From NCBI GenBank assembly GCA_943328975.2, contig CALQCC020000030.1, forward strand, positions 1 to 58,695: a stretch of DNA of 58,695 bases, given 5' to 3'. The stretch is from Bordetella parapertussis. GTDB taxonomy: Bacteria; Acidobacteriota; Terriglobia; Bryobacterales; Bryobacteraceae. A program made the translations under genes and the position numbers. Shown here piece after piece: positions 1 through 58,695 of the stretch. How positions within the stretch are numbered: the stretch's first letter is position 1; the number at the start of each line of letters is the position of its first letter. The notes beneath the pieces are model-generated. The model worked only from the letters and a program-made list of their open reading frames with translations. It searched no databases and had not been told where the DNA came from.

Positions 1-135
1 CATTCCGGCGCCCTTGGCGTCCTACAATCTGGTATCTTTCCTTCACGGCGGTTGGTGTCCTTTCAAGGATTAGGTTTGGCGACTCGATTCTATCGAATCG
101 GTCACCCACCGCCGCACTAACCTTCAACTAGGGTT
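1..135. ncRNA. Structured non-coding stretch, possible RNA element
   Basis: No convincing gene is seen here. The DNA can fold into a three-way junction: positions 46-57 pair with 103-114 (11 of 12 pairs, one mismatch), enclosing hairpins at 58-69 and 85-100. A further hairpin lies at 9-19. Lying just 3' of flaG on the minus strand, it could be the leader of a flagellar gene beyond the window edge. I could not match it to a known riboswitch class, and the transcribed strand is unknown. Confidence 0.4.
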
Positions 136-156
136 GAGACACCATCTCGGCGGGCC

Positions 157-453
157 TCATTCCCGCTGTTTTAACTCTTCGGCGAATCTCAGCACTTGTT
201 CGGTAGGAATTTGCTGCACCACTTCGCGGGTTTTCTTGTCGACGATCCGCACCACGGCTCGCTGGCTCCCCCGGTCGAAGGCGAAGGAGAGTTCGTTTTC
301 CTGTCCGTATAACTCTGCTGCGTTCACGGCTCGGACCGCCTGGATCAGAGCCCTGCGATCTTCCACCGCGACGCTGGGGGTGGAGGTTAGGCCGCTGGTT
401 TGTAAGGTGGAGGTCACTCCTGCGGTGATTCCGTTGATACTTGAAACGTCCAT
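157..453 (-). CDS. flaG: FlaG family flagellar protein
   Basis: Small FlaG-like protein of 98 residues. The conserved C-terminal half is clear: a strand-rich stretch with VVRIVDKKTREVVQQIP followed by a helix (TEQVLRFAEELKQ), as in FlaG proteins encoded next to flagellin and fliD. FlaG is thought to influence filament length, but its exact role is poorly known. The ATG at 453 is chosen because GAGGTG lies just upstream; a longer reading frame to 606 lacks the family pattern. No other flagellar gene is visible, so the rest of the locus should lie to the left of the window. Confidence 0.8.
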   Translation of the reverse strand: MDVSSINGITAGVTSTLQTSGLTSTPSVAVEDRRALIQAVRAVNAAELYGQENELSFAFDRGSQRAVVRIVDKKTREVVQQIPTEQVLRFAEELKQRE

Positions 454-572
454 TGTTACACCTCGTCGAGAGTCCCAACTTGCTCTCTGGGGAACATATC
501 GGTCAGGGAAATCTGAGTATGAGGATTTCCCTTTCGACGGGATGTGTGGTAAAGATGGAAGGAATCTTGGAC

Positions 573-968
573 ATGACGCGTCTCTTGAACATGACCGCCC
601 GAACATTCGCCAAACATTTCCTGGCGCTGTTCATGCTGTTCGCGGTTTGCGCGCCCTATGTCCACGCCGCGGTCGAGATGGGCCAGCACGAAGAGTGCGG
701 CATGGAAATGTGCAAACGCGCTGGCAAGTGCTGCTGCCGCCGCACTGTTCCGGGTAAGCCGCACTGGGTGGCGCAAGACATTTGCCATTCCGGGGCCGCG
801 CAGATACCCGGTGTATTTACCTCGCCGGCCGCGGTGCTGTCCGCAGCGAACGACGTGGCTCGACCGACTCAGGTTGCTACGACTCCTGTCCCATTGCAGC
901 GCGTAACCGTTCCGGCCGCCCTTCTCGCCATCATCCGCTTTCAACGCCCTCCTCCTAGCTCCTTCTAA
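573..968 (+). CDS. Small secreted cysteine-rich protein
   Basis: 131-residue exported protein. A hydrophobic signal segment (about residues 8-28, ending PYVHAA) is followed by a Cys/His/Met cluster: HEECGMEMCKRAGKCCC, with another C and H near CHSG. The rest is Ala/Pro/Val-rich and ends RFQRPPPSSF. The cluster looks able to bind a soft metal. The plan of signal, Cys cluster and proline-rich tail recalls the small proteins encoded beside TonB-dependent copper receptors (DUF2946-like), but I cannot prove that family. The ATG at 573 has GGAAGGA upstream; 555 and 591 are alternatives. It precedes a TonB receptor by 50 bp and is probably co-transcribed with it. Confidence 0.65.
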   Translation: MTRLLNMTARTFAKHFLALFMLFAVCAPYVHAAVEMGQHEECGMEMCKRAGKCCCRRTVPGKPHWVAQDICHSGAAQIPGVFTSPAAVLSAANDVARPTQVATTPVPLQRVTVPAALLAIIRFQRPPPSSF

Positions 969-1018
969 CGTCCGCTTCCCATTTCCATTTTCGTTAGACC
1001 GTCCATAGGAGGATGAGT

Positions 1019-3760
1019 GTGTTTCGTATTGCCATTTGTGCTTTCATAGCGTTGCCCTTGCTCGGGCAGCAGGGTGTTTCGTCCGCTTCGCTACGCGGGC
1101 GGGTTGAGGATGCAACTGGTGCGGCCCTGCCGGACATTGATGTCTCGCTTCGCAGTCTGGATCGAGGGCAAGTGCAGCACGCCCAGTCCGATCTCACGGG
1201 CGAATACCGGTTCCTTTCGGTCTCTCCGGGGGAACATGAAGTTTTGATCCGTGACCCGCGCTTCACGGCTAGCTCGCGACGGATTTCGATCTCGGTGGGC
1301 CAGGAGTTGGATTTGCCGCTGCGCCTCACGGTCGCCGGACAGACCACGTCTATCACCGTATTAGCCGAGGCACCGATTCTAGAGACCGGTCGAGCGGAGG
1401 TCGCGGGTATTGTTCGTTTGAAAGAGATTGATTCGCTGCCGCTCAATGGGCGCAACTATCTGGACCTGGCGCTGCTGGTTCCAGGTGTCTCGCGCACGAA
1501 TACAGGAGTGCCACAGCAATTCGCGGAGACCTCCGCAGTTCCCGGCACGGGGATTTCTTTCTCCAGCCAACGGAACCTGAACAATAATTTCGTGCTCGAC
1601 GGGCTGTCTTTGAATGATGACGCCGCCGGCTTGGCGGGGACGTATATGAGTCAGGAAGTAATTCGCGAGTTTCAGACGGTGCACTCGGGCTCTACCGCCG
1701 AGTTCGGGCGCGCGTCGGCCGGGGTTGTGAACGTCAGTTCTAAATCCGGAACCAACGAAGTCCACGGACGTTTGTACGGCTTCCTGCGCAACCAGCGCCT
1801 GGATGCACGCAATCCGCTCGCGACCCGCAAAGATCCATTGACCCAAACCCAGTACGGAGCGTCTCTCGGAGGAGCGCTCCGTCGGGACCGGACGTTTTTG
1901 TTCTCGAACTTTGAACAAACGCGCCGTAACGCCGCGGGCTTCGTGACCATTGGGCCAGCCAACGTCGACGCCATCAATGCGGTGTTGGCCAATACGCCGT
2001 CGTACAAAGGGGATCGCATCGCCACGGGGCAGTATTCCACCGGTTGGGACATGAGCAGTTACTTCGCGAAGTTCGATCACGAGTTCAGTCCCTCGCAGAA
2101 GATGTTCGCACGCTACACGCTGTACGATATCGCTAGCCCGAACGCCCGCGGGGTCGGGGGACTGAGCGACGTGAGCCGGGGCACGCGTCTGGACAACCGG
2201 GATCACTCCTTCGCCGCGAACTGGCTGTCGACGCTATCGCCGCGGGCAGTGAACGAACTGCGCTTCCAGTTCACTCGGAGTCGACTCTCCGCGCCAGGCA
2301 ACGATGTGACCGGTCCCGCAATTTCGATTGCGGGCGTCGCGAACTTCGGAGCCTCCACTAGCTCGCCCGTTGGTCGGGACAACGATCTAACCGAGCTCAA
2401 CGACAGTTTCTCTCTGATTCTCCACAAGCATACGGTGCGGTTCGGCGGTGGCGTTCTGCTCAATCGCTTGAATATCTACTTTCCTGGTAGCCAGATTGCA
2501 GCGGCGTATTCCTTTGCGAATCTGGCGAACTTTCAGACCGGACGCTATCAGACGTTTCAGCAGGCGTTCGGTGATCCCTATCAATTCCAATCCAATCCGA
2601 ATCTGGGATTGTTTGTGCAAGACGAATGGCGCATGCATCGGAGGCTGACATTGCAGGTGGGAGCGCGTTACGACGTGCAGGGGCTTCCCCAGCCCATCCG
2701 GACGGATCACAACAACATCGCTCCCCGGTTTGGGCTCGCATGGTCGCCCGATTCTTCCACGGTGGTTCGCGCGAGCTACGGGTTGTTTTACGATCGGGTG
2801 CCGTTGCGGGCTACCTCCAACGCGTTACAACGGGATGGCAGCAAGTATCGGGTAGCCCTGCTCTCGTTCGGCCAGACCGGCGCACCGGCGTTTCCATTTC
2901 AGGCGGCAGTGTTCCCCGAGGGACAGTTCATCAATATCACGACCATCGATCGGAATATTCAAAATAGCTACGCGCAGCAGGCGAATATCGAGATAGAGCG
3001 AAGATTCGGCGCGTTGGAACTGACGGCCGGTTACCAGTGGTTGCGCGGATTGCACCTGATCTTGTCGCGCAATGTGAACGTACCTACGTTGACTGCGGCG
3101 CAGGCGACGGCGCAGGGAGTGCCCAACTTGGGTCGGCCCGATGCGCGCTACGGTAACGTGTCGCGGTACGAAGGCGCGGGTGATTCCTACTACAATGGGC
3201 TCGCGGTGTCGGCACAATACCGCTTCAGCCGCGGAACTTCTCTGCGGCTGTCCTACAATCTTTCCAAAGCCATTGACGATGTGGGGAACTTCTTCTTCAG
3301 CGCGCCGCAGAACAATTTCAATTTGCGCGACGATCGTGGTTTGTCGGATAACGATCAACGGCATCGCGTCACGGTGAGTGCGGTCCTGGAGTCACCGTTC
3401 GCGAACTCGTTCTTACGGAACTGGCAGCTTTCTCCATTGTTCCTCTACACGTCACAATTGCCGTTCAACCTCCAACTGGGCCAGGACCGCAACTTCGATA
3501 CGAGCACAAATGACCGACCTGTAGGGGTTGGTCGGAATACCGGCCGTGGCTTCGACTACGTTAGTCTCGACTTCCGTCTGAGCCGTACGTTCCGGGTCTC
3601 CGAAAGGTGGAGCATTCAGGGTATCGGTGAAGCATTCAATTCGCTGAACGGGACGAACCGGGCGGTGCCGAATGCTGTCATCACCGCGCCCACGTTCGGT
3701 CAAGCAACGTCTGTCTTTGACGCGCGCCAGATTCAACTCGGCGCTCGGGTGAACTTCTAG
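1019..3760 (+). CDS. TonB-dependent receptor, Oar-like
   Basis: Outer-membrane receptor of about 914 residues. A signal peptide is followed by a carboxypeptidase regulatory-like Ig fold (about residues 25-105, SASLRGRVEDATGAALPDIDV), a plug domain (LPLNGRNYLDLALLVPGV) and a long beta-barrel ending in Phe (LGARVNF), the usual outer-membrane insertion signal. AGGAGG touches the ATG at 1013, so the GTG at 1019, six bases further on, is the more likely start. Such receptors bring in large or scarce substrates using TonB energy. It is shorter than the two other Oar receptors in the window. It sits between a secreted Cys-rich protein and a CxCC Asp-box protein, 8 bp before the latter, which suggests a shared substrate, perhaps a metal. 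Confidence 0.88.
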   Translation: MFRIAICAFIALPLLGQQGVSSASLRGRVEDATGAALPDIDVSLRSLDRGQVQHAQSDLTGEYRFLSVSPGEHEVLIRDPRFTASSRRISISVGQELDLPLRLTVAGQTTSITVLAEAPILETGRAEVAGIVRLKEIDSLPLNGRNYLDLALLVPGVSRTNTGVPQQFAETSAVPGTGISFSSQRNLNNNFVLDGLSLNDDAAGLAGTYMSQEVIREFQTVHSGSTAEFGRASAGVVNVSSKSGTNEVHGRLYGFLRNQRLDARNPLATRKDPLTQTQYGASLGGALRRDRTFLFSNFEQTRRNAAGFVTIGPANVDAINAVLANTPSYKGDRIATGQYSTGWDMSSYFAKFDHEFSPSQKMFARYTLYDIASPNARGVGGLSDVSRGTRLDNRDHSFAANWLSTLSPRAVNELRFQFTRSRLSAPGNDVTGPAISIAGVANFGASTSSPVGRDNDLTELNDSFSLILHKHTVRFGGGVLLNRLNIYFPGSQIAAAYSFANLANFQTGRYQTFQQAFGDPYQFQSNPNLGLFVQDEWRMHRRLTLQVGARYDVQGLPQPIRTDHNNIAPRFGLAWSPDSSTVVRASYGLFYDRVPLRATSNALQRDGSKYRVALLSFGQTGAPAFPFQAAVFPEGQFINITTIDRNIQNSYAQQANIEIERRFGALELTAGYQWLRGLHLILSRNVNVPTLTAAQATAQGVPNLGRPDARYGNVSRYEGAGDSYYNGLAVSAQYRFSRGTSLRLSYNLSKAIDDVGNFFFSAPQNNFNLRDDRGLSDNDQRHRVTVSAVLESPFANSFLRNWQLSPLFLYTSQLPFNLQLGQDRNFDTSTNDRPVGVGRNTGRGFDYVSLDFRLSRTFRVSERWSIQGIGEAFNSLNGTNRAVPNAVITAPTFGQATSVFDARQIQLGARVNF

Positions 3761-3768
3761 AGAAGCCT

Positions 3769-4833
3769 ATGCATACACTACTTACGCTCTTGTTGGCCGC
3801 TTCGATTCAGCCTCCATCCGGGGCTCCTCCTTATCGACAGCCGCAACTTGCGGCGGATGGTCGGCAGGTGGTGTTGACGTTTGGGGCGGAGAAGTCGATC
3901 TACTTCTCCGCTTCGACCGATCAGGGTAAGACGTTTTCTAAGCCCGTGAAGGTGGCCGAAGCCGGTGCGTTGGCGTTAGGCCGCCATCGGGGTCCGAGGG
4001 CCACGATCCTTAAGGACGCGATTCTGGTGAGTGCCGTGATCGGTGACAAGCTTGCGACAGGGGAGCATTCCCATGGTCTTCCCGAGGCTGGCGATCTTAC
4101 GCTGTGGCGGTCCGTTGATCGAGGCAAGACGTGGACTAGGCATGGCGTCATCAACGACGCCCCAGGCTCGGCAAGTGAGGGGTTCCACTCGATTGCCGTG
4201 GACGCCCAGGGAAAACTTCACGCGACGTGGCTCGACTTGCGCGCGGGGAAGACGCAGATTTATGGGGCTCGCTCTGACGACGGCGGACGCACATGGTCGA
4301 AGAACGCGCTGATCTATCAGTCTCCGCGTGGTGCCACATGCGAGTGCTGCGGACCGTCTGTTGTGACGACTGGAAACGAGGCGTTCGTGATGTTCCGTAA
4401 CGCGATGAACGGTTCGCGCGACATGTATATTGCCCACTCCGTCGACGGCTTGCGGTACGGGACACCTCAGAAGTCGGGCGCGGGCACCTGGAAGATCGAG
4501 GCATGTCCGATGGATGGAGGAGGCCTTGTGATCGATCACGGTCAACCCGTGGCAGCTTGGAGACGAGACAAAGACGTCTTCCTGGCGCGTTATGGCCAAG
4601 CTGAGACGCGCATCGGTTCAGGGCACGATATTTCGGTGGTGAGTGGACCCAAGGGAATCTATGTCGCTTGGACTGGCGAGCATGGTCTAGAAATCCTCAG
4701 GCCCGGCGCTGTAAAAGCTGCGCCATTGAGCCCCAATGGAGGATTCGTGAACCTCATCACGTTACCCGATGGTAGCCTGCTGGCCGCGTGGGAGCTCGAA
4801 GGTGCTATCCACACAACGCGTGTGGAGCCGTAG
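3769..4833 (+). CDS. Secreted Asp-box (BNR/sialidase-like) protein with CxCC motif
   Basis: 354-residue exported beta-propeller protein. At least three Asp-box repeats are visible (STDQGKTF, SVDRGKTW, SDDGGRTW), as in sialidase-fold proteins. The sialidase active-site arginine triad is not obvious, so hydrolase activity is doubtful. A CECC motif (GATCECCGPSV, about residue 190) sits in a propeller loop and could bind metal. The gene starts 8 bp after the receptor stop and is surely in the same operon. Annotation as exo-alpha-sialidase by fold alone would mislead; a periplasmic or surface binding role alongside the receptor is more likely. It ends directly against the convergent gene at 4834. 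Confidence 0.75.
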   Translation: MHTLLTLLLAASIQPPSGAPPYRQPQLAADGRQVVLTFGAEKSIYFSASTDQGKTFSKPVKVAEAGALALGRHRGPRATILKDAILVSAVIGDKLATGEHSHGLPEAGDLTLWRSVDRGKTWTRHGVINDAPGSASEGFHSIAVDAQGKLHATWLDLRAGKTQIYGARSDDGGRTWSKNALIYQSPRGATCECCGPSVVTTGNEAFVMFRNAMNGSRDMYIAHSVDGLRYGTPQKSGAGTWKIEACPMDGGGLVIDHGQPVAAWRRDKDVFLARYGQAETRIGSGHDISVVSGPKGIYVAWTGEHGLEILRPGAVKAAPLSPNGGFVNLITLPDGSLLAAWELEGAIHTTRVEP

Positions 4834-5466
4834 CTACTTCGACTTGGGTGGAGGATCGGTAGGCCGTCGCAGCGTTGGAGCTTTGCGGGTCTGCTTTTCC
4901 TGCTTGGCCTTGTCGTCGGCCTGTTGCTTGGCGTCTTCCGGCGTGAGCCCTGCCTTCCGGACTTCGTCTTCTTTTTGATCCTTGACCAAGATCTCCCGGG
5001 TGCGCTCGTTCAGGTCGGCGGACAGATCGATACTATCCTCGGTCGCGTCGATGGCATCCTTCAATACGAATTCGTAGCGCGCCATATCCTTGGGTGCGGC
5101 GGCCTCTACCTTCTTGAGTTGGGTGAGCAGTTCGCGCTCGCCGGGGACGACAATCGCCATCCCTATGGCGAGATCCACTTTACGACGCAAGGCATCGTCC
5201 GCAACGGTATCGAGCGCTTCAATAATGCCGGTGTAATCTTCCAGAAGATCGTGCACCAGCGCGGTGCGCCCGGCGCGTTCGCGGGAGAGCAGTTGGTTCA
5301 TTTGGGCGACGCGCTGTTGAGCGAACTTCAGGTACAGTTGCACCCGGACGTTAGGCTCCTGCGCGGCGCGCACTTGGTCGATTTCTTCCGCTGTCAAGAA
5401 ATCGCGGGTTGCGGCGGGCAACATTCCGATGATGATCAACGCTACAAGTAGTCCACGCGCCAGCAT
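4834..5466 (-). CDS. Hypothetical exported protein, charged helical
   Basis: 210-residue protein of unknown function. A signal or anchor segment (MLARGLLVALIIIGMLPAA) is followed by a largely helical, charged body without Cys and a Lys/Pro-rich tail (TRKAPTLRRPTDPPPKSK). The ATG at 5466 is preceded by GGGGAA and follows the upstream gene stop by one base, so the two are translationally close. Upstream in the operon lie another small exported protein and a TPR protein, suggesting a common envelope role. I do not recognise a named domain. Confidence 0.7.
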   Translation of the reverse strand: MLARGLLVALIIIGMLPAATRDFLTAEEIDQVRAAQEPNVRVQLYLKFAQQRVAQMNQLLSRERAGRTALVHDLLEDYTGIIEALDTVADDALRRKVDLAIGMAIVVPGERELLTQLKKVEAAAPKDMARYEFVLKDAIDATEDSIDLSADLNERTREILVKDQKEDEVRKAGLTPEDAKQQADDKAKQEKQTRKAPTLRRPTDPPPKSK

Positions 5467-5467
5467 G

Positions 5468-5890
5468 TTATTTCCCCGACATGATCCCTGACAGCAGCTG
5501 ATCATGCACTCCCTTCACGTTTTCCATCACTGGATCCAGAACAGGATGGTCGACAACGCTCATCGAATCGCGGAAGCCGAGCAATCGCCGCAGTAATTCA
5601 CGGGTCGCCTTCTCCGCATTCTTGAACGGACCAGAGCTCTTGCGCGGATTCTTGCCTGTGGCGAGCAACGAATCATACGAGAGCGTCACCGCATTTTCCA
5701 CTTCGTTCAATGCGGCTTTGGTCTGCTCAAAACGTCCCTCTTGATAGAAGGTCTTGGCGGAATCCAGCGCGGAATTTGCGTACTGCAGTGCAAGATCACT
5801 ACGCTTTTCAAGTTTCGGCTCATCCTTGACCGAACCCAAGTCCAGGGCCAATCCGTTGAGTGCCAGCGCTACCATCGCAAACCACAGCAT
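5468..5890 (-). CDS. Hypothetical exported helical protein
   Basis: 140-residue protein with an N-terminal signal segment (MLWFAMVALALNGLA), then amphipathic helices with TPR-like spacing (ALQYANSALDSAKTFYQEG, FEQTKAALNEVENAV). No catalytic motif is seen. AGAGGA precedes the ATG at 5890. It lies 14 bp after the TPR gene and 1 bp before the next gene, within the minus-strand operon that begins with priA. Function unknown; a helical-repeat scaffold or partner of its neighbours is plausible. Confidence 0.7.
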   Translation of the reverse strand: MLWFAMVALALNGLALDLGSVKDEPKLEKRSDLALQYANSALDSAKTFYQEGRFEQTKAALNEVENAVTLSYDSLLATGKNPRKSSGPFKNAEKATRELLRRLLGFRDSMSVVDHPVLDPVMENVKGVHDQLLSGIMSGK

Positions 5891-5904
5891 GCTTTCCTCT
5901 TGCG

Positions 5905-7038
5905 CTACCTTTTGCCGAGTTCCCGCTCCAGGATCCGTGCCCGCTGCCGAGCCTGAAATTCCTGGTCCGGATTCGTCTTGCTCTGCTCGACAAATCGCTG
6001 GTAGTATTCTAGCGCTTCTTTCTTCAGGTTCAAACGGTCCAGCGTGGTGGCCCGGAAGAAGATGTGACCGACGTTTTCCGCACCCAGTTCTTTCACTTTG
6101 TCGAGCGCCGAAAGCGCCTGCGGGAACTGTTCGTCCAGGATGAGCATCCCGGCGAATTCGCTCCAGGCGTCCGCCGCGGTGGGACGGAGTTTCGTGGCTT
6201 CGTAGAACTGCTGGGCCGCTTCCTTGACTTTACGTTGATCCCGCAAGATGCGCGCGTAGAACATGCGGAGGTCGAAGTTTTTCGTGTCGGTGGAGGTCAG
6301 TTGCGCCAGCAGTGGCTCGGCGTGGGGGAAATCTTTCTGTCTCACGTACGCTTGCGCCAGGGCGAGACGATTGGCAGGGGTGGGCGACGATTTCACAACG
6401 GATTCCAGCGCTGCGATGGCTTCCTTATCTTGTCCGCCCCGCAGCGACAACAGACCCAGGTGTTCGGTGGCGGCAGGGTTTTCCGGGAACTCACGATAGA
6501 GCGCGACCGCAGCTTCGGTTTCGCCCTTATCTTCGTGGGCCTGGGCGAGTTCGAGGAGGAAACTCTTCAATTCGGGATCGAGGGCGAACGCTTTGCGATA
6601 GTGTGGTGCTGCGTCGGCCCGGCGATCCAGGCGAAGCAGGGCTCGTCCCCATCCCAGTTCCGCGGTGGCGGACTTGGGTTCGATGCCAACGGCAGCGGTA
6701 TAGGCCGGGAGCGCGTCTGTGAATTCGCCCAGGTCGAAGAGCGCCTCGGCCAAATAGTAGGCCGGGCGGAATTCGGTGGGCTTCTGTTCGTGGGCTCGTT
6801 TGAGATGCGGAAGCGCGTCGGCTGGCTGCTTTGATCGCAGCAGTACTTGGCCCAAGTTGATGTGGGCCTCGTACAGGTCTGGCATCAACTCCAGCACTTT
6901 GCGATATTCCGGAATCGCTTCGGCGTCCTTGCCGTCAATGCTGAACTGCAGCGCGAGGTCGAAGTGCTTCTCGACTTCCGTGGTCTCTTGCGCGAGCGCG
7001 AGCCCGGCGGTCAACAGAAGTGTAAGTCCGATCCGCAT
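5905..7038 (-). CDS. Secreted tetratricopeptide repeat protein
   Basis: 377-residue protein with a signal peptide (MRIGLTLLLTAGLALAQ) and about nine TPR-like units, for example AEAIPEYRKVLELMPDLYEAHINLGQ-type helices and later FPQALSALDKVKELG. TPR arrays serve as protein-protein docking scaffolds; the signal peptide places this one in the periplasm. It begins 11 bp after the GNAT gene stop and precedes two small exported helical proteins, so the last three genes of the operon may work together in the envelope while the first two act in the cytoplasm. Confidence 0.85.
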   Translation of the reverse strand: MRIGLTLLLTAGLALAQETTEVEKHFDLALQFSIDGKDAEAIPEYRKVLELMPDLYEAHINLGQVLLRSKQPADALPHLKRAHEQKPTEFRPAYYLAEALFDLGEFTDALPAYTAAVGIEPKSATAELGWGRALLRLDRRADAAPHYRKAFALDPELKSFLLELAQAHEDKGETEAAVALYREFPENPAATEHLGLLSLRGGQDKEAIAALESVVKSSPTPANRLALAQAYVRQKDFPHAEPLLAQLTSTDTKNFDLRMFYARILRDQRKVKEAAQQFYEATKLRPTAADAWSEFAGMLILDEQFPQALSALDKVKELGAENVGHIFFRATTLDRLNLKKEALEYYQRFVEQSKTNPDQEFQARQRARILERELGKR

Positions 7039-7049
7039 GCAGCTCTATT

Positions 7050-7826
7050 CTACTTCTTCAAGTGGACTGAAAACTGAGCGACGTCGCGGAAGCCCATGTG
7101 GCGGTAGAGCGACTGTCCGGATTCGCTGGATTGCAGGATCACCCGCTCGATACCGCCCTTGGCCCGCTCGCCTGCGACGGCCACGCGGAGGAGCGCTTCA
7201 CCATAGCCCAGGCGTCGGCTTTCTGGGTCGATGCCCAATGAATAGACGCCCAGTGTGCCTTCGGTTTTCACCAGAGCAATCATCCCCACCGGGCGGCCAG
7301 CCACCATGCCGATGTATCCCTTGTACGCGCCGTTCCAGGCTCGTGCCGGATAGTAGACTTCTCTGGCGACGCCTGCTGGAATGTCGAAGCACATAGCCGC
7401 GAGGCTGCCAAAGGTCTCGCGCAGTTTCTCCGAGTCCACGGGTACGCACTTGATGGATGGCAACTCTCGCCGAGGTTCAGCGAACTCGGTCAGCATCATC
7501 CCTGGTGCTCTCGAAATCTCACCGAGTTGGTGTTTCGCGAGACCTGCGCGCAACGTTCGCAGCGTATTGAGGTTGAATGCATCTTCGCAGACCCACACCG
7601 ACCAGCGCCTTGCTTGCGGCCGAAAATATTCCGCGCAGGAATCGAGGCTCCGTTGAATGTCTTCCGTGTTCGCGTCCAGCATGGAAATGTTGAAGACGCC
7701 GTACTCCATGCCCGAGTAGATCGCCAAAGCCTGATCGAGCTCGCGCACCTCGCCCTTGCCGGTCGCTTCGCCGAAGAAGCGCAGGGCCTGGCGTAAGTTG
7801 CTGTAAATGTATTCCCAGTCAGCCAT
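7050..7826 (-). CDS. GNAT family N-acetyltransferase
   Basis: 258-residue protein whose C-terminal half is a GNAT fold. The acetyl-CoA loop is visible as SRRLGYGEALLR and is preceded by strand VYSLGIDP. The strand and helix ILQSSESGQSLYRHMGF closes the fold. The N-terminal 110 residues are a separate domain of unknown type. The substrate cannot be told from sequence. The ATG at 7826 shares its first base with the priA stop codon (TGATG), so translation is coupled to priA; a GTG one codon earlier is less likely. Confidence 0.8.
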   Translation of the reverse strand: MADWEYIYSNLRQALRFFGEATGKGEVRELDQALAIYSGMEYGVFNISMLDANTEDIQRSLDSCAEYFRPQARRWSVWVCEDAFNLNTLRTLRAGLAKHQLGEISRAPGMMLTEFAEPRRELPSIKCVPVDSEKLRETFGSLAAMCFDIPAGVAREVYYPARAWNGAYKGYIGMVAGRPVGMIALVKTEGTLGVYSLGIDPESRRLGYGEALLRVAVAGERAKGGIERVILQSSESGQSLYRHMGFRDVAQFSVHLKK

Positions 7827-10273
7827 CACAGTAATGTCATCGGATCTACGTCAATCGCCAGTGTGGTTGGATTCCACTTCTCGGCAGTCGTGAACTTTCG
7901 GATTTCCGCCAGGACTTCGTTCAAGCGTGCCCGGCTCGACGTTTTGAGTAGCATCTGAAACCGGTACTCGGTCTTCACGCGAGCGACCGCCGCTGGCGCA
8001 GGGCCCAGCACCTTCACGCCGTCCGGTGCCGGACTCATCAGGCGCCCGATGGCGGCACTCTTCGCGATGGCCTCTTCCTCTTTGCTGGATCGAATAATTA
8101 CGTTCGCCATCGCGCCGAACGGAGGGTAACTCATCATGCGGCGGAACTCGATTTCCTTGGCGTAGAACTTTTCGTAATCCTGCGCTGCCGCACACTCCAC
8201 CGCGTAGTGATCCGGAAAACTAGTTTGCAGAAGAACAATGCCGGGGGAGGTGCCGCGCCCCGCGCGTCCCGCGGCCTGCGTGAGCAATTGGAACGCGCGC
8301 TCCGCCGCCCGGAAGTCCGGCATCGCGAGTCCGATGTCCGCATTCACGATGCCCACCAGTGTGACGTTCGGAATGTCATGCCCTTTGGCGATCATCTGCG
8401 TGCCCACCAGGATATCGAAATGATGGTCGCGGAAGCCCGTCAAGATCGTTTCGTAGTCTCGCTTGGCACCGACCGTGTCACGGTCAAGCCGTGCTACGCG
8501 AGCCTTCGGGAATGCGTCGTGTAGTTCTTGCTCCACGCGCTCACTGCCCACACCGAGGAACTGAATCTGATCGCTGTCACACTTCGGGCAGCGGCTCGGG
8601 ACCTTCTCCGCATAGTTGCAGTAGTGGCACAGCATCCGCCGCTCGCGACGATGAAACGTCAACGTCACCGAGCAGTTCGCGCATTCCAGTCGTTCGCCGC
8701 AGGCTCGGCAGGTGACGAAGCTGGAGAAGCCGCGACGATTCAGCATCAGCATCGCTTGCTCACCGTTTTCGAGCCGTTCGGTGACCGCGTCCACGAGAGC
8801 CCGCGAGAACGTCGACTGCTTACGCGTGTCTAGAAACTCCTGCCGCATGTCGATCAGTCGTACTTCAGGCATCGGGCGTTGCTGAATGCGCTCCGGCAGC
8901 GCCAGTCGCGTATACTTGCCGCGCTCGGCGTTGTAACGGCTTTCGAGGCTTGGCGTTGCGGATCCCAATACTACGACCGCGTTCTCATTGCGAGCCCGCA
9001 CCACTGCTACATCCCGACCGTTGTAGCGTGGCGCGTCCTGCTGTTTGTAACTCTGGTCGTGTTCTTCGTCGACCAGGATCAGCCCCAGGTTCTGCACCGG
9101 TGCAAACACACCCGATCGTGTTGCAACTACGACCGATGCCTCGCCAGATCGAACGCGACGCCATTCCTGGGCCCGTTCAGAATCATGAAACGCCGAATGC
9201 AAGATCGCGACCTTATCGCCGAAGCGATGATGAAACTGCCCGGCCACTTGCGGCGTCAGCGCGATCTCGGGGACCAATAACAGCGCGCCTCGACCAGCCT
9301 CCAGCGCCGCGTCGATCGCGTTCAAGTACACTTCCGTTTTGCCCGATCCCGTAACGCCTTCCAGCAAGAACGGCTTGAATGTGCGGGAACGGATCCCCTC
9401 CGCGATGGCGTCGTAGGCGGCTTGCTGATGGACGTTCAGCGCGTGACGTTCCTTCTTGGGAGCCAACGTCGCAGCCACTGGCTCCAGCGCCAGCTTGACC
9501 AACCCTCGCCGAGCCAATGCCCGAGCCCCAGGACTGGCTTTCGGAAGGATCTCTTCCAGCGTCGCAACGTTATGTTGGCCCGGATGCAGTTCCAAGTAGG
9601 CCAGGAGTTCGCGTTCCGGCTTGGCCAGCCTGTCTTCGGTTCGAGTTAGGAACTCCACTCGTAGACGAGCCGCAGACGCCCGCAGCGGATCGCGCGCCTC
9701 GGCGACTTCCTCCGAAATGACGAAGCCCTTCTTCTCCAGACCCCGCAGAACGGTCGCCGCCCGCTTGACCTTCTGCGTCAGGTACGCCGAGGTCAGTGAC
9801 CGAGCTTCGAGTAGCCGCAAGATCACCAGCGCCGGGTCCTCTGGCTCCGCTCCCAACAACAGCTGCCGAGCTGCATCGCGCCCTGAGGTTGTCAGCGAAT
9901 ACGTCTTGCTTCGACGAACATCGTTTGCGAGCGGCGTCATCGCCCGGAGCGTTTCCCCCAGCGGAGCGCAATAGTAGGTCGCGATCCACCGGCCCAGCTT
10001 GAGCATCCCTTCATCTAGCGCTGGTTCTTCATCGAGCAGCTGCAGAGCTTCGCGCACCGACCCCGAAGGGGCTTCGTTGTGCGCCGCGATCACGACCCCC
10101 GCCAGTTGTCTGGTCCCGAACGGCACCAGGATCCGGCAGCCCACCGCGACCCGATGGCGCAGTGTCAACGGCAGCTTGTAAGTGAAGGCCTGCTCCATCG
10201 GCACCGGCAGACTGACGTCGCAGTACAGCGGATCTTCGTTCGGGTGCGGAGAGGGCAGGGAAGCAGCGGACAT
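7826..10273 (-). CDS. priA: Primosomal replication-restart helicase PriA
   Basis: 815-residue superfamily 2 helicase that recognises stalled forks and reloads the replisome. Visible parts: an N-terminal 3' DNA-binding domain, Walker A GVTGSGKT (306-313), DEEH box (402-405), and the zinc-binding insertion with eight Cys (522, 525, 531, 534, 549, 552, 562, 565) that holds two zinc ions. Helicase motif V/VI follows (QAAGRAGRG). Length is usual or slightly long. It is the first gene of a five-gene minus-strand operon and diverges from the gene at 10326. The ATG at 10273 has only a weak ribosome site. Confidence 0.95.
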   Translation of the reverse strand: MSAASLPSPHPNEDPLYCDVSLPVPMEQAFTYKLPLTLRHRVAVGCRILVPFGTRQLAGVVIAAHNEAPSGSVREALQLLDEEPALDEGMLKLGRWIATYYCAPLGETLRAMTPLANDVRRSKTYSLTTSGRDAARQLLLGAEPEDPALVILRLLEARSLTSAYLTQKVKRAATVLRGLEKKGFVISEEVAEARDPLRASAARLRVEFLTRTEDRLAKPERELLAYLELHPGQHNVATLEEILPKASPGARALARRGLVKLALEPVAATLAPKKERHALNVHQQAAYDAIAEGIRSRTFKPFLLEGVTGSGKTEVYLNAIDAALEAGRGALLLVPEIALTPQVAGQFHHRFGDKVAILHSAFHDSERAQEWRRVRSGEASVVVATRSGVFAPVQNLGLILVDEEHDQSYKQQDAPRYNGRDVAVVRARNENAVVVLGSATPSLESRYNAERGKYTRLALPERIQQRPMPEVRLIDMRQEFLDTRKQSTFSRALVDAVTERLENGEQAMLMLNRRGFSSFVTCRACGERLECANCSVTLTFHRRERRMLCHYCNYAEKVPSRCPKCDSDQIQFLGVGSERVEQELHDAFPKARVARLDRDTVGAKRDYETILTGFRDHHFDILVGTQMIAKGHDIPNVTLVGIVNADIGLAMPDFRAAERAFQLLTQAAGRAGRGTSPGIVLLQTSFPDHYAVECAAAQDYEKFYAKEIEFRRMMSYPPFGAMANVIIRSSKEEEAIAKSAAIGRLMSPAPDGVKVLGPAPAAVARVKTEYRFQMLLKTSSRARLNEVLAEIRKFTTAEKWNPTTLAIDVDPMTLL

Positions 10274-10312
10274 CCTATGTCTGGATTGTATCGTGCCCTG
10301 CTAGAATCCAGC

Positions 10313-10318
10313 TATAAT
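10313..10318 (+). promoter_or_regulatory. -10 box of a probable leaderless transcript
   Basis: TATAAT lies 7 bases before the ATG at 10326 and no Shine-Dalgarno site lies between, so transcription should start at or next to the start codon. No good -35 box is seen. Confidence 0.55.
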
Positions 10319-10325
10319 CGCTCCC

Positions 10326-11213
10326 ATGAAAGCTGTTGTTCTCGTGTTTGCCCTGTGCGCCGGTGCCGTATTCGGCGATGATCTTTCCGATGCTTATGAC
10401 GCACTCAAGCGGGCTGAGGCCGCAAAAAATGCCGCGGATGTCCGTAAGTACGCCACCGAAACCTCTCGGCTGGCCCGTATCCAAATTGCAGCCCAACTGC
10501 CGCCCGAAGCGCGCGACGCCTATCAGAAGGAGCGGGCCATTTATCTGAGTCAAACGGACACTTATACGGAATACAGTATGGCCGTGGCCGCCAGCTACCC
10601 GAACACCGCTCCGGCTGTGGTGGTCCAGTTGACCGATTCGATCATTGCGCAAACCCCTAACAGCGATTATTTAGTCCTGGCCGTGCCGCCATACCTCGCC
10701 GCGTTGCTGGCCCAGAGCCCCGCGCAGCAGCTTGAAGGGGCCGCCAAAATCATGAAACTGCAACCGGACAACGAGGATGCACTGTTGGCACTCACCGACG
10801 GGAGCCTGCGAGCCCAGCAATACGCCGCAACTCAGCGCTACGCCGCCGAACTTCTAGCGGTGATGTCCGGGAAGCCTCGTCCAGAGCGGTATTCCGTAGA
10901 AGCGTGGCGCGACAAGAAAGCTCAGCTCAGCGTTCACGTTCATTTCAACGCCGGTTTGGCGGCCTGCGCACAGCTGGCTTGGCAGACGTGCGATGTTCAC
11001 TTCCGGGCCATCAATTCGGAAGCCGCGCTGGCTGGACAGGTCCAGTTCTACCTTGGCTGGGCGAACTACCAGATCGCCAAAGCGAGCAGTGATCGGGCTC
11101 GCATGGAGGAGGCGTTGAAGTTCTCGCTGCAATCCGCCGCGATTGCCGGAGAGACCCAGTCCGCTGCCCAGCAGAACGTCGCGGCGATTCAGAAAGAGCT
11201 GGCCCAAAAGTAA
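10326..11213 (+). CDS. Secreted hypothetical protein with TPR-like helices
   Basis: 295-residue exported protein (signal MKAVVLVFALCAGAVFG). The body is Ala-rich and almost wholly helical, with pairs of helices of TPR length (AAKIMKLQPDNEDALLALTDGSLRA is typical in pattern). Two Cys (LAACAQLAWQTCDVHF) lie ten positions apart and may form a disulfide. It is a single-gene unit: a perfect TATAAT lies 7 bases before the ATG and a strong hairpin follows the stop. Function unknown; a periplasmic helical-repeat scaffold is the best guess. Confidence 0.75.
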   Translation: MKAVVLVFALCAGAVFGDDLSDAYDALKRAEAAKNAADVRKYATETSRLARIQIAAQLPPEARDAYQKERAIYLSQTDTYTEYSMAVAASYPNTAPAVVVQLTDSIIAQTPNSDYLVLAVPPYLAALLAQSPAQQLEGAAKIMKLQPDNEDALLALTDGSLRAQQYAATQRYAAELLAVMSGKPRPERYSVEAWRDKKAQLSVHVHFNAGLAACAQLAWQTCDVHFRAINSEAALAGQVQFYLGWANYQIAKASSDRARMEEALKFSLQSAAIAGETQSAAQQNVAAIQKELAQK

Positions 11214-11215
11214 AA

Positions 11216-11250
11216 GGGACCGGGCCCCTTTCTAAGAAAGGCCCAGTCCC
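11216..11250. terminator. Bidirectional hairpin terminator
   Basis: GGGAC (11216-11220) pairs with GTCCC (11246-11250), GGGCC with GGCCC, and CTTTC with GAAAG, giving a long stem with a three-base loop between convergent genes ending at 11213 and 11276. Confidence 0.7.
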
Positions 11251-11275
11251 TCAGTGCTTTCAGATTTGGCGAGAG

Positions 11276-12091
11276 CTACTTCAACCACTCTTCGTAGTTG
11301 GGCGGCTTGATGCGACCTTCGAAGAGGCTCTTGTTGTTCTCTTCGCAGGAATACTCCATGACTTCGCCGTTCGGATCACGCGTAAAGGTCCGCTCGCTCT
11401 TGATCGGCTCCTTGTAGGTCCGCGGATCGTTGATCTCGATGGTGTAGTAGACCTGCGTCGGGTTCATCAACGTCCAGGTTTCATGCACGGTCATCTTCTC
11501 GCTGTGCGGATGGCCAATGGTATCGAGGCGCGTCTTACCGTTGAAGTTGATCGTGTCGATCACCAACGTGTCACCCTCCCACTTGCCGCGCGATGTTCCG
11601 AACCAGGACGGATCGATCTCCGCCGCCGGCGGGAATGGACGGCCGTCGGTCGGAACCTTGGTGAACCAGGTATTCTGCTCATGCAGGAACGCGATGAAAT
11701 TCTTGCTCTGTACGATCTGCATCGGATGCGGTGCGTTGATCGACCGCACCAGCCCGAACGGCAAGCAAGCGCCCGCGTAATCGCCGGCGGTTGCATCGTA
11801 GCCTTCCCACTTGCCTTTGCCCCAATCGGTGAAGTTCAGGATCGACGGCGAAGCGTTGGCGCCGCCCTTGGTCATGTCAGGAGTGTAGGGACGCATCCAC
11901 ACGCCGTTTAGGTCGGGTTGCCCATCGGCTGTGCGCGGGATGGTGCCCTTCACGGGTTTTTGGTATCCAGCCGGACCCTTGCCTTTGCCCTTGGCTTTCT
12001 CTTGCCCCATCATCGACGAAGGCGCTATCGCAACCATCGCGAACGCCGCTACCGCAGCAGCCAGCGCACTGTAAATTCGCAGATTCTTCAT
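11276..12091 (-). CDS. Secreted protein of the PDLNGVW / GKWEGDTLVIDT family
   Basis: 271-residue exported protein. A signal peptide is followed by a basic linker (EKAKGKGKGPAG), then the hallmark opening DGQPDLNGVWMRP and a later GKWEGDTLVIDTINFNGKTRLD block. This family is expanded in Solibacter-like genomes and has no known function; the WEGDTLVVDT strands suggest a lipocalin-like beta-sheet. A second, divergent member is at 43668-44528. The gene ends at a hairpin shared with the convergent gene. GAGGAG lies 13 bases before the ATG. Confidence 0.7.
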   Translation of the reverse strand: MKNLRIYSALAAAVAAFAMVAIAPSSMMGQEKAKGKGKGPAGYQKPVKGTIPRTADGQPDLNGVWMRPYTPDMTKGGANASPSILNFTDWGKGKWEGYDATAGDYAGACLPFGLVRSINAPHPMQIVQSKNFIAFLHEQNTWFTKVPTDGRPFPPAAEIDPSWFGTSRGKWEGDTLVIDTINFNGKTRLDTIGHPHSEKMTVHETWTLMNPTQVYYTIEINDPRTYKEPIKSERTFTRDPNGEVMEYSCEENNKSLFEGRIKPPNYEEWLK

Positions 12092-12173
12092 AGGAACGAT
12101 GCTCTCCTCGTGGTCCTTACTGACTAGTTAGGTTACGCCCTCATTGGTCCGCTGTCAAGCCAAGCGAGGGCTC

Positions 12174-12214
12174 AAAAAAACGGCCCCGGAGCTCTGGTGG
12201 AGCGCCGGGGCCGT
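12174..12214 (-). terminator. Rho-independent terminator of the large receptor gene
   Basis: CGGCCCCGG (12181-12189) pairs perfectly with CCGGGGCCG (12205-12213). On the minus strand it is followed by seven T, the expected signal just after the receptor stop at 12232. Confidence 0.9.
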
Positions 12215-12231
12215 TGTGTGAAATGTACTGC

Positions 12232-15200
12232 TTAGAACGTCAAACGTCCGACAAACAGCCCCGTACGTGAGCCCGTAGTACCGCTGATCGGGACGATGGT
12301 GCCGAAGCCGCCGTTGAACAGGCCGTTGGCCGTCGTGGGTGCGGCACCGAAGTTCGCAGCCGAGGTGACCTGCGGCAGACGAATCCGGTTGAACGCATTC
12401 TGGAACTCAACCCGGATGTTGAGGTTGATGCCTTCCTTAATGCGGAAATTGCGGCTGATGTTGCCCGATTCACTCGGGTAGCGGATGCCGCGGAAGCTGC
12501 GGATCGCGCTGAAGTCGTTGGCCCACTGTCCGTCTGGAATGTTGGTCCAGGCGAGCGGGTTGAGGACTTGCGTTTTGGTCGGATCGAAGCAACGGCAATT
12601 GACGTTCAGCGGATCGGTGTGCTTGACGCCATCGTAGTCGGTCCAGTTCACGGACCAGGGATTCATCGGCTGGCCGTTGGCGTCCAGCTTGATCTGGGCA
12701 GCACCGTTGCCGCCGCCAGGACCGCGGCCGAGCCAGTTGCTGATGGGCAGGGCGTTGGCGGAATTGGGACGGTTCAAGCGGTCGGCACTCTGATACTGCA
12801 TGAGGAAACCGACGCCCCAGCCGCTGATGACCCAGGAGACGAAGGGATTGCGCAGAGCGGCGATGGAGCTGTTGCGGAACTCCGGCAGTTGATACTGTGC
12901 GGAGAAGCGCATCTGATGCGGTTGGTCGTTGCTGGAGTAGCTCTTACCCAGGCCCCAGTTGAATACATCCGGGGAAGTGAGGAGGTCCAGGTTCTTAGAA
13001 TAGGTGTAGTTGGCGTTCAAGGACAACCCGTGCCAGAAGCGCTGAGTGAGGTTGACCTGCAGCGAATCGTACCAGGTCTTGCCCACCGCCGCCGCGGACG
13101 GCGTGATGGTGTTGCCGTACTGCGGGAAGGGCAGGATGGACTGGCGTACCGTCTGGTTGGTCGGGAAGTTGCTATACGGCAGGACAACACCGCGCTGAGC
13201 CAACGTACCCAATTGCGCCGGGCTCAACTGCCCGATCTGACGAGTGAGCAGCGTTGAATCCGCCGCGTTGCCCAGGGCGAAGCCGTAACGGCCGAGCAAC
13301 TGCTCGCTGACCATGTTGAGGCCGGGAGCCGCAGTACCTGCGGTATTCCACCAGACGCCGCGGTTGCCGATGTAGCTGGCGTCCACGATCATGTCCTTGG
13401 TGATTTCGCGTTGGAATCCGAAGCTCCATTGATATTGGCGCGCCGGCCGGCCGGCGTTCTGGTCAATGTAGGTCGCGTTGACAATCGTACCCGGAAGCTG
13501 CGTCACGTTGGAATCGAAGCTCGGGAAAACGGGCCTGAGCGAGGTCGGGATGCCGTCCCTAAATTTGCCGACGGTCTGGCCAAATCCCGGAACGCTGGTG
13601 AAGGCGTTGCTGGCGATCAAGCCGCCTGAGGGAGGAAGTGCGGTTCCCGTGTACACGATGCCGAATCCGCCGCGGAACACGGTCTTGGAATTCAGCTGGT
13701 AGGCGACGCCCAAGCGGGGACCGAAGGCCGGCTTATAGTTCTTCGCGAACTCGCACTTGCAAGTGGCTTCAAACTGATAACCGCCAGGATGTCCGGCTGC
13801 CGAGGCGTTGGCCAGCAGCGGATTGAAGCTGCCGCTGCGACCGTAGTCTTCGCGGGCGTACTGGCCGAAGTCGTAGCGCAAGCCGTAGTCCACAGTCAGC
13901 TTGCGGGTCAGCTTCCAGGTGTCCTGCGCGAAGAACCCGACCTGCGTCTTGTGCGTCGCGCTGGTGGCAGGTTGGTTGATCTGGATCGAGGTCGCATCGC
14001 CCATCAGGAAGGAGGCAAACGGGAAACCGGTCACGCCTTGGGATGTTGTCAGGCCCTGCAACGAAGTCTGTTGCGTGGAGTTGGAGCCAAACGTATACAG
14101 TCCAGAGGAGGCACCGTAGGTCCGGGTCGGATAACGTTCCAGGCGCCATTCGCCGCCGTACTTGTAGGTGTGGTTGCCCTTCACCCAAGTGAGGTTGGCT
14201 ACGCCGGAAGGCCGACGCTCATATGAGGAAGCTTGTCCAGCATTGGCCGGACCCAGGTTATTCATGCCGCCAGTGGCGACGCCGGCTGAGCCGACGTTGA
14301 TCACCGGGAAGTGGCGGTTCAGGGTAGAACCCTTGAGGCCCAGTTCCTTTTCCGCGTCATAGTTCAAGGTGGGAGAAGGATCGTTGAAGTTCAAGTGAAA
14401 CCAGCCCGCGCCTACGTGCAGCAGCATGGTCGGCGTCAGCGTGTAGTCCATATTCGCGCGGTACGTCCAGGTGTAAATGAAGCTGCCGCGCGCCGCAGTG
14501 ATGGGGGCGGGGAAGCCTTCCATGTTGCCGTTGGGAGTGGAGAACTGCACTTCCTGCATGGTGGCCTGGTAGAGGCCGGAGAGCTTCATCTTGGAGCCGA
14601 CCGAGTGGTCCAGCTTCAGCGAAGGAAGATAGCTGCGCGTTTTGCTCAGCCACGGGGTCTGGAAGTTGTTGCCCAACTGGCCGCGATCATGATTCGGTCC
14701 GGCGGGCAGAGGCACCAGCGCGATCACCTTCACGGCGACGGGGTCGAAGCGGGTCACTGGAATCGTGTTGTTCACAAACGCATCGCGCGTGGCGATGCCG
14801 TTGACTGCGCGCTCGCTCAACTGGTCGAAAATCATGCCCGACTGCGTGATGCGCCCCAACGGGTCCAGATAATTGGCTCCGTTGACTTGCACGTTCAGCG
14901 GACCTGCGGCGTTACCGTTGCCGGTGATGACCTGGCCGAAGTTACCGGCGCGGTAAGCGGCGTTGGGTACCGTGGTATTGGCCGGGTTCACTTTGGCGTT
15001 TTCGTAGAACTCTTCGAGCGAGCCGAAGAAGAACGTCTTGTTCTTGCCGTTGTAAAGTTTCGGAATCCACACCGGACCGCCGATGGTGAAGCCGTAGCTA
15101 TGGCGTTTGGTGGGGTTGCGCAGTCCAGTGTAGGGCGTGTACGCATTGAGAATCTCGTTGGCCGCATAGTCGTACGCGCTGCCGTGGAAGCCGTTGGTGC

Positions 15201-15939
15201 CGGACTTCAGCGTTGCGTTGAAGACTGCGCCGCCCACGGCACCGAACTCGGGGGCGTAGGTGGAAGACTGCACGGCGACTTCCTGAATGGCTTCGGCGCT
15301 GGGCTGGCCCATGGTGGTATATTGCCGCAGGTTGCCGATGGCGTTGGAGGTCTGGCCTTCCAGGCGGAATTGCACCGTGTCATCCGGCGCGCCGTTGACC
15401 ACGATGCGTCCGTTACCGACGAACTGCACGCCGGGGAGCAGGTTGGCGAGCCCGTAGGGGTCGCGATAGCCGGCGGTGTTGTTGTTGCCCGCGCCGCCCG
15501 GCGAGAGCAGCGGCAATTGGTTGAGCTGCGCGATGGTGACGTTGCGGGCCACCGCCGCGGTCTCCGTGCTCAACATGGAGGCTTCCGCGGTAACTGTCAC
15601 TGAATCGCCCACCGTGCCTACTTCCAGTGGAATGTCGATACGCATGATCTGGCCTGCGGCAAGATCGAGGCCCGTGCGGTTGTAACCCTTGAAGCCGGCT
15701 ACGGTGACCTTTAAGTCATACGCGCTCACCGGGAGCTGCGTGACCGTATAGTTGCCGGTGTTGGTGGAAACAGCCGAATACACCTGGCCGGTGGCTTTAT
15801 TGGAAACTTCAACGTTCGCGTCGGCCACAATGGCGCCGCTCGGATCGGTGACAGTTCCCGTAATCGTACCGTTGGCGCCCTGTCCGTAGACAGCGGCAGC
15901 CAGCAAAACGGTTGCGAAGAACAAACGTAGTGTTCGCAT
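12232..15939 (-). CDS. Large Oar-type TonB-dependent receptor
   Basis: 1235-residue outer-membrane receptor. After the signal peptide (MRTLRLFFATVLLAAAVYGQ) comes a carboxypeptidase regulatory-like domain (GTITGTVTDPSGAIVADANV), a plug domain with a Gly/Asn-rich insertion (LSPGGAGNNNTAGYRDPYG), then a long barrel ending in Phe (FVGRLTF). A CKC pair (ATCKCEF, about residue 730) matches CGC in the receptor at 47101, so the two are close paralogues. Such receptors in Acidobacteria probably import large oligosaccharides or peptides. The gene stands alone, with its own promoter region and a strong terminator; the substrate is unknown. Confidence 0.9.
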   Translation of the reverse strand: MRTLRLFFATVLLAAAVYGQGANGTITGTVTDPSGAIVADANVEVSNKATGQVYSAVSTNTGNYTVTQLPVSAYDLKVTVAGFKGYNRTGLDLAAGQIMRIDIPLEVGTVGDSVTVTAEASMLSTETAAVARNVTIAQLNQLPLLSPGGAGNNNTAGYRDPYGLANLLPGVQFVGNGRIVVNGAPDDTVQFRLEGQTSNAIGNLRQYTTMGQPSAEAIQEVAVQSSTYAPEFGAVGGAVFNATLKSGTNGFHGSAYDYAANEILNAYTPYTGLRNPTKRHSYGFTIGGPVWIPKLYNGKNKTFFFGSLEEFYENAKVNPANTTVPNAAYRAGNFGQVITGNGNAAGPLNVQVNGANYLDPLGRITQSGMIFDQLSERAVNGIATRDAFVNNTIPVTRFDPVAVKVIALVPLPAGPNHDRGQLGNNFQTPWLSKTRSYLPSLKLDHSVGSKMKLSGLYQATMQEVQFSTPNGNMEGFPAPITAARGSFIYTWTYRANMDYTLTPTMLLHVGAGWFHLNFNDPSPTLNYDAEKELGLKGSTLNRHFPVINVGSAGVATGGMNNLGPANAGQASSYERRPSGVANLTWVKGNHTYKYGGEWRLERYPTRTYGASSGLYTFGSNSTQQTSLQGLTTSQGVTGFPFASFLMGDATSIQINQPATSATHKTQVGFFAQDTWKLTRKLTVDYGLRYDFGQYAREDYGRSGSFNPLLANASAAGHPGGYQFEATCKCEFAKNYKPAFGPRLGVAYQLNSKTVFRGGFGIVYTGTALPPSGGLIASNAFTSVPGFGQTVGKFRDGIPTSLRPVFPSFDSNVTQLPGTIVNATYIDQNAGRPARQYQWSFGFQREITKDMIVDASYIGNRGVWWNTAGTAAPGLNMVSEQLLGRYGFALGNAADSTLLTRQIGQLSPAQLGTLAQRGVVLPYSNFPTNQTVRQSILPFPQYGNTITPSAAAVGKTWYDSLQVNLTQRFWHGLSLNANYTYSKNLDLLTSPDVFNWGLGKSYSSNDQPHQMRFSAQYQLPEFRNSSIAALRNPFVSWVISGWGVGFLMQYQSADRLNRPNSANALPISNWLGRGPGGGNGAAQIKLDANGQPMNPWSVNWTDYDGVKHTDPLNVNCRCFDPTKTQVLNPLAWTNIPDGQWANDFSAIRSFRGIRYPSESGNISRNFRIKEGINLNIRVEFQNAFNRIRLPQVTSAANFGAAPTTANGLFNGGFGTIVPISGTTGSRTGLFVGRLTF

Positions 15940-16007
15940 TTAGTTTAGATTGACCCCTTTTTGAGTGCATCTAAAGTGTGCTCTGTGGCAAACTCAAGAT
16001 CTAAAGA

Positions 16008-16037
16008 AGTTTAGGGCTTTTTTGTCACCGCTGTCAA
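16008..16037 (-). promoter_or_regulatory. Promoter of the large receptor gene
   Basis: On the minus strand a perfect TTGACA (16032-16037) is followed after 18 bases by TAAACT (16008-16013). Around it are ATCTAAAG direct repeats at 15969-15976 and 15999-16006, 30 bp apart, and an inverted ATCTAAA at 15944-15950, which could be regulator sites. Confidence 0.5.
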
Positions 16038-16100
16038 GCTCCTAACGGCAGGAAGTGCAATAGGATCAACCTATTAGAAATAGAATGAGGCGTCCGGTTT

Positions 16101-17015
16101 GTGGAAGACCGGGCCAAGCGCATGAGCAAACAAGCCTTCGACGCCAAGATCGCCGCCCTGGAGGCGCTGCGGGCCGCACCCGACGCGGCTGCGGCCCCTC
16201 TGCGGAAAGCCCTGGCGGATCGTAACAACTATATAGTGTCCAAGGCCGCTGGCCTTGCCGGGGATCTGCTTTTGTCGGGCTTGATCCCGAATTTGCTGGC
16301 GGCCCTCGACCGCGCGCTGACCGATGGCGTCAAGTCCGATCCTCAATGCTGGGCCAAGAACGCCGTCGCCAAGGCGCTGAAGGATCTTTCGCATCACGAC
16401 GCCGAGGTCTACCTCAAAGGCCTCCGCCACGTTCAGAAAGAGCCGGTCTGGGGCCGCAGCGTGGACACCGCCGCGACCCTCCGTGGAACTTGCGTGCTGG
16501 CGCTGATCGATTGCCAACTCGCCGACCTGACAATGCTGACGCATCTGGCGGAGACCCTGGCGGATCCCGAAAAAGGTGTCCGCGTGGATGCCGCGTTGGC
16601 GCTGGTTCGGGCGGGCATTCCCGAGGCAGTTCCGCTGCTGCGCTTCAAGGTTCTGTCCGGCGATCCAGAGTCCGAGGTCCTGGGCCAGTGCTTTCACTCA
16701 CTTCTGCAAATGGCGCCGAAGGATTCGGTCCCCTTCGTCCGCCGCTTCCTGGCGCCGGATCGCGACGACGAGATTCGCGCTGAGGCCGCCAGCGCGCTGG
16801 CCCAATCTCATGAACCCGCCGCCATCGAGGCGCTGCAAGGCCTGTGGAGTGCGTTGCTTTCTCCCGAACTCCGCAAGGCTCTGCTGCTATTCCTGGCCGC
16901 GTCGCCACAGCGCGAGGCCGCGGAGTTCCTCGCCGGATTGAACACCGAAGAATCCCGCGAGGCGCTCGAAAAAAGCCGCTACCGCGACGATTTTAGGGCG
17001 CGACCCGGAACGTAA
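16101..17015 (+). CDS. HEAT-repeat-like protein
   Basis: 304-residue soluble protein made of short paired helices with HEAT/PBS-like spacing: AAPLRKALADRNNYIVSKAA, LADPEKGVRVDAALALVRAG, RDDEIRAEAASALAQSHEP. Such arrays are protein-interaction scaffolds; no signal peptide is seen, so it is probably cytoplasmic. GAGG lies 10 bases before the GTG at 16101; the ATG at 16122 is an alternative. The gene is divergent from the large receptor and its last 23 bp overlap the convergent esterase-like gene. Partner unknown. Confidence 0.75.
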   Translation: MEDRAKRMSKQAFDAKIAALEALRAAPDAAAAPLRKALADRNNYIVSKAAGLAGDLLLSGLIPNLLAALDRALTDGVKSDPQCWAKNAVAKALKDLSHHDAEVYLKGLRHVQKEPVWGRSVDTAATLRGTCVLALIDCQLADLTMLTHLAETLADPEKGVRVDAALALVRAGIPEAVPLLRFKVLSGDPESEVLGQCFHSLLQMAPKDSVPFVRRFLAPDRDDEIRAEAASALAQSHEPAAIEALQGLWSALLSPELRKALLLFLAASPQREAAEFLAGLNTEESREALEKSRYRDDFRARPGT

Positions 17016-19053
17016 CGGTAGTGATGTTGGCCAGGTTGTCGCCTTGCCGGATCACGATCTGTTTCTGCCCCGTTCCGACCTTCAGGGGTAGCGGACCCAA
17101 GTTGATCTGGTCTAGCCCATCATACTGGCCCTGTTTCACTGGACCCGCTACCGGAACTGCCACATCCCCGACCGTCGCCGTCGCCGTACCACCGCGCAAT
17201 CCTGTGCCGTAAAGGATCAAGTAAATCTGGTCCCCCGCCGCGCCCGGCACGCCCGTCTCGGCCAAGGTATTCGGATCAAAGAGCAACCCCTCGGTCCGTG
17301 TTCCGTTGGGCCGGATTCGCAGGTACGTCGCCGATGCCACGCCTTTGCCGTTCTGGTTCGCCGTGTAGATGCCCGGAGCGGTCGCGGCCACCTCAACGGT
17401 GGTCTGCTGCAAACCGATCTGAATCGTCGCTGTGCCGGAGGCTGTCCCGGTCGGGATGAGATACATTACCTGGGTCGGCGACACGTAGTACAAAGGAGCA
17501 GGGCGCGTCACGTTGCGGGCATCAATCACCCTCACCTGAATCCCGCCGAGCGTCACTGGCCATGGACCCGCAGGTGCGGTGGCGGTGGTTGAAGTGAGAG
17601 CCGTTCCGAAGGTCACCACAATTGAATCCGGAGCCACCGCGCTGCCAAAGGCATAACTCGCGCTGGATGCCGTTGCAATCGTCGGGGGCGGGGGAGCGGT
17701 CGGCGCCTTGGCGTCGCAAATGGAATCGGAGACCGGGATTGCAGGGGTGGAAGGCGGCTTCTGAGCCAACACCACCGAAGGCGAGACCCCCGTCAACCAA
17801 TTCCACAGCACGTCGTAGTAGCTGTAGGCCGTCGCACCGGGACCCGTGCGGATCTTCTTCCCCAGGAATCCGTCGTCGTTGGCCCAGGTGACGTGAAACC
17901 CGCAGTTCCTCGCGACGACTCCCGGCGTGAAGTTGATTGAGGCTTTCTCAACCGCCGTGTTGCGAATGTTCTGCAGTGCCGAAATCTGATCGTGCAGCCC
18001 CTGCGAAATCTGTGTCGCCGAACTGCCAACTCCCGCTTCGAGTAACGCCGGTACCATCAAAGGGTCCGAGATATCCTGGATCTGGAAAAACGGCGTCGTG
18101 ATGTGGTTCAACGTCAGGTAGCCGTCGTCGGTGCATAGGTACTGCGCGGTGGGATGCGCGGCGACACAGGAATCGTCTAACTGCGCGTTGCGCTGGCTGA
18201 CTTGAATCCGATTGAATTCCTCCGTCTTGCGGGCAGACGGGCCGTCGTTCGGGTCGCCCGCTGGGACCGTACCCTTGCCATTGAAATCCGGGTTGAACGA
18301 CGCCTCGAATTGCCCCTTGACGCGAGTGTTGGGATTGACTTGTTTCAAACGCGCCGCGATCCGGTCCAGATGCGCCCGCGCACCGCTGGCTCCCGCGGAG
18401 TCGCCGCCAACCAAGACGTCGGTGGCGTCGCTCAATTTCGGCATGCCCGGTACTCCAGCGATCAACGCCTCAATCGCTGCGTTGGCAATCGTCGCTCCTT
18501 GAAAGTGCAGACTGTATCTTTTGCTCGGGTCCGTCTCACTGGTGAGGACCACGTCTGACTTACGCCCTTGCCACTGATCCGAGCTGCAATACTTCACCTG
18601 GACCTCGTTTCGATCCCCCAGCTTGTTGATGTTATTGCGTCCAAAGAGCCCATCCACGCTGGTCTTGAAATCGCCACTGAATGCGGTTGTCATGAGCGTG
18701 CCTTCCCACTGCCCGATGCCGCACCAGCGCGTGCCGCACTCCTCGAAATCCGAACAACTGCTGCCGCCCAGAAAATGAATCAGCCAGCGATTGGCGGACG
18801 ACCCGTCCGGCTCGGTGGCTCCGGGCTTGGCCGCTCGGACGTACATTTCGGGCTTAGTGCCGTCGTTGCACAGCGCGTTTGGCGCATCGATGACCACTCT
18901 CCGCAAGTCTCCCGAGGTGGCCGTGTTCACCAGGTAGGGCTGCCGTCCATTGGGCGAATTCGGACAAGAGATGTAGTTCTTGATATTCGGAACCGTCTGC
19001 GCGACAGCCAGCGACGCGCTAATGAGAAAGAGCAGGCAAAGGGATAGTTTCAT
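16993..19053 (-). CDS. Secreted pectin-acetylesterase-like hydrolase with Solibacter C-terminal domain
   Basis: About 686 residues in two parts. The N-terminal 430 residues resemble the pectinacetylesterase family (PF03283): GGSSCSDFEECGTRW near the oxyanion region and a nucleophile loop GGDSAGASGA. Its Cys residues would form disulfides after export. The C-terminal 230 residues are the Ig-like domain known as the Solibacter uncharacterised C-terminal domain (TIGR03437), with typical APGIYTANQNGKGVA and GDQIYLILYGTGLRGG blocks. The MKLSLCLLFLISASLAVAQ signal fixes the start near 19053; upstream in-frame ATGs at 19071 and 19080 are possible. Likely role: deacetylation of plant polysaccharide outside the cell. 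The substrate is inferred. Confidence 0.75.
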   Translation of the reverse strand: MKLSLCLLFLISASLAVAQTVPNIKNYISCPNSPNGRQPYLVNTATSGDLRRVVIDAPNALCNDGTKPEMYVRAAKPGATEPDGSSANRWLIHFLGGSSCSDFEECGTRWCGIGQWEGTLMTTAFSGDFKTSVDGLFGRNNINKLGDRNEVQVKYCSSDQWQGRKSDVVLTSETDPSKRYSLHFQGATIANAAIEALIAGVPGMPKLSDATDVLVGGDSAGASGARAHLDRIAARLKQVNPNTRVKGQFEASFNPDFNGKGTVPAGDPNDGPSARKTEEFNRIQVSQRNAQLDDSCVAAHPTAQYLCTDDGYLTLNHITTPFFQIQDISDPLMVPALLEAGVGSSATQISQGLHDQISALQNIRNTAVEKASINFTPGVVARNCGFHVTWANDDGFLGKKIRTGPGATAYSYYDVLWNWLTGVSPSVVLAQKPPSTPAIPVSDSICDAKAPTAPPPPTIATASSASYAFGSAVAPDSIVVTFGTALTSTTATAPAGPWPVTLGGIQVRVIDARNVTRPAPLYYVSPTQVMYLIPTGTASGTATIQIGLQQTTVEVAATAPGIYTANQNGKGVASATYLRIRPNGTRTEGLLFDPNTLAETGVPGAAGDQIYLILYGTGLRGGTATATVGDVAVPVAGPVKQGQYDGLDQINLGPLPLKVGTGQKQIVIRQGDNLANITTVTFRVAP

Positions 19054-19115
19054 GATCCGGTAGCCGGTCATTTTATGCATCCGGGCGATCTCTGTCAAAC
19101 GGGTTGCGAAATCTG

Positions 19116-19141
19116 TGTCATACTACTTGTGTAGTTTGACA
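19116..19141. promoter_or_regulatory. Operator-like inverted repeat between divergent genes
   Basis: TGTCATACTAC (19116-19126) and GTAGTTTGACA (19131-19141) form an 11-bp inverted repeat with one mismatch and a four-base centre. Its right arm ends in a perfect TTGACA -35-like hexamer facing the RRM gene, so a bound regulator would block or aid that promoter. Confidence 0.45.
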
Positions 19142-19230
19142 GTCCGTCGTTTTCGGTATCTCGCATAGTCCGGTCCGCCTGCCTATCCTGCCCGCATCCA
19201 CTCTCTTCAAATTGCAGAAAAGAGAACTTC

Positions 19231-19557
19231 GTGAAAAATATTTTTGTAGGAAACCTTAGCTTTAGCGCTACGGAAGATTCGATTCGGCAGTTGTTTTCGC
19301 AGTACGGCAACGTGGATCGCGTGAGCATCGTAACCGACCGTGACAGCGGTCAACCGCGTGGCTTCGGCTTCGTGGAAATGGGTAACGACGCAGAAGGCGA
19401 CCAAGCGATCAACGCCCTCAACGGCTATGATCTGGGCGGCCGTGCACTCAACGTCAACGAAGCTCGTCCGAAAGAACAGCGCGGCGGTGGTGGCGGTGGT
19501 CGTGGCGGATACGGCGGCGGCGGTGGCCGTGGCGGTGGCGGTCAGAATCGCTGGTAG
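19231..19557 (+). CDS. Glycine-rich RNA-binding protein with one RRM
   Basis: 108-residue protein: one RRM (residues 1-80) with RNP2 IFVGNL and RNP1 RGFGFVEM, then an Arg/Gly-rich tail. This is the plan of cyanobacterial and plant glycine-rich RRM proteins, which bind single-stranded RNA and are often induced by cold. It starts at GTG 19231 with AAGAGAA upstream. An operator-like palindrome lies about 90 bp upstream and a terminator hairpin follows the gene, so it is transcribed alone. Confidence 0.9.
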   Translation: MKNIFVGNLSFSATEDSIRQLFSQYGNVDRVSIVTDRDSGQPRGFGFVEMGNDAEGDQAINALNGYDLGGRALNVNEARPKEQRGGGGGGRGGYGGGGGRGGGGQNRW

Positions 19558-19584
19558 TTCACAGCTAGTATCTAGCTAGTCTCA

Positions 19585-19610
19585 ATGGGGGGCGATTCGT
19601 CGTCCCCCAT
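19585..19610 (+). terminator. Hairpin terminator after the RRM gene
   Basis: ATGGGGG (19585-19591) pairs with CCCCCAT (19604-19610), with inner CGA/TCG pairs. It is followed by AATTGTTT, a moderately U-rich tail. Confidence 0.6.
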
Positions 19611-19633
19611 AATTGTTTCTAGAGGTGCATCCG

Positions 19634-20305
19634 GTGAATGTGCTGGTTCTGGGAGCAACAGGGATGGTGGGCCAGGGTGTTCTGCGCGAGTGCCTACTGG
19701 ATCCCGATGTCGAGACGGTCGTCACTCTGGGACGCCGGCCCACCGGACAGCAACATGCCAAACTGGCCGAAATCACCCATCCCGATTTGATGGATCTTTC
19801 AAGCATCGAACCCCGTCTCTCCGGCTTTGACGCGTGTTTCTTCTGCCTTGGCGTAAGCTCGGTTGGGATGAGCGAAGAAAACTACCGCCGTCTGACCTAC
19901 GACTTGACCCTCTCCATCGCCCGCACGCTGGTTCGTCTCAACGCCCAAATGACGTTCGTCTACGTCACCGGGTTCGGCACAGACAGTACGGAAAAAGGTT
20001 CCTCGGCGTGGGCCCGTGTCAAAGGCAAAACCGAAAACGATCTTCTGCCGCTCCCCTTCAAAGCGGCCTACATGTTCCGCCCGTTTTACATCCAACCGTT
20101 GAACGGCATTCAAACGAAGACGTGGTGGTACGGAGCTGTGTACAAAGTGCTGGGCGGTTTGTATCCCTTGTGGAAGGTACTCGCACCCAACTACGTGACC
20201 ACTACCGAATGCATCGGCCGAGCCATGCTTAAGGTGGCCAAGCAAGGTGCGCCGAAGCGGGTCCTCGAGAGCCGAGACATCAGCGCCCTCTGCTCAACCT
20301 CGTAA
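19634..20305 (+). CDS. NAD(P)-binding SDR-like protein
   Basis: 223-residue atypical short-chain dehydrogenase. The Rossmann start is VNVLVLGATGMVGQGVLREC with GATGMVG as the dinucleotide loop; the later FVYVTGFGTDS and KGKTEN stretches correspond to the active-site region, although the usual YxxxK is changed, as in TIP30/HTATIP2-like members. The GTG at 19634 is chosen because AGAGG lies 8 bases before it and the fold begins at once; the upstream TTG at 19613 is unlikely. Substrate unknown. It ends 11 bp inside the convergent fic gene. Confidence 0.75.
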   Translation: MNVLVLGATGMVGQGVLRECLLDPDVETVVTLGRRPTGQQHAKLAEITHPDLMDLSSIEPRLSGFDACFFCLGVSSVGMSEENYRRLTYDLTLSIARTLVRLNAQMTFVYVTGFGTDSTEKGSSAWARVKGKTENDLLPLPFKAAYMFRPFYIQPLNGIQTKTWWYGAVYKVLGGLYPLWKVLAPNYVTTTECIGRAMLKVAKQGAPKRVLESRDISALCSTS

Positions 20306-21445
20306 ATTGCCTCGCGCATCAATGGTGACCGGTCCAACCTGGCGCAGCGGAATCGCGATGGAATAGCGCGCGTGGCGGAGTTCCCCGGTGCGAACTAAGG
20401 CCGCCTTACCAACCAGATCCGCAAGATCGCGCGTGGCGGTCGCGGGAGAAGCTCCGGTGATGGTCGCGTAGTTGCCAGCACTCAAGCCTCCTGCGAAGCC
20501 CTCAGGACCTTCCTGCAACATGCGTAGCAGCGCCTTCTCCTGGCGGTCGTTAAGTTGGTCCCGCAGTCGATCCAGCAAATGCGTCTTATCGATCAAGAAC
20601 TCGACGCGCGCTTCGGTGCGGCGTTGTGCCTCAATTGCGATGCCAGCAAACCACGCCAGCCATCGGGTCACATCGTTCCGTTTGCTAGCTGCGCCCAGAG
20701 CGTCGTAGTATTCCGGTCGGTGGGTCAGGATCGTCGCGGCCAAAGCCGTCAGCGTTGGTTGTCCTGCGGCCTGCGCGAGCACCTTCTCTGAGATCGCCCT
20801 CCCGATGCGGCCATTCCCATCCTCAAACGGGTGGATCGACTCAAAATACAGATGCGCGATCCCAGCTCGCGTGAGCGCGGGCAAGGCTTCCCGCCCGCCT
20901 GGAGCGGTGCGGTTGAACCACTTCAGGAAGCCGGCCATCTCGCGTGGGACGTTCTTAGATGGCGGTGCCTCAAAATGAACCTTGGGGCTGTGCAGTCTAC
21001 CAGAGATAACCTGCATCGCTTCGTCCGTCGCCCTGTAACGGCCCGCAGAAAGATCCGCCCTGCCTTTCATCAGCATCCCGTGCCAGGCGAACAGTGTTTC
21101 CGCCGACAACGGTTTTGCAAAGGACCCGTACACATCGATCATCATTTCCGCGATGCCTTGCTCGGACGGCTTGATGTTCCGCTTCTCGGTCGCCAGTCCA
21201 AACTGCTTGCGGATCGAAGACTGGACGCTGGCCCGGTCGAGGATCTCCCCCTCAATGGCGGAAGTGGTAAGGGCCTCGCCGCAGATCGCCTCAATCTTGA
21301 GATGCTCGCGCTCGTTCTCTGCCAGGTGCTTGACGATGCCCGAAAAGAGTCCTCCACCCAGCAGAAAGACCTGCTCGGCCTGCTTCAGGAGTGCGGGTTC
21401 CCAGCTGAAATCGGGCCAATCGGGTTGTTCCCAGTTCCAAGTCAT
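20294..21445 (-). CDS. Class II Fic protein with C-terminal winged helix
   Basis: 383-residue Fic enzyme, which usually transfers AMP to Ser, Thr or Tyr of target proteins. The complete active-site motif HPFEDGNGR is at 205-213. The N-terminal domain (DUF4172-like, from WNWEQPDWPDFSWEP) carries the inhibitory motif TSAIEG (61-66), matching (S/T)xxxE(G/N), so it is self-inhibited (class II). The last 110 residues form a winged helix (NYATITGASPATATRDLADLV reads as its recognition helix). This supports DNA binding and possible autoregulation at the repeated operators just upstream, one of which overlaps the start codon. No antitoxin gene adjoins it. Confidence 0.9.
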   Translation of the reverse strand: MTWNWEQPDWPDFSWEPALLKQAEQVFLLGGGLFSGIVKHLAENEREHLKIEAICGEALTTSAIEGEILDRASVQSSIRKQFGLATEKRNIKPSEQGIAEMMIDVYGSFAKPLSAETLFAWHGMLMKGRADLSAGRYRATDEAMQVISGRLHSPKVHFEAPPSKNVPREMAGFLKWFNRTAPGGREALPALTRAGIAHLYFESIHPFEDGNGRIGRAISEKVLAQAAGQPTLTALAATILTHRPEYYDALGAASKRNDVTRWLAWFAGIAIEAQRRTEARVEFLIDKTHLLDRLRDQLNDRQEKALLRMLQEGPEGFAGGLSAGNYATITGASPATATRDLADLVGKAALVRTGELRHARYSIAIPLRQVGPVTIDARGNLRG

Positions 21446-21474
21446 GAGCGATAGCCACTCTTTCTATCGATCAT
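21444..21474. promoter_or_regulatory. Composite operator 1 upstream of fic
   Basis: ATGAGCGATAG (21444-21454, one mismatch) and CTATCGATCAT (21464-21474) form an inverted repeat separated by 9 bases. The left half overlaps the fic start codon. Spacing and sequence match composite operator 2. Confidence 0.7.
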
Positions 21475-21487
21475 AATAGCACAAATA

Positions 21488-21518
21488 ATGATCGATAGAG
21501 CCTGGTTCTATCGATCAT
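21488..21518. promoter_or_regulatory. Composite operator 2 upstream of fic
   Basis: ATGATCGATAG (21488-21498) and CTATCGATCAT (21508-21518) are perfect inverted half-sites, again 9 bases apart and 13 bases from operator 1. A TATGAT/TATTAT -10-like element for fic lies between the two operators on the minus strand, so binding would cover the promoter. Confidence 0.75.
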
Positions 21519-21654
21519 GTCCGGGGCGGGGAATGGGCCCCGATGCGCCGCACTTTCCCTCCCCGCCCATTTTGCGGCATAATAACAAGAGCTCCCATTG
21601 AACAGCGCAGGACCGCGCGGGGAACACAAGAAGGAACAGAGGTTGAAGAATTAA

Positions 21655-21909
21655 ATGTTGATGATCCGCTTGGCGCGCTTTGGCGCGAAGAAGAAGCCGT
21701 CTTACCGCGTAGTTGTGATCGACAAGGAACGCGCACGCGATAGCCGCGCTGTCGAAATCGTGGGTACCTATCACCCGATCGTGAAGCCCACCCAGGTGAA
21801 CTTGAAGCATGACCGCATCGCCCACTGGATGTCGCAAGGCGCGCAACCTTCCGATACCGTCGCGCGTTTGCTTCGCAAGAATCCGGCTCCAGCTCCAGTC
21901 GCGGCGTAA
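21655..21909 (+). CDS. rpsP: Small ribosomal subunit protein bS16
   Basis: 84-residue S16 with the family opening MLMIRLARFGAKKKPSYRVVV and the central GTYHPIVKP. It binds 16S rRNA and helps 30S assembly. It is the first gene of the conserved rpsP-khpA-rimM group. The ATG at 21655 is used; the ATG at 21661 is an alternative. Confidence 0.95.
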   Translation: MLMIRLARFGAKKKPSYRVVVIDKERARDSRAVEIVGTYHPIVKPTQVNLKHDRIAHWMSQGAQPSDTVARLLRKNPAPAPVAA

Positions 21910-21974
21910 ACTTTCTTCCGGTAGCAGCGTTCAATCACCTGGGGTGTTACAATCAACGCAACTGGAGGTAACGG

Positions 21975-22205
21975 GTGAAAGATTTAGTCATTGACATCGC
22001 GAAAGCGTTGGTCGATATTCCGGATGAAGTTGACGTCAAGGAAGTCGCGGGCGAACAAGTCACGGTCCTAGAATTGCGAGTGGCCCCAACTGATTTGGGT
22101 AAGGTCATTGGCAAGCAAGGACGAACGGCGCGTTCGATCCGTACACTTCTCGGTGCAGCCGGCATGAAGCTGAACCGCCGATTTACTTTGGAGATTCTCG
22201 AATAA
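21975..22205 (+). CDS. khpA: KH-domain RNA-binding protein KhpA
   Basis: 76-residue single KH domain protein (YlqC/KhpA). The GxxG loop is seen as [16 protein letters not shown]. KhpA binds RNA widely and often pairs with KhpB. The GTG at 21975 has GGAGG 6 bases upstream. It sits in its usual place between rpsP and rimM, one base before rimM. Confidence 0.93.
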
Positions 22206-22206
22206 A

Positions 22207-22722
22207 GTGTCCACTCCTGCCTGGGTCGTCGTGGGGCGCCTTCTGCGCACCCGCGGCCGGGTGGGGGAGTTTATCGCGCAAATCGATAGCTCCGACCCCA
22301 CTCGTGCCGAACGCCTCAAGCACGTCCTCCTCCGCAAGCCCACCCAAGAAAAGCAATTCGACGTCGCCAACGTTTGGTTTCATGGCGACCGCCCCATCCT
22401 ACAATTCACCGGCATCGATTCCATCTCCGCAGCCGAACCGTGGGAGCACTCCGAAATCTTAGTGCCCGCCGAAGAGCGTGCCCAACCTGAAGAGGGCGCC
22501 TACCTGCACGAAGACTTGATCGGCTGCGTCGTAGAAGATCGCGGCCAAGTCATCGGCACGGTCGAAGGCGTAGAAGAGTTCGGCGGCCCACCCGTCCTGA
22601 GTCTTCGCTCGCCCGCCGGTAAAGAACTGCTGATCCCCTTCGTCAAAGCGATGTGCACCGAAATCGACATCACAGCCAAGCGCATTCGTGTGGAATTGCC
22701 CGAGGGCTTGGCCGACCTGTAG
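22207..22722 (+). CDS. rimM: Ribosome maturation factor RimM
   Basis: 171-residue RimM, a 16S processing factor that binds uS19. The N-terminal barrel contains VVVGRLLRTRGRVGEF and the C-terminal PRC barrel contains DLIGCVVEDRGQVIGTVEGV and LLIPFVKAMCTEID. It starts at GTG 22207, one base after khpA. In most bacteria trmD follows directly; here it is 28.4 kb away. Confidence 0.93.
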   Translation: MSTPAWVVVGRLLRTRGRVGEFIAQIDSSDPTRAERLKHVLLRKPTQEKQFDVANVWFHGDRPILQFTGIDSISAAEPWEHSEILVPAEERAQPEEGAYLHEDLIGCVVEDRGQVIGTVEGVEEFGGPPVLSLRSPAGKELLIPFVKAMCTEIDITAKRIRVELPEGLADL

Positions 22723-22737
22723 CGTCATCTGACCTGT

Positions 22738-22747
22738 CGGAAATAGC
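22738..22747 (+). repeat. Left copy of 10-bp direct repeat flanking the operon split
   Basis: CGGAAATAGC lies 15 bp after the rimM stop. The same 10 bases in the same orientation lie 16 bp before the trmD start at 51070-51079. Confidence 0.45.
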
Positions 22748-22785
22748 ACGGCTGTGGTGAGCGCGGTTGCGCGTAATAATGAGAC

Positions 22786-23181
22786 GTGAGATCGACGATC
22801 ATCGCCATGTTCTTTATCCTTTGCCTGACGGCGACTTCCTCATGCGCCGTCTGTGATAACGAAATGGTCTCTGAGTCCGTGTCTCCCAACGCAGAAAAGA
22901 AAGCAGTTGTCTTCGTGCGCAGTTGCGGAGCAACCACTGGCTTCAGTACCCACGTCTCCATTCTCGATCGGGCTGCCGGTCTCACGAATGAACCTGGAAA
23001 CGTCCTGGTTGTCGACGACAATCATGGGGCCATCCCAATCGATACCAACCATGCACTTGGTGTTCGTGCCTCGTGGGTCGCCGACGATGCGCTAGTGATC
23101 CACTATCCCAGCGCATCTAGAGTATTCAATCGCCTATCCAGATTCGGCTCTGTCGGCGTCTCGTTCGCGACCACTCGTTGA
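22786..23181 (+). CDS. Small putative lipoprotein of the CGATTGFST family
   Basis: 131-residue exported protein. The N-terminus MRSTIIAMFFILCLTATSSCAVC could be a lipoprotein signal with Cys20 as the lipid site. The hallmark is RSCGATTGFSTHVSI (about residues 45-60), a block found in many small proteobacterial and acidobacterial proteins of unknown function. It starts at GTG 22786, with TAATAAT 5 bases upstream, so it may be leaderless. It is the first gene after the rimM side of the split operon. Confidence 0.65.
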   Translation: MRSTIIAMFFILCLTATSSCAVCDNEMVSESVSPNAEKKAVVFVRSCGATTGFSTHVSILDRAAGLTNEPGNVLVVDDNHGAIPIDTNHALGVRASWVADDALVIHYPSASRVFNRLSRFGSVGVSFATTR

Positions 23182-23220
23182 CTCGATGATCGTTTCTGAA
23201 TGAGCGATGATAAAGGTCTT

Positions 23221-24075
23221 ATGACCATCGGAATCACCGGCGCGAGCGGACAACTGGGAATGGGGCTCGTGCGGCACACACTCGCTCGAGTTCCCGCATC
23301 AGACATCGTTGCGATTACGCGCAATCCGGCCAAACTGGAGCAGTTCTCCGGGATCCAAACCCGCGTGGGAGACTTCAGCCAACCGGCCGGATTGGCGGAC
23401 GCATTTCGCGGCATCGAACGCTTGGTCATCATCCCCACGGGCGACCTGCAACCCGGCGTTCGCATTCGACAGCATGCGGACGCGATCGATGCAGCTGTGC
23501 GTGCTGGTGTGCGGCATGTGATCTACATCTCGTCGGTAAGTCCCCGGCCCGACCCGAACAACGTACTCCTCGATTCCCACTTCGCCACCGAGCAGAAGCT
23601 CATCGGCTCCGGCCTCGCCTGGACGCTTCTACGTATGAACGTGTTTACGGACTCACTGCTCAATGCCGCGAAACAAGCGGTAGCTTCGGGTTCCTACGCT
23701 GCGGTTCCAGGAGCTCCCGCGGCCTATGTGGTTCGCGACGATATCGCCGCCGCAGCCTCCGGAATTCTCACCACGCCCGGTCATGAAGGCATCACTTACC
23801 ATGCCACCGGACCTGTGTCGCTGGGGCCAGCGGAGATCGCGGACATCCTCGCGAAGGTGACCGGCAAGTCGATCGCGTTTGCTGCCATGTCGGAAGCGCA
23901 ACAGCGTCAGGGGTTGCAGGCTGCCGGACTTCCGCCGTTCTTGGTCGACGGCATCGTTGGGTTCAACGTCGCGATCCGTGCGGGCGCGTTCGATCTGGTT
24001 ACCGCTGACGTTGCACGGCTCTCCGGCAAGGAGCCAGAGTCTGCCGCCGATTACTTCCGCCGAACTCTAGTCTAG
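23221..24075 (+). CDS. NmrA-like NAD(P)H-binding oxidoreductase (QorB type)
   Basis: 284-residue atypical SDR. The dinucleotide loop GITGASGQLG is at the very N-terminus, followed by VRHVIYISSVSPRPD and a C-terminal domain ending FRRTLV. The plan matches NmrA/QOR2 proteins, which reduce quinones or sense NAD(P). The ATG at 23221 follows AAAGG at good distance; the ATG at 23200 would add seven residues. Single gene, with no clear partner. Confidence 0.8.
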   Translation: MTIGITGASGQLGMGLVRHTLARVPASDIVAITRNPAKLEQFSGIQTRVGDFSQPAGLADAFRGIERLVIIPTGDLQPGVRIRQHADAIDAAVRAGVRHVIYISSVSPRPDPNNVLLDSHFATEQKLIGSGLAWTLLRMNVFTDSLLNAAKQAVASGSYAAVPGAPAAYVVRDDIAAAASGILTTPGHEGITYHATGPVSLGPAEIADILAKVTGKSIAFAAMSEAQQRQGLQAAGLPPFLVDGIVGFNVAIRAGAFDLVTADVARLSGKEPESAADYFRRTLV

Positions 24076-24087
24076 TATCGGCCGAGC

Positions 24088-24918
24088 CTATTCCACTCGA
24101 ATCGTCGCGCTCATCCTATGCGTTGCTCCCGGCGCAAGCTGGACCGCGTTCTCGCCCGCGTTCGCGGTTTCCACGCACACCGTCTGCATCCAACTGTCAG
24201 GCGCCATATCGGACATGCCCAGCGTCTTCTCGATCCACGGATTCCAGACCACGGTGCTTGCCGAACCGCTCTTCTCGATGACGATGCGCCGATTCCACAC
24301 GCGATCGTGAACCGTAGACGTCGCGCTCGTATGGAGGTGCATCTGGTCCGTTTCTTTGTCGAAGCGAATCGGTTCGTGACCTTGAGTCTTGCGCCGAGAT
24401 CCATCTGCCTTGTCGATATAGAGCGCGCCCTCTAACCCCGAGATCGTTGCTTCACGGACATCGCCCACGGACAAGTAGGTGTGCAGCGCCTCTTCGAACG
24501 TGAACGGCTCCGACCCGTCGTTGGTGGTCTCCAGCGCCATCTCCAACTCGGACCCGATCGTCGCGTGAAAACGTAGATGAAAGCTTGCATTGAACAGCGC
24601 GCGCGTGGCGTCGCTCGTTGTGAGCACCATGGCGATCTCGACCTTACCGTCGTCCAGGGTTCGCTGGCTCTCCTTGGTCCATTCCATCGTGCGAGCGAAC
24701 CCGTGAGCGGTGCCGGGTTGGCCATCGCTCCGTGGACCGAACCATGGAAAAATAATCGGCACTCCACCACGAATCGCTTTGCCCGGCGTGAACAGACTGC
24801 GCGTACTCAGAAACAGTACTGGCCGCTGCCCGCGCGGCGCCCACTTTGCGAGATGCGCGCCGGACGGATATAGCTCCGCTTCAGCCAGCGGCGTTGAGAT
24901 TCGGATGACTTCGGTCAC
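24088..24918 (-). CDS. D-hexose-6-phosphate mutarotase (YeaD type)
   Basis: 276-residue aldose-1-epimerase-fold enzyme that interconverts anomers of glucose 6-phosphate. Signature parts: AIRGGVPIIFPWFGP, GTAHGFAR with the catalytic His, HTYLSVGDV, and VVWNPWIEKTLGMSDM near the C-terminus with the conserved Asp/Trp. Full length. It starts at GTG 24918; TAGCCT lies 6 bases upstream with GAAAGG between, so it has features of both leaderless and SD-led starts. It runs convergent to the oxidoreductase at 23221. Confidence 0.88.
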   Translation of the reverse strand: MTEVIRISTPLAEAELYPSGAHLAKWAPRGQRPVLFLSTRSLFTPGKAIRGGVPIIFPWFGPRSDGQPGTAHGFARTMEWTKESQRTLDDGKVEIAMVLTTSDATRALFNASFHLRFHATIGSELEMALETTNDGSEPFTFEEALHTYLSVGDVREATISGLEGALYIDKADGSRRKTQGHEPIRFDKETDQMHLHTSATSTVHDRVWNRRIVIEKSGSASTVVWNPWIEKTLGMSDMAPDSWMQTVCVETANAGENAVQLAPGATHRMSATIRVE

Positions 24919-24924
24919 CCTTTC

Positions 24925-24930
24925 AGGCTA
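24925..24930 (-). promoter_or_regulatory. Possible -10 box of the mutarotase gene
   Basis: TAGCCT (minus strand) lies 6 bases before the GTG at 24918. It fits the TANNNT-N6 pattern seen at several genes here but also overlaps the tail of the neighbouring gene. Confidence 0.3.
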
Positions 24931-25860
24931 CTCGACCGCGCCGGCGGCCGGACCGTAATCCGCTGGCCAGCCAGTGGGCTTCGCGTCCGGAAGATTGAAC
25001 AGCACCGCTTGAATCTCCTGGATCGCGCCCTGCTTGATCGCAAAGAACTCCGCCACCAGCCGATCGTTCGAGGTGGCGATCGATTGACTCTTCGCGCCGC
25101 CCTTTAGCCCGAAGCGCACGATGGAGAGCACCACGCCGCGCTCTTCGTCGACCACAGGGTAGCGGCGGTCCCAGATATTCCGACCGAGGAACCTACCTTC
25201 ATCGAACCCGCGCGAGGTGTCGTTGAAAACGCCGTCCCGCATCAGTGCCGTGGTTTGCAGTCCGTTCTCGAAGCGCACCGAATCCGGCAATAGTCGAGCG
25301 CGATGATACGCCGGCGTCCCATTGGTTTGGAATGCGCGCCAGTAACTTTCCGCCGCCGCGATCAAATCGAAGTAGGAGTCGCGGTCGGCCTCGCGAATCG
25401 ACAGCTTGAAGGCAGGCGAGACTTCTTTCAGTCGATCCTCGTCCCACAAGCGATCGGCGTCGCCCTTGTTGGCTTTGATCGTTTCAATCTCCGTGATGGA
25501 ACCGTTCAGCACCTTGAGCCGCACCATGTACATGGTCTTGGTGCCGTCGGCATTGCGGATAATCGCCTCTGTGCCCGTATCTCCGCGCCGTGTGTTCACA
25601 CCGTCAAAGCGAAATACAGTTTCCGCCGCGCTATCCCAGAACGTGGCTGCGAGCGCTTTCTCAGCTCCGTTCTCCGTGATCCGAGCCTTGCCCGCCTGCG
25701 GCAGTGCCCGAGCATCGTTAGCCAACAGCGCCTTGAAGTAGGAGTCGACGAAGCCCGTCAAACAGGCCCGATCGCACGTCGTCTGCTGGGCGCTGCCAGT
25801 TTGCGCAGACAGTGTAGCGAGTGCGCAAATCCAAATTTTCAAGTACAGAGATTTCGACAT
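24928..25860 (-). CDS. Secreted DUF8021-like protein
   Basis: 310-residue exported protein. A signal peptide (MSKSLYLKIWICALATLSAQTGSAQ) is followed by CDRACLTGFVDSYFKALLANDARALP and ARITENG. This Cys-rich N-terminal pattern with an SnoaL-like body recalls the family I know as DUF8021, of unknown function; the number is from memory. The gene at 36705-37562 is a second, divergent member. AGGAG lies 8 bases before the ATG at 25860. It is divergent from the ThDP enzyme gene. Confidence 0.65.
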   Translation of the reverse strand: MSKSLYLKIWICALATLSAQTGSAQQTTCDRACLTGFVDSYFKALLANDARALPQAGKARITENGAEKALAATFWDSAAETVFRFDGVNTRRGDTGTEAIIRNADGTKTMYMVRLKVLNGSITEIETIKANKGDADRLWDEDRLKEVSPAFKLSIREADRDSYFDLIAAAESYWRAFQTNGTPAYHRARLLPDSVRFENGLQTTALMRDGVFNDTSRGFDEGRFLGRNIWDRRYPVVDEERGVVLSIVRFGLKGGAKSQSIATSNDRLVAEFFAIKQGAIQEIQAVLFNLPDAKPTGWPADYGPAAGAVE

Positions 25861-25973
25861 GTACGGAGCTCCTAAAACGTGGAAATGGGACGGAAAGATC
25901 CCGAAGACGCATTGTAACGCGGCGTGCAGAGAGCTGAAGAATGTTAAGATGGCTTCCCAGCGAGGTGCTTCCC

Positions 25974-27857
25974 GTGTCCAGAAATAAAGACTCCTTGGCT
26001 CGAAGGCGTTTTCTAAAAGGAGCGGGGGCCGCCGCGGGCGTTGCGCTTGCACCACAAGTCGCCACCGCGCAGCCCTCCGCTGCGGCGCCAACCCTGACTG
26101 CACCCGAGCGTCCGGGTTCCGACTTCATGCTCGATGTCATTCGTTCCCTCGACATCGAATACTGCGCGATGAACACCGGCTCCGCTTTCCGCGGCCTGCA
26201 CGAATCGATCCTCCACCACGGCGGTAACAAGAATCCAGAGATCCTCACTTGCCTGCACGAAGAGTCCTCCGTAGCCATGGCCCACGGCTACGCCAAGATC
26301 GAAGGCAAGCCCATGATGGTCATGGCGCACGGCACCGTTGGCCTGCAGCACGCCTCCATGGCGATCTACAACGCTTACTGCGATCGGGTCCCGCTCTACA
26401 TCATCGTAGGCAACATCATGGATCTGAACTATCGCCGCGGCAACGCCGAATGGGTCCACAGCGTTCAGGATGCTGCCGCCATGGTCCGCGATTACGTCAA
26501 ATGGGACGACAATCCTGCCTCCCTCACGCACTTCGCTGAATCCGCAGTGCGCGCCTATAAGATCTCAATGACGCCGCCCACCGAACCGGTTCTCATTGTC
26601 GCGGACGCCGTGTTGCAGGAAGAACCTGTCACGGAAAAGAATCTGCGTATTCCCAAGCTCTCCATCTCCGCTCCGCCGCAAGGCGACCCCACCGCTCTCC
26701 GCGAAGCCGCGCGACTATTAGTTGCCGCTGATAACCCCGTCATCGTTGCCGGTCGTGTCGCCCGCACCCAGCGCGGCATTGATCTCTTGGTGGAATTGGC
26801 GGAACTATTGCAGGCCCGCGTTCAAGACCAACGTTGGCGCATGAACTTTCCTTCCGCGCATCCTTTGTATGGCAACCCCGGCGCGCTGCCGATGAATCCC
26901 AACGTCTCCGACGCCGACGTGCTCCTCGCGCTGGAGCCGCAGGACCTGTGGGCCATGACCCATCGCATGACGGGCCTGAATCGTTTCGGCATGGAGACGC
27001 AGGCTGTGCTCAAGCCCGGCTCCAAAATCATCACGCTCTCTGCCGTCGAGCTGAACCACAAATCCAATTACCAGGACTTCGGACGCTACGTTGAGGCCGA
27101 CCTCTCCATCACCGGCGACGCCGAGGCCTCGCTGCCCGCGCTCATCGAAGAAGTTCGTCGCGCACTCACTGCGGCCCGGCGTGCGGCCATTCAGCAACGG
27201 GGCGTCCGTGTCACTGAAACCAACGCGCAGGCCCGCCGCCAGAACCGTGAACTCGCCGCCGTCGCCTGGGATGCCAGCCCCATCAGCACCGCTCGGCTCT
27301 CCGCTGAAATCTGGGCGCAAGTGAAGAATGAAGATTGGTCCCTGGTGTCCTTCGACCGGATGATGAGTTCCTGGCCCACGCGCCTCTGGAACTTTTCCAA
27401 GCCTCACCACTATATTGGAGGACACGGTGGTTCCGGCATGGGCTACGGACTGCCTGCCGCCGTCGGTGCAGCCCTCGCTAATAAGAAACATGGTCGCCTT
27501 ACCATCAACATCCAACCCGATGGCGATCTCAACTACGCGCCCGGCGTGTTGTGGACCGCAGCGCACCATCAGATCCCGCTGCTCACCATCATGCACAACA
27601 ACCGCGCGTATCATGAGGAGCGTATGTACCTCGCGCTGCTCGGCGCGAAGTATGACCGTGGCGTCGAAGGTTCCGATATTGGTACCGCCATCTCCGGACC
27701 GGACATCGACTACGCCGGCATGGCCCGCAGCTACGGCCTCTATGCGGAAGGCCCCATCTCCAATCCCAACGACCTCGCGCCCGCGATCCGCCGCGCCATC
27801 GAACGCGTCAAGAAAGGCGAGCCCGCACTCCTGGACGTGCTGACACAACCGCGATGA
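25974..27857 (+). CDS. Tat-exported thiamine-diphosphate-dependent enzyme
   Basis: 627-residue enzyme of the acetolactate synthase/benzoylformate decarboxylase superfamily. The ThDP parts are intact: catalytic Glu in CLHEESSVAMAHGYAK, and the Mg-ThDP motif from PDGDLNYAPG to MHNN. Unusually, it begins with a twin-arginine signal (ARRRFLKGAGAAAGVALAPQVATA), so it should be folded with cofactor and exported. GTG 25974 is preferred to ATG 25941 because GAGG precedes it and the Tat signal then starts normally. It overlaps the cytochrome c gene by 4 bp (ATGA), which points to electron transfer from a 2-oxoacid or similar substrate to a c-type haem. The substrate is unknown. Confidence 0.85.
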   Translation: MSRNKDSLARRRFLKGAGAAAGVALAPQVATAQPSAAAPTLTAPERPGSDFMLDVIRSLDIEYCAMNTGSAFRGLHESILHHGGNKNPEILTCLHEESSVAMAHGYAKIEGKPMMVMAHGTVGLQHASMAIYNAYCDRVPLYIIVGNIMDLNYRRGNAEWVHSVQDAAAMVRDYVKWDDNPASLTHFAESAVRAYKISMTPPTEPVLIVADAVLQEEPVTEKNLRIPKLSISAPPQGDPTALREAARLLVAADNPVIVAGRVARTQRGIDLLVELAELLQARVQDQRWRMNFPSAHPLYGNPGALPMNPNVSDADVLLALEPQDLWAMTHRMTGLNRFGMETQAVLKPGSKIITLSAVELNHKSNYQDFGRYVEADLSITGDAEASLPALIEEVRRALTAARRAAIQQRGVRVTETNAQARRQNRELAAVAWDASPISTARLSAEIWAQVKNEDWSLVSFDRMMSSWPTRLWNFSKPHHYIGGHGGSGMGYGLPAAVGAALANKKHGRLTINIQPDGDLNYAPGVLWTAAHHQIPLLTIMHNNRAYHEERMYLALLGAKYDRGVEGSDIGTAISGPDIDYAGMARSYGLYAEGPISNPNDLAPAIRRAIERVKKGEPALLDVLTQPR

Positions 27858-28192
27858 AACACATGACTGTAATTCTCTTCTGTCTCATTGCCGCACTGGC
27901 GATCCGGGCTCAAGCGCCCAATACTGAAACCGGCAAGAAGCTTTTCGAACAGCAGGCCTGCTATCAATGCCACGGCTGGCGCGGGCAAGGGGGACTCCCC
28001 GGCCCGCGTCTCGCGCAAACTAAACTGAACCTCGCCGGCTTCCGCGCTATCCTGCGCGATCCACCACCGAGCAACATGCCGCCCTATCGCGCGGCCCTAT
28101 TGAGCGACGCGCAAATCGCCGACATCTTCGCCTATATCCAATCGTTCCCGCCGCCGGAACCGGCCGCGAACATCCCGCTGCTTCAGAACTGA
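27854..28192 (+). CDS. Small periplasmic cytochrome c
   Basis: 112-residue monohaem cytochrome. Signal [20 protein letters not shown], haem site CYQCH (about residues 36-40) and a distal Met candidate in [22 protein letters not shown], as in class I cytochromes. The start overlaps the stop of the exported ThDP enzyme, so the two are made together; it is the natural electron acceptor or shuttle for that enzyme. YjbQ follows 13 bp later. Confidence 0.88.
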
Positions 28193-28205
28193 GGAACAGA
28201 GTCGT

Positions 28206-28625
28206 ATGAAGTCCTACCGCAAAGAACTCTGGTTCGAGGTGCCCACCCGCCGAGCCTTCGTTAACATCACCCCCGAAGTCGAGACCTGCCTCAAAGAAAG
28301 CGGCATCGCCGAAGGCTTAGTGCTGGTGAACGCCATGCACATCACCGCCTCGGTCTTCATCAACGACGACGAGCGCGGTCTGCACCAGGACTACGACAAG
28401 TGGTTGGAAGCGCTGGCACCGCACGAACCCGTCGCACAGTATCAACACAATCGCAGCGGTGAAGATAATGCCGACGCCCACATGAAACGCCAGATCATGG
28501 GCAGGGAAGTTGTGGTCGCGGTCACCAAGGGAAAGCTGGACTTCGGACCCTGGGAGCAGATCTTCTACGGCGAGTTCGACGGCGGTAGGCGCAAGCGCGC
28601 GTTGGTAAAGATCATCGGCGAGTAG
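28206..28625 (+). CDS. YjbQ family protein (UPF0047)
   Basis: 139-residue protein with the family signature [21 protein letters not shown], including the His and acidic residues that line its pocket, and ending ALVKIIGE. YjbQ proteins have weak thiamine-phosphate synthase activity in some assays; their true role is unclear. Its place directly after a ThDP enzyme and cytochrome c gene is suggestive but not proof of a thiamine link. Probably the last gene of that operon. Confidence 0.88.
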
Positions 28626-28653
28626 GTGGCTCCCCACCTTTCCGATTCCACGC

Positions 28654-28659
28654 TAGTAT
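28654..28659 (+). promoter_or_regulatory. -10 box of a probable leaderless transcript
   Basis: TAGTAT lies 6 bases before the ATG at 28666, with no ribosome site between. Confidence 0.5.
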
Positions 28660-28665
28660 AGACCC

Positions 28666-29274
28666 ATGCGATTGCTCCTCGTTTCGACATGCATTGTTTC
28701 CCTTGCTTTCCTGGCGTCTGCGCAAGACAAAGGTAAAGGAGGTCAGGCTAAAGGCGGTGCTCCGGCACCTCCGATGACGTTGACCATTCCTGGATTTCCC
28801 GATGGCGGTCAAATCCCCGTCAAATTCAGTCAGGCGGCTCCCGGAGTTGCGACTGGTGAGGGAACCTCTCCCGCAATGAGCTGGGCGAACGCCCCTGCTG
28901 GTACGCAGAGCTTCTTCCTCAACATGCATGACATGGATCTTGCCCGCAACAAGACTACGGACGACCAGGCGCACTGGGTCCTTTGGAACATTCCCGCCAG
29001 CGCCACCGGTTTGCCGGAAGGCGTGGCCAAGGGTTCACCACTGCCCGACGGAAGTTTTCAGATCAGCGCGACCGGTCCGATGTACCGCGGTCCGGGTGCC
29101 GCTGCGAACGGTCCGTTCCATCACTATGTGTTCGATCTCTATGCCCTGGATATCAAGCTGGACGTGAAGCCGAGCGCGGATGCGTTTGAGACGCGCGCGG
29201 AGGTGATGAAAGCGATTCAGGGACACATCGTGGCGAAGGCTGTTTACCTCGGCTTGTTCCGGCGGCCTCAGTAA
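28666..29274 (+). CDS. Secreted YbhB/YbcL (PEBP) family protein
   Basis: 202-residue phosphatidylethanolamine-binding-protein fold. Signal MRLLLVSTCIVSLAFLASAQ, a Lys/Gly linker (DKGKGGQAKGGAPAPP), then the PEBP core: TSPAMSWANAPAGTQSF, HWVLWNIPA and FHHYVFDLYALD. Bacterial members bind small anionic ligands, but their role is unknown. The linker repeats the GGQAKGG word found in the next gene, which suggests the two exported proteins share a property or origin. Confidence 0.88.
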   Translation: MRLLLVSTCIVSLAFLASAQDKGKGGQAKGGAPAPPMTLTIPGFPDGGQIPVKFSQAAPGVATGEGTSPAMSWANAPAGTQSFFLNMHDMDLARNKTTDDQAHWVLWNIPASATGLPEGVAKGSPLPDGSFQISATGPMYRGPGAAANGPFHHYVFDLYALDIKLDVKPSADAFETRAEVMKAIQGHIVAKAVYLGLFRRPQ

Positions 29275-29303
29275 CCGTTCCCCTTCGATGCTCAAACCGC
29301 GAC

Positions 29304-29309
29304 TACAAT
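29304..29309 (+). promoter_or_regulatory. -10 box of a probable leaderless transcript
   Basis: TACAAT lies 7 bases before the ATG at 29317, with no ribosome site between. Confidence 0.55.
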
Positions 29310-29316
29310 AAGATCC

Positions 29317-30297
29317 ATGAAGACCCTGCCTGTCTTACTGCTCGCCGCCGTCACGTTGGTGGCGCAAGATACTTCCGAAGCCCACCTCGCTGCCGCGAAG
29401 GCCGCAGCAGGTAACGATTTCGTGAATCTGTTCAACTTCCAATGTTACGGTCCTGGACCGGGAGGGCAACGGCCAGTGCCGGGTGCAGCAGTGGCGCAGG
29501 GCAAGCAAGGTGGCGGCCAAGCGAAAGGTGGAGGAGCCCCCAGACAGCCCGGCCCGCCGGATCCATCGACGTATCATCGGGAACCGGCGAAGGTCTTCGA
29601 CAACCTTTACTGGTTCGGCCAATCTGAGTACGCCGTGTGGGCGATCACAACCTCGCAAGGTATTATCGTCATCGATACGATCTTTGACTATTCGGTCGAA
29701 GACGAAGTGGTGAACGGGATGAAGAAGCTGGGTCTGGACCCGGCCAACATCAAGTACGTTGTGGTCACGCATCCGCACCCGGATCACGATGGCGGCGCGA
29801 AGTACCTGCAAGACCACTACGGCGCGCGCGTCATCATGTCGCCGGCGGATTGGGACGTGCTCGACAAGCGAACTAACGGTACGAAGCCGAAGCGCGACAT
29901 CGAAGCGACCGACGGGCAGAAGCTCACGCTGGGCGACACCACCATCACGCTCTACATCACTCCGGGTCACACGCCGGGTACGATCTCGCTGCTCTATCCG
30001 GTGAAGGACAACGGCACGCCGCACCTGGTGGCGGAGTGGGGCGGAGTGGGGCTCAATGCGGACAAAGAATCCGTGCAGACCTACATCAAGTCGAACCAGC
30101 GCTTCGCCGGCATTGTAAAGCAAGCGGGTGCGGATATCGTCCTGGCCAACCACACCGATTGGGATGGGTCCAAGGTCTACATTCCTGCCTTGGCCGATCG
30201 CAAGCCGGGCACGCCGAATCCCTACATCGTGGGGAATGCGAAGGTCCTCAACTATCTGAAGGTCGCGGAAGAGTGCGCGCTGTCGCGCATCAACTAG
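29317..30297 (+). CDS. Secreted metallo-beta-lactamase-fold hydrolase
   Basis: 326-residue exported enzyme. The metal motif HPHPDHDGG (about residues 150-158) is complete, followed by TPGHTPGTISLLYPV with the third His and a later NHTDWDG. It is the two-zinc plan of subclass B3-like and other MBL-fold hydrolases; the substrate cannot be told. A basic low-complexity stretch (QGKQGGGQAKGGGAPRQPG, about residues 62-80) is inserted before the core. It starts the operon with the kinase-propeller gene, 9 bp downstream. Confidence 0.85.
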   Translation: MKTLPVLLLAAVTLVAQDTSEAHLAAAKAAAGNDFVNLFNFQCYGPGPGGQRPVPGAAVAQGKQGGGQAKGGGAPRQPGPPDPSTYHREPAKVFDNLYWFGQSEYAVWAITTSQGIIVIDTIFDYSVEDEVVNGMKKLGLDPANIKYVVVTHPHPDHDGGAKYLQDHYGARVIMSPADWDVLDKRTNGTKPKRDIEATDGQKLTLGDTTITLYITPGHTPGTISLLYPVKDNGTPHLVAEWGGVGLNADKESVQTYIKSNQRFAGIVKQAGADIVLANHTDWDGSKVYIPALADRKPGTPNPYIVGNAKVLNYLKVAEECALSRIN

Positions 30298-30306
30298 GAC
30301 TTTCCG

Positions 30307-32952
30307 ATGCCACTCTCCGCGGGCGACAAGCTCGGCCAATATAACGTTCTATCGCTGTTGGGCAAAGGCGGCATGGGCGAGGTGTATCGCGCCCTCGACA
30401 CGCAACTGAAGCGCGAGGTTGCATTGAAAGTGCTGCCCGCCGCTTTCTCTGCTGACCCGGAACGTCTGGCGCGATTTCAGCGCGAGGCGGAGCTGCTGGC
30501 CTCGCTGGATCATCCCAACATCGGGCACATCTACGGGATGGTTCAGGCGGAGCGCAATTGGGCGCTGGTGCTGGCGTTGATCGAAGGGCCGACGCTGGCG
30601 GATCGGATCGCACAAGGTCCGGTACCGGCGGACGAGGCGATCGCGCTTTCCAAGCAGATCATCGATGCGCTGGAGTATGCGCATGAGCGCGGCGTAATTC
30701 ATCGCGACCTGAAGCCCGCCAACATCAAGGTCACACCTGACGGCGTCGTTAAGGTGTTGGACTTCGGATTGGCGAAGGCGCTGGATCAGCGCGCGGGCTC
30801 GACGTCGCTCGATCCGGAGAATTCTCCCACGCTCACCATGGGTGCCACGCAGGCGGGCGTGATCATGGGGACCGCCGCTTACATGTCGCCGGAGCAAGCG
30901 GTGGGCAAGCCCGCGGATCGGCGCTCGGATATTTTTTCCTTCGGCGTAGTGTTGTACGAGATGCTCACGGGCCAGCGATCGTTCCGTGGCGAGTCGATGG
31001 GGGACACGCTGGCGGCGGTGGTGAAGGATGCTCCGGACTGGTCGGCGCTACCCTCCGCGACCCCTTCGCATCTGCGGACGTTGTTGCAGCGAATGCTGGC
31101 CAAGGATCGCAAGCAACGTTTGCAGGTCATCGGCGAGGCGCGGTTGATTTTGGAAGCGGGCGAACCTGCGGCTGCTCCTGTGAGGTCTGAATCCGGCGCT
31201 CCGCGAAAGTTTCTTTGGTCGACCGTGATCGTGGCGGCAGTCGCATTGTTTGCCGCGGCCGGTGTGTCCTACGTCCACTTCCGTGAGACGGCGTCTGTAT
31301 TGCCGTCGGGGCGTTTCAACGTCGCGCTGCCGAGCAATCTGGGCTTTCTGGAACTGTCGCCGGATGGAGGTACGCTGTCCTTCGTGAGCAGTGAGGGCGG
31401 CCAGCCCCGGATCTGGGTCCGCCCCCTGGATGTGCTGGAGGCGCGACAGATTCCGGGAACCGAGGGCGCGTCTTTCCCCTTTTGGTCGCCCGACGGGGAG
31501 AATCTCGGCTTCTTCGCCGACGGCAAACTCAAGAAGATTGCAGTAGCGGGAGGTCCGGCGCAGACTCTGTGTGACGCGCCGACGGCGCGCGGAGGCACTT
31601 GGAATCGCGAGGGAGTCATCGTGTTCGCGCCCAACATCGAAGGAAGCTTGTTTCGTGTTTCCGCCGACGGTGGCACGCCGGCGCAGCTCACAAAATTCGG
31701 TCGTTATCCGGAATTCATTCTGGGTGGCAAACGCTTCTTGTTTGAAGGTGGATCCGGTCAAGCTGAAACGACGGGAATCTTCGCCGGCTCACTCGATGGT
31801 TCGTCCCCCGTCCGCATCCTGCCGGATGATTCGCGCGCGCTGTACACGCCACTTCCAGCGGGCGAGGCGGCGGGGCACTTGCTGTTCCGGCGTGAAGGTA
31901 CGCTCATGGCACTGCCCTTCGACGCCGAGAAGCTCAGCACCACGGGTAGCGCTATCCCGCTCGCGGAAAATGTTCCTGAGGCTGGGACCAACGGCTACGG
32001 CGGATTCGCTGCTTCCGGGAACGGCGTGCTGCTGTATCGGTCAGGTGCGCAGACGTCCAACGTCAAGTTGGCGTGGTTGGACCGGTCTGGCAAACGGCTC
32101 GACGTCAAAGGGGAGGCGAGAGACTATGTAAGTTTGGCGCTCTCTCCCGATGGGAAGCGCGCGGCGACTATCATTTCGGCCGGAACCCTAGCCGGCGCCG
32201 GCGACGTCTGGCTGCAGGATTTGGAACGCGGCGTGGCAACAAAGTTCACGTTCCGCGCAGGGATGCGTTTCCCCGTCTGGTCTCCCGACGGAAAGTTCAT
32301 CGTCTTCACTGACGCTCCCAATATAGGCGGCTTGTACCGGAAGCCCTCGGACGGAGGGGGCGTGGAGGAGTTGCTCTTACCCAAGGGAGGAAATAACACG
32401 GTCCCGACCGAAGTTTCCCCGGACGGGAAGTGGCTGGTCTATTCCCATACGGAAGGGAAAACGAAGGACGACCTGTTGCTGTTGCCGCTGACGGGAGAAC
32501 GCAAACCCGTGGTTTACGTGGATTCGCCGTTCACCGAGTTGCACGGGCAGTTCTCTCCCGACGGCAAATGGATGGCGTACACCTCCGACGAGTCTGGCCG
32601 GAACGAGGTGTATGTGCAGCCCATCCCGGCAACGGGAGCCAAGCGCCAAGTCTCGACCAACGGAGGGGCCCGTCCCCGCTGGCGTCGCGATGGCAAGGAA
32701 CTTTTCTACATCTCGGCGGAATCGAAGTTGATGGCGGTCCCGGCCAAGCTAGGCCCGTCAGGCTATGACTTTGCGGCTCCGCAGCAGCTCTTCGATAAAG
32801 TTCTGGCGCTGGTTGGGAACGCCCGTGAGTTCGGCTACCAGCCCGCGGCCGATGGGCAAAGGTTTCTGATGCTGCTGCCGGAAGAAGGCGCAGCCTCCAC
32901 CGCCCCTGCGGCCACGATCCGGATAAACTGGCAGGCGGGACTGAAGAAGTAA
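30307..32952 (+). CDS. Membrane Ser/Thr protein kinase with TolB-like propeller
   Basis: 881-residue eukaryotic-type kinase. Gly loop GKGGMGEVYRA, VAIK-type lysine in EVALKVLP, catalytic HRDLKPANIKV and DFGLAKA are all present, so it should be active. One TM segment (about residues 300-322) is followed by a WD40/TolB-like beta-propeller with repeated SPDGKW/SPDGK words (about 330-880), placed in the periplasm. This kinase-TM-propeller plan is common in Solibacter and is thought to sense extracellular ligands. It lies 9 bp after the MBL-fold gene, so the two probably share a transcript. Confidence 0.92.
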   Translation: MPLSAGDKLGQYNVLSLLGKGGMGEVYRALDTQLKREVALKVLPAAFSADPERLARFQREAELLASLDHPNIGHIYGMVQAERNWALVLALIEGPTLADRIAQGPVPADEAIALSKQIIDALEYAHERGVIHRDLKPANIKVTPDGVVKVLDFGLAKALDQRAGSTSLDPENSPTLTMGATQAGVIMGTAAYMSPEQAVGKPADRRSDIFSFGVVLYEMLTGQRSFRGESMGDTLAAVVKDAPDWSALPSATPSHLRTLLQRMLAKDRKQRLQVIGEARLILEAGEPAAAPVRSESGAPRKFLWSTVIVAAVALFAAAGVSYVHFRETASVLPSGRFNVALPSNLGFLELSPDGGTLSFVSSEGGQPRIWVRPLDVLEARQIPGTEGASFPFWSPDGENLGFFADGKLKKIAVAGGPAQTLCDAPTARGGTWNREGVIVFAPNIEGSLFRVSADGGTPAQLTKFGRYPEFILGGKRFLFEGGSGQAETTGIFAGSLDGSSPVRILPDDSRALYTPLPAGEAAGHLLFRREGTLMALPFDAEKLSTTGSAIPLAENVPEAGTNGYGGFAASGNGVLLYRSGAQTSNVKLAWLDRSGKRLDVKGEARDYVSLALSPDGKRAATIISAGTLAGAGDVWLQDLERGVATKFTFRAGMRFPVWSPDGKFIVFTDAPNIGGLYRKPSDGGGVEELLLPKGGNNTVPTEVSPDGKWLVYSHTEGKTKDDLLLLPLTGERKPVVYVDSPFTELHGQFSPDGKWMAYTSDESGRNEVYVQPIPATGAKRQVSTNGGARPRWRRDGKELFYISAESKLMAVPAKLGPSGYDFAAPQQLFDKVLALVGNAREFGYQPAADGQRFLMLLPEEGAASTAPAATIRINWQAGLKK

Positions 32953-32984
32953 CAGCAGCAACGTGGTCACGTCGTCCTTTGCCA

Positions 32985-33347
32985 CTAGCGCCGCGTTCCG
33001 TACTCCAGCGTAAAGTAGGTCACGTTCAGATCCGCTAACGGGCCTCGGAGCTTCGACAATTCTTCCTCGACTCCATGCACTTCCAGCCGGGCGATTTCAG
33101 CGATCTTCAAAGCCTCACCGAGCAGCGTTCCCACGCTAACGAGGTGGGTGAGCAGCCCGTCCGCGTCTGCGTAGCCCTCGCGGCAGTGAACTTCGTCTCC
33201 GTTGAAGCTGAACCCGTAGTACAGACACTTCGGCTCGTCGGCGGTCGCCGCCATGAACTGCTCGCAGAGTTCCTTAAACGCTTCCAGCTTTCCGTCCGAG
33301 ACTTTGAAGTACGGATGGATTGAGACGCTTCGATCGTTGGTTGCCAT
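32985..33347 (-). CDS. ABM-like dimeric alpha/beta barrel protein
   Basis: 120-residue small protein resembling antibiotic-biosynthesis-monooxygenase-type ferredoxin-like folds: HPYFKVSDGKLEAFKELCEQFM, then CLYYGFSFNGDEVHCREGYADADGLLTHL. Function unknown. Its start is only 23 bp from the divergent gene at 33371 and it seems to be leaderless (TAGAAT 6 bases before the ATG). Confidence 0.7.
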   Translation of the reverse strand: MATNDRSVSIHPYFKVSDGKLEAFKELCEQFMAATADEPKCLYYGFSFNGDEVHCREGYADADGLLTHLVSVGTLLGEALKIAEIARLEVHGVEEELSKLRGPLADLNVTYFTLEYGTRR

Positions 33348-33353
33348 GGACCG

Positions 33354-33363
33354 ATTCTACAAT
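33354..33363. promoter_or_regulatory. Overlapping divergent -10 boxes
   Basis: TACAAT on the plus strand (33358-33363) lies 7 bases before the ATG at 33371. TAGAAT on the minus strand (33354-33359) lies 6 bases before the ATG at 33347. The two boxes share two bases, so both promoters cannot be open at once. Confidence 0.55.
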
Positions 33364-33370
33364 AGTGGAC

Positions 33371-33832
33371 ATGGTGGACCTCACACCAAAACAAGCGCTT
33401 GAAGCTTTCCTCGCAAAGTACGATCCCGCAATCGCTAAAACCGGGAGGCAGGCACTCGCGGTCATGCGCAAGCTTCTGCCGGGTGCCCTCGAACTGGTCT
33501 ACGACAACTACAATGCCTTGGGCGTTGGTTTCGCGTCGACCGAGCGCAGCGGCGTTGTGTTCTCCATCGTGCTCTATCCGCGCTGGGTGTCGCTCTTCTT
33601 ATTTGACGGAGCCGTATTGAAAGACCCCACCATGCGCCTGAAAGGGAAGGGCACTCGTATCCGGCACATCGTGCTCGAAAACGGCGCAGCAACCTTGGCA
33701 GAAGCCGCTGTACAGGACCTCATCCGGCAAGGCATCGCCAAAGCAGATCCACCCCTGCCGCAATCGGGCAAGGGAAGGATCGTCATCAAGTTCGTCTCAG
33801 CCAAACAGCGCCCGCGCCGCCCGGCAAACTGA
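33371..33832 (+). CDS. DUF1801-like protein
   Basis: 153-residue soluble protein resembling the YdhG/DUF1801 family: ALEAFLAKYDPAIAKTGRQAL at the start and LPGALELVYDNYNALGVGF in the middle. Members are small and of unknown function, sometimes compared to frataxin-like folds. The ATG at 33371 agrees with a leaderless promoter. An in-frame upstream ATG at 33320 would overlap the divergent gene and is less likely. Confidence 0.72.
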   Translation: MVDLTPKQALEAFLAKYDPAIAKTGRQALAVMRKLLPGALELVYDNYNALGVGFASTERSGVVFSIVLYPRWVSLFLFDGAVLKDPTMRLKGKGTRIRHIVLENGAATLAEAAVQDLIRQGIAKADPPLPQSGKGRIVIKFVSAKQRPRRPAN

Positions 33833-33904
33833 GTGGCTATAATGTCCAGTACGCATCGGGCATCGAATAACTCTGCCGAGCAACACTTTGCGTAAGGAGC
33901 CAAT

Positions 33905-34762
33905 ATGTGCGATCAAGATCATTTTGAAGACGACAAGAAGCTATGGGAAGCTCAAGGGCTAGTGACACGGAAGCAGTTCGGTGTCCTGCTGGGAGCGGGC
34001 ATGGCCATGTTACTGCCGCAAGTTGCCAATGCGGTTACGGTTGTTGAATCGGACGTGACGATCAAGACCCCCGATGGCACCGCCGACTGTTACTTCGTGC
34101 ATCCTGCGACTGGCACCGCCCCCGGCGTTCTATTGTGGCCGGATATCTTCGGGCTGCGGCCTTCGATGCGCACGATGGGCAAGCGCCTGGCTGAATCCGG
34201 ATATTCAGTGCTGGTGGTGAATCCGTTCTACCGCAAGCAGAAGGCGCCTACGGCGTCCAAAGGCGCTGCGACTCCGATCGGGGAGGTCATGCCGTTCATG
34301 CAAGCGCTAACCGAGGCGACCCACATGACCGATGCCAAGGCGTTTGTCGCATGGCTGGACACGCAAGCGTCGGTGGCCAAGAATCGCAAGATGGGCACAC
34401 AAGGTTACTGCATGGGCGGTCCGATGGCGTTCCGCACAGCGGCCGCGATGCCGGATCGCGTTGGCGCAGTCGCATCCTTCCATGGGGCAGCATTGGTGGC
34501 GCCTGGGGACAACAGTCCGCACCTGCAAGCCTCGAAGTCCAAGGCATCGTTCCTGGTCGCGATTGCCACCAACGATGATCAGCAGGCTCCCACGGCAAAG
34601 GACGTCATGAAGAAGACGTTTGCCGATGCGAAGCTGAACGCGGAAATCGAAGTCTACACGGGAGCTGCGCATGGTTGGTGCCCGCCGGATTCCGGCGTGT
34701 ACAACGAGCCGTTGGCCGAGAAGGCCTGGACCCGTTTGCTCGCGTTGTACAGCAAGCTGTAG
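33905..34762 (+). CDS. Dienelactone hydrolase family protein, exported
   Basis: 285-residue alpha/beta hydrolase. The nucleophile motif GYCMGG uses Cys as in dienelactone hydrolase; His is in AHGWCPP and the acid near ATNDDQQ. An N-terminal segment (TRKQFGVLLGAGMAMLLPQVANA) looks like a Tat-type or Sec signal, unusual for this normally cytoplasmic family. AAGGAG precedes the ATG at 33905 and TATAAT lies at 33838-33843. The substrate is unknown. A long hairpin follows the gene. Confidence 0.85.
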   Translation: MCDQDHFEDDKKLWEAQGLVTRKQFGVLLGAGMAMLLPQVANAVTVVESDVTIKTPDGTADCYFVHPATGTAPGVLLWPDIFGLRPSMRTMGKRLAESGYSVLVVNPFYRKQKAPTASKGAATPIGEVMPFMQALTEATHMTDAKAFVAWLDTQASVAKNRKMGTQGYCMGGPMAFRTAAAMPDRVGAVASFHGAALVAPGDNSPHLQASKSKASFLVAIATNDDQQAPTAKDVMKKTFADAKLNAEIEVYTGAAHGWCPPDSGVYNEPLAEKAWTRLLALYSKL

Positions 34763-34779
34763 CCAACCGTCGTGTTACA

Positions 34780-34821
34780 GAGACAAGGTGCGGCGGTTCC
34801 ATGAACCTCGCACCTTGTCTC
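34780..34821. terminator. Long hairpin between hydrolase and quinoprotein genes
   Basis: GAGACAAGGTGCG (34780-34792) pairs with CGCACCTTGTCTC (34809-34821); inside it GGTTC pairs with GAACC around a three-base loop. There is no T tract, so it may stop transcription weakly or protect a 3' end. Confidence 0.55.
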
Positions 34822-34861
34822 ACTTTGCAGGTGTCCACTTGTCTGCGAGTGAAAGGTGTCC

Positions 34862-36688
34862 ATGAAAGTTCTGCTCCCGTTCGCGGCTTTGATCGCTCTC
34901 GGCGTTCCCGTTTTCGCGCAGTCCGGCGAAGCGCTCTTTAAAGACAGCTGTGCTTCCTGCCATGACGGCGGTATGGATCGCGCCCCCGCGCGGGCCGCTT
35001 TGCGGGAATTCAGTGCGGACCGCGTTCTGCAGGCACTGGAAACCGGAGCCATGGTGTCGATGGCCAGCAACCGCACCGCCGTAGAGCGCCGTAGCATTGC
35101 CGAATTCGTGACCGGTAAGGCGCTTACGGGCGGCCTCGTCGACGTCCCGTCCCCTGAGGAGATGTGCAAGCTCGGACCGGCACCCGATTTCTCCAAAGTC
35201 AGTTGGAACGGTTGGGGACAGAATTCTTCCAACACCCGTTTCCAAGACGCCGCCAACGCCGGACTCTCCGCCGCAGACGTGCCGAAGCTCAAAGTGAAGT
35301 GGGCGTTCGGTTTCCCGGGTGAACAGAGCGTGATGGCGCATTCGACGATCGCCGGCGGACGCCTCTTTATCGGAAGCCCAGCAGGCAAGGTCTATTCGCT
35401 CGATACAGCCACGGGCTGCGTGCACTGGTGGTTTCAAGCGGGTGGCGCCGTGCGCAACGCAATTCGCATTGAACGCGTGAACAATGTCGCCACCGCATTC
35501 TTTGGAGATCAGCGAGGCAACGTCTACGCGCTGGATGCAGCCACTGGCAAGCAGTTGTGGACAGTGAAAGTGGACGCTTCCCCGGTGGCTCGCGTCACCG
35601 GGTCGGTCGCGTTCAACAACGGCAAGCTGTACGTGCCTGTGGCATCGGGAGAAGAGGTCGCGAGCACCAAGCCCGACTACGAATGCTGCAAGTTCCGCGG
35701 CAGTATCGTCGCCCTGGAAGCAGCCACTGGCAAGCAGGTTTGGAAAACGTACACCATCACGGAGACTCCTAAGCCGACCAAGAAGAACAAGGCGGGCACG
35801 CAGTTGTACGGACCTTCGGGCGCTCCCATCTGGAGCAGTCCCACCATCGACACGCGCCGCAACGCCATCTATGCGACCACCGGCAACAACTATAGCGATC
35901 CGCCCTCGCGCATGAGCAACGCGTTCCTAGCTATGGACCTCGATACAGGCAAGCTGTTGTGGTCGCGGCAAATGACGGAGCAAGACGCGTACGTTTCGGC
36001 GTGCCGCTTGCCCGATAAAACGAACTGCCCCGATTCCAACGGTCCAGACTTCGATTTCTCATCAGGTCCTATCCTGGTCAATCTCCCCAACGGTCGCAGG
36101 GCTTTGGTCGCAGGGCAGAAGTCCGGGATGGTTCATGCGATTAATCCGGACCAACAGGGTGAAGTCCTCTGGCAGACGCGCGTAGGCAAGGGCGGCACGA
36201 TGGGCGGCGTCCAGTGGGGTTCGGCCACCGACGGCACGAACGTTTATGTGGCGAACTCCGACATCAAGCGCATCATGCTGACGTATTCGACGTCCACCGA
36301 CGCCGATCCCATCCAGGGCGGGGGCATGTTCGCACTACGCCTCTCTGATGGCAAGCAAGTGTGGACGACGCCTCCCGCCACCTGCGGCACACGACCGCGT
36401 TGTTCGCCCGCGCAGTCCGCAGCAGTCACCGCGATCCCCGGCGTAGCGTTCTCCGGATCGGTAGACGGACACATGCGCGGCTATTCCACCACCGACGGCA
36501 AAGTGATCTGGGACTTCGATTCCGAGCGTGAGTACACAACCGTCAACGGCGTCCCCGGACGCGGCGGCTCCATCGACGGCCCGGGTCCGGTGATCTCCGG
36601 CGGGATGTTGTTCATGGGTTCAGGCTACGTCGGCGCGGGCGGAGCGCCCGGGAACGTATTGCTCGGACTCTCCGTCGACGGGAAGTAA
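34862..36688 (+). CDS. Quinohaemoprotein: cytochrome c fused to PQQ propeller
   Basis: 608-residue periplasmic protein. Signal MKVLLPFAALIALGVPVFA, haem site CASCH (about residue 36), then a PQQ-type beta-propeller with repeated blades (KVYSLDTATGCVHWWF, NVYALDAATGKQLWTV, ALEAATGKQVWKTY). The order of N-terminal haem then propeller resembles polyvinyl-alcohol dehydrogenases. GPDFDFSSGPILV lies where catalytic and metal residues are expected. The ATG at 34862 is preferred, with AAAGG just upstream. Likely role: oxidation of an alcohol, passing electrons through its own haem. Substrate unknown. Confidence 0.85.
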   Translation: MKVLLPFAALIALGVPVFAQSGEALFKDSCASCHDGGMDRAPARAALREFSADRVLQALETGAMVSMASNRTAVERRSIAEFVTGKALTGGLVDVPSPEEMCKLGPAPDFSKVSWNGWGQNSSNTRFQDAANAGLSAADVPKLKVKWAFGFPGEQSVMAHSTIAGGRLFIGSPAGKVYSLDTATGCVHWWFQAGGAVRNAIRIERVNNVATAFFGDQRGNVYALDAATGKQLWTVKVDASPVARVTGSVAFNNGKLYVPVASGEEVASTKPDYECCKFRGSIVALEAATGKQVWKTYTITETPKPTKKNKAGTQLYGPSGAPIWSSPTIDTRRNAIYATTGNNYSDPPSRMSNAFLAMDLDTGKLLWSRQMTEQDAYVSACRLPDKTNCPDSNGPDFDFSSGPILVNLPNGRRALVAGQKSGMVHAINPDQQGEVLWQTRVGKGGTMGGVQWGSATDGTNVYVANSDIKRIMLTYSTSTDADPIQGGGMFALRLSDGKQVWTTPPATCGTRPRCSPAQSAAVTAIPGVAFSGSVDGHMRGYSTTDGKVIWDFDSEREYTTVNGVPGRGGSIDGPGPVISGGMLFMGSGYVGAGGAPGNVLLGLSVDGK

Positions 36689-36704
36689 CAGGAACGGCCT
36701 CAGC

Positions 36705-37562
36705 CTACTTCTGCTTGCCCGCCGCGCCCGCAGGAGCTTTGCCCTTGCCTTGGCCACCCGCAAAGTTCGCCTGCAACAGGTGCGTCAGCGTATGCACGTA
36801 ACGCAGTTTGCCATTCTCTACGCGGAACAGGTGCGTGTCCGCCGATCCGTTGACTCCAAACGTGCAGAAGGCCACCACTACTCCAATCGTCTCATCGACG
36901 ACGAAATGCCGCGCGACGATATTGACACCGCTCGGCACACCCACCTGGCACGAATCATCCGCAGCTCCCTTGCCTGTGTGCATGCCACCTTCGGTGCGGT
37001 TGCAGGGCTGGCCCCACGGCACCAGGTCCATCTTTCCCTCCAGGAACGCATCGAGATACCCGTTGGCAGCCGACTCCAGCGTGTTGCGCGTATCGCGTTG
37101 AGCTGCGGGGATCGTGCCCCATTTCTCACTGGACGAATACTGTAAGTACGTGTCGGCGTTGAACAGCCAGTAACCCGTCTCCGTCCATACCGTCTCTATT
37201 TCCGCAATCAACCCGTGATTCACTCGGAGGCGCGTACCCAGCACGTACGGATGGCTCTTGTCGGTAACGATCACCTCGGTGAATGTCTGGCACGTTGACG
37301 TATCGAGCAAACTGAAATGGTGGTCGATCTTCATGGGCTTCTTGATGACGCCCGCGTTGATATTCATCACCTGCGTGTTTTCGATGTAGCCTAACGACAT
37401 CGCCAGCGGCATGCCCGAAGGGTCCCCCTTCGTTTGCGCGGCAATGTAGAGGTCGGTCGCGGCTTGCAGTCCCGGCCGTGTGCAGGCGACCTGAGCAAAT
37501 CCGGCCGTCGGGGCCAGCAGTGCTCCCGAAAGTATCATCCAGGTAAGAACTGTTCGATTCAT
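36705..37562 (-). CDS. Secreted DUF8021-like protein, second member
   Basis: 285-residue exported protein with signal peptide ending GFAQ and ACTRPGLQAATDLYIAAQTKGDPSGMP followed by GYIENT. The pattern matches the N-terminus of the protein at 24928-25860, so both belong to one family of unknown function. Four further Cys may form disulfides. The C-terminus is a Lys/Gly/Ala tail (GGQGKGKAPAGAAGKQK). GGGAGGG precedes the ATG at 37562. Confidence 0.68.
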   Translation of the reverse strand: MNRTVLTWMILSGALLAPTAGFAQVACTRPGLQAATDLYIAAQTKGDPSGMPLAMSLGYIENTQVMNINAGVIKKPMKIDHHFSLLDTSTCQTFTEVIVTDKSHPYVLGTRLRVNHGLIAEIETVWTETGYWLFNADTYLQYSSSEKWGTIPAAQRDTRNTLESAANGYLDAFLEGKMDLVPWGQPCNRTEGGMHTGKGAADDSCQVGVPSGVNIVARHFVVDETIGVVVAFCTFGVNGSADTHLFRVENGKLRYVHTLTHLLQANFAGGQGKGKAPAGAAGKQK

Positions 37563-37667
37563 CAAACCCTCCCTTAATCAGGATCAGCGTACACCAAATC
37601 CACAGTGCGCGGGAGTGATACCGTCCGTCACCCAGGTTGATAGATGAGCCGTTGCCTGCGGAAATCG

Positions 37668-39398
37668 ATGCGAAGCCGCATCACAGGATGCGAACATGAG
37701 AATATCTTGAGCAATAGTCCTGAAATCCGTCCCGTCATTGGTATCGACCTGGGTACGACAAACTGTGCGCTCGCGTATTCGCAAGGCGAGACCGTAGAGA
37801 TGTTTTCCATTCCGCAGTTCGTTCATCCCGGCGAGGTGCGTGAAGAACCACTGTTGCCTTCGTTCTTATTCTTGGAAGATCCACCGATTGTTGGAGTGCT
37901 CGCGCAGAGAAAAGGTCTGGACAATCCTGGACGCCTTGTGGCTTCTGCAAAGTCGTGGCTTTCCTACGCCGGCGTGGACCGCAATGCCGCGATCCTTCCC
38001 GTCACCGCGCCCGAAGGAGTCAGCAAGGTCTCGCCCGTAGAAGCTTCCTCTCAATACTTGAAGTACCTCAAGGAAGCCTGGAATCAGAAAAGGCCCGACG
38101 CTCCGTTTGAAACGCATGACGTCCTGGTGACCGTGCCCGCATCCTTTGATCCAGTGGCACGGGACTTAACTATTAAGGCCGCCGAATCCGCCGGGTACCG
38201 CAATGTTGTCATCCTGGAAGAGCCGCAGGCCGCTTTCTACGCCTGGATTGCGCAGAATCCTGACTGGCGCGAACTGGTCTCCGTGGGCGACTTGATCCTG
38301 GTGATCGATGTTGGCGGCGGGACCACCGATTTCGCACTCATCTCAGTGGAAGCGGATGCGGGCAAGATCTCGCTACGCCGGATTGCCGTCGGTGATCATA
38401 TTTTGCTTGGTGGCGATAATATCGACGCTGCCCTCGCGCATCATGTGGGAGCGGCTTTCCCCAAGCTCGATGGAATGCAGACGCACTCCCTGCAGCAGCA
38501 TTGCCGCTTCGCCAAGGAACGTTTGCTTGCCGAGGATAACCAGGATAGTCAGCTGCCCATCACCATTCTTGGCCGCGGCACCAGTGTAGTGGGCAAGTCG
38601 CTGAAAGCGACGTTAACGCGCGCCGACATCATGGGCATCTTGACGGAAGGCTTCCTGCCATCCGTTGCCTTGGATGAGGAACCGGAGGAGCAGGGCGCCG
38701 CCCTCTCCGAATTTGGTCTTCCATACGCTTCTGATCCGGCCATCACCAGGCACCTTGCGAACTTTCTCCGCCGTCAGTCCGCCACTCCAACACATGTCTT
38801 GTTCAACGGAGGCGTGTTCCTAGCGCCCTTCGTGCGCAACCGGATTGTGGAAGTCCTGAACCAATGGTTTCCCAAGCCCGTAACACCGCTTGTCAGTGGA
38901 GACCTGATGCGATCCGTAGCACGCGGCGCGGCCTACTATGGTCGCGTCAGACAAGGCGAAGGCGTGCGGGTGCGCGGCGGAGTGCCCCACAGTTACTACA
39001 TTGGGATCGAGGCTGCGGCTCCGGCTGTTCCCGGTCGTCCCAAGCCCTTCAAGGCGCTCACGATCGTTCCGTTCGGCATGGAAGAGGGCACCGGCCACCA
39101 GTTAACCGACCGACAGTTTGTCCTGAACGTCGGGAAACGGGCGCAGTTCCGATTCTTCCAGTCCAGTGAGAGAACCCATGATCCGGTTGGATCCCTGATT
39201 GAAGACATCGACACGACGCTAGAGGAGCTTTCTCCTGTCGAAGCCCTGTTGCCGAGCGAGGTCCATGAGAGCGTCCAGGTCACACTGGAAAGTCTGGTGA
39301 CCGAAACCGGCATGTTCGAATTGTGGTTTGTCGCCCGCGATGGCCGCCGCTGGAAGCTCGAGTTCAACGTGCGTCCCAAGCGGCCCCGCGAGCGATGA
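37668..39398 (+). CDS. Hsp70 (DnaK-like) family ATPase
   Basis: 576-residue Hsp70 relative. Phosphate loops are clear: GIDLGTTNCALAY, the connect-2 VIDVGGGTTDFAL and the adenosine loop FNGGVFLAPFVRN. The C-terminal part lacks the usual long DnaK lid and is a short beta domain (from HSYYIGIEAAA), as in the DnaK-like proteins encoded outside the dnaK operon. Activity and clients are unknown. The start is uncertain: ATG 37644 and 37668 are possible, but the fold starts only near residue 24. Confidence 0.85.
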   Translation: MRSRITGCEHENILSNSPEIRPVIGIDLGTTNCALAYSQGETVEMFSIPQFVHPGEVREEPLLPSFLFLEDPPIVGVLAQRKGLDNPGRLVASAKSWLSYAGVDRNAAILPVTAPEGVSKVSPVEASSQYLKYLKEAWNQKRPDAPFETHDVLVTVPASFDPVARDLTIKAAESAGYRNVVILEEPQAAFYAWIAQNPDWRELVSVGDLILVIDVGGGTTDFALISVEADAGKISLRRIAVGDHILLGGDNIDAALAHHVGAAFPKLDGMQTHSLQQHCRFAKERLLAEDNQDSQLPITILGRGTSVVGKSLKATLTRADIMGILTEGFLPSVALDEEPEEQGAALSEFGLPYASDPAITRHLANFLRRQSATPTHVLFNGGVFLAPFVRNRIVEVLNQWFPKPVTPLVSGDLMRSVARGAAYYGRVRQGEGVRVRGGVPHSYYIGIEAAAPAVPGRPKPFKALTIVPFGMEEGTGHQLTDRQFVLNVGKRAQFRFFQSSERTHDPVGSLIEDIDTTLEELSPVEALLPSEVHESVQVTLESLVTETGMFELWFVARDGRRWKLEFNVRPKRPRER

Positions 39399-39403
39399 AA
39401 CGG

Positions 39404-41221
39404 CTAGTTGTTTAACTCCGGTGCGGCCGCAGGTTGCGGTTTCGCCGGAACTGCCACAGGCTTCGGAAGTTCCACCTTCCCATCCAGCCCGAACACAAAC
39501 AGCATCGGAGCATTGTCGACCTTCGCGTCATTCGGACCCACGACGTTCGCCGCGCGACCCAAACCGCCGATGAACGCCACGTACTGCTTGCCGTCCACTT
39601 CGTAGGTGATCGGCGGAGCCATGCCCGTGCGGTTTGTCTGGACCTCGTATACCTTCGCGCCCTTGTCCGCGCTATACACGCGGAACATGCCATCGTTGGC
39701 CACGTGGAACACCAGGTTGCCGGATGTTGTGACGCTCCCGCCTCCGATGCCGCCGCCACCGCTGGCACTCCACGCCAGCTTTCGCCCCACAGGATCCCAA
39801 GCCTGCAACCCGCCATTCACGCCCGCTGGAGCCTCGGGTCCGATGGACCCCGTCAACTTCCGCAATTCTCCCGAAGGCCGAACATAGCCAGTCGACCCCG
39901 GCTTCAATTCGTCCGTCGCCTTATACGGAAACGGCATGTAGAAGGACGGGATGTAGACAAGCCCTGTGGCCGGGTTGTAAGACATCGGCGACCAGTTGTG
40001 TGCGCCGCCACCCGTCGGGTAGATCTCGACTCCGATCGGGTCGTTGTCATAATAGGCCTGCGGATTGACGATCGGACGCCCCTTCTCGTCATGCCCAGTC
40101 GCCCACGTCACCTTCACGAACGGCTCGGCCGAGATGAATTCTCCCGATACCCGATCCAGCACGTGGAAGAAGCCATTCTTCGAGGCCTGCATGATCACCT
40201 TGCGCGTGCGTCCGCCGAGCGGAAGGTCCAGCAACATCAACTGCTGCACACTGTCGAAGTCCCAGTTGTCGTTGGGTACCGTCTGATAGTGCCACTTCAG
40301 AAGCCCTGTCTTCAGATCCACGGCGAGGATCGAGCAGGTATAAAGATTGTCCACGTTCTGCGCGCCCCGGAATTTCTGCACCCACGGTTCCGCGTTACCC
40401 GTGCCCACGTAAACCAGATTCGCTTCGGGGTCGTACGCGAAGCCGTCCCACACCGCTCCGCCGCCACCGTTCTTGTAGAAGTCTCCACCCCATGTCTTGG
40501 CAGCCGCGCGCATGGCTTCGTTCTCGAACGGTAGCGCCGGATTGCCGGGAACCGTGTAAAATCGCCACTCGCGTTTGCCTGTGGTCGCATCGTAAGCATC
40601 AAAGAATCCGCGCGTCGGTTTGTCGCCCCCCGATACTCCGATGATCACCTTGCCGTTCGCAATCCGCGGAGCCATCGTGATCGTGTAGTCATCCTTCGGA
40701 TACGCCACGCGCGTCTCCCAAATCGGTTTGCCCGTCAGAGCATCCAGCGCGAACAGACGTCCATCGATCCCCGGAGCGATCACCATCCCGTTGTATAGCG
40801 CGATGCCGCGATTGACGATCCCGCAGCAAATCTTCGGCCGAACAGTGGTCTGATTGACCTCTGGGTCCCAGCGCCACAGTTCCTTGCCGGAGCGAGCATC
40901 GACGGCGAAAACTACGCTCCAGCTAGTGATGCCGTAGAGCGTGTTGTTCCACATCAGCGGAGTCCCTTCCTGATTGCCACCACCCGCGCCCACTACGTAC
41001 GACCAAGCCAGCCCGAGCCGTCCAGCGTTCGACGTATCGATCTGCTTCAGAGTGCTATAGCGAGTCTCACCCTGAGTGCGTCCGTAGCTCAACCACGATC
41101 CCGGCAGCGGATCCGCCGCTGTACCGGCTTTCTTGAGCACTTCGTTGTCGACGCGAACGGCCTGCGCAAATCCCCATGAACAAAACAGCACCACACCTAC
41201 TGCGCGAATGAGTGTCTTCAC
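39404..41221 (-). CDS. PQQ-dependent alcohol dehydrogenase
   Basis: 605-residue periplasmic quinoprotein of the methanol/ethanol dehydrogenase family. The vicinal Cys pair (ICCGIVNRG, Cys132-133) that stacks on PQQ is present, as are the blades GKELWRWDP and GKREWRFYT. The catalytic Asp region is NWDFDS (321-323). A second Asp two positions after the catalytic one is the mark of lanthanide-dependent members, so this enzyme may use a rare-earth ion; that is inferred. GTG 41221 follows a G-rich ribosome site. A cytochrome c gene is divergent, 448 bp away, and could take the electrons. Confidence 0.88.
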   Translation of the reverse strand: MKTLIRAVGVVLFCSWGFAQAVRVDNEVLKKAGTAADPLPGSWLSYGRTQGETRYSTLKQIDTSNAGRLGLAWSYVVGAGGGNQEGTPLMWNNTLYGITSWSVVFAVDARSGKELWRWDPEVNQTTVRPKICCGIVNRGIALYNGMVIAPGIDGRLFALDALTGKPIWETRVAYPKDDYTITMAPRIANGKVIIGVSGGDKPTRGFFDAYDATTGKREWRFYTVPGNPALPFENEAMRAAAKTWGGDFYKNGGGGAVWDGFAYDPEANLVYVGTGNAEPWVQKFRGAQNVDNLYTCSILAVDLKTGLLKWHYQTVPNDNWDFDSVQQLMLLDLPLGGRTRKVIMQASKNGFFHVLDRVSGEFISAEPFVKVTWATGHDEKGRPIVNPQAYYDNDPIGVEIYPTGGGAHNWSPMSYNPATGLVYIPSFYMPFPYKATDELKPGSTGYVRPSGELRKLTGSIGPEAPAGVNGGLQAWDPVGRKLAWSASGGGGIGGGSVTTSGNLVFHVANDGMFRVYSADKGAKVYEVQTNRTGMAPPITYEVDGKQYVAFIGGLGRAANVVGPNDAKVDNAPMLFVFGLDGKVELPKPVAVPAKPQPAAAPELNN

Positions 41222-41669
41222 CGGTCCCCCCGATTGAATCTAGCGAATCTCGAATAGCCTCTCGGCTCGGTTGCCCGAATGTCGCCTATATATATTGCCA
41301 CCGAAACGTTTTCGAGGATAGGGTCGATCCAATGCGGCATAGCGGGGAATGGCGCAGCGTTCTGGAGTCCGGACTGAGCGAAAAGACCCAGGCCCTGAAA
41401 GCAGTTGATCCCCAGGCGATGGAAAAGAGCCCAGAATCTGCCCAATCGGTCCCGGAGGGGGTTGCTCTATACGACGGTCCTGGACGTGCTCCAACAGGCG
41501 GTAGGCTTGGAGGTAGGATTTGTGACTGAAATGAGCACCGGTTGTGCAAACAACTGCATGGGTTGTGTCAAAGACGTGGCCCCGCACTCCAAAGAATCGG
41601 CGGCGTCCCTTGTAGTCCTGTCGGGTGGCAGTGACAAAGCAGAGGGCAAAGTAGACACAGGATCAAATC
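41222..41669. other. 448-bp divergent intergenic region
   Basis: Stretch between the PQQ dehydrogenase and the cytochrome c gene. It is long for this window. It contains TATATATATT (41287-41296), a small hairpin (CGAAACGTTTTCG, 41322-41334 region) and two short overlapping reading frames that may be remnants. No RNA gene or operator is recognised with confidence. Confidence 0.4.
41332..41529 (+). CDS. Doubtful short frame, possible decayed gene
   Basis: 65-codon frame with GGATAGGG before the ATG and a natural-looking first 44 residues (SGEWRSVLESGLSEKTQALK). At a run of G (41455-41461) the better-looking protein continues in another frame up to 41698 (LLYTTVLDVLQQAVGLEVGF, then a CANNCMGC cluster). 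This may be a frameshifted remnant or chance. No family is recognised. Confidence 0.2.
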   Translation: MRHSGEWRSVLESGLSEKTQALKAVDPQAMEKSPESAQSVPEGVALYDGPGRAPTGGRLGGRICD

Positions 41670-42092
41670 ATGCGACACAAGTTAGCCTTCGCCACTAGTG
41701 CGCTGTTGTGGGTCGCTTCGTTGGCCCCGGCGCAGAAGCGAGTAGAAGTCCCCGAGGACGCCAGACTGATCGAGTCCATTCAGGGCGCGGACCTGTTCCA
41801 GGCATACTGCGCCACCTGCCATGGGAAAGACGGCAAAGGGCAGGGACCGATGGCCAAAGCCCTCAAGTCCTCCCCGCCGGATCTCACCAAGATCTCCGCG
41901 CGAAACGGCGGAAAATTCCCGTTCCTGCAAGTCCAGCAGATGATTGCGGGTCAGGCCCCGGTGGTTGTGAGCCATGGCAACCGCGAAATGCCCGTATGGG
42001 GACCGGTGTTTTCTCAAGTGACACGTGACCAGGACCTTGGGTCACTGCGTGTTTACAATTTAACCAAATACCTGGAAACCCTGCAGAAATAG
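41670..42092 (+). CDS. Periplasmic cytochrome c
   Basis: 140-residue monohaem cytochrome: signal MRHKLAFATSALLWVASLAPA, haem site CATCH (about residues 47-51) in a LFQAYCATCHGKDGKGQGP context, and Met candidate in NREMPVWGPVF. This is the plan of cytochromes that accept electrons from quinoproteins; the divergent PQQ dehydrogenase is an obvious donor. AGGATC lies before the ATG. The stop is inside a hairpin shared with the convergent gene. Confidence 0.87.
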   Translation: MRHKLAFATSALLWVASLAPAQKRVEVPEDARLIESIQGADLFQAYCATCHGKDGKGQGPMAKALKSSPPDLTKISARNGGKFPFLQVQQMIAGQAPVVVSHGNREMPVWGPVFSQVTRDQDLGSLRVYNLTKYLETLQK

Positions 42093-42110
42093 CGGATACT
42101 GTCGCTATTT
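42087..42110. terminator. Bidirectional hairpin between convergent genes
   Basis: AAATAGCG (42087-42094) pairs with CGCTATTT (42103-42110) around an eight-base loop. It overlaps both stop codons and gives T-rich ends on both strands. Confidence 0.6.
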
Positions 42111-43004
42111 CGGAATCGTAACCGGGAACAACCGGAACGGACTCGCGTCTTCGGTCTTGCCCTTCTGCTTGAGCTTGCCTTCCATCGTCCAGCCCATGCC
42201 CTTGGTGACTGTGACCGCTGGAGTGCCACCCTCCATGCCGCCTTCCTTCAGCGTCGTGATCTGAACGGTGTCGCCGCTCGGGACAGCCATGGCCGTGCGG
42301 CCCGCACCCTCGGCGATGATCAAGCGTTTGCTGTCGATCGCGCGCATCCCGTCCGGACCTTCCAGGGGACGCGATAACTTGAGATCGGTAACCTTGGTAA
42401 CCTTGCCGTCCTTCGCCAGATCTAGGCGCAGCAGCTTGCTGGTGGTCACGTTGTTCGCGTAAAGCGTATCCCCCAGGAACGCGAGCCCATCCACGCCAGC
42501 GAGCAGCGGATCCGCCGCGACTTCGACCGCAGTCTTCTCACCCTTGCCGAACTTGAAGATCTTGGCTCCGATGGTGTCGCTCACATAGATGTCGCCGTTG
42601 TTACGGACCGCGAGGTCATTGCAGAAAGGGTTGGCCGTGGGAATGGTGAGCGCACCTTTGGCTGCGCCGGTCTTGAGATCGAACGTTTTGACGCCGCTCT
42701 GGCACACCAGCAGCAAGCCGGCCTTTTCATCGGCCAGGACGCCCAACAACGGACCCTTGGTGGTGCTGGCGTCAATCCATTTAGCCGCGATAGTTTGACC
42801 GGCGGGAATGCGCCATACCGAACTGGTGCCGTAGCTGCCGATGATGATGGCTCCGTCGGAGGTGGAGGTGATGCTCTCCGGGAAGAGATCCTTGCTGGGG
42901 ATGGAGATGATCGCCGGGGTGGCAGCATAGAGAGCGCAGCCGGCCGCAAGTAGGACATTCGCCGCTGCGGCGTATTTGATCCAGGGTCTTGATCCGTTTT
43001 GCAT
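42105..43004 (-). CDS. Secreted SMP-30/NHL-like beta-propeller protein
   Basis: 299-residue exported propeller. Signal or anchor (YAAAANVLLAAGCALYAA), then blades typical of SMP-30/gluconolactonase-like proteins: NPFCNDLAVRNNGDIYVSDT, VDGLAFLGDTLYANN, EGPDGMRAIDSKRLIIAEG. The Asn/Asp positions that bind calcium in SMP-30 seem present (CNDL, GPDG), so lactonase activity is possible, but many such proteins only bind ligands. Convergent with the cytochrome gene. Confidence 0.75.
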   Translation of the reverse strand: MQNGSRPWIKYAAAANVLLAAGCALYAATPAIISIPSKDLFPESITSTSDGAIIIGSYGTSSVWRIPAGQTIAAKWIDASTTKGPLLGVLADEKAGLLLVCQSGVKTFDLKTGAAKGALTIPTANPFCNDLAVRNNGDIYVSDTIGAKIFKFGKGEKTAVEVAADPLLAGVDGLAFLGDTLYANNVTTSKLLRLDLAKDGKVTKVTDLKLSRPLEGPDGMRAIDSKRLIIAEGAGRTAMAVPSGDTVQITTLKEGGMEGGTPAVTVTKGMGWTMEGKLKQKGKTEDASPFRLFPVTIPK

Positions 43005-43092
43005 GTTCTCTATGATGCCACTTTATCGCCGTCCCAACCTTGCGGAAGCCGAAAGCGTGTAGTATGTTAGCGGTGCCAAGGAGAAACACACG

Positions 43093-43614
43093 ATGAAGAA
43101 AGCAATGTTCATGATCATGGTCGCGTTGGGCGTGACCGCATTCTTGATGGCGCAAGACGCCTCCAAGTTCAACGGCACCTGGAAGGGCGACGGCGGACAG
43201 GTACGCAAGTTGAACTTCAAGGACGGCATCGTATTCATGGAAGAGCAGAATACCAACGGTTTGCTGATCCTCCGCCAGTACCCCACGCAAGGCCAGGAAA
43301 TCACCATGAGCGAAGGCGTGTGGAAGGACTCCAAGGCTACCGGCAAGATGGTTGGCAATAAACTAGTCGTCGAGACCACCATGCCGAACGGCACCGAGTG
43401 GCACGATGAATGGACCATGGCTGCGGACGGCAAAACCTACGCCGCTCTTCGTGTGATGGTGAAGGCCGGTGCCGGCGGAGCGTTCGGCGCTGCCAAAGGC
43501 GGCGCTCCGAAGGCCGCTGCTCCTGCTGCGGCGAAGGGTCCCGGCGGCGCTGGCGACGGCAAGGGTAAGGCTGCTGCTCCTGCTGAACCGGAAACGTTCA
43601 CCAAAATTCAGTAA
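43093..43614 (+). CDS. Small secreted protein with Ala/Lys/Gly tail
   Basis: 173-residue exported protein: signal MKKAMFMIMVALGVTAFLMAQ, a beta-rich core of about 100 residues (KFNGTWKGDGGQVRKLNF, EWHDEWTMAADGKTY) with lipocalin-like strands, then a low-complexity tail (GGAPKAAAPAAAKGPGG and onwards). AGGAG precedes the ATG. The stop codon lies in the first of three 18-bp repeats that lead into the next gene, so the two are probably co-transcribed. Function unknown. Confidence 0.7.
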   Translation: MKKAMFMIMVALGVTAFLMAQDASKFNGTWKGDGGQVRKLNFKDGIVFMEEQNTNGLLILRQYPTQGQEITMSEGVWKDSKATGKMVGNKLVVETTMPNGTEWHDEWTMAADGKTYAALRVMVKAGAGGAFGAAKGGAPKAAAPAAAKGPGGAGDGKGKAAAPAEPETFTKIQ

Positions 43615-43662
43615 CGGTTTTAAGGTCAGTAACGGTTTTAAGGTCAGTAACGGTTTTAAGGA
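43609..43662 (+). repeat. Three tandem 18-bp repeats between two genes
   Basis: CAGTAACGGTTTTAAGGT occurs at 43609-43626 and 43627-43644, and at 43645-43662 with the last base changed. The first copy holds the stop codon of the upstream gene; the last supplies the AAGG ribosome site of the next gene. Confidence 0.95.
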
Positions 43663-43667
43663 TGGAT

Positions 43668-44528
43668 ATGAACTGGAAACGTCTGGCACTGGCGGCGGCG
43701 CTCCTCGGCATCCCCGCATTCGCCCAAGTGGATCTCTCTGGGAGCTGGCAACCCTGGCCCTCCGAAGACGCCCTGGGAAATCCCGATCTGGTGGATTACA
43801 CCGGCCTTCCCATCAATAACTTCGCCCGCCAATGGGCCCTCAGCTGGGATTCCGACCGCTTGGGCGCGCAAGAGCACCAGTGCCAGGTCCACACCGCCGG
43901 CTACATCTACGGCGGCCCCCACCGCCTGCGCATCTGGGAGGAGCGTGATCCGCAGACCCAAAACATCGTCGCCCTCCACAACTACATCAGCACCTACGAA
44001 CAGAACCGCACCATCTGGATGGATAACCGTCCTCATCCGCCCGAATACGCCGCCCACACGTGGATGGGCTTCTCCACCGGTAAATGGGACGGCAACACCC
44101 TCACCGTCTACACCACCCATATCAAGCAGGGCTGGTACCGCCGCAACGGGACTCCTTCCAGCGACCAGATGACAGTGGTGGAGCATTTCATCCGTCACGG
44201 CAACATCCTCACCCACGTCAGCATCGCCACCGATCCGGTCTACCTGGCCGAGCCGTTCATCAAGACCCAGAGTTACGATGTGTCCGTGAACCCCGAAGGC
44301 AATTGGCTGTGGCCCTGCGAGTACGTGAATGAGCTCCCCGGAACCCCCCGCAGCTCGGTCATCAGCTACCAGCCCGGCCAGAATCCGTACCAAACGGAGT
44401 TCGCCGCCAAGTATCAGATCCCCATGGAGGCAGCCCTGGGCGGACCGGAGACCATGTATCCGGAATTCATGGACAAGATGAAGGGTCTGAAGCCGCCAGC
44501 GAAACCCTCGGTGCAGGGAACTCGATAG
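43668..44528 (+). CDS. Secreted protein of the VDLSGSW / GKWDGNTLTVYT family
   Basis: 286-residue exported protein related to the one at 11276-12091. Signal MNWKRLALAAALLGIPAFA, then QVDLSGSWQPWPSEDALGNP and FSTGKWDGNTLTVYTTHI. Function unknown, but the family is expanded in Solibacter-like genomes. The ATG at 43668 is best spaced from AAGG; the ATG at 43662 is an alternative. The last residues (ETMYPEFMDKMKGL) are duplicated, in altered form, just before the VOC gene at 45371. Confidence 0.72.
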   Translation: MNWKRLALAAALLGIPAFAQVDLSGSWQPWPSEDALGNPDLVDYTGLPINNFARQWALSWDSDRLGAQEHQCQVHTAGYIYGGPHRLRIWEERDPQTQNIVALHNYISTYEQNRTIWMDNRPHPPEYAAHTWMGFSTGKWDGNTLTVYTTHIKQGWYRRNGTPSSDQMTVVEHFIRHGNILTHVSIATDPVYLAEPFIKTQSYDVSVNPEGNWLWPCEYVNELPGTPRSSVISYQPGQNPYQTEFAAKYQIPMEAALGGPETMYPEFMDKMKGLKPPAKPSVQGTR

Positions 44529-44538
44529 CGTGGCGCGG

Positions 44539-44708
44539 ATGGTCGACTCCCGATGCGTGCTAGAAGTCCGCGATCTGGAAGTCTCCACAGTGCTACTTCG
44601 AAGAATTCGACGGGTAACTGCTGAAAATGCTCCAGGGGTACGTCAACTCCGACAGGCCAGGTTCTATTGGGAAGTATTTTCCCTATGGCCTCAGCGACGA
44701 GCAATGTG
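44539..44708 (+). pseudogene. Remnant of a VOC (glyoxalase-like) gene 5' end
   Basis: The DNA at 44539-44600 closely resembles the start of the intact VOC gene at 45371: both encode VDSRCVL followed by V-[RC]-DLEVST. Here an inserted base shifts the frame right after LEVST, and the frame ends without the rest of the domain. Confidence 0.6.
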
Positions 44709-44764
44709 AAGGAGAACTTCGCTATTTACTCCGGGATTCAGAGACTGGACCTGTATGGATCTGA
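44627..44764 (+). CDS. Short frame before hypothetical gene, possible gene fragment
   Basis: 45-codon frame reading MLQGYVNSDRPGSIGKYFP and later LRYLLRDSETGPVWI. It looks protein-like and overlaps the next start codon by 10 bp. It may be the 3' end of a longer, broken gene, since the same frame reads EEFDG before a TAA at 44615. A toxin tail next to its immunity gene is one possibility; no family is recognised. Confidence 0.25.
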   Translation: MLQGYVNSDRPGSIGKYFPYGLSDEQCEGELRYLLRDSETGPVWI

Positions 44765-45237
44765 AAACATCTCTTAAACAGGAAGCAGACAAGGTCGCGC
44801 CTTGGTTGACAGATCTCGGGTTTCAAGTCGTTGAGAGTACCTACAGCGCCGAACACTTCGGAAATTCAATATTAACGCTCAGCTCCCCAAGATTCCTAGT
44901 GCAGTTTATCCGTGACCGAGGAGAAACAGCCACCTGTGTGGCATCTCTCGAAGATCCTGCCAATTGGTGTTTGATCGATTTCGTGCTCGAAGCAATTCGA
45001 GATGAAGAAAACGAGCCTCCCAAACTTGAGTTGCAGGCCGGGGCCGAGATCCTCCGGGATAACTTTGAGCGTCTATCCGTCGCCCTCGGCTCAAATTATC
45101 CGAAAACCAAGGAACTTCTCCGTATGAGGACTCCGCGAAGAATCGATAGGATGCTCGCCCTAGCCGGTAAACAACGCAAGGCTTTGGAAAAGTCGGCGGC
45201 CAAACCTCTGGACGGGTCAATCTGGCACCTACGCTAG
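44755..45237 (+). CDS. Hypothetical soluble protein, perhaps acquired
   Basis: 160-residue cytoplasmic protein with no signal peptide: SLKQEADKVAPWLTDLGFQVVEST, then strands ILTLSSPRFLVQFIRDRGE and a basic C-terminal helix (RMLALAGKQRKALEKSAAK). Base composition is visibly lower in G+C than its neighbours. It lies inside a segment flanked by duplicated pieces of the adjacent genes, so it was probably inserted. Size and shape recall small immunity proteins, but this is speculative. Confidence 0.6.
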   Translation: MDLKTSLKQEADKVAPWLTDLGFQVVESTYSAEHFGNSILTLSSPRFLVQFIRDRGETATCVASLEDPANWCLIDFVLEAIRDEENEPPKLELQAGAEILRDNFERLSVALGSNYPKTKELLRMRTPRRIDRMLALAGKQRKALEKSAAKPLDGSIWHLR

Positions 45238-45370
45238 ACGGCAGGTTCCGCCATGGGGAGGGCAAATCCAAGTCTGTCAAAGGGAACATCCACTAGGTCG
45301 ATGAAGATGGAGAACCGTGTATCCTGATTTCATGGACAAGATGCCGGTGGACCCCGCTAAGACCGCGAAC

Positions 45371-45748
45371 ATGGGTCAAATTGTAGACTCCCGCTGCGTC
45401 CTCGCCGTCTGCGATCTGGAAGTGTCCACGCGCTACTATGTCGACGTCCTCGGATTCCAGAAGGACCCCATCGACGGCCCCGGCTGGAGCTTCCTCACGC
45501 GCGATGTGTTCCATGTCATGCTCGGCGAATGCATCGGTGAGCGGCCCGCGGGCGAACTGGGGAATCACTCCTACTTCGTCTACTGGAACGTCGAGGGCGT
45601 GGACGAACTCTATAACGAGTTCAAGGCGAAGGGCGCACTGATCACGTCCGCACCCACCAACAAACCCTGGGGACTGCGGGAATTCGGGCTCAGCACGCCC
45701 GACGGACACAGAATTGTCTGCGGTGAGACGATCCGCCTCAATCGGTAG
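45371..45748 (+). CDS. VOC (glyoxalase/bleomycin-resistance) superfamily protein
   Basis: 125-residue single VOC domain: SRCVLAVCDLEVSTRYYVDVLGF at the start, GNHSYFVYWNVEGVDELYNEF in the middle, and REFGLSTPDGHRIVCGETI with a metal Glu near the end. Function (dioxygenase, lyase or resistance) cannot be told. The ATG at 45371 is chosen since the domain begins there; the frame extends upstream to a GTG at 45317 only because it contains a copy of the tail of the gene at 43668. It overlaps the convergent deacetylase by 11 bp. Confidence 0.8.
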   Translation: MGQIVDSRCVLAVCDLEVSTRYYVDVLGFQKDPIDGPGWSFLTRDVFHVMLGECIGERPAGELGNHSYFVYWNVEGVDELYNEFKAKGALITSAPTNKPWGLREFGLSTPDGHRIVCGETIRLNR

Positions 45749-46409
45749 ACTCGCACGTCGAGTCCTCGATCGGCCCAACGATACGGCCTTCGCGGATCGG
45801 AACGCAGTCGTCCGGGAACTCCTGCACGATCGGAATATTCGCTTCTCTCAGCGCCGTCAGGAAACGATCCAGGTGCTGCATGGCTCCGCTGGGTTGATCG
45901 TGCAACACAACGAGACTCCGCTCTCGCGACTTGAATTGTTGCAGGGCCGTCTCCACCCAGCCCTCTGGATCCTTCCAATCGCCAGGGACGCAGTTCCACA
46001 GCACGGTGCTGAATCCGCCCTCGACCAAGCGATCCACCACCGCCGGATGCAGTAAATGCTGCCCGAGCTTGCCTTGCCGCCCGTAGGGTCGGAACAAGCG
46101 CGGCTTCTGATCGAGCCAGGCCAGCGCTTCCTCGGCCTGATCGAATTCGCGTAGGGCCGCATCGCGATCTAACTCGCCCAGGGGCTGCGTGTGCGAATAG
46201 GTGTGGTTGCCGATCCAATGCCCCTCGGCACTGGCCCGCATCGCGAGCGCTCGTCCCTCGGGTGTCACCACCTTGCGCCCCATCACGAAAAACGAAGCCT
46301 TCACGGAATGTTTCGCCAGCGTCTCCAGCACGCCGGGTGTAACGTCCGGCTCCGGCCCATTGTCGAAGGAGAGCGTCACGATGGGCGATGAAGGTTGGTT
46401 GTGTGGCAA
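45738..46409 (-). CDS. Polysaccharide deacetylase (NodB) family protein with altered motif
   Basis: 223-residue carbohydrate esterase 4 fold. Motif 1 reads TLSFDNGP where the family has TFDDGP, so the metal-binding second Asp is Asn. Motif 2 is GNHTYSH, with both metal His in place. No signal peptide is seen. Metal binding may be weakened or use another residue, so activity on N-acetyl sugars is uncertain. The gene lies 9 bp after the GlcG-like gene and shares its operon. Confidence 0.82.
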   Translation of the reverse strand: MPHNQPSSPIVTLSFDNGPEPDVTPGVLETLAKHSVKASFFVMGRKVVTPEGRALAMRASAEGHWIGNHTYSHTQPLGELDRDAALREFDQAEEALAWLDQKPRLFRPYGRQGKLGQHLLHPAVVDRLVEGGFSTVLWNCVPGDWKDPEGWVETALQQFKSRERSLVVLHDQPSGAMQHLDRFLTALREANIPIVQEFPDDCVPIREGRIVGPIEDSTCESTD

Positions 46410-46418
46410 GATGGATCG

Positions 46419-46907
46419 CTATTTCGACGCTGCGGCTCCGGCCTGCGCCGTACGGCCGTCCTGATCGCTGGTGCCGCCCGAAGCGCCCACTGCTCCAATG
46501 ATTTTGCCGTCCACGATCAGCGGAATGCCGCCTTCCACAGGCGTCGCACCGGTCAGGCCCAGAATGCGGAGCCCGTCTCCGCCCCCTGCGAGGGTGTCCT
46601 GGAACGATTTGGTCGGGCGCCGGAACAGCGCGGCCGTCTTCGCTTTATCCATGGCGATCTGGACGCTCCCCAACTGCGTGTCCTGCATGCGTTCGAAGTA
46701 GACGAGGAAGCCGCCGGTGTCGACCACGGCCACCGCCATCGCCCAATTGTTCTTGCGAGCCTCGGCAATCGCGGCTGCGGCAACCTTCTTCGCGGCGTCG
46801 GTTGAAATGGCGATTCCGTAGGGAGTATTGGCCGGCGGAACCAGCGGCGTTTGGCCGAACGCGGCAACGGTGAGCGTCAGAGCGGCTAGGATTCGTTTGA
46901 GATGCAT
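46419..46907 (-). CDS. Secreted GlcG/HbpS-like protein
   Basis: 162-residue protein with signal MHLKRILAALTLTVAAFG and the GlcG/HbpS core: AAAIAEARKNNWAMAVAVVD, GFLVYFERMQDTQLGSVQIAMDKAKTAALF and GGIPLIVDGKIIGAVGASGGTSDQD. Related proteins bind haem or small ligands and sense oxidative stress. The ATG at 46907 is chosen because the signal peptide starts there. First gene of a two-gene operon with the NodB-like gene. Confidence 0.85.
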   Translation of the reverse strand: MHLKRILAALTLTVAAFGQTPLVPPANTPYGIAISTDAAKKVAAAAIAEARKNNWAMAVAVVDTGGFLVYFERMQDTQLGSVQIAMDKAKTAALFRRPTKSFQDTLAGGGDGLRILGLTGATPVEGGIPLIVDGKIIGAVGASGGTSDQDGRTAQAGAAASK

Positions 46908-46945
46908 GGGACCATTATCGATCAAGTTGGCCCGCCGCGCCCCTG

Positions 46946-46958
46946 GAAGTTTAGGGCT
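46946..46958. promoter_or_regulatory. 13-bp motif shared with the large receptor promoter
   Basis: GAAGTTTAGGGCT here is identical to 16006-16018, where it covers the -10 region of the receptor at 12232. Read leftwards, both copies lie 39-67 bp before minus-strand genes. Confidence 0.4.
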
Positions 46959-47100
46959 CCGAATAGGGCAAACCGCTGAAACTCGCGCATTTTCAGGCTA
47001 TCAGCGCAGTTGATGTAAACTATCACTTGTCCGCTATTGCGCCTCGGGTAGGCACAGTCCACAATCCTTTGGGGTTGTTTCTTTGGGAAGGGGTTTGTCT

Positions 47101-50100
47101 ATGAACATTAAAGGTCTTTTAGGTGTGTGCGTCTTGCTTGGGGCGGCTAGCCTCAGTGCGTTCGCCCAGTCCAACCAAGGTTCCATCACCGGAACCGTCC
47201 GTGACCAGACCGGAGCAGTCGTAGCGAGCGCTCCCATCGAGCTGCGCAGCGCCGGCACGGGGGCCATCCTCAGTGGCGGCACATCGGAAACGGGAAATTT
47301 CTCGATTCCGGTTCCTGCCGGCAACTATGAGATGTCTGTATCAGTGACTGGATTCAAAAAGTTCGTTCAAACCGGAATTCCGGTGGTCGAAGGTCAAGCA
47401 ACTCGCCGCGACGTCCAACTCCAAGTCGGTCAGGCGGCGGAAGTGATCACGGTCACCGATACCGCGCCTCTTCTCAAGACCGAAAGTGGCGACGTGAGCT
47501 ATAGCGTCAAATCAAACCTGGTGAATCAGATTCCGGTCTTGACGCTGAGCGGCACAGGTGGCGCACTTGGTAATATTCGCAACCCTCTCTCCATGGCCGT
47601 CGTGGTGCCGGGAGTACAATACAATCCGAACGGGTTTCAAACGATGGTAGTCAACGGACTGCCAGCCAATAGCCAGACAGTCATGATCGATGGCCAGGAC
47701 GCGAGCCCCACTCTGTGGCGCGGTGTTAGCACCGATCGCAGCCAGGGCGGCGTCGATGCAATCGAAACCCTCCAGATGCAGACCAGCAACTTTGCCGCCG
47801 AGTTCGGTAAGACCGGCGGAGCATTGTTCAACTACACAATGAAGTCCGGCACCAACGCCTATCACGGTTCGGTGTACGACTATTTCGTCAACGAATTCCT
47901 GCACGCCGGAACCCCGAATACGGCATGGTTCGATCAGAGCACGGCGGCCAATAACTTCCGCTACGACTATAAGGGCAACGACCACGTCCGCAATCGGCAG
48001 CGCCGAAACGATTATGGCTTCACAATCGGTGGGCCGATCGACATTCCGAAGGTCTACGATGGCCACAACAAATCGTTCTTCTTCTTCAATTTCGAGCAGT
48101 TCCGCGAAAGCCAGACGAACAGCACCTCGATTGTGACGGTACCAACGCTAGCCTATCGCCGGGGCGATTTCGCAGCGGCCGGCTGCGGCGACTTTGACAC
48201 AGTAACCGGGACTTGCCGCTTCCGTCAGCAGATCACTGCAGGCGGCGTTCAGGCGGTTGATTCCGCTGGCAACCTCATCGTCAACGGCGGTGTCTATGAC
48301 CCGAACTCATACAAGGTGGTAAATGGATTTCCGACGCGCACGTTATATCCGAACCAGCAGGTCCCTCTGACTAGCTTTGACCGGGTGGCAACTAACATTC
48401 AGAATCTGTTCCCGTTACCCACCAACGCCAATCTGACAAACAACTACAACGTACCCACCTTCGTCAACTGGCGCCACAACTCGATCCCGTCGATCAAGTT
48501 GGATCACAACATCAACTCAAAAATGCGCATTTCGGGATATTGGGGGCAGACCATTACCAATCAGCCCAATGCCAACGGCTTCGATGCGGCCCAGTATCCG
48601 TGGACCGGAGCGCAATTCAACGCGTACCACAACAACACGGTCCGCGTGAATTTCGACTACACCCTTGCGCCCACGCTGATCCTGCACCTCGGAGCTGGGT
48701 ATTTCCACCAACGGGAACCCAATCCCTCCAATCCGTATGATCAGACCAAGCTCGGCCTCCCGGGCGCTGGAGCTGTCAACGCGTTTCCGTACACCGCAGC
48801 GTTTCCGACGATTGGTGGTCTCTTCTCTGGTGCGGGCGGTTTTAGTTCCGCCATCGGAGCTGGCTTCGATGCTACGGCTTGGGAACAGAAGCCCACGGCC
48901 AACTTAAACTTAACCTGGGTCAAGGGCAACCACACCTATAAGTTCGGTGGCGACATGACGCTGGAAGGCTATATCACGAAAAACCGGTGGCGCGCGAACG
49001 GAAACCTGGTCTTCGGTAATAACCAGACAGGCAACCCGTTTGAAAGCACCGGCGTAGCTCTGAACGTGCCCGCACCGACCGGCTTTGGATACGCCAGCTT
49101 CCTGTTGGGTCAGCCGAACAACATGTCGCTCGCGCAGCCGAGCTTTACCCGCGAGGGTAGCAAGGCGATTGCTGGCTTCTTCCAAGATAACTGGAAAGTG
49201 ACGCGCAAACTGACGGTGGAGTACGGTCTTCGCTACGACTTCCAGACCTATTTGCGCGAACAGCACGGTCGTCACGCCTCGGCGTCGTTCAGCCAGTTCA
49301 ATCCGACCGTGGGTTTGAAGGGCGGGATCGTGTATGAAGCAACTTGCGGATGCCGCCAGTCTTCCAACTACCCGTTCGCGTTCGGTCCGCGTCTCAACGC
49401 GTCCTACGCCATCAACGACAAGACAGTGTTCCGCGCGGGTTTCGGCGTAAACTACAACGTCGTGCAAACCACAGCCGGCAATAATTTCAGCGTTGGAGAT
49501 TTTTACAACATCAACGCTCCCGGATACGGCATCACGCCGTTGAACCAGGGACTCCAGGGTGGCAATACCTTCTACAAGGGCAACCCCTACGGAAACACGG
49601 AAGTTATCTGGCCGGTATTCGATCCGGGTCGGTTGCCGACGCGCAACGCCGGGTTGCTACCGCCCGAATCGCCGTTCAGCCTGTATCACCCGGATTCGCG
49701 CCCTGGCCGCATCATGCAGTGGAGCGTCGGCATGCAGCGCGAAGTTGTTAAGAACCTGGTCATTGAAGCCAGCTACGTCGGCAATCGCGGTGTGTGGTTC
49801 TATTCGCCGCTGCTCGACACCATGGCCATGAACAGCCTCGGTGGCGGTCAACTTGCGCGCTATGGTTTCGATATCACGAATGCCACGGACCGCGCCTTGC
49901 TCGGCCAAAACATCGGTGGCAATGCCGCAGCCGCACAAAGGGGCATCTTCGCTCCGTACGCTGGCTTCCCGGGCACGCAGCAGGTAGGTCAGGCAATCCG
50001 GCCGGTACCACAGTGGAACACTGTGAACCCCTACCTGGGCCCGAACCGCGGCAATACGTGGTACGACTCGTTGCAATTCCAGGCCACCAAGCGCTATTCG

Positions 50101-50964
50101 AACAACCTGGACTTGACGGCGAACATCACCTACTCGCACGCCATGGTGTTGGGCGCCAGCGCGGACACGGACTTCTTCTTTGCGGGTCGCCCGCAGATCA
50201 CCGATCCGTTCAATCGCGCCAACCAGAAGCAGTTGAACCAGTTGAACCCGCCTCTTAAGACGGTTATCTCCGGCACCTACACCACGCCGGGGATCGGCAA
50301 ACGCGACGGGTTCATGCGGGTAGTAAACGTTGCCCTCAAAGACTGGCAGATCGGAGCCGTTCTGCAATACCAGAGCGGTGCGTTGCTGACCACGCCGAAC
50401 TCCAACAATGCGTTGACTACCCAGTTGCGTATTACTCCTCCGGCAGGCGCTGCGTTTAACCCGTGGAACTTCATCTCGGGTTCGCAGTTCTTCCGCGCGG
50501 GCTTCGACGCGAACGGGAAGTTCGATCCTCGCGCCTACAATCCGGCCACTCCGACCGATCCAAACTTTACTTCCGTTTTGACGGGAGGCATTCAGGCCAA
50601 CGGGACATGCAACGTGGCACAATGCGCTTGGTCCAATCCGGCGGCTGGCCAGTGGGGTGTCACCTCGCCCTACCTGGAAGGCTTCCGCTGGCAGCGTCAG
50701 CCAAGCGAGAACGTAAATTTTGGTCGCAACTTCAGGATGGGAGCGGAAGGTCGTGCGGTCCTGAACGTCCGCGCCGAATTTGCGAACGTGCTGAACCGCA
50801 TGTTCTACGCGGCACCGTCGACAGCCAACCCGCTGGCGGCCGTTACGACGGTCACGCAGCGTGGCGCAATCATTCCGACTGGCGGCTACGGTGTCGTCAA
50901 CACCTTCAACGGTGCCGGTGCGCGTCCCCGTACGGGCACCATCGTCATCCGCCTCACCTTCTAA
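47101..50964 (+). CDS. Large Oar-type TonB-dependent receptor
   Basis: 1287-residue outer-membrane receptor. Signal MNIKGLLGVCVLLGAASLSAFAQ, carboxypeptidase regulatory-like domain (GSITGTVRDQTGAVVASAPI), plug, and a long barrel ending IVIRLTF. The ATCGCRQ pair and neighbouring NYPFAFGPRLN match the receptor at 12232, so they are paralogues, with different plugs (here ALGNIRNPLSMAVVVPGVQ). GGAAGGGG lies 8 bases before the ATG at 47101. Probably imports a large substrate; none can be named. It is transcribed alone and ends at a strong terminator just before trmD. Confidence 0.92.
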   Translation: MNIKGLLGVCVLLGAASLSAFAQSNQGSITGTVRDQTGAVVASAPIELRSAGTGAILSGGTSETGNFSIPVPAGNYEMSVSVTGFKKFVQTGIPVVEGQATRRDVQLQVGQAAEVITVTDTAPLLKTESGDVSYSVKSNLVNQIPVLTLSGTGGALGNIRNPLSMAVVVPGVQYNPNGFQTMVVNGLPANSQTVMIDGQDASPTLWRGVSTDRSQGGVDAIETLQMQTSNFAAEFGKTGGALFNYTMKSGTNAYHGSVYDYFVNEFLHAGTPNTAWFDQSTAANNFRYDYKGNDHVRNRQRRNDYGFTIGGPIDIPKVYDGHNKSFFFFNFEQFRESQTNSTSIVTVPTLAYRRGDFAAAGCGDFDTVTGTCRFRQQITAGGVQAVDSAGNLIVNGGVYDPNSYKVVNGFPTRTLYPNQQVPLTSFDRVATNIQNLFPLPTNANLTNNYNVPTFVNWRHNSIPSIKLDHNINSKMRISGYWGQTITNQPNANGFDAAQYPWTGAQFNAYHNNTVRVNFDYTLAPTLILHLGAGYFHQREPNPSNPYDQTKLGLPGAGAVNAFPYTAAFPTIGGLFSGAGGFSSAIGAGFDATAWEQKPTANLNLTWVKGNHTYKFGGDMTLEGYITKNRWRANGNLVFGNNQTGNPFESTGVALNVPAPTGFGYASFLLGQPNNMSLAQPSFTREGSKAIAGFFQDNWKVTRKLTVEYGLRYDFQTYLREQHGRHASASFSQFNPTVGLKGGIVYEATCGCRQSSNYPFAFGPRLNASYAINDKTVFRAGFGVNYNVVQTTAGNNFSVGDFYNINAPGYGITPLNQGLQGGNTFYKGNPYGNTEVIWPVFDPGRLPTRNAGLLPPESPFSLYHPDSRPGRIMQWSVGMQREVVKNLVIEASYVGNRGVWFYSPLLDTMAMNSLGGGQLARYGFDITNATDRALLGQNIGGNAAAAQRGIFAPYAGFPGTQQVGQAIRPVPQWNTVNPYLGPNRGNTWYDSLQFQATKRYSNNLDLTANITYSHAMVLGASADTDFFFAGRPQITDPFNRANQKQLNQLNPPLKTVISGTYTTPGIGKRDGFMRVVNVALKDWQIGAVLQYQSGALLTTPNSNNALTTQLRITPPAGAAFNPWNFISGSQFFRAGFDANGKFDPRAYNPATPTDPNFTSVLTGGIQANGTCNVAQCAWSNPAAGQWGVTSPYLEGFRWQRQPSENVNFGRNFRMGAEGRAVLNVRAEFANVLNRMFYAAPSTANPLAAVTTVTQRGAIIPTGGYGVVNTFNGAGARPRTGTIVIRLTF

Positions 50965-50989
50965 CCTCCGCTTAGTTGCTTCTTCCTCA

Positions 50990-51016
50990 GGGCCACCCGC
51001 AAGGGTGGCCCTTTTT
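50990..51016 (+). terminator. Rho-independent terminator after the receptor
   Basis: GGGCCACCC (50990-50998) pairs perfectly with GGGTGGCCC (51003-51011) around GCAA, followed by TTTTT. It separates the receptor gene from trmD. Confidence 0.95.
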
Positions 51017-51069
51017 CTTTGCCAGACGTGTGCCCCGCCACAAAGGGCGCTATCATCGCAGTGGTAAAC

Positions 51070-51079
51070 CGGAAATAGC
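51070..51079 (+). repeat. Right copy of 10-bp direct repeat flanking the operon split
   Basis: CGGAAATAGC lies 16 bp before the trmD start and repeats 22738-22747 just after rimM. Confidence 0.45.
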
Positions 51080-51095
51080 TTAACGCCCCAGCGTG

Positions 51096-51788
51096 ATGAC
51101 CTTCCACATCCTCACCATCTTCCCCGACTTCTTTCGAGGCCCTCTGGACTATGGGGTCGTCGAGCGTGCCCGCAAGGCCGGCCTTCTCGACATCCAAATC
51201 CACGACCTCCGCAATTGGACTCACGACCGCCATCGCACCGTCGATGACCGACCGTTCGGGGGCGGGGAAGGCATGTTGCTCAAAGCCGAGCCTATCTTCG
51301 AGGCCGTCGAAGCTATTCTCCCCGGTCGCCAGCAAGGTGATCCCGATCGTCGCGTAGTACTCCTGTCCGCACAAGGCCGTAAATTCGACCAAGCCCAGGC
51401 CCGCACCTACGCCGGGCTCAAGGAGCTCTTGCTGATCTGCGGCCGCTATGAAGGCGTTGACGAGCGTGTAGCCGAGCACCTGGCCGACGAAGAACTCTCC
51501 ATTGGAGACTTCGTTCTCAGCGGCGGCGAACTGCCGGCTGCTATCGTGATGGACGCCGTCGCCCGGCTGCAGGAGGGAGTACTAGGTAACAAGGACTCCT
51601 CGGTCAACGAATCCTTCAGCGAACCCGGCCTGCTCGATTGTCCCCAGTACACCCGGCCCGAGGAATTCCGCGGCTGGAAGGTCCCGGAAACGCTGTTGGG
51701 CGGCAATCACGCACACATCCGAGAGTGGCGCAAACAAGCGGCGAAACTAAAGACTGCAAGACTGCGTCCAGATCTGCTAAACTCTTGA
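51096..51788 (+). CDS. trmD: tRNA (guanine37-N1)-methyltransferase TrmD
   Basis: 230-residue SPOUT methyltransferase that methylates G37 of tRNAs reading CNN codons. Signature parts: [40 protein letters not shown] (knot, SAM site) and [13 protein letters not shown]. Full length. The ATG at 51096 is used; a GTG one codon before is possible. It starts the trmD-rplS-rnhB group, which in most bacteria follows rimM directly. Confidence 0.96.
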
Positions 51789-51798
51789 GAGGTATAAC

Positions 51799-52149
51799 AT
51801 GATTCACCCGGCGCTGGCGAAAATCCTCAACAAGAACAAACGGGCTACGGTCCATCCCTCATTCCGCGAAGGCGACACCATTAAGGTGCACGTCAAGATC
51901 AAGGAAGGCGACAAAGAACGCCTCCAGATCTTCGAAGGCGTTGTGATCGCGAAGAACAACACCGGCATGAGCGAGACCATCACGGTCCGCAAGATCAGCT
52001 TCAGCCATGGCGTCGAGCGTATCTTCCCGCTGCAGGCACCTGTAGTCGACCACATCGACGTGGTCCGCACAGGCCGTGTCCGCCGCGCCAAACTGTATTA
52101 TTTGCGTGGCTTGAAGGGCAAGGCTGCCCGTCTCAAGGAACGCGTCTAG
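51799..52149 (+). CDS. rplS: Large ribosomal subunit protein bL19
   Basis: 116-residue L19: [22 protein letters not shown], then [12 protein letters not shown] and the conserved [19 protein letters not shown]. It lies at the 30S-50S interface. GAGAGGT sits 6 bases before the ATG, 10 bp after trmD. Confidence 0.97.
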
Positions 52150-52165
52150 GTTCTCTCTAAGCCCG

Positions 52166-52834
52166 ATGCCCAGCAGCCGCCACGAACGATCGTTGCGGTT
52201 GCTGGGTTACTCCGCCATTGCCGGAGTGGACGAAGCTGGCCGTGGTGCACTTTTTGGACCCGTGTTTGCTGCCGCAGTGATTCTTGACCCCGCCCGTCCT
52301 ATTCGTGGCTTGGATGACAGTAAACAACTGTCGCCTGACCGCCGCGAGTTCCTCTCCCGTCGCATCCGTGACCGCGCCCGAGCGTGGGCCATCGGAGCCG
52401 CTGACGCCTTTGAAATCGACCACTGCAACATCCTCGAAGCCAGCCGTCGCGCCATGCAGCGTGCCATCTCCCAACTTTCTCCCGCTGCAGACAGCCTCCT
52501 CATTGATTTTGTGAAACTGCCTGTCGACCTCCCCCAGCGGAACCTCGTCCATGGCGATTCGCTCAGTTTTTCCATCGCGGCCGCGTCCATCCTGGCCAAA
52601 ACCGCCCGTGACCACGCCATGGCCGCCTGGGGCGCTATCTTCCCGGAATTCGGACTGGCTTCCAACAAAGGCTACTCCTCGCCGGACCATCTGGCAGCAC
52701 TGCGGCGCGTGGGTCCGACCCCGCTCCACCGCTTCAGCTTTGAGCCCGTACGCGCTGCTGGACCGCAATTTGCGTGGCAGGGCTACCCAATCGCCACCGA
52801 GACCGGTCCAACTCAGGGAGAACTCTTCGCGTGA
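52166..52834 (+). CDS. rnhB: Ribonuclease HII
   Basis: 222-residue RNase HII, which removes ribonucleotides and RNA from RNA-DNA hybrids. The active-site block GVDEAGRGALFGPV (Asp, Glu) is near residue 20, then DDSKQLSPDRR and ILAKTARDHAM. It follows rplS, its usual neighbour, by 16 bp. Its TGA stop shares a base with the next start codon. Confidence 0.95.
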   Translation: MPSSRHERSLRLLGYSAIAGVDEAGRGALFGPVFAAAVILDPARPIRGLDDSKQLSPDRREFLSRRIRDRARAWAIGAADAFEIDHCNILEASRRAMQRAISQLSPAADSLLIDFVKLPVDLPQRNLVHGDSLSFSIAAASILAKTARDHAMAAWGAIFPEFGLASNKGYSSPDHLAALRRVGPTPLHRFSFEPVRAAGPQFAWQGYPIATETGPTQGELFA

Positions 52835-53118
52835 TGCCAGAGTCATTCCCCATTCATCCTGTTCCGCCATCCGATCCTGCGTCCCGCCGGTATCGCATCC
52901 TTCGGTATGTGTTCGCCCTCTTCACGCTGGAAGTCGGCCTGTTCCTTTTCATCTTCCCCTGGACTGACACCTGGCTTTTCAACTACTTCCAGGATTCCAA
53001 CGAGATTCTCCGCAACATTTGGGAAGATCCGTACTTCCGTGGCGCCATTAGCGGACTGGGAGCCGTAAACATCTACCTGGCCATCCACGAATTCCTGCGA
53101 ACCCTTCGAGGGGAATAA
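52834..53118 (+). CDS. Small two-TM membrane protein
   Basis: 94-residue protein with two hydrophobic segments: ILRYVFALFTLEVGLFLFIFP and GAISGLGAVNIYLAIHEFL. The ATG at 52834 overlaps the rnhB stop (TGATG), so it is coupled to it. Function unknown; probably the last gene of the trmD group. Confidence 0.75.
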   Translation: MPESFPIHPVPPSDPASRRYRILRYVFALFTLEVGLFLFIFPWTDTWLFNYFQDSNEILRNIWEDPYFRGAISGLGAVNIYLAIHEFLRTLRGE

Positions 53119-53192
53119 GTCTCTTGTTGTTCGCGGTATCGCCCCTTCTTCTCCCTGCTCTAAAACCCTAGTACTTTCTAAACTTTTGGCTT

Positions 53193-53222
53193 GCAATCTC
53201 TAAGGTGAATCACTTACACTGT
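53193..53222 (+). promoter_or_regulatory. Probable promoter of the repeat-peptide gene
   Basis: TTGCAA followed by TACACT at about 18 bases is the best match to a sigma-70 promoter in the 200-bp gap. It would give a leader of about 95 bases. Confidence 0.35.
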
Positions 53223-53231
53223 CTCAGTGAG

Positions 53232-53310
53232 TATTCCTCCCGTTCGTTAGGGGGAAAGCTTTAGCACTTTGTGGGTTGGGGTGCTACGCAAAGACGGAGT
53301 ATGGAGGTTT
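53232..53310 (+). promoter_or_regulatory. Structured 5' leader of the repeat-peptide gene
   Basis: TAGCAC (53262-53267) pairs with GTGCTA (53281-53286), extended by CTTT/AAAG. CCTCC near 53236-53240 can pair either with GGGGG near 53250 or with the ribosome site GGAGG at 53303-53307. Such switching is typical of translation-control leaders. No known class is recognised. Confidence 0.35.
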
Positions 53311-53321
53311 AGAAAGTCATC

Positions 53322-53546
53322 ATGAAGAAGAGCCAAAAGTTGGCCGCCGTGATTGCACTAGTGTTTATGTTGGCGATGGCCATCAGCCCAGTTGCGGCTG
53401 GTCCGTGGCCGTTTCCTGACGACAGCGCTGGTGGCAACATCGCAGCGGGTCCGTGGCCGTTTCCGGACGACAGCGCTGGTGGCAACATTGCTGCCGGTCC
53501 GTGGCCGTTTCCAGACGATAGCGCTGGCGGCAACATCAACGCGTAA
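53322..53546 (+). CDS. Secreted peptide precursor with three identical repeats
   Basis: 74-residue precursor. A classic signal peptide (residues 1-26, ending PVAA) is followed by three copies of GPWPFPDDSAGGNI (27-40, 43-56, 59-72), separated by Ala-Ala. The DNA units differ at several third codon positions yet encode the same peptide, so selection has kept the protein sequence. The plan (signal plus identical units with short spacers) resembles precursors cut into several copies of a peptide, or a short adhesive/structural secreted protein. The ATG is 14 bases after GGAGG, longer than usual. A seven-TM protein gene follows at 53613. No known family is recognised. Confidence 0.75.
   Translation: MKKSQKLAAVIALVFMLAMAISPVAAGPWPFPDDSAGGNIAAGPWPFPDDSAGGNIAAGPWPFPDDSAGGNINA
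53400..53543 (+). repeat. Three in-frame 48-bp coding repeats
   Basis: Units at 53400-53447, 53448-53495 and 53496-53543. Apart from the last two codons before the stop, differences between copies lie at synonymous positions. Confidence 0.97.
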
Positions 53547-53575
53547 TTTTTCGCGTAAAGTTGTAAAGTTTTGAG

Positions 53576-53625
53576 GCCACGTGCCGTTCTCCTATATAGG
53601 TAGGAGCGACACGTGGCTTTTGTTT
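53576..53625 (+). promoter_or_regulatory. Hairpin holding the ribosome site and start of the 7-TM gene
   Basis: GCCACGTG (53576-53583) pairs with CACGTGGC (53610-53617), and CTCCTA (53589-53594) with TAGGAG (53601-53606). This hides the ribosome site AGGAG and the GTG start at 53613. The inner CCTATATAGG can instead pair with itself and free the site. A T-rich tail (TTTTGTTT) follows, so it may also stop transcription. Confidence 0.6.
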
Positions 53626-54311
53626 CTGAGGTGCTGAGTTACGGAGGGATGATTCTTCAAGTCATTGCTCTGATTTTCTTGGCGCGTGGCCCCATCACCC
53701 GCTACTTTCCGCTTTTCCTCTATCTCTTTACCCTGTTTGGGATTACCTCCGCGTTAGGCTGGGTCTACCGCACTCAAGGCGTCTCCAACGAACTCTACTT
53801 CAATGTCTATTGGGGCGGGGAAATTCTGAATGACCTGCTCTTATTCTTCCTGGTAATCTCCCTCACGACGCGCGCACTGGAAGGCAGTCCACTGAAACCC
53901 AAGATCGTTCGCTTGCTGGCGATCGTGTTGGTGGTCGTGGTGGTTGCGCCGTTTGTGTTGTTCGATAGCGACATCTTTGGACGCCGTTGGAATCAAAGCG
54001 TCGCGCAGCTCCTGAATTTCGGAGCGGGGGTGATGAATCTGGCGCTGTGGAGCGCACTTCTCTTGTCCCGTCAGCGGGACCGTCAGTTGTTGACCGTCAG
54101 CGCGGGTCTGGGTGTGACAGTCGCAGGAGCGGCCTTAACGCTCGGCGTGCGGCAGTTTACGCATCAGGATGACCTGCTGCGGACGATTACCGATGTAGTC
54201 TACCGTGTGAGCCAAATCGCGAGTCCGCTGATTTGGTGCTGGGCTTTCCGGCCGGCGAAACCGAATCTTGCGGTTCCGCCCCCGGTGGATATTACTGCTT
54301 CCGCAAGCTAA
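53613..54311 (+). CDS. Seven-TM membrane protein of unknown function
   Basis: 232-residue protein with seven likely TM segments (about residues 8-25, 31-52, 66-86, 98-117, 130-153, 157-181, 192-213). Loop 2-3 carries NELYFNVYWGGEILNDL, resembling a YFxxYWxxE mark I associate with small seven-TM proteins of Acidobacteria with no known role. Few charged residues in the membrane argue against a transporter core. The GTG at 53613 has AGGAG 6 bases upstream. Placed 66 bp after the repeat-peptide gene, it could export, sense or protect against that peptide. It overlaps the convergent aspS by 20 bp. Confidence 0.75.
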   Translation: MAFVSEVLSYGGMILQVIALIFLARGPITRYFPLFLYLFTLFGITSALGWVYRTQGVSNELYFNVYWGGEILNDLLLFFLVISLTTRALEGSPLKPKIVRLLAIVLVVVVVAPFVLFDSDIFGRRWNQSVAQLLNFGAGVMNLALWSALLLSRQRDRQLLTVSAGLGVTVAGAALTLGVRQFTHQDDLLRTITDVVYRVSQIASPLIWCWAFRPAKPNLAVPPPVDITASAS

Positions 54312-56073
54312 GGCCGAGCTCGCGCAGGCTCTTATCAGGAACCTCGCTGGGAGCTTCGCACATGACGTCCGTGGCCTTCGCCGTTTTGGGGAAGGGGATG
54401 ACGTCACGGATCGAAGTTTCGCCCGCCAGAATCATCACCAGACGGTCCAGTCCTAAAGCGATGCCGCCGTGCGGAGGCGCACCGTATTCGAGACCTTCGA
54501 GCAGATGGTTGAACTTCTTCCGGGCTTCTTCCTGGCTTAGGCCCAGTGCCGAGAAGACTTTCGATTGGATGTCCTGACGGTGGATACGGATGGAGCCGGA
54601 GCCAAGCTCCGTTCCATTGAGCACCAAGTCGTAGGACTTGGCGTGGCAATGCGCGGGGTCGGATTCCAGCTTGTCGATGTCGGTATCGAGTACCGAGGTG
54701 AACGGATGGTGCGCCGCGTTCCAACGGTTTTCTTCTTCGTCCCATTCGAACATGGGGAAGTCCAGCACCCAGAGGAACTTGAAGTCTTTGCCTTCGAACG
54801 CCTTGTGTTTGTCAGCGAAACGCTGTGCGGCTTGCAACCGGAGCTGTCCGCAGGCGGCCAACATGGTGTAATCGGGACGCTTGCCCTTCAGTTCGCCACC
54901 CCAGCCCGCCATCAGCAGCAGATCGTCCGCGCCGACGTAGAGCAGGTCGCGAACCTTCGCCATTTGAGTGGGGAAGTCGCGTTCCAAGCGGCGCACGTCG
55001 TCAAACACGCGCAGGCCACGCTCTTGCCCGAAGGCCTTCAATTCGTCGCGATCCTTGCGGCTCACGGTGCCCACGTTGGGAATCCGGATGGCCACCAAGG
55101 GCATGCCCTCGGCTGTGAGACCCTCACCCTCAAACAGGTGTTCCACGCAATGGAACGGCGGGATGCGCATGTCGGGTTTGTCGATGCCGTACATGTGCAT
55201 CGCGTCGTTGTAGCTCAAGCGCGGGAACGGAGCTTCCACGTTGTAACCGGCGACCTTGCAGGCGGCGACGACCAACGGCTCAATCACTTCGAAGATCTGT
55301 TCCTGTTGCGGGAAGGACATCTCCAAATCGATCTGGGTGAACTCGGGCTGGCGATCGGCGCGCAAGTCTTCGTCGCGGAAGCAGCGCGCGATCTGGAAGT
55401 ACTTGTCAAAACCGGAGACCATCAGCAACTGCTTGAAGATCTGCGGCGACTGCGGCAGCGCGTAGAATTGCCCCGGGAAAACGCGGCTGGGCACCAAATA
55501 ATCGCGCGCGCCTTCGGGAGTGGAGCGGCCCAGGAACGGCGTCTCGATTTCGAGGAAGCCCTGGTCGGTCAGAACCTTGCGAATTTCAAACGTGATCTTG
55601 GAACGCAGGATGATGTTGCGCTGCATCTGCGGGCGGCGCAGATCGACGTAGCGATACTTGAGGCGCGCGTCTTCCTTCACGTCCACGTTCTCTTCCATGG
55701 GGAAGGGCGGCGTCTTCGATGTGTTCAGAATATGCAGCTTCTCGCACACGATTTCGACTTCGCCGGTGGGGATGGACGGGTTGATGGTGTCCTGGGAACG
55801 CAGGTCCACCAGGCCTTCCACGGCGATCACGTACTCGGGGCCCAGCATGTCGGCCTTGAGGTGGACGGCGGGGTCGCCATCGGCACGGAACACGATCTGC
55901 GTCACGCCTTCGCGGTCGCGCAGGTGCAGGAAGAGCACGCCACCCAAATCGCGGCGGCGATGGACCCAACCCATGACAATGGCGCGTTTGCCGGCGTCGG
56001 CGGCGCGGAGTGCTCCGCAGGAGTGCGTGCGGCGAAGGTCGCCGAGAAAGTCTAGAGGTACTTGTTCTTCCAT
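54292..56073 (-). CDS. aspS: Aspartyl-tRNA synthetase
   Basis: 593-residue class IIb enzyme that charges tRNA-Asp. An N-terminal OB anticodon-binding fold (MGWVHRRRDLGGVLFLHLRDREG), motif 2 (FRDEDLRADRQPEFTQIDLEM), the bacterial GAD insertion and motif 3 (GGIALGLDRLVMILAG) are all present. Whether it also charges tRNA-Asn cannot be told from this window. It lies 5 bp after hisS in the same operon. Confidence 0.96.
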   Translation of the reverse strand: MEEQVPLDFLGDLRRTHSCGALRAADAGKRAIVMGWVHRRRDLGGVLFLHLRDREGVTQIVFRADGDPAVHLKADMLGPEYVIAVEGLVDLRSQDTINPSIPTGEVEIVCEKLHILNTSKTPPFPMEENVDVKEDARLKYRYVDLRRPQMQRNIILRSKITFEIRKVLTDQGFLEIETPFLGRSTPEGARDYLVPSRVFPGQFYALPQSPQIFKQLLMVSGFDKYFQIARCFRDEDLRADRQPEFTQIDLEMSFPQQEQIFEVIEPLVVAACKVAGYNVEAPFPRLSYNDAMHMYGIDKPDMRIPPFHCVEHLFEGEGLTAEGMPLVAIRIPNVGTVSRKDRDELKAFGQERGLRVFDDVRRLERDFPTQMAKVRDLLYVGADDLLLMAGWGGELKGKRPDYTMLAACGQLRLQAAQRFADKHKAFEGKDFKFLWVLDFPMFEWDEEENRWNAAHHPFTSVLDTDIDKLESDPAHCHAKSYDLVLNGTELGSGSIRIHRQDIQSKVFSALGLSQEEARKKFNHLLEGLEYGAPPHGGIALGLDRLVMILAGETSIRDVIPFPKTAKATDVMCEAPSEVPDKSLRELGLSLRKQ

Positions 56074-56078
56074 GGTGG

Positions 56079-57326
56079 TTATCGAATGCGGCCAGCGAGT
56101 TCGGAACGGGATACCTTCACCTGCTCGCCCGCAGCCATGTCCTTTAATGAGTATGAACCTGAGGAGACCTCGTCGTCTCCGATGATGAGCGCGAAGCGTG
56201 CACCACTTTTGCTGGCGACTTCAAGCGCGCGTTTCAATTTTTTGTCGGTGGAGCGTTCCACTGAGATGCCTTGCGCCCGCAGTTCGGCCACGAGTTCGCC
56301 CGCGTGCATGTCCGCAGCGTCGCCCATGGTGGCCACGAACACGTCGACCGATGCGGCGGCTTGAGGCTGCGCTTCCTGCACGCTCATCACCAGGCGATCT
56401 TCGCCGATGGAGAAGCCGATGCCGGGTGCAGCGACGCGCGAGCCCAGGGATTCCGCGAGACCGTCATAGCGTCCGCCGCCCAAAACGGAGTTTTGGGCTC
56501 CAAGTGACCCGTGAGTGATCTCGAACGTGGTGCGGGTGTAATAGTCGAGGCCACGCACCAGGCGCGGGCGGACTTCGTAGGCGATGTTGCGGTTATCCAG
56601 GTGCGCTCGCACGCTGGTGAAGTGGTCGGAGCAGCCGGGGCACAGGTGATCGAGGATCGACGGCAGAGCGTTGATCGTATCCTGATCTTCCGGAATCTTG
56701 CAGTCGAGTACGCGCAGTGGATTCGTGGTCGCGCGACGTTGGCAGTCCGTGCAGAGCGTTGAGGCAACTCCATCGAGCTGTGTGCGCAATGCGGCGAGGA
56801 ACGCCGGGCGGCAACTGGAGCAGCCCACCGAGTTCACGATCAAGTGAAAGCCGTGCAGACCCGCAAGGCGCAGCAGATCGACCACCATCTCGATGACTTC
56901 CGCGTCGACGATGGGCGATTCCGAACCGATGGCTTCCGCGCCGATTTGATAGAACTGCCGATAGCGGCCCTTTTGCGGGCGTTCGCGGCGGAACATGGGT
57001 CCGATGTAGTACAGCTTCTTCACGCCTGGGATCTGGTCGAGACGGTGTTCGATGAACGCCCGCATGACTGAGGCCGTGTTCTCCGGACGCAACGTCAGCG
57101 AACTGCCGTCCTTGTCTTCCCAGGTGTACATCTCTTTGCCGACGATGTCGGTGTCTTCGCCGACGCCGCGCGCAAACAGTGCGGTCTCTTCGAAGATGGG
57201 GGTGCGGATTTCCTGGTAGTTGAAGGTGCGGAAGACTTCGCGCGCCACGGCTTCAACGCGATTCCACGCGGCGCTCTCCGGCGGAAGAATATCGCGGGTT
57301 CCCTTGACTGCTTTTACGGGGTTCAC
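56079..57326 (-). CDS. hisS: Histidyl-tRNA synthetase
   Basis: 415-residue class II enzyme. Motif 1 region KGTRDILPPE, motif 2 (FRRERPQKGRYRQFYQIGAEA-type), the histidine-specific VRGLDYYTRT and motif 3 are seen. An insertion with Cys pairs (GCSSCRPAF, CTDC, CPGC) is typical of many bacterial HisRS and may bind zinc. The ATG overlaps the previous stop (ATGA). aspS follows. Confidence 0.96.
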   Translation of the reverse strand: MNPVKAVKGTRDILPPESAAWNRVEAVAREVFRTFNYQEIRTPIFEETALFARGVGEDTDIVGKEMYTWEDKDGSSLTLRPENTASVMRAFIEHRLDQIPGVKKLYYIGPMFRRERPQKGRYRQFYQIGAEAIGSESPIVDAEVIEMVVDLLRLAGLHGFHLIVNSVGCSSCRPAFLAALRTQLDGVASTLCTDCQRRATTNPLRVLDCKIPEDQDTINALPSILDHLCPGCSDHFTSVRAHLDNRNIAYEVRPRLVRGLDYYTRTTFEITHGSLGAQNSVLGGGRYDGLAESLGSRVAAPGIGFSIGEDRLVMSVQEAQPQAAASVDVFVATMGDAADMHAGELVAELRAQGISVERSTDKKLKRALEVASKSGARFALIIGDDEVSSGSYSLKDMAAGEQVKVSRSELAGRIR

Positions 57327-57832
57327 GCCGGATCCTTGTAGTGAGCGGAGCGCGAGACGTAGCCGTCGACGCCCTTTGAAAAGCGAGCTTTTTCCTCTTC
57401 GCTGACCGCGCGGCGCGGTTTGGCAGGTGTGCCCATGACGAGGGTGTCGGGCGGTACTTCCATGCCTTCGGGGACCAGTGCTCCCGCAGCGACGACCGAT
57501 CCTCGACCGATCTTCGCGCCGTTGAGAACGATGGAGCCGATACCGATCAACGCGCCGTCTTCCACAATGCAGCCGTGCAGAACAGCAGCGTGTCCCACGG
57601 TAACGCGCTTGCCGATGATCGCGGGGAAGCCTTTGTCGGTGTGCAGAATCGCACCTTCCTGGATGCTCGATTCATCGCCGATGGTGATGGGTTCGATGTC
57701 GCCGCGCAGTGTAGCGGTGGGCCAGATGCTGGCGCGCTCCCCTACGGTCACGTCGCCAATGACGTGCGCGCCGGGGTCAACGTAGGCGGATGCAGCGATC
57801 CGGGGAGTAATGCCACGCAAGCTTCGAATCAT
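57323..57832 (-). CDS. Gamma carbonic anhydrase-like hexapeptide protein
   Basis: 169-residue left-handed beta-helix protein (YrdA/CaiE type) with hexapeptide repeats (VIGDVTVGERASIWPTATLRGD). Metal His candidates lie in ILHTDKG and GHAAVLHGC, as in gamma carbonic anhydrases, though many such homologues lack that activity. It overlaps hisS by 4 bp. TAACTT lies 6 bases before the ATG, in keeping with a leaderless start. Confidence 0.88.
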   Translation of the reverse strand: MIRSLRGITPRIAASAYVDPGAHVIGDVTVGERASIWPTATLRGDIEPITIGDESSIQEGAILHTDKGFPAIIGKRVTVGHAAVLHGCIVEDGALIGIGSIVLNGAKIGRGSVVAAGALVPEGMEVPPDTLVMGTPAKPRRAVSEEEKARFSKGVDGYVSRSAHYKDPA

Positions 57833-57838
57833 GGGTTT

Positions 57839-57844
57839 AAGTTA
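57839..57844 (-). promoter_or_regulatory. Possible -10 box of the gamma-CA-hisS-aspS operon
   Basis: TAACTT (minus strand) lies 6 bases before the ATG at 57832, with no ribosome site between. Confidence 0.4.
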
Positions 57845-57921
57845 GAGAAGCGAAAAGGGGTAAACATCAATGCTAACAGCGTGCGTTGCGTGAGAGCAAG
57901 ACGAGACCTTGTGCCTTCTGA

Positions 57922-58167
57922 CTACATCTGGTTTCGCTGCACTGGTTCGATAAGTTGTACGCAATCTGGTTGGACGCCGATGCCACCATGTTCGTCGCTG
58001 AGGGTTAGCGCAACCCATCCGCCCCAGTCGATGTCTTCGACTCGGAATGTCTTGCTGAGGGCAAACTCAAAGGCTCGACGGACTTCAGGGTAGGGATGGT
58101 CGGGACCTATGTGAACCGGAATCTTCGCCACGCGGACGAGGTCTCCAATCTCGAACTGCCGTTGCAT
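57922..58167 (-). CDS. Small SH3-like hypothetical protein
   Basis: 81-residue soluble protein: FEIGDLVRVAKIPVHIGPDHP looks like a small SH3-type barrel start, followed by an acidic turn and DEHGGIGVQPDCVQLIEPV. No catalytic motif. The well-placed TAGAAT 6 bases before the ATG supports it as a real gene. Function unknown. Confidence 0.6.
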   Translation of the reverse strand: MQRQFEIGDLVRVAKIPVHIGPDHPYPEVRRAFEFALSKTFRVEDIDWGGWVALTLSDEHGGIGVQPDCVQLIEPVQRNQM

Positions 58168-58173
58168 AAACGG

Positions 58174-58179
58174 ATTCTA
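58174..58179 (-). promoter_or_regulatory. -10 box of a probable leaderless transcript
   Basis: TAGAAT (minus strand) lies 6 bases before the ATG at 58167, with no ribosome site between. Confidence 0.5.
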
Positions 58180-58227
58180 GCATCCGACGACTGTGGGATT
58201 GGTGGGGACAAATCAAAGAAATCAGTC

Positions 58228-58258
58228 ACGCAAAGACGCAAAGGAACGCCAAGAAACG
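58228..58258. repeat. CGCAAAGACGCAAAGGA-type dispersed repeat
   Basis: ACGCAAAGACGCAAAGGAAC followed by GCCAAGAAACG is a purine-rich near-periodic stretch of a kind met in intergenic DNA of many bacteria. Its first 11 bases also occur at 53286-53296 in the repeat-peptide leader. Confidence 0.55.
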
Positions 58259-58279
58259 GAAATTAAAGAATAGGTGACG

Positions 58280-58695
58280 CTAGGCTAAGGCAAGATTCGC
58301 TTTGGCGCGGAGATCCAGGCCGGCGAACTCGGCGCGGGCGAGTTTGGGGAATGCGGCCGCGCCGATCATGGCGGCGTTATCGGTGGAGAGGCCCAATGTG
58401 GGGAAATATACGGGGTAGGGAAAGAGTGCCCGGTCCGCGGCCCGGCGCAGGCCAGTGTTGCAGGCTACTCCTCCGGAGACGATCAGCGCTCGGGCGCCGA
58501 TCTCTTCGCCGCTGCGTTTGGCGCGGCGCAGGAGTTCTTCGATCACCGTGTATTGGAACGACGCCAGCACGTCTAACGTTGCTTGCGGAGTGACTTCTAG
58601 CCACTGCTCGACGCTGGGCTTGTGGTTGGAGGCTAACATCGCGCGCCGGGCGGCTAGCTCCTCTGCCATGTCGCGAGCTTCGAACCAGCGCAACA
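58280..58695 (-). CDS. tsaD: tRNA N6-adenosine threonylcarbamoyltransferase TsaD, C-terminal part
   Basis: The last 138 residues of TsaD; the gene starts beyond the right edge of the window. The conserved [15 protein letters not shown] and [15 protein letters not shown] parts of the ASKHA-fold active site are present. TsaD makes t6A at position 37 of ANN-reading tRNAs together with TsaB and TsaE. Confidence 0.93.

Follow-up and report, generated by a model that had tools for sequence, protein, structure and literature searches.

The window analysed here, a stretch of 58,695 nucleotides, contains a short gene for a precursor with three identical peptide units, followed by a gene for a predicted seven-helix (7TM) membrane protein, and the two together suggest an undescribed bacterial peptide-and-receptor signalling pair in many soil Acidobacteria. 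By analogy with the repeated pheromones of Bacillales and with yeast alpha-factor, the units are probably a multi-copy secreted peptide ligand and the adjoining gene probably encodes its own 7TM receptor. The precursor, its units, the selection on those units, the pairing of the two genes, a confident seven-helix model and a recurring promoter element are direct results of the analysis. The system is larger than first described, being a two-gene cassette found across the window's family and in parts of its class, and the libraries searched offer no named family for either protein.

The precursor gene

Features of the region are collected in Table 1. The first-pass annotation had proposed a leader followed by three units that are identical as protein and differ in the DNA only at silent positions, and the open reading frame (ORF) confirms this. 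The leader has a basic start, a hydrophobic core and small residues at its end, as read from the sequence, the silent differences cited (CCT/CCG/CCA and GAC/GAT) are present in the window, and the linkers are Ala-Ala as had been reported. Tandem Repeats Finder places the array at 53400-53537 with a period of 48, 2.9 copies and 91% matches. Comparison of neighbouring units together with their linkers shows 10 synonymous changes and 0 non-synonymous ones. The searches agree with the statement that no bacterial family with this unit is known: the precursor has no match in Pfam or NCBIfam at E 1, neither it nor the 7TM protein matches a family of either library at cut-off, and its one weak match among PHROGs is to an unnamed PHROG (E 0.011; PHROGs gave two weak unnamed matches overall, at E 0.011 and 0.016). 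A role in anti-phage defence was rejected, as four proteins, the precursor included, gave no PADLOC match at E 0.1. In several genomes of the window's genus the precursor is preceded by an ORF that, judged by size, resembles the upstream neighbour listed in Table 1.

Table 1. Positions of the precursor gene, its parts and its neighbours in the window
Feature	Position	Strand	Remarks
114-aa ORF with hydrophobic stretch, upstream neighbour, not necessarily part of the system	52774..53118	+	ORF list
Precursor ORF	53322-53546	+	MKKSQKLAAVIALVFMLAMAISPVAA, then 3x GPWPFPDDSAGGNI with AA linkers, then NA
Signal-like leader, 26 aa, ends SPVAA	53322..53399	+	Read from sequence
Unit 1, GPWPFPDDSAGGNI	53400..53441	+	Sequence and Tandem Repeats Finder
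Unit 2, GPWPFPDDSAGGNI, AA linker before	53448..53489	+	Sequence and Tandem Repeats Finder
Unit 3, GPWPFPDDSAGGNI, AA linker before, NA and stop after	53496..53537	+	Sequence and Tandem Repeats Finder
RNA hairpin between precursor and 7TM genes	53573..53620	+	3' arm holds 7TM GTG start
Seven-transmembrane protein, 232 aa, proposed peptide receptor	53613..54311	+	AF2 seven helices; GTG start

Pairing of the precursor with a 7TM gene

DNA just downstream of the precursor relatives encodes, by eye, a protein start like that of the window's next gene, and this similarity pointed to the 7TM neighbour. With the 7TM protein as query, matches at E up to 0.001 were found in 84 of 201 genomes (its own included), at 92 places and mostly in one copy per genome. 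A precursor lies upstream in 69 of the 92 places, 64 with tandem units and 5 with a single unit. Among the remaining 23, a contig end lies at most 430 bases upstream in nine, and in 14 of the 92 no recognisable precursor was found despite upstream sequence being present. The 7TM match has a contig end no more than 600 bases upstream in 20 of 90 places and no more than 600 bases downstream in 2 of 90, an excess that is expected if repeat arrays break assemblies. Most counts use 90 of the 92 places; the weakest two came in last (G184 with three units, and on C74 a second G141 row that has no precursor), and counts on 90, 87, 63 or 62 exclude both.

A detector of repeat precursors, which requires a closed frame of 40-260 residues with a hydrophobic start and a repeat score of at least 10, found one in 51 of the 69 upstream regions for which 600 bases or more are present. 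Among 934 background stretches from the same loci, each 930 bases long and with strands counted separately, it found 1. This enrichment, and the presence of a precursor upstream at 69 of the 92 7TM places, show that the repeat layout is more than chance. A second set of newly drawn genomes has a precursor in 31 of 49 7TM places, 30 of them found with a looser detector (a minimum of 34 rather than 40 residues, frames cut by a contig end allowed, as five were) and one, G642, read by eye, its two units scoring just below the detector threshold. The 49 were drawn from 53 places, with G626, G641, G680 and G691 excluded as partial or weak. The gap from precursor to 7TM ORF ranges from -2 to 152 bases, with G043 at 610. 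The leader lies outside the scored frame in 10 of 63 repeat precursors (contig end or N stretch), and homologues whose start is on the contig share a hydrophobic N-terminus with the window precursor.

Some 7TM copies in the window's genus have no recognisable precursor (L076 and L083 in G005, L080 in G019, L090 in G017); G019 and G017 also carry a 7TM copy with one. The precursor-less copies of this genus are possibly receptors without a peptide of their own. At L145 (G141) a single contig carries a tandem series of several 7TM-like genes with no precursor between them.

Variation and selection in the units

Searching the 201 genomes with the precursor gave some match at E up to 1 in 166, mostly noise, and relatives were recognised by layout (a hydrophobic leader, then proline-rich units) among the 21 loci examined of 30 returned. 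Their units are diverse: three copies of GPMPFPDDSAGGNI in G008, one of GPNPFPDDSAGGNI in G001, three of GPWPFPPDDPPSGGNIASGVHI in G018, five of HGPVVPPDDGACCRLT with small changes in G017 and nine of GPWPSPDPFERPVAL with F/Y changes in G054. Periods run from 10 to 26 residues, 15 or 16 being commonest and two having been scored at a doubled period of 34, and tandem precursors hold from two to nine or more copies. The core of the unit is [G/S]-P-x-x-P-P-[D/N]-P-W in much of the family and GPxPFPDDSAGGN in the window's closest relatives, and the window and two near relatives show the variants GPWPF, GPMPF and GPNPF. At least two prolines are present in 61 of 62 units, net charge lies between -5 and +1 (+1 in 8 of the 62), and two of the 62 contain Cys. 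Two near-identical loci, G003 C170 and G006 (both Sulfopaludibacter), have 2 and 5 units, respectively; copy number may vary at such short range, with collapse during assembly as a possible alternative.

Pooled over 63 precursors, pN/pS between units of the same gene is 0.041. The repeat scoring favours identical residues, a bias that was checked by choosing repeats at the DNA level, in which case mismatches at codon positions 1, 2 and 3 number 60, 32 and 685 (62 precursors). One precursor, G070, was scored in the wrong frame at an N stretch and is excluded from the codon-position, Mantel and charge counts; it is included in pN/pS, to which it adds 8 non-synonymous and 0 synonymous changes. 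Units thus vary between species and are kept alike within a gene, which is purifying selection. The earlier proposal that the peptide itself is selected, made for the window alone, is in this way supported by 62-63 precursors; homologues with conserved units occur in many Acidobacteriota genomes, the ratio of non-synonymous to synonymous change within precursors is low, and unit number varies from 1 to 9 or more, all points on which the annotation had asked for evidence.

Similarity between units tracks similarity between the 7TM proteins (Mantel r 0.43, 0 of 2000 permutations; 62 members after removal of near-identical 7TM proteins). Partial Mantel values of 0.20 for the periplasmic half and 0.24 for the cytoplasmic half gave no sign that the 7TM protein coevolves with the peptide specifically on its ligand side, a possibility that had been considered.

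Tight gene pairing would also fit an uncleaved, membrane-anchored subunit, with the proline-rich part as a periplasmic tail fixed in a 7TM complex of some other function, and some of the N-terminal helices, which are followed by charged residues, could then be anchors. We regard this as rather unlikely, since a range of 1 to 9 or more copies of one unit is unusual for a fixed subunit and the window leader ends, by eye, in a usable signal-peptidase site, SPVAA.

The 7TM protein

For the proposed receptor, the AF2 model of the window protein has seven helices (pLDDT 86.9, pTM 0.81), and a second AlphaFold model is likewise a seven-helix bundle (pLDDT 87.6). Foldseek searches with the two models gave no E below 0.001; GPCRs make up most of the 50 matches listed, with several rhodopsins among them, and the predicted shape appears to resemble that of animal hormone receptors. 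Loop charges lean N-out/C-in, and the half assigned as periplasmic is more variable than the cytoplasmic half (2.79 versus 2.26 bits), both counts being based on 87 of 90 proteins (over 190 aa). The two halves, like the choice of start codon and the repeat detector, are definitions made for this analysis.

A sequence search of the PDB up to E 1 returned a single match, rhodopsin 6kfq at E 0.11. Microbial rhodopsins bind retinal through a lysine in helix 7. The present proteins share the seven-helix bundle and differ from rhodopsins in having no conserved lysine in any helix: the most frequent in one column is found in 12 of 87 proteins, and in helix 7 any lysine is present in 14 of 87, no single column having more than 4. 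For the 7TMR-DISM family (PF07695) the window protein gave no match at E 0.1, and one of 27 relatives gave a weak one (E 0.0049). Pfam gave no TPR match for the window protein. Compared with the available descriptions of 7TMR-DISM, LytS-type BtsS and RgsP, which are also seven-helix bacterial membrane proteins in signalling, the 7TM protein here stands alone and in the window has about 230 aa.

Signalling neighbours

An association with a signalling gene was seen in genus g42, where 3 of all 13 7TM places have a precursor and the other ten (10 of 10) lie behind a hybrid-kinase-like ORF of 626-680 aa that ends 29-128 bases before the 7TM match. One of these ORFs, run in Pfam, contains PAS, HisKA and Response_reg; the others were judged kinase-like by size and similar C-terminal sequence, and a kinase histidine box is recognisable in 5 of the 10. 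Judged from sequence, they look soluble, with no strong hydrophobic stretch. Two g42 genomes, G628 and G631, carry a second 7TM copy with a precursor besides the kinase-linked one. In G148 a PilZ gene is transcribed divergently from the precursor and has a LuxR-type response regulator after it. In G440 an unnamed transmembrane protein and a HAMP-SpoIIE gene come after one cassette.

No histidine kinase was recognised directly downstream of the 7TM gene among the same-strand ORFs listed within 260 bases, and in most lineages no output partner was recognised adjoining the pair. A crude motif scan of the neighbours gave 3 receiver-like and 0 kinase matches, which proves little because the scan also missed the g42 kinases.

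In some other families (L115, L122, L150 and others) a third small gene of about 135-162 aa with a hydrophobic N-terminus stands just after the 7TM gene; neither the L115 nor the L150 copy matches Pfam at E 0.01, and the product of this gene is possibly a coupling protein. At 15 of 90 places (L035, L071, L091, L094, L096, L097, L099, L105, L107, L108, L110, L116, L120, L121 and L126) the 7TM gene is closely followed on its own strand by an ORF of about 435-517 aa that, by eye, resembles a Gfo/Idh/MocA oxidoreductase.

Distribution

A 7TM profile found members in 120 of 237 genomes of the window's family, representing 42 of 76 genera, with some genera lacking it. In a sample of the phylum it found 10 of 396 genomes, a count in which the window's own genome and genus account for two. 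Wide spread across the phylum was accordingly rejected, and the 7TM protein belongs mainly to the window's family and some other families of the class. Relatives with names (n = 19) are metagenome-assembled Bryobacterales, Bryobacteraceae, Terriglobia, Sulfopaludibacter and unclassified Acidobacteria. Distant members include five units in G148 and three degenerate units at one G440 copy, with short one-unit candidates in others. G440 has four distant 7TM copies (L195-L198), each with a short leader-plus-proline ORF candidate upstream. Phage and plasmid origins were also rejected, as the precursor matched no phage and the 7TM protein no plasmid.

Class I and II bacteriocins are cationic or Cys-bearing peptides with a dedicated exporter nearby. 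The cassette could be read as such a bacteriocin with membrane immunity, the units being antibacterial and the 7TM protein protecting the producer, because a small secreted peptide, a small membrane protein and fast-changing units fit toxin-immunity pairs and because the 7TM copies without a precursor could be orphan immunity genes. This is unlikely. The units are not of this cationic or Cys-bearing kind, being mostly neutral or acidic (-5 to +1) with Cys in 2 of 62. Inspection by eye of the listed same-strand ORFs directly downstream recognised no gene for an exporter or for maturation. Nor was a modifying enzyme of multi-core RiPPs recognised by eye among the neighbours listed, unlinked enzymes being possible. 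Further points against a bacteriocin are that the pair seems to be old (84 of 201 genomes, in most of them a single copy), that gene order, by ORF sizes, is similar in several genomes of the genus, that phage (precursor) and plasmid (7TM) matches are absent, and that ten 7TM genes lie behind kinase-like ORFs.

Intergenic hairpin and upstream operator

The hairpin between the two genes of the proposed signalling pair has a centroid energy of -27.8 kcal/mol and a z of -2.84 for a 97-nt stretch, and its stem is largely conserved in two relatives. Across 63 loci the 90 nt after the precursor stop have a mean z of -2.09 compared with -0.14 inside the 7TM gene (mononucleotide shuffles). Such a hairpin would lower 7TM expression relative to that of the peptide. 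A leader riboswitch was rejected, with no Rfam match in the window (gathering threshold) or in 11 homologue loci (E 0.1).

No sigma-70 type promoter was found in 53000-54400. The palindromic operator TAGGANNNNTCCTA, with at most one mismatch, occurs upstream of 15 of 59 precursors and in 4 of 1107 background chunks. For AGTACTA the figures are 22 of 59 and 6 of 1107; the 59 are those of 64 upstreams that reach 200 nt or more. Such palindromes are typical of LuxR-type regulators. The exact operator TAGGANAAATCCTA, absent from the window genome, has 10 sites in 12 genomes, eight upstream of precursors and two upstream of PilZ genes, and as most of the 12 were chosen for showing the operator, the informative point is that there are only two further exact sites. 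A reversed control pattern gave one match in the same genomes. Both PilZ-linked operators come from one genus, in two species of which they precede the gene by 84 bases (L193 at about 4564 in G099 and L194 at about 5151 in G026), and Pfam confirmed the PilZ domain on the G099 gene.

Proline-rich repeats of variable copy number occur in cell-surface proteins, and these, with the PilZ gene that shares the exact operator in two genomes, would suit a small structural or adhesive protein whose repeats form a matrix or envelope element that the 7TM protein helps to place; this is improbable given the single-unit precursors (5 of 92 places), which a matrix role explains poorly, the units kept alike within a gene, the tiny product and the kinase link in one genus.

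Proposed function and comparison with known systems

The first-pass annotation had offered a peptide signal, a bacteriocin or a small matrix protein. The first is now the best supported, mainly by the neighbouring 7TM gene, and the other two are less likely. Export, cleavage, binding, the direction of signalling and the output are steps that we infer. A precursor holding several copies of a short proline-rich peptide would be exported through Sec, a protease would cut it between units, and the freed peptide would be sensed on the periplasmic side by the 7TM protein of the adjoining gene. Output might pass through the hybrid histidine kinase behind which the g42 7TM protein is encoded, and in a few genomes through LuxR-type, PilZ or SpoIIE-type genes that lie close by or share the operator. 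Tentatively, the whole may be a widespread peptide-hormone system of Acidobacteriota, with a hypervariable multi-copy peptide, a free-standing GPCR-like 7TM protein, separate kinases and a LuxR/PilZ regulon, and precursor-less receptor copies that listen to the peptides of others.

The yeast alpha-factor precursor has a signal peptide and several copies of one peptide, fungal pheromone precursors have dibasic KR cleavage sites between copies, and the alpha-factor receptor Ste2 is a 7TM protein. A multi-copy secreted precursor and a 7TM partner are shared with the present pair, a likeness seen in layout and not in sequence; the linkers in the window are AA rather than KR, and here the genes are adjacent. 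To our knowledge bacteria are without heterotrimeric G proteins, and signalling by peptides through seven-helix receptors that stand alone is regarded as a theme of eukaryotes.

According to the published account, the RRNPPA propeptides of Firmicutes (Rap/Phr, PlcR, NprR, AimR) are small, secreted and encoded beside their receptor, some contain the mature pheromone in up to six identical copies, a single varying position may determine specificity, and the receptor is a cytoplasmic TPR protein (PMC9765709). Provided that the 7TM protein is a receptor, the placing of a propeptide gene beside a receptor gene is the same here (69 of 92 places). The differences from RRNPPA as there described are a predicted seven-helix membrane partner with no TPR, an Acidobacteriota host, and repetition that is the rule here (64 of 69 precursors) and rare there. 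Repeated RRNPPA propeptides are the closest functional parallel in the literature compared. No description of the precursor-7TM pair was found in the literature searched, most subscription journals and bioRxiv preprints lying outside its scope. The multi-copy bacterial pheromones known to us are from Firmicutes and have cytoplasmic receptors (PMC9765709). A paired ligand and 7TM protein would give a testable handle on communication in Acidobacteriota, an abundant and poorly understood soil phylum, and about a hundred natural ligand-receptor pairs would serve studies of specificity.

A further repeat in the window

At 43608-43661 the window has an 18-base unit, TCAGTAACGGTTTTAAGG, in three exact copies that extend from the end of one ORF to just before an ATG of the next, each copy holding a TAA and an AAGG stretch.
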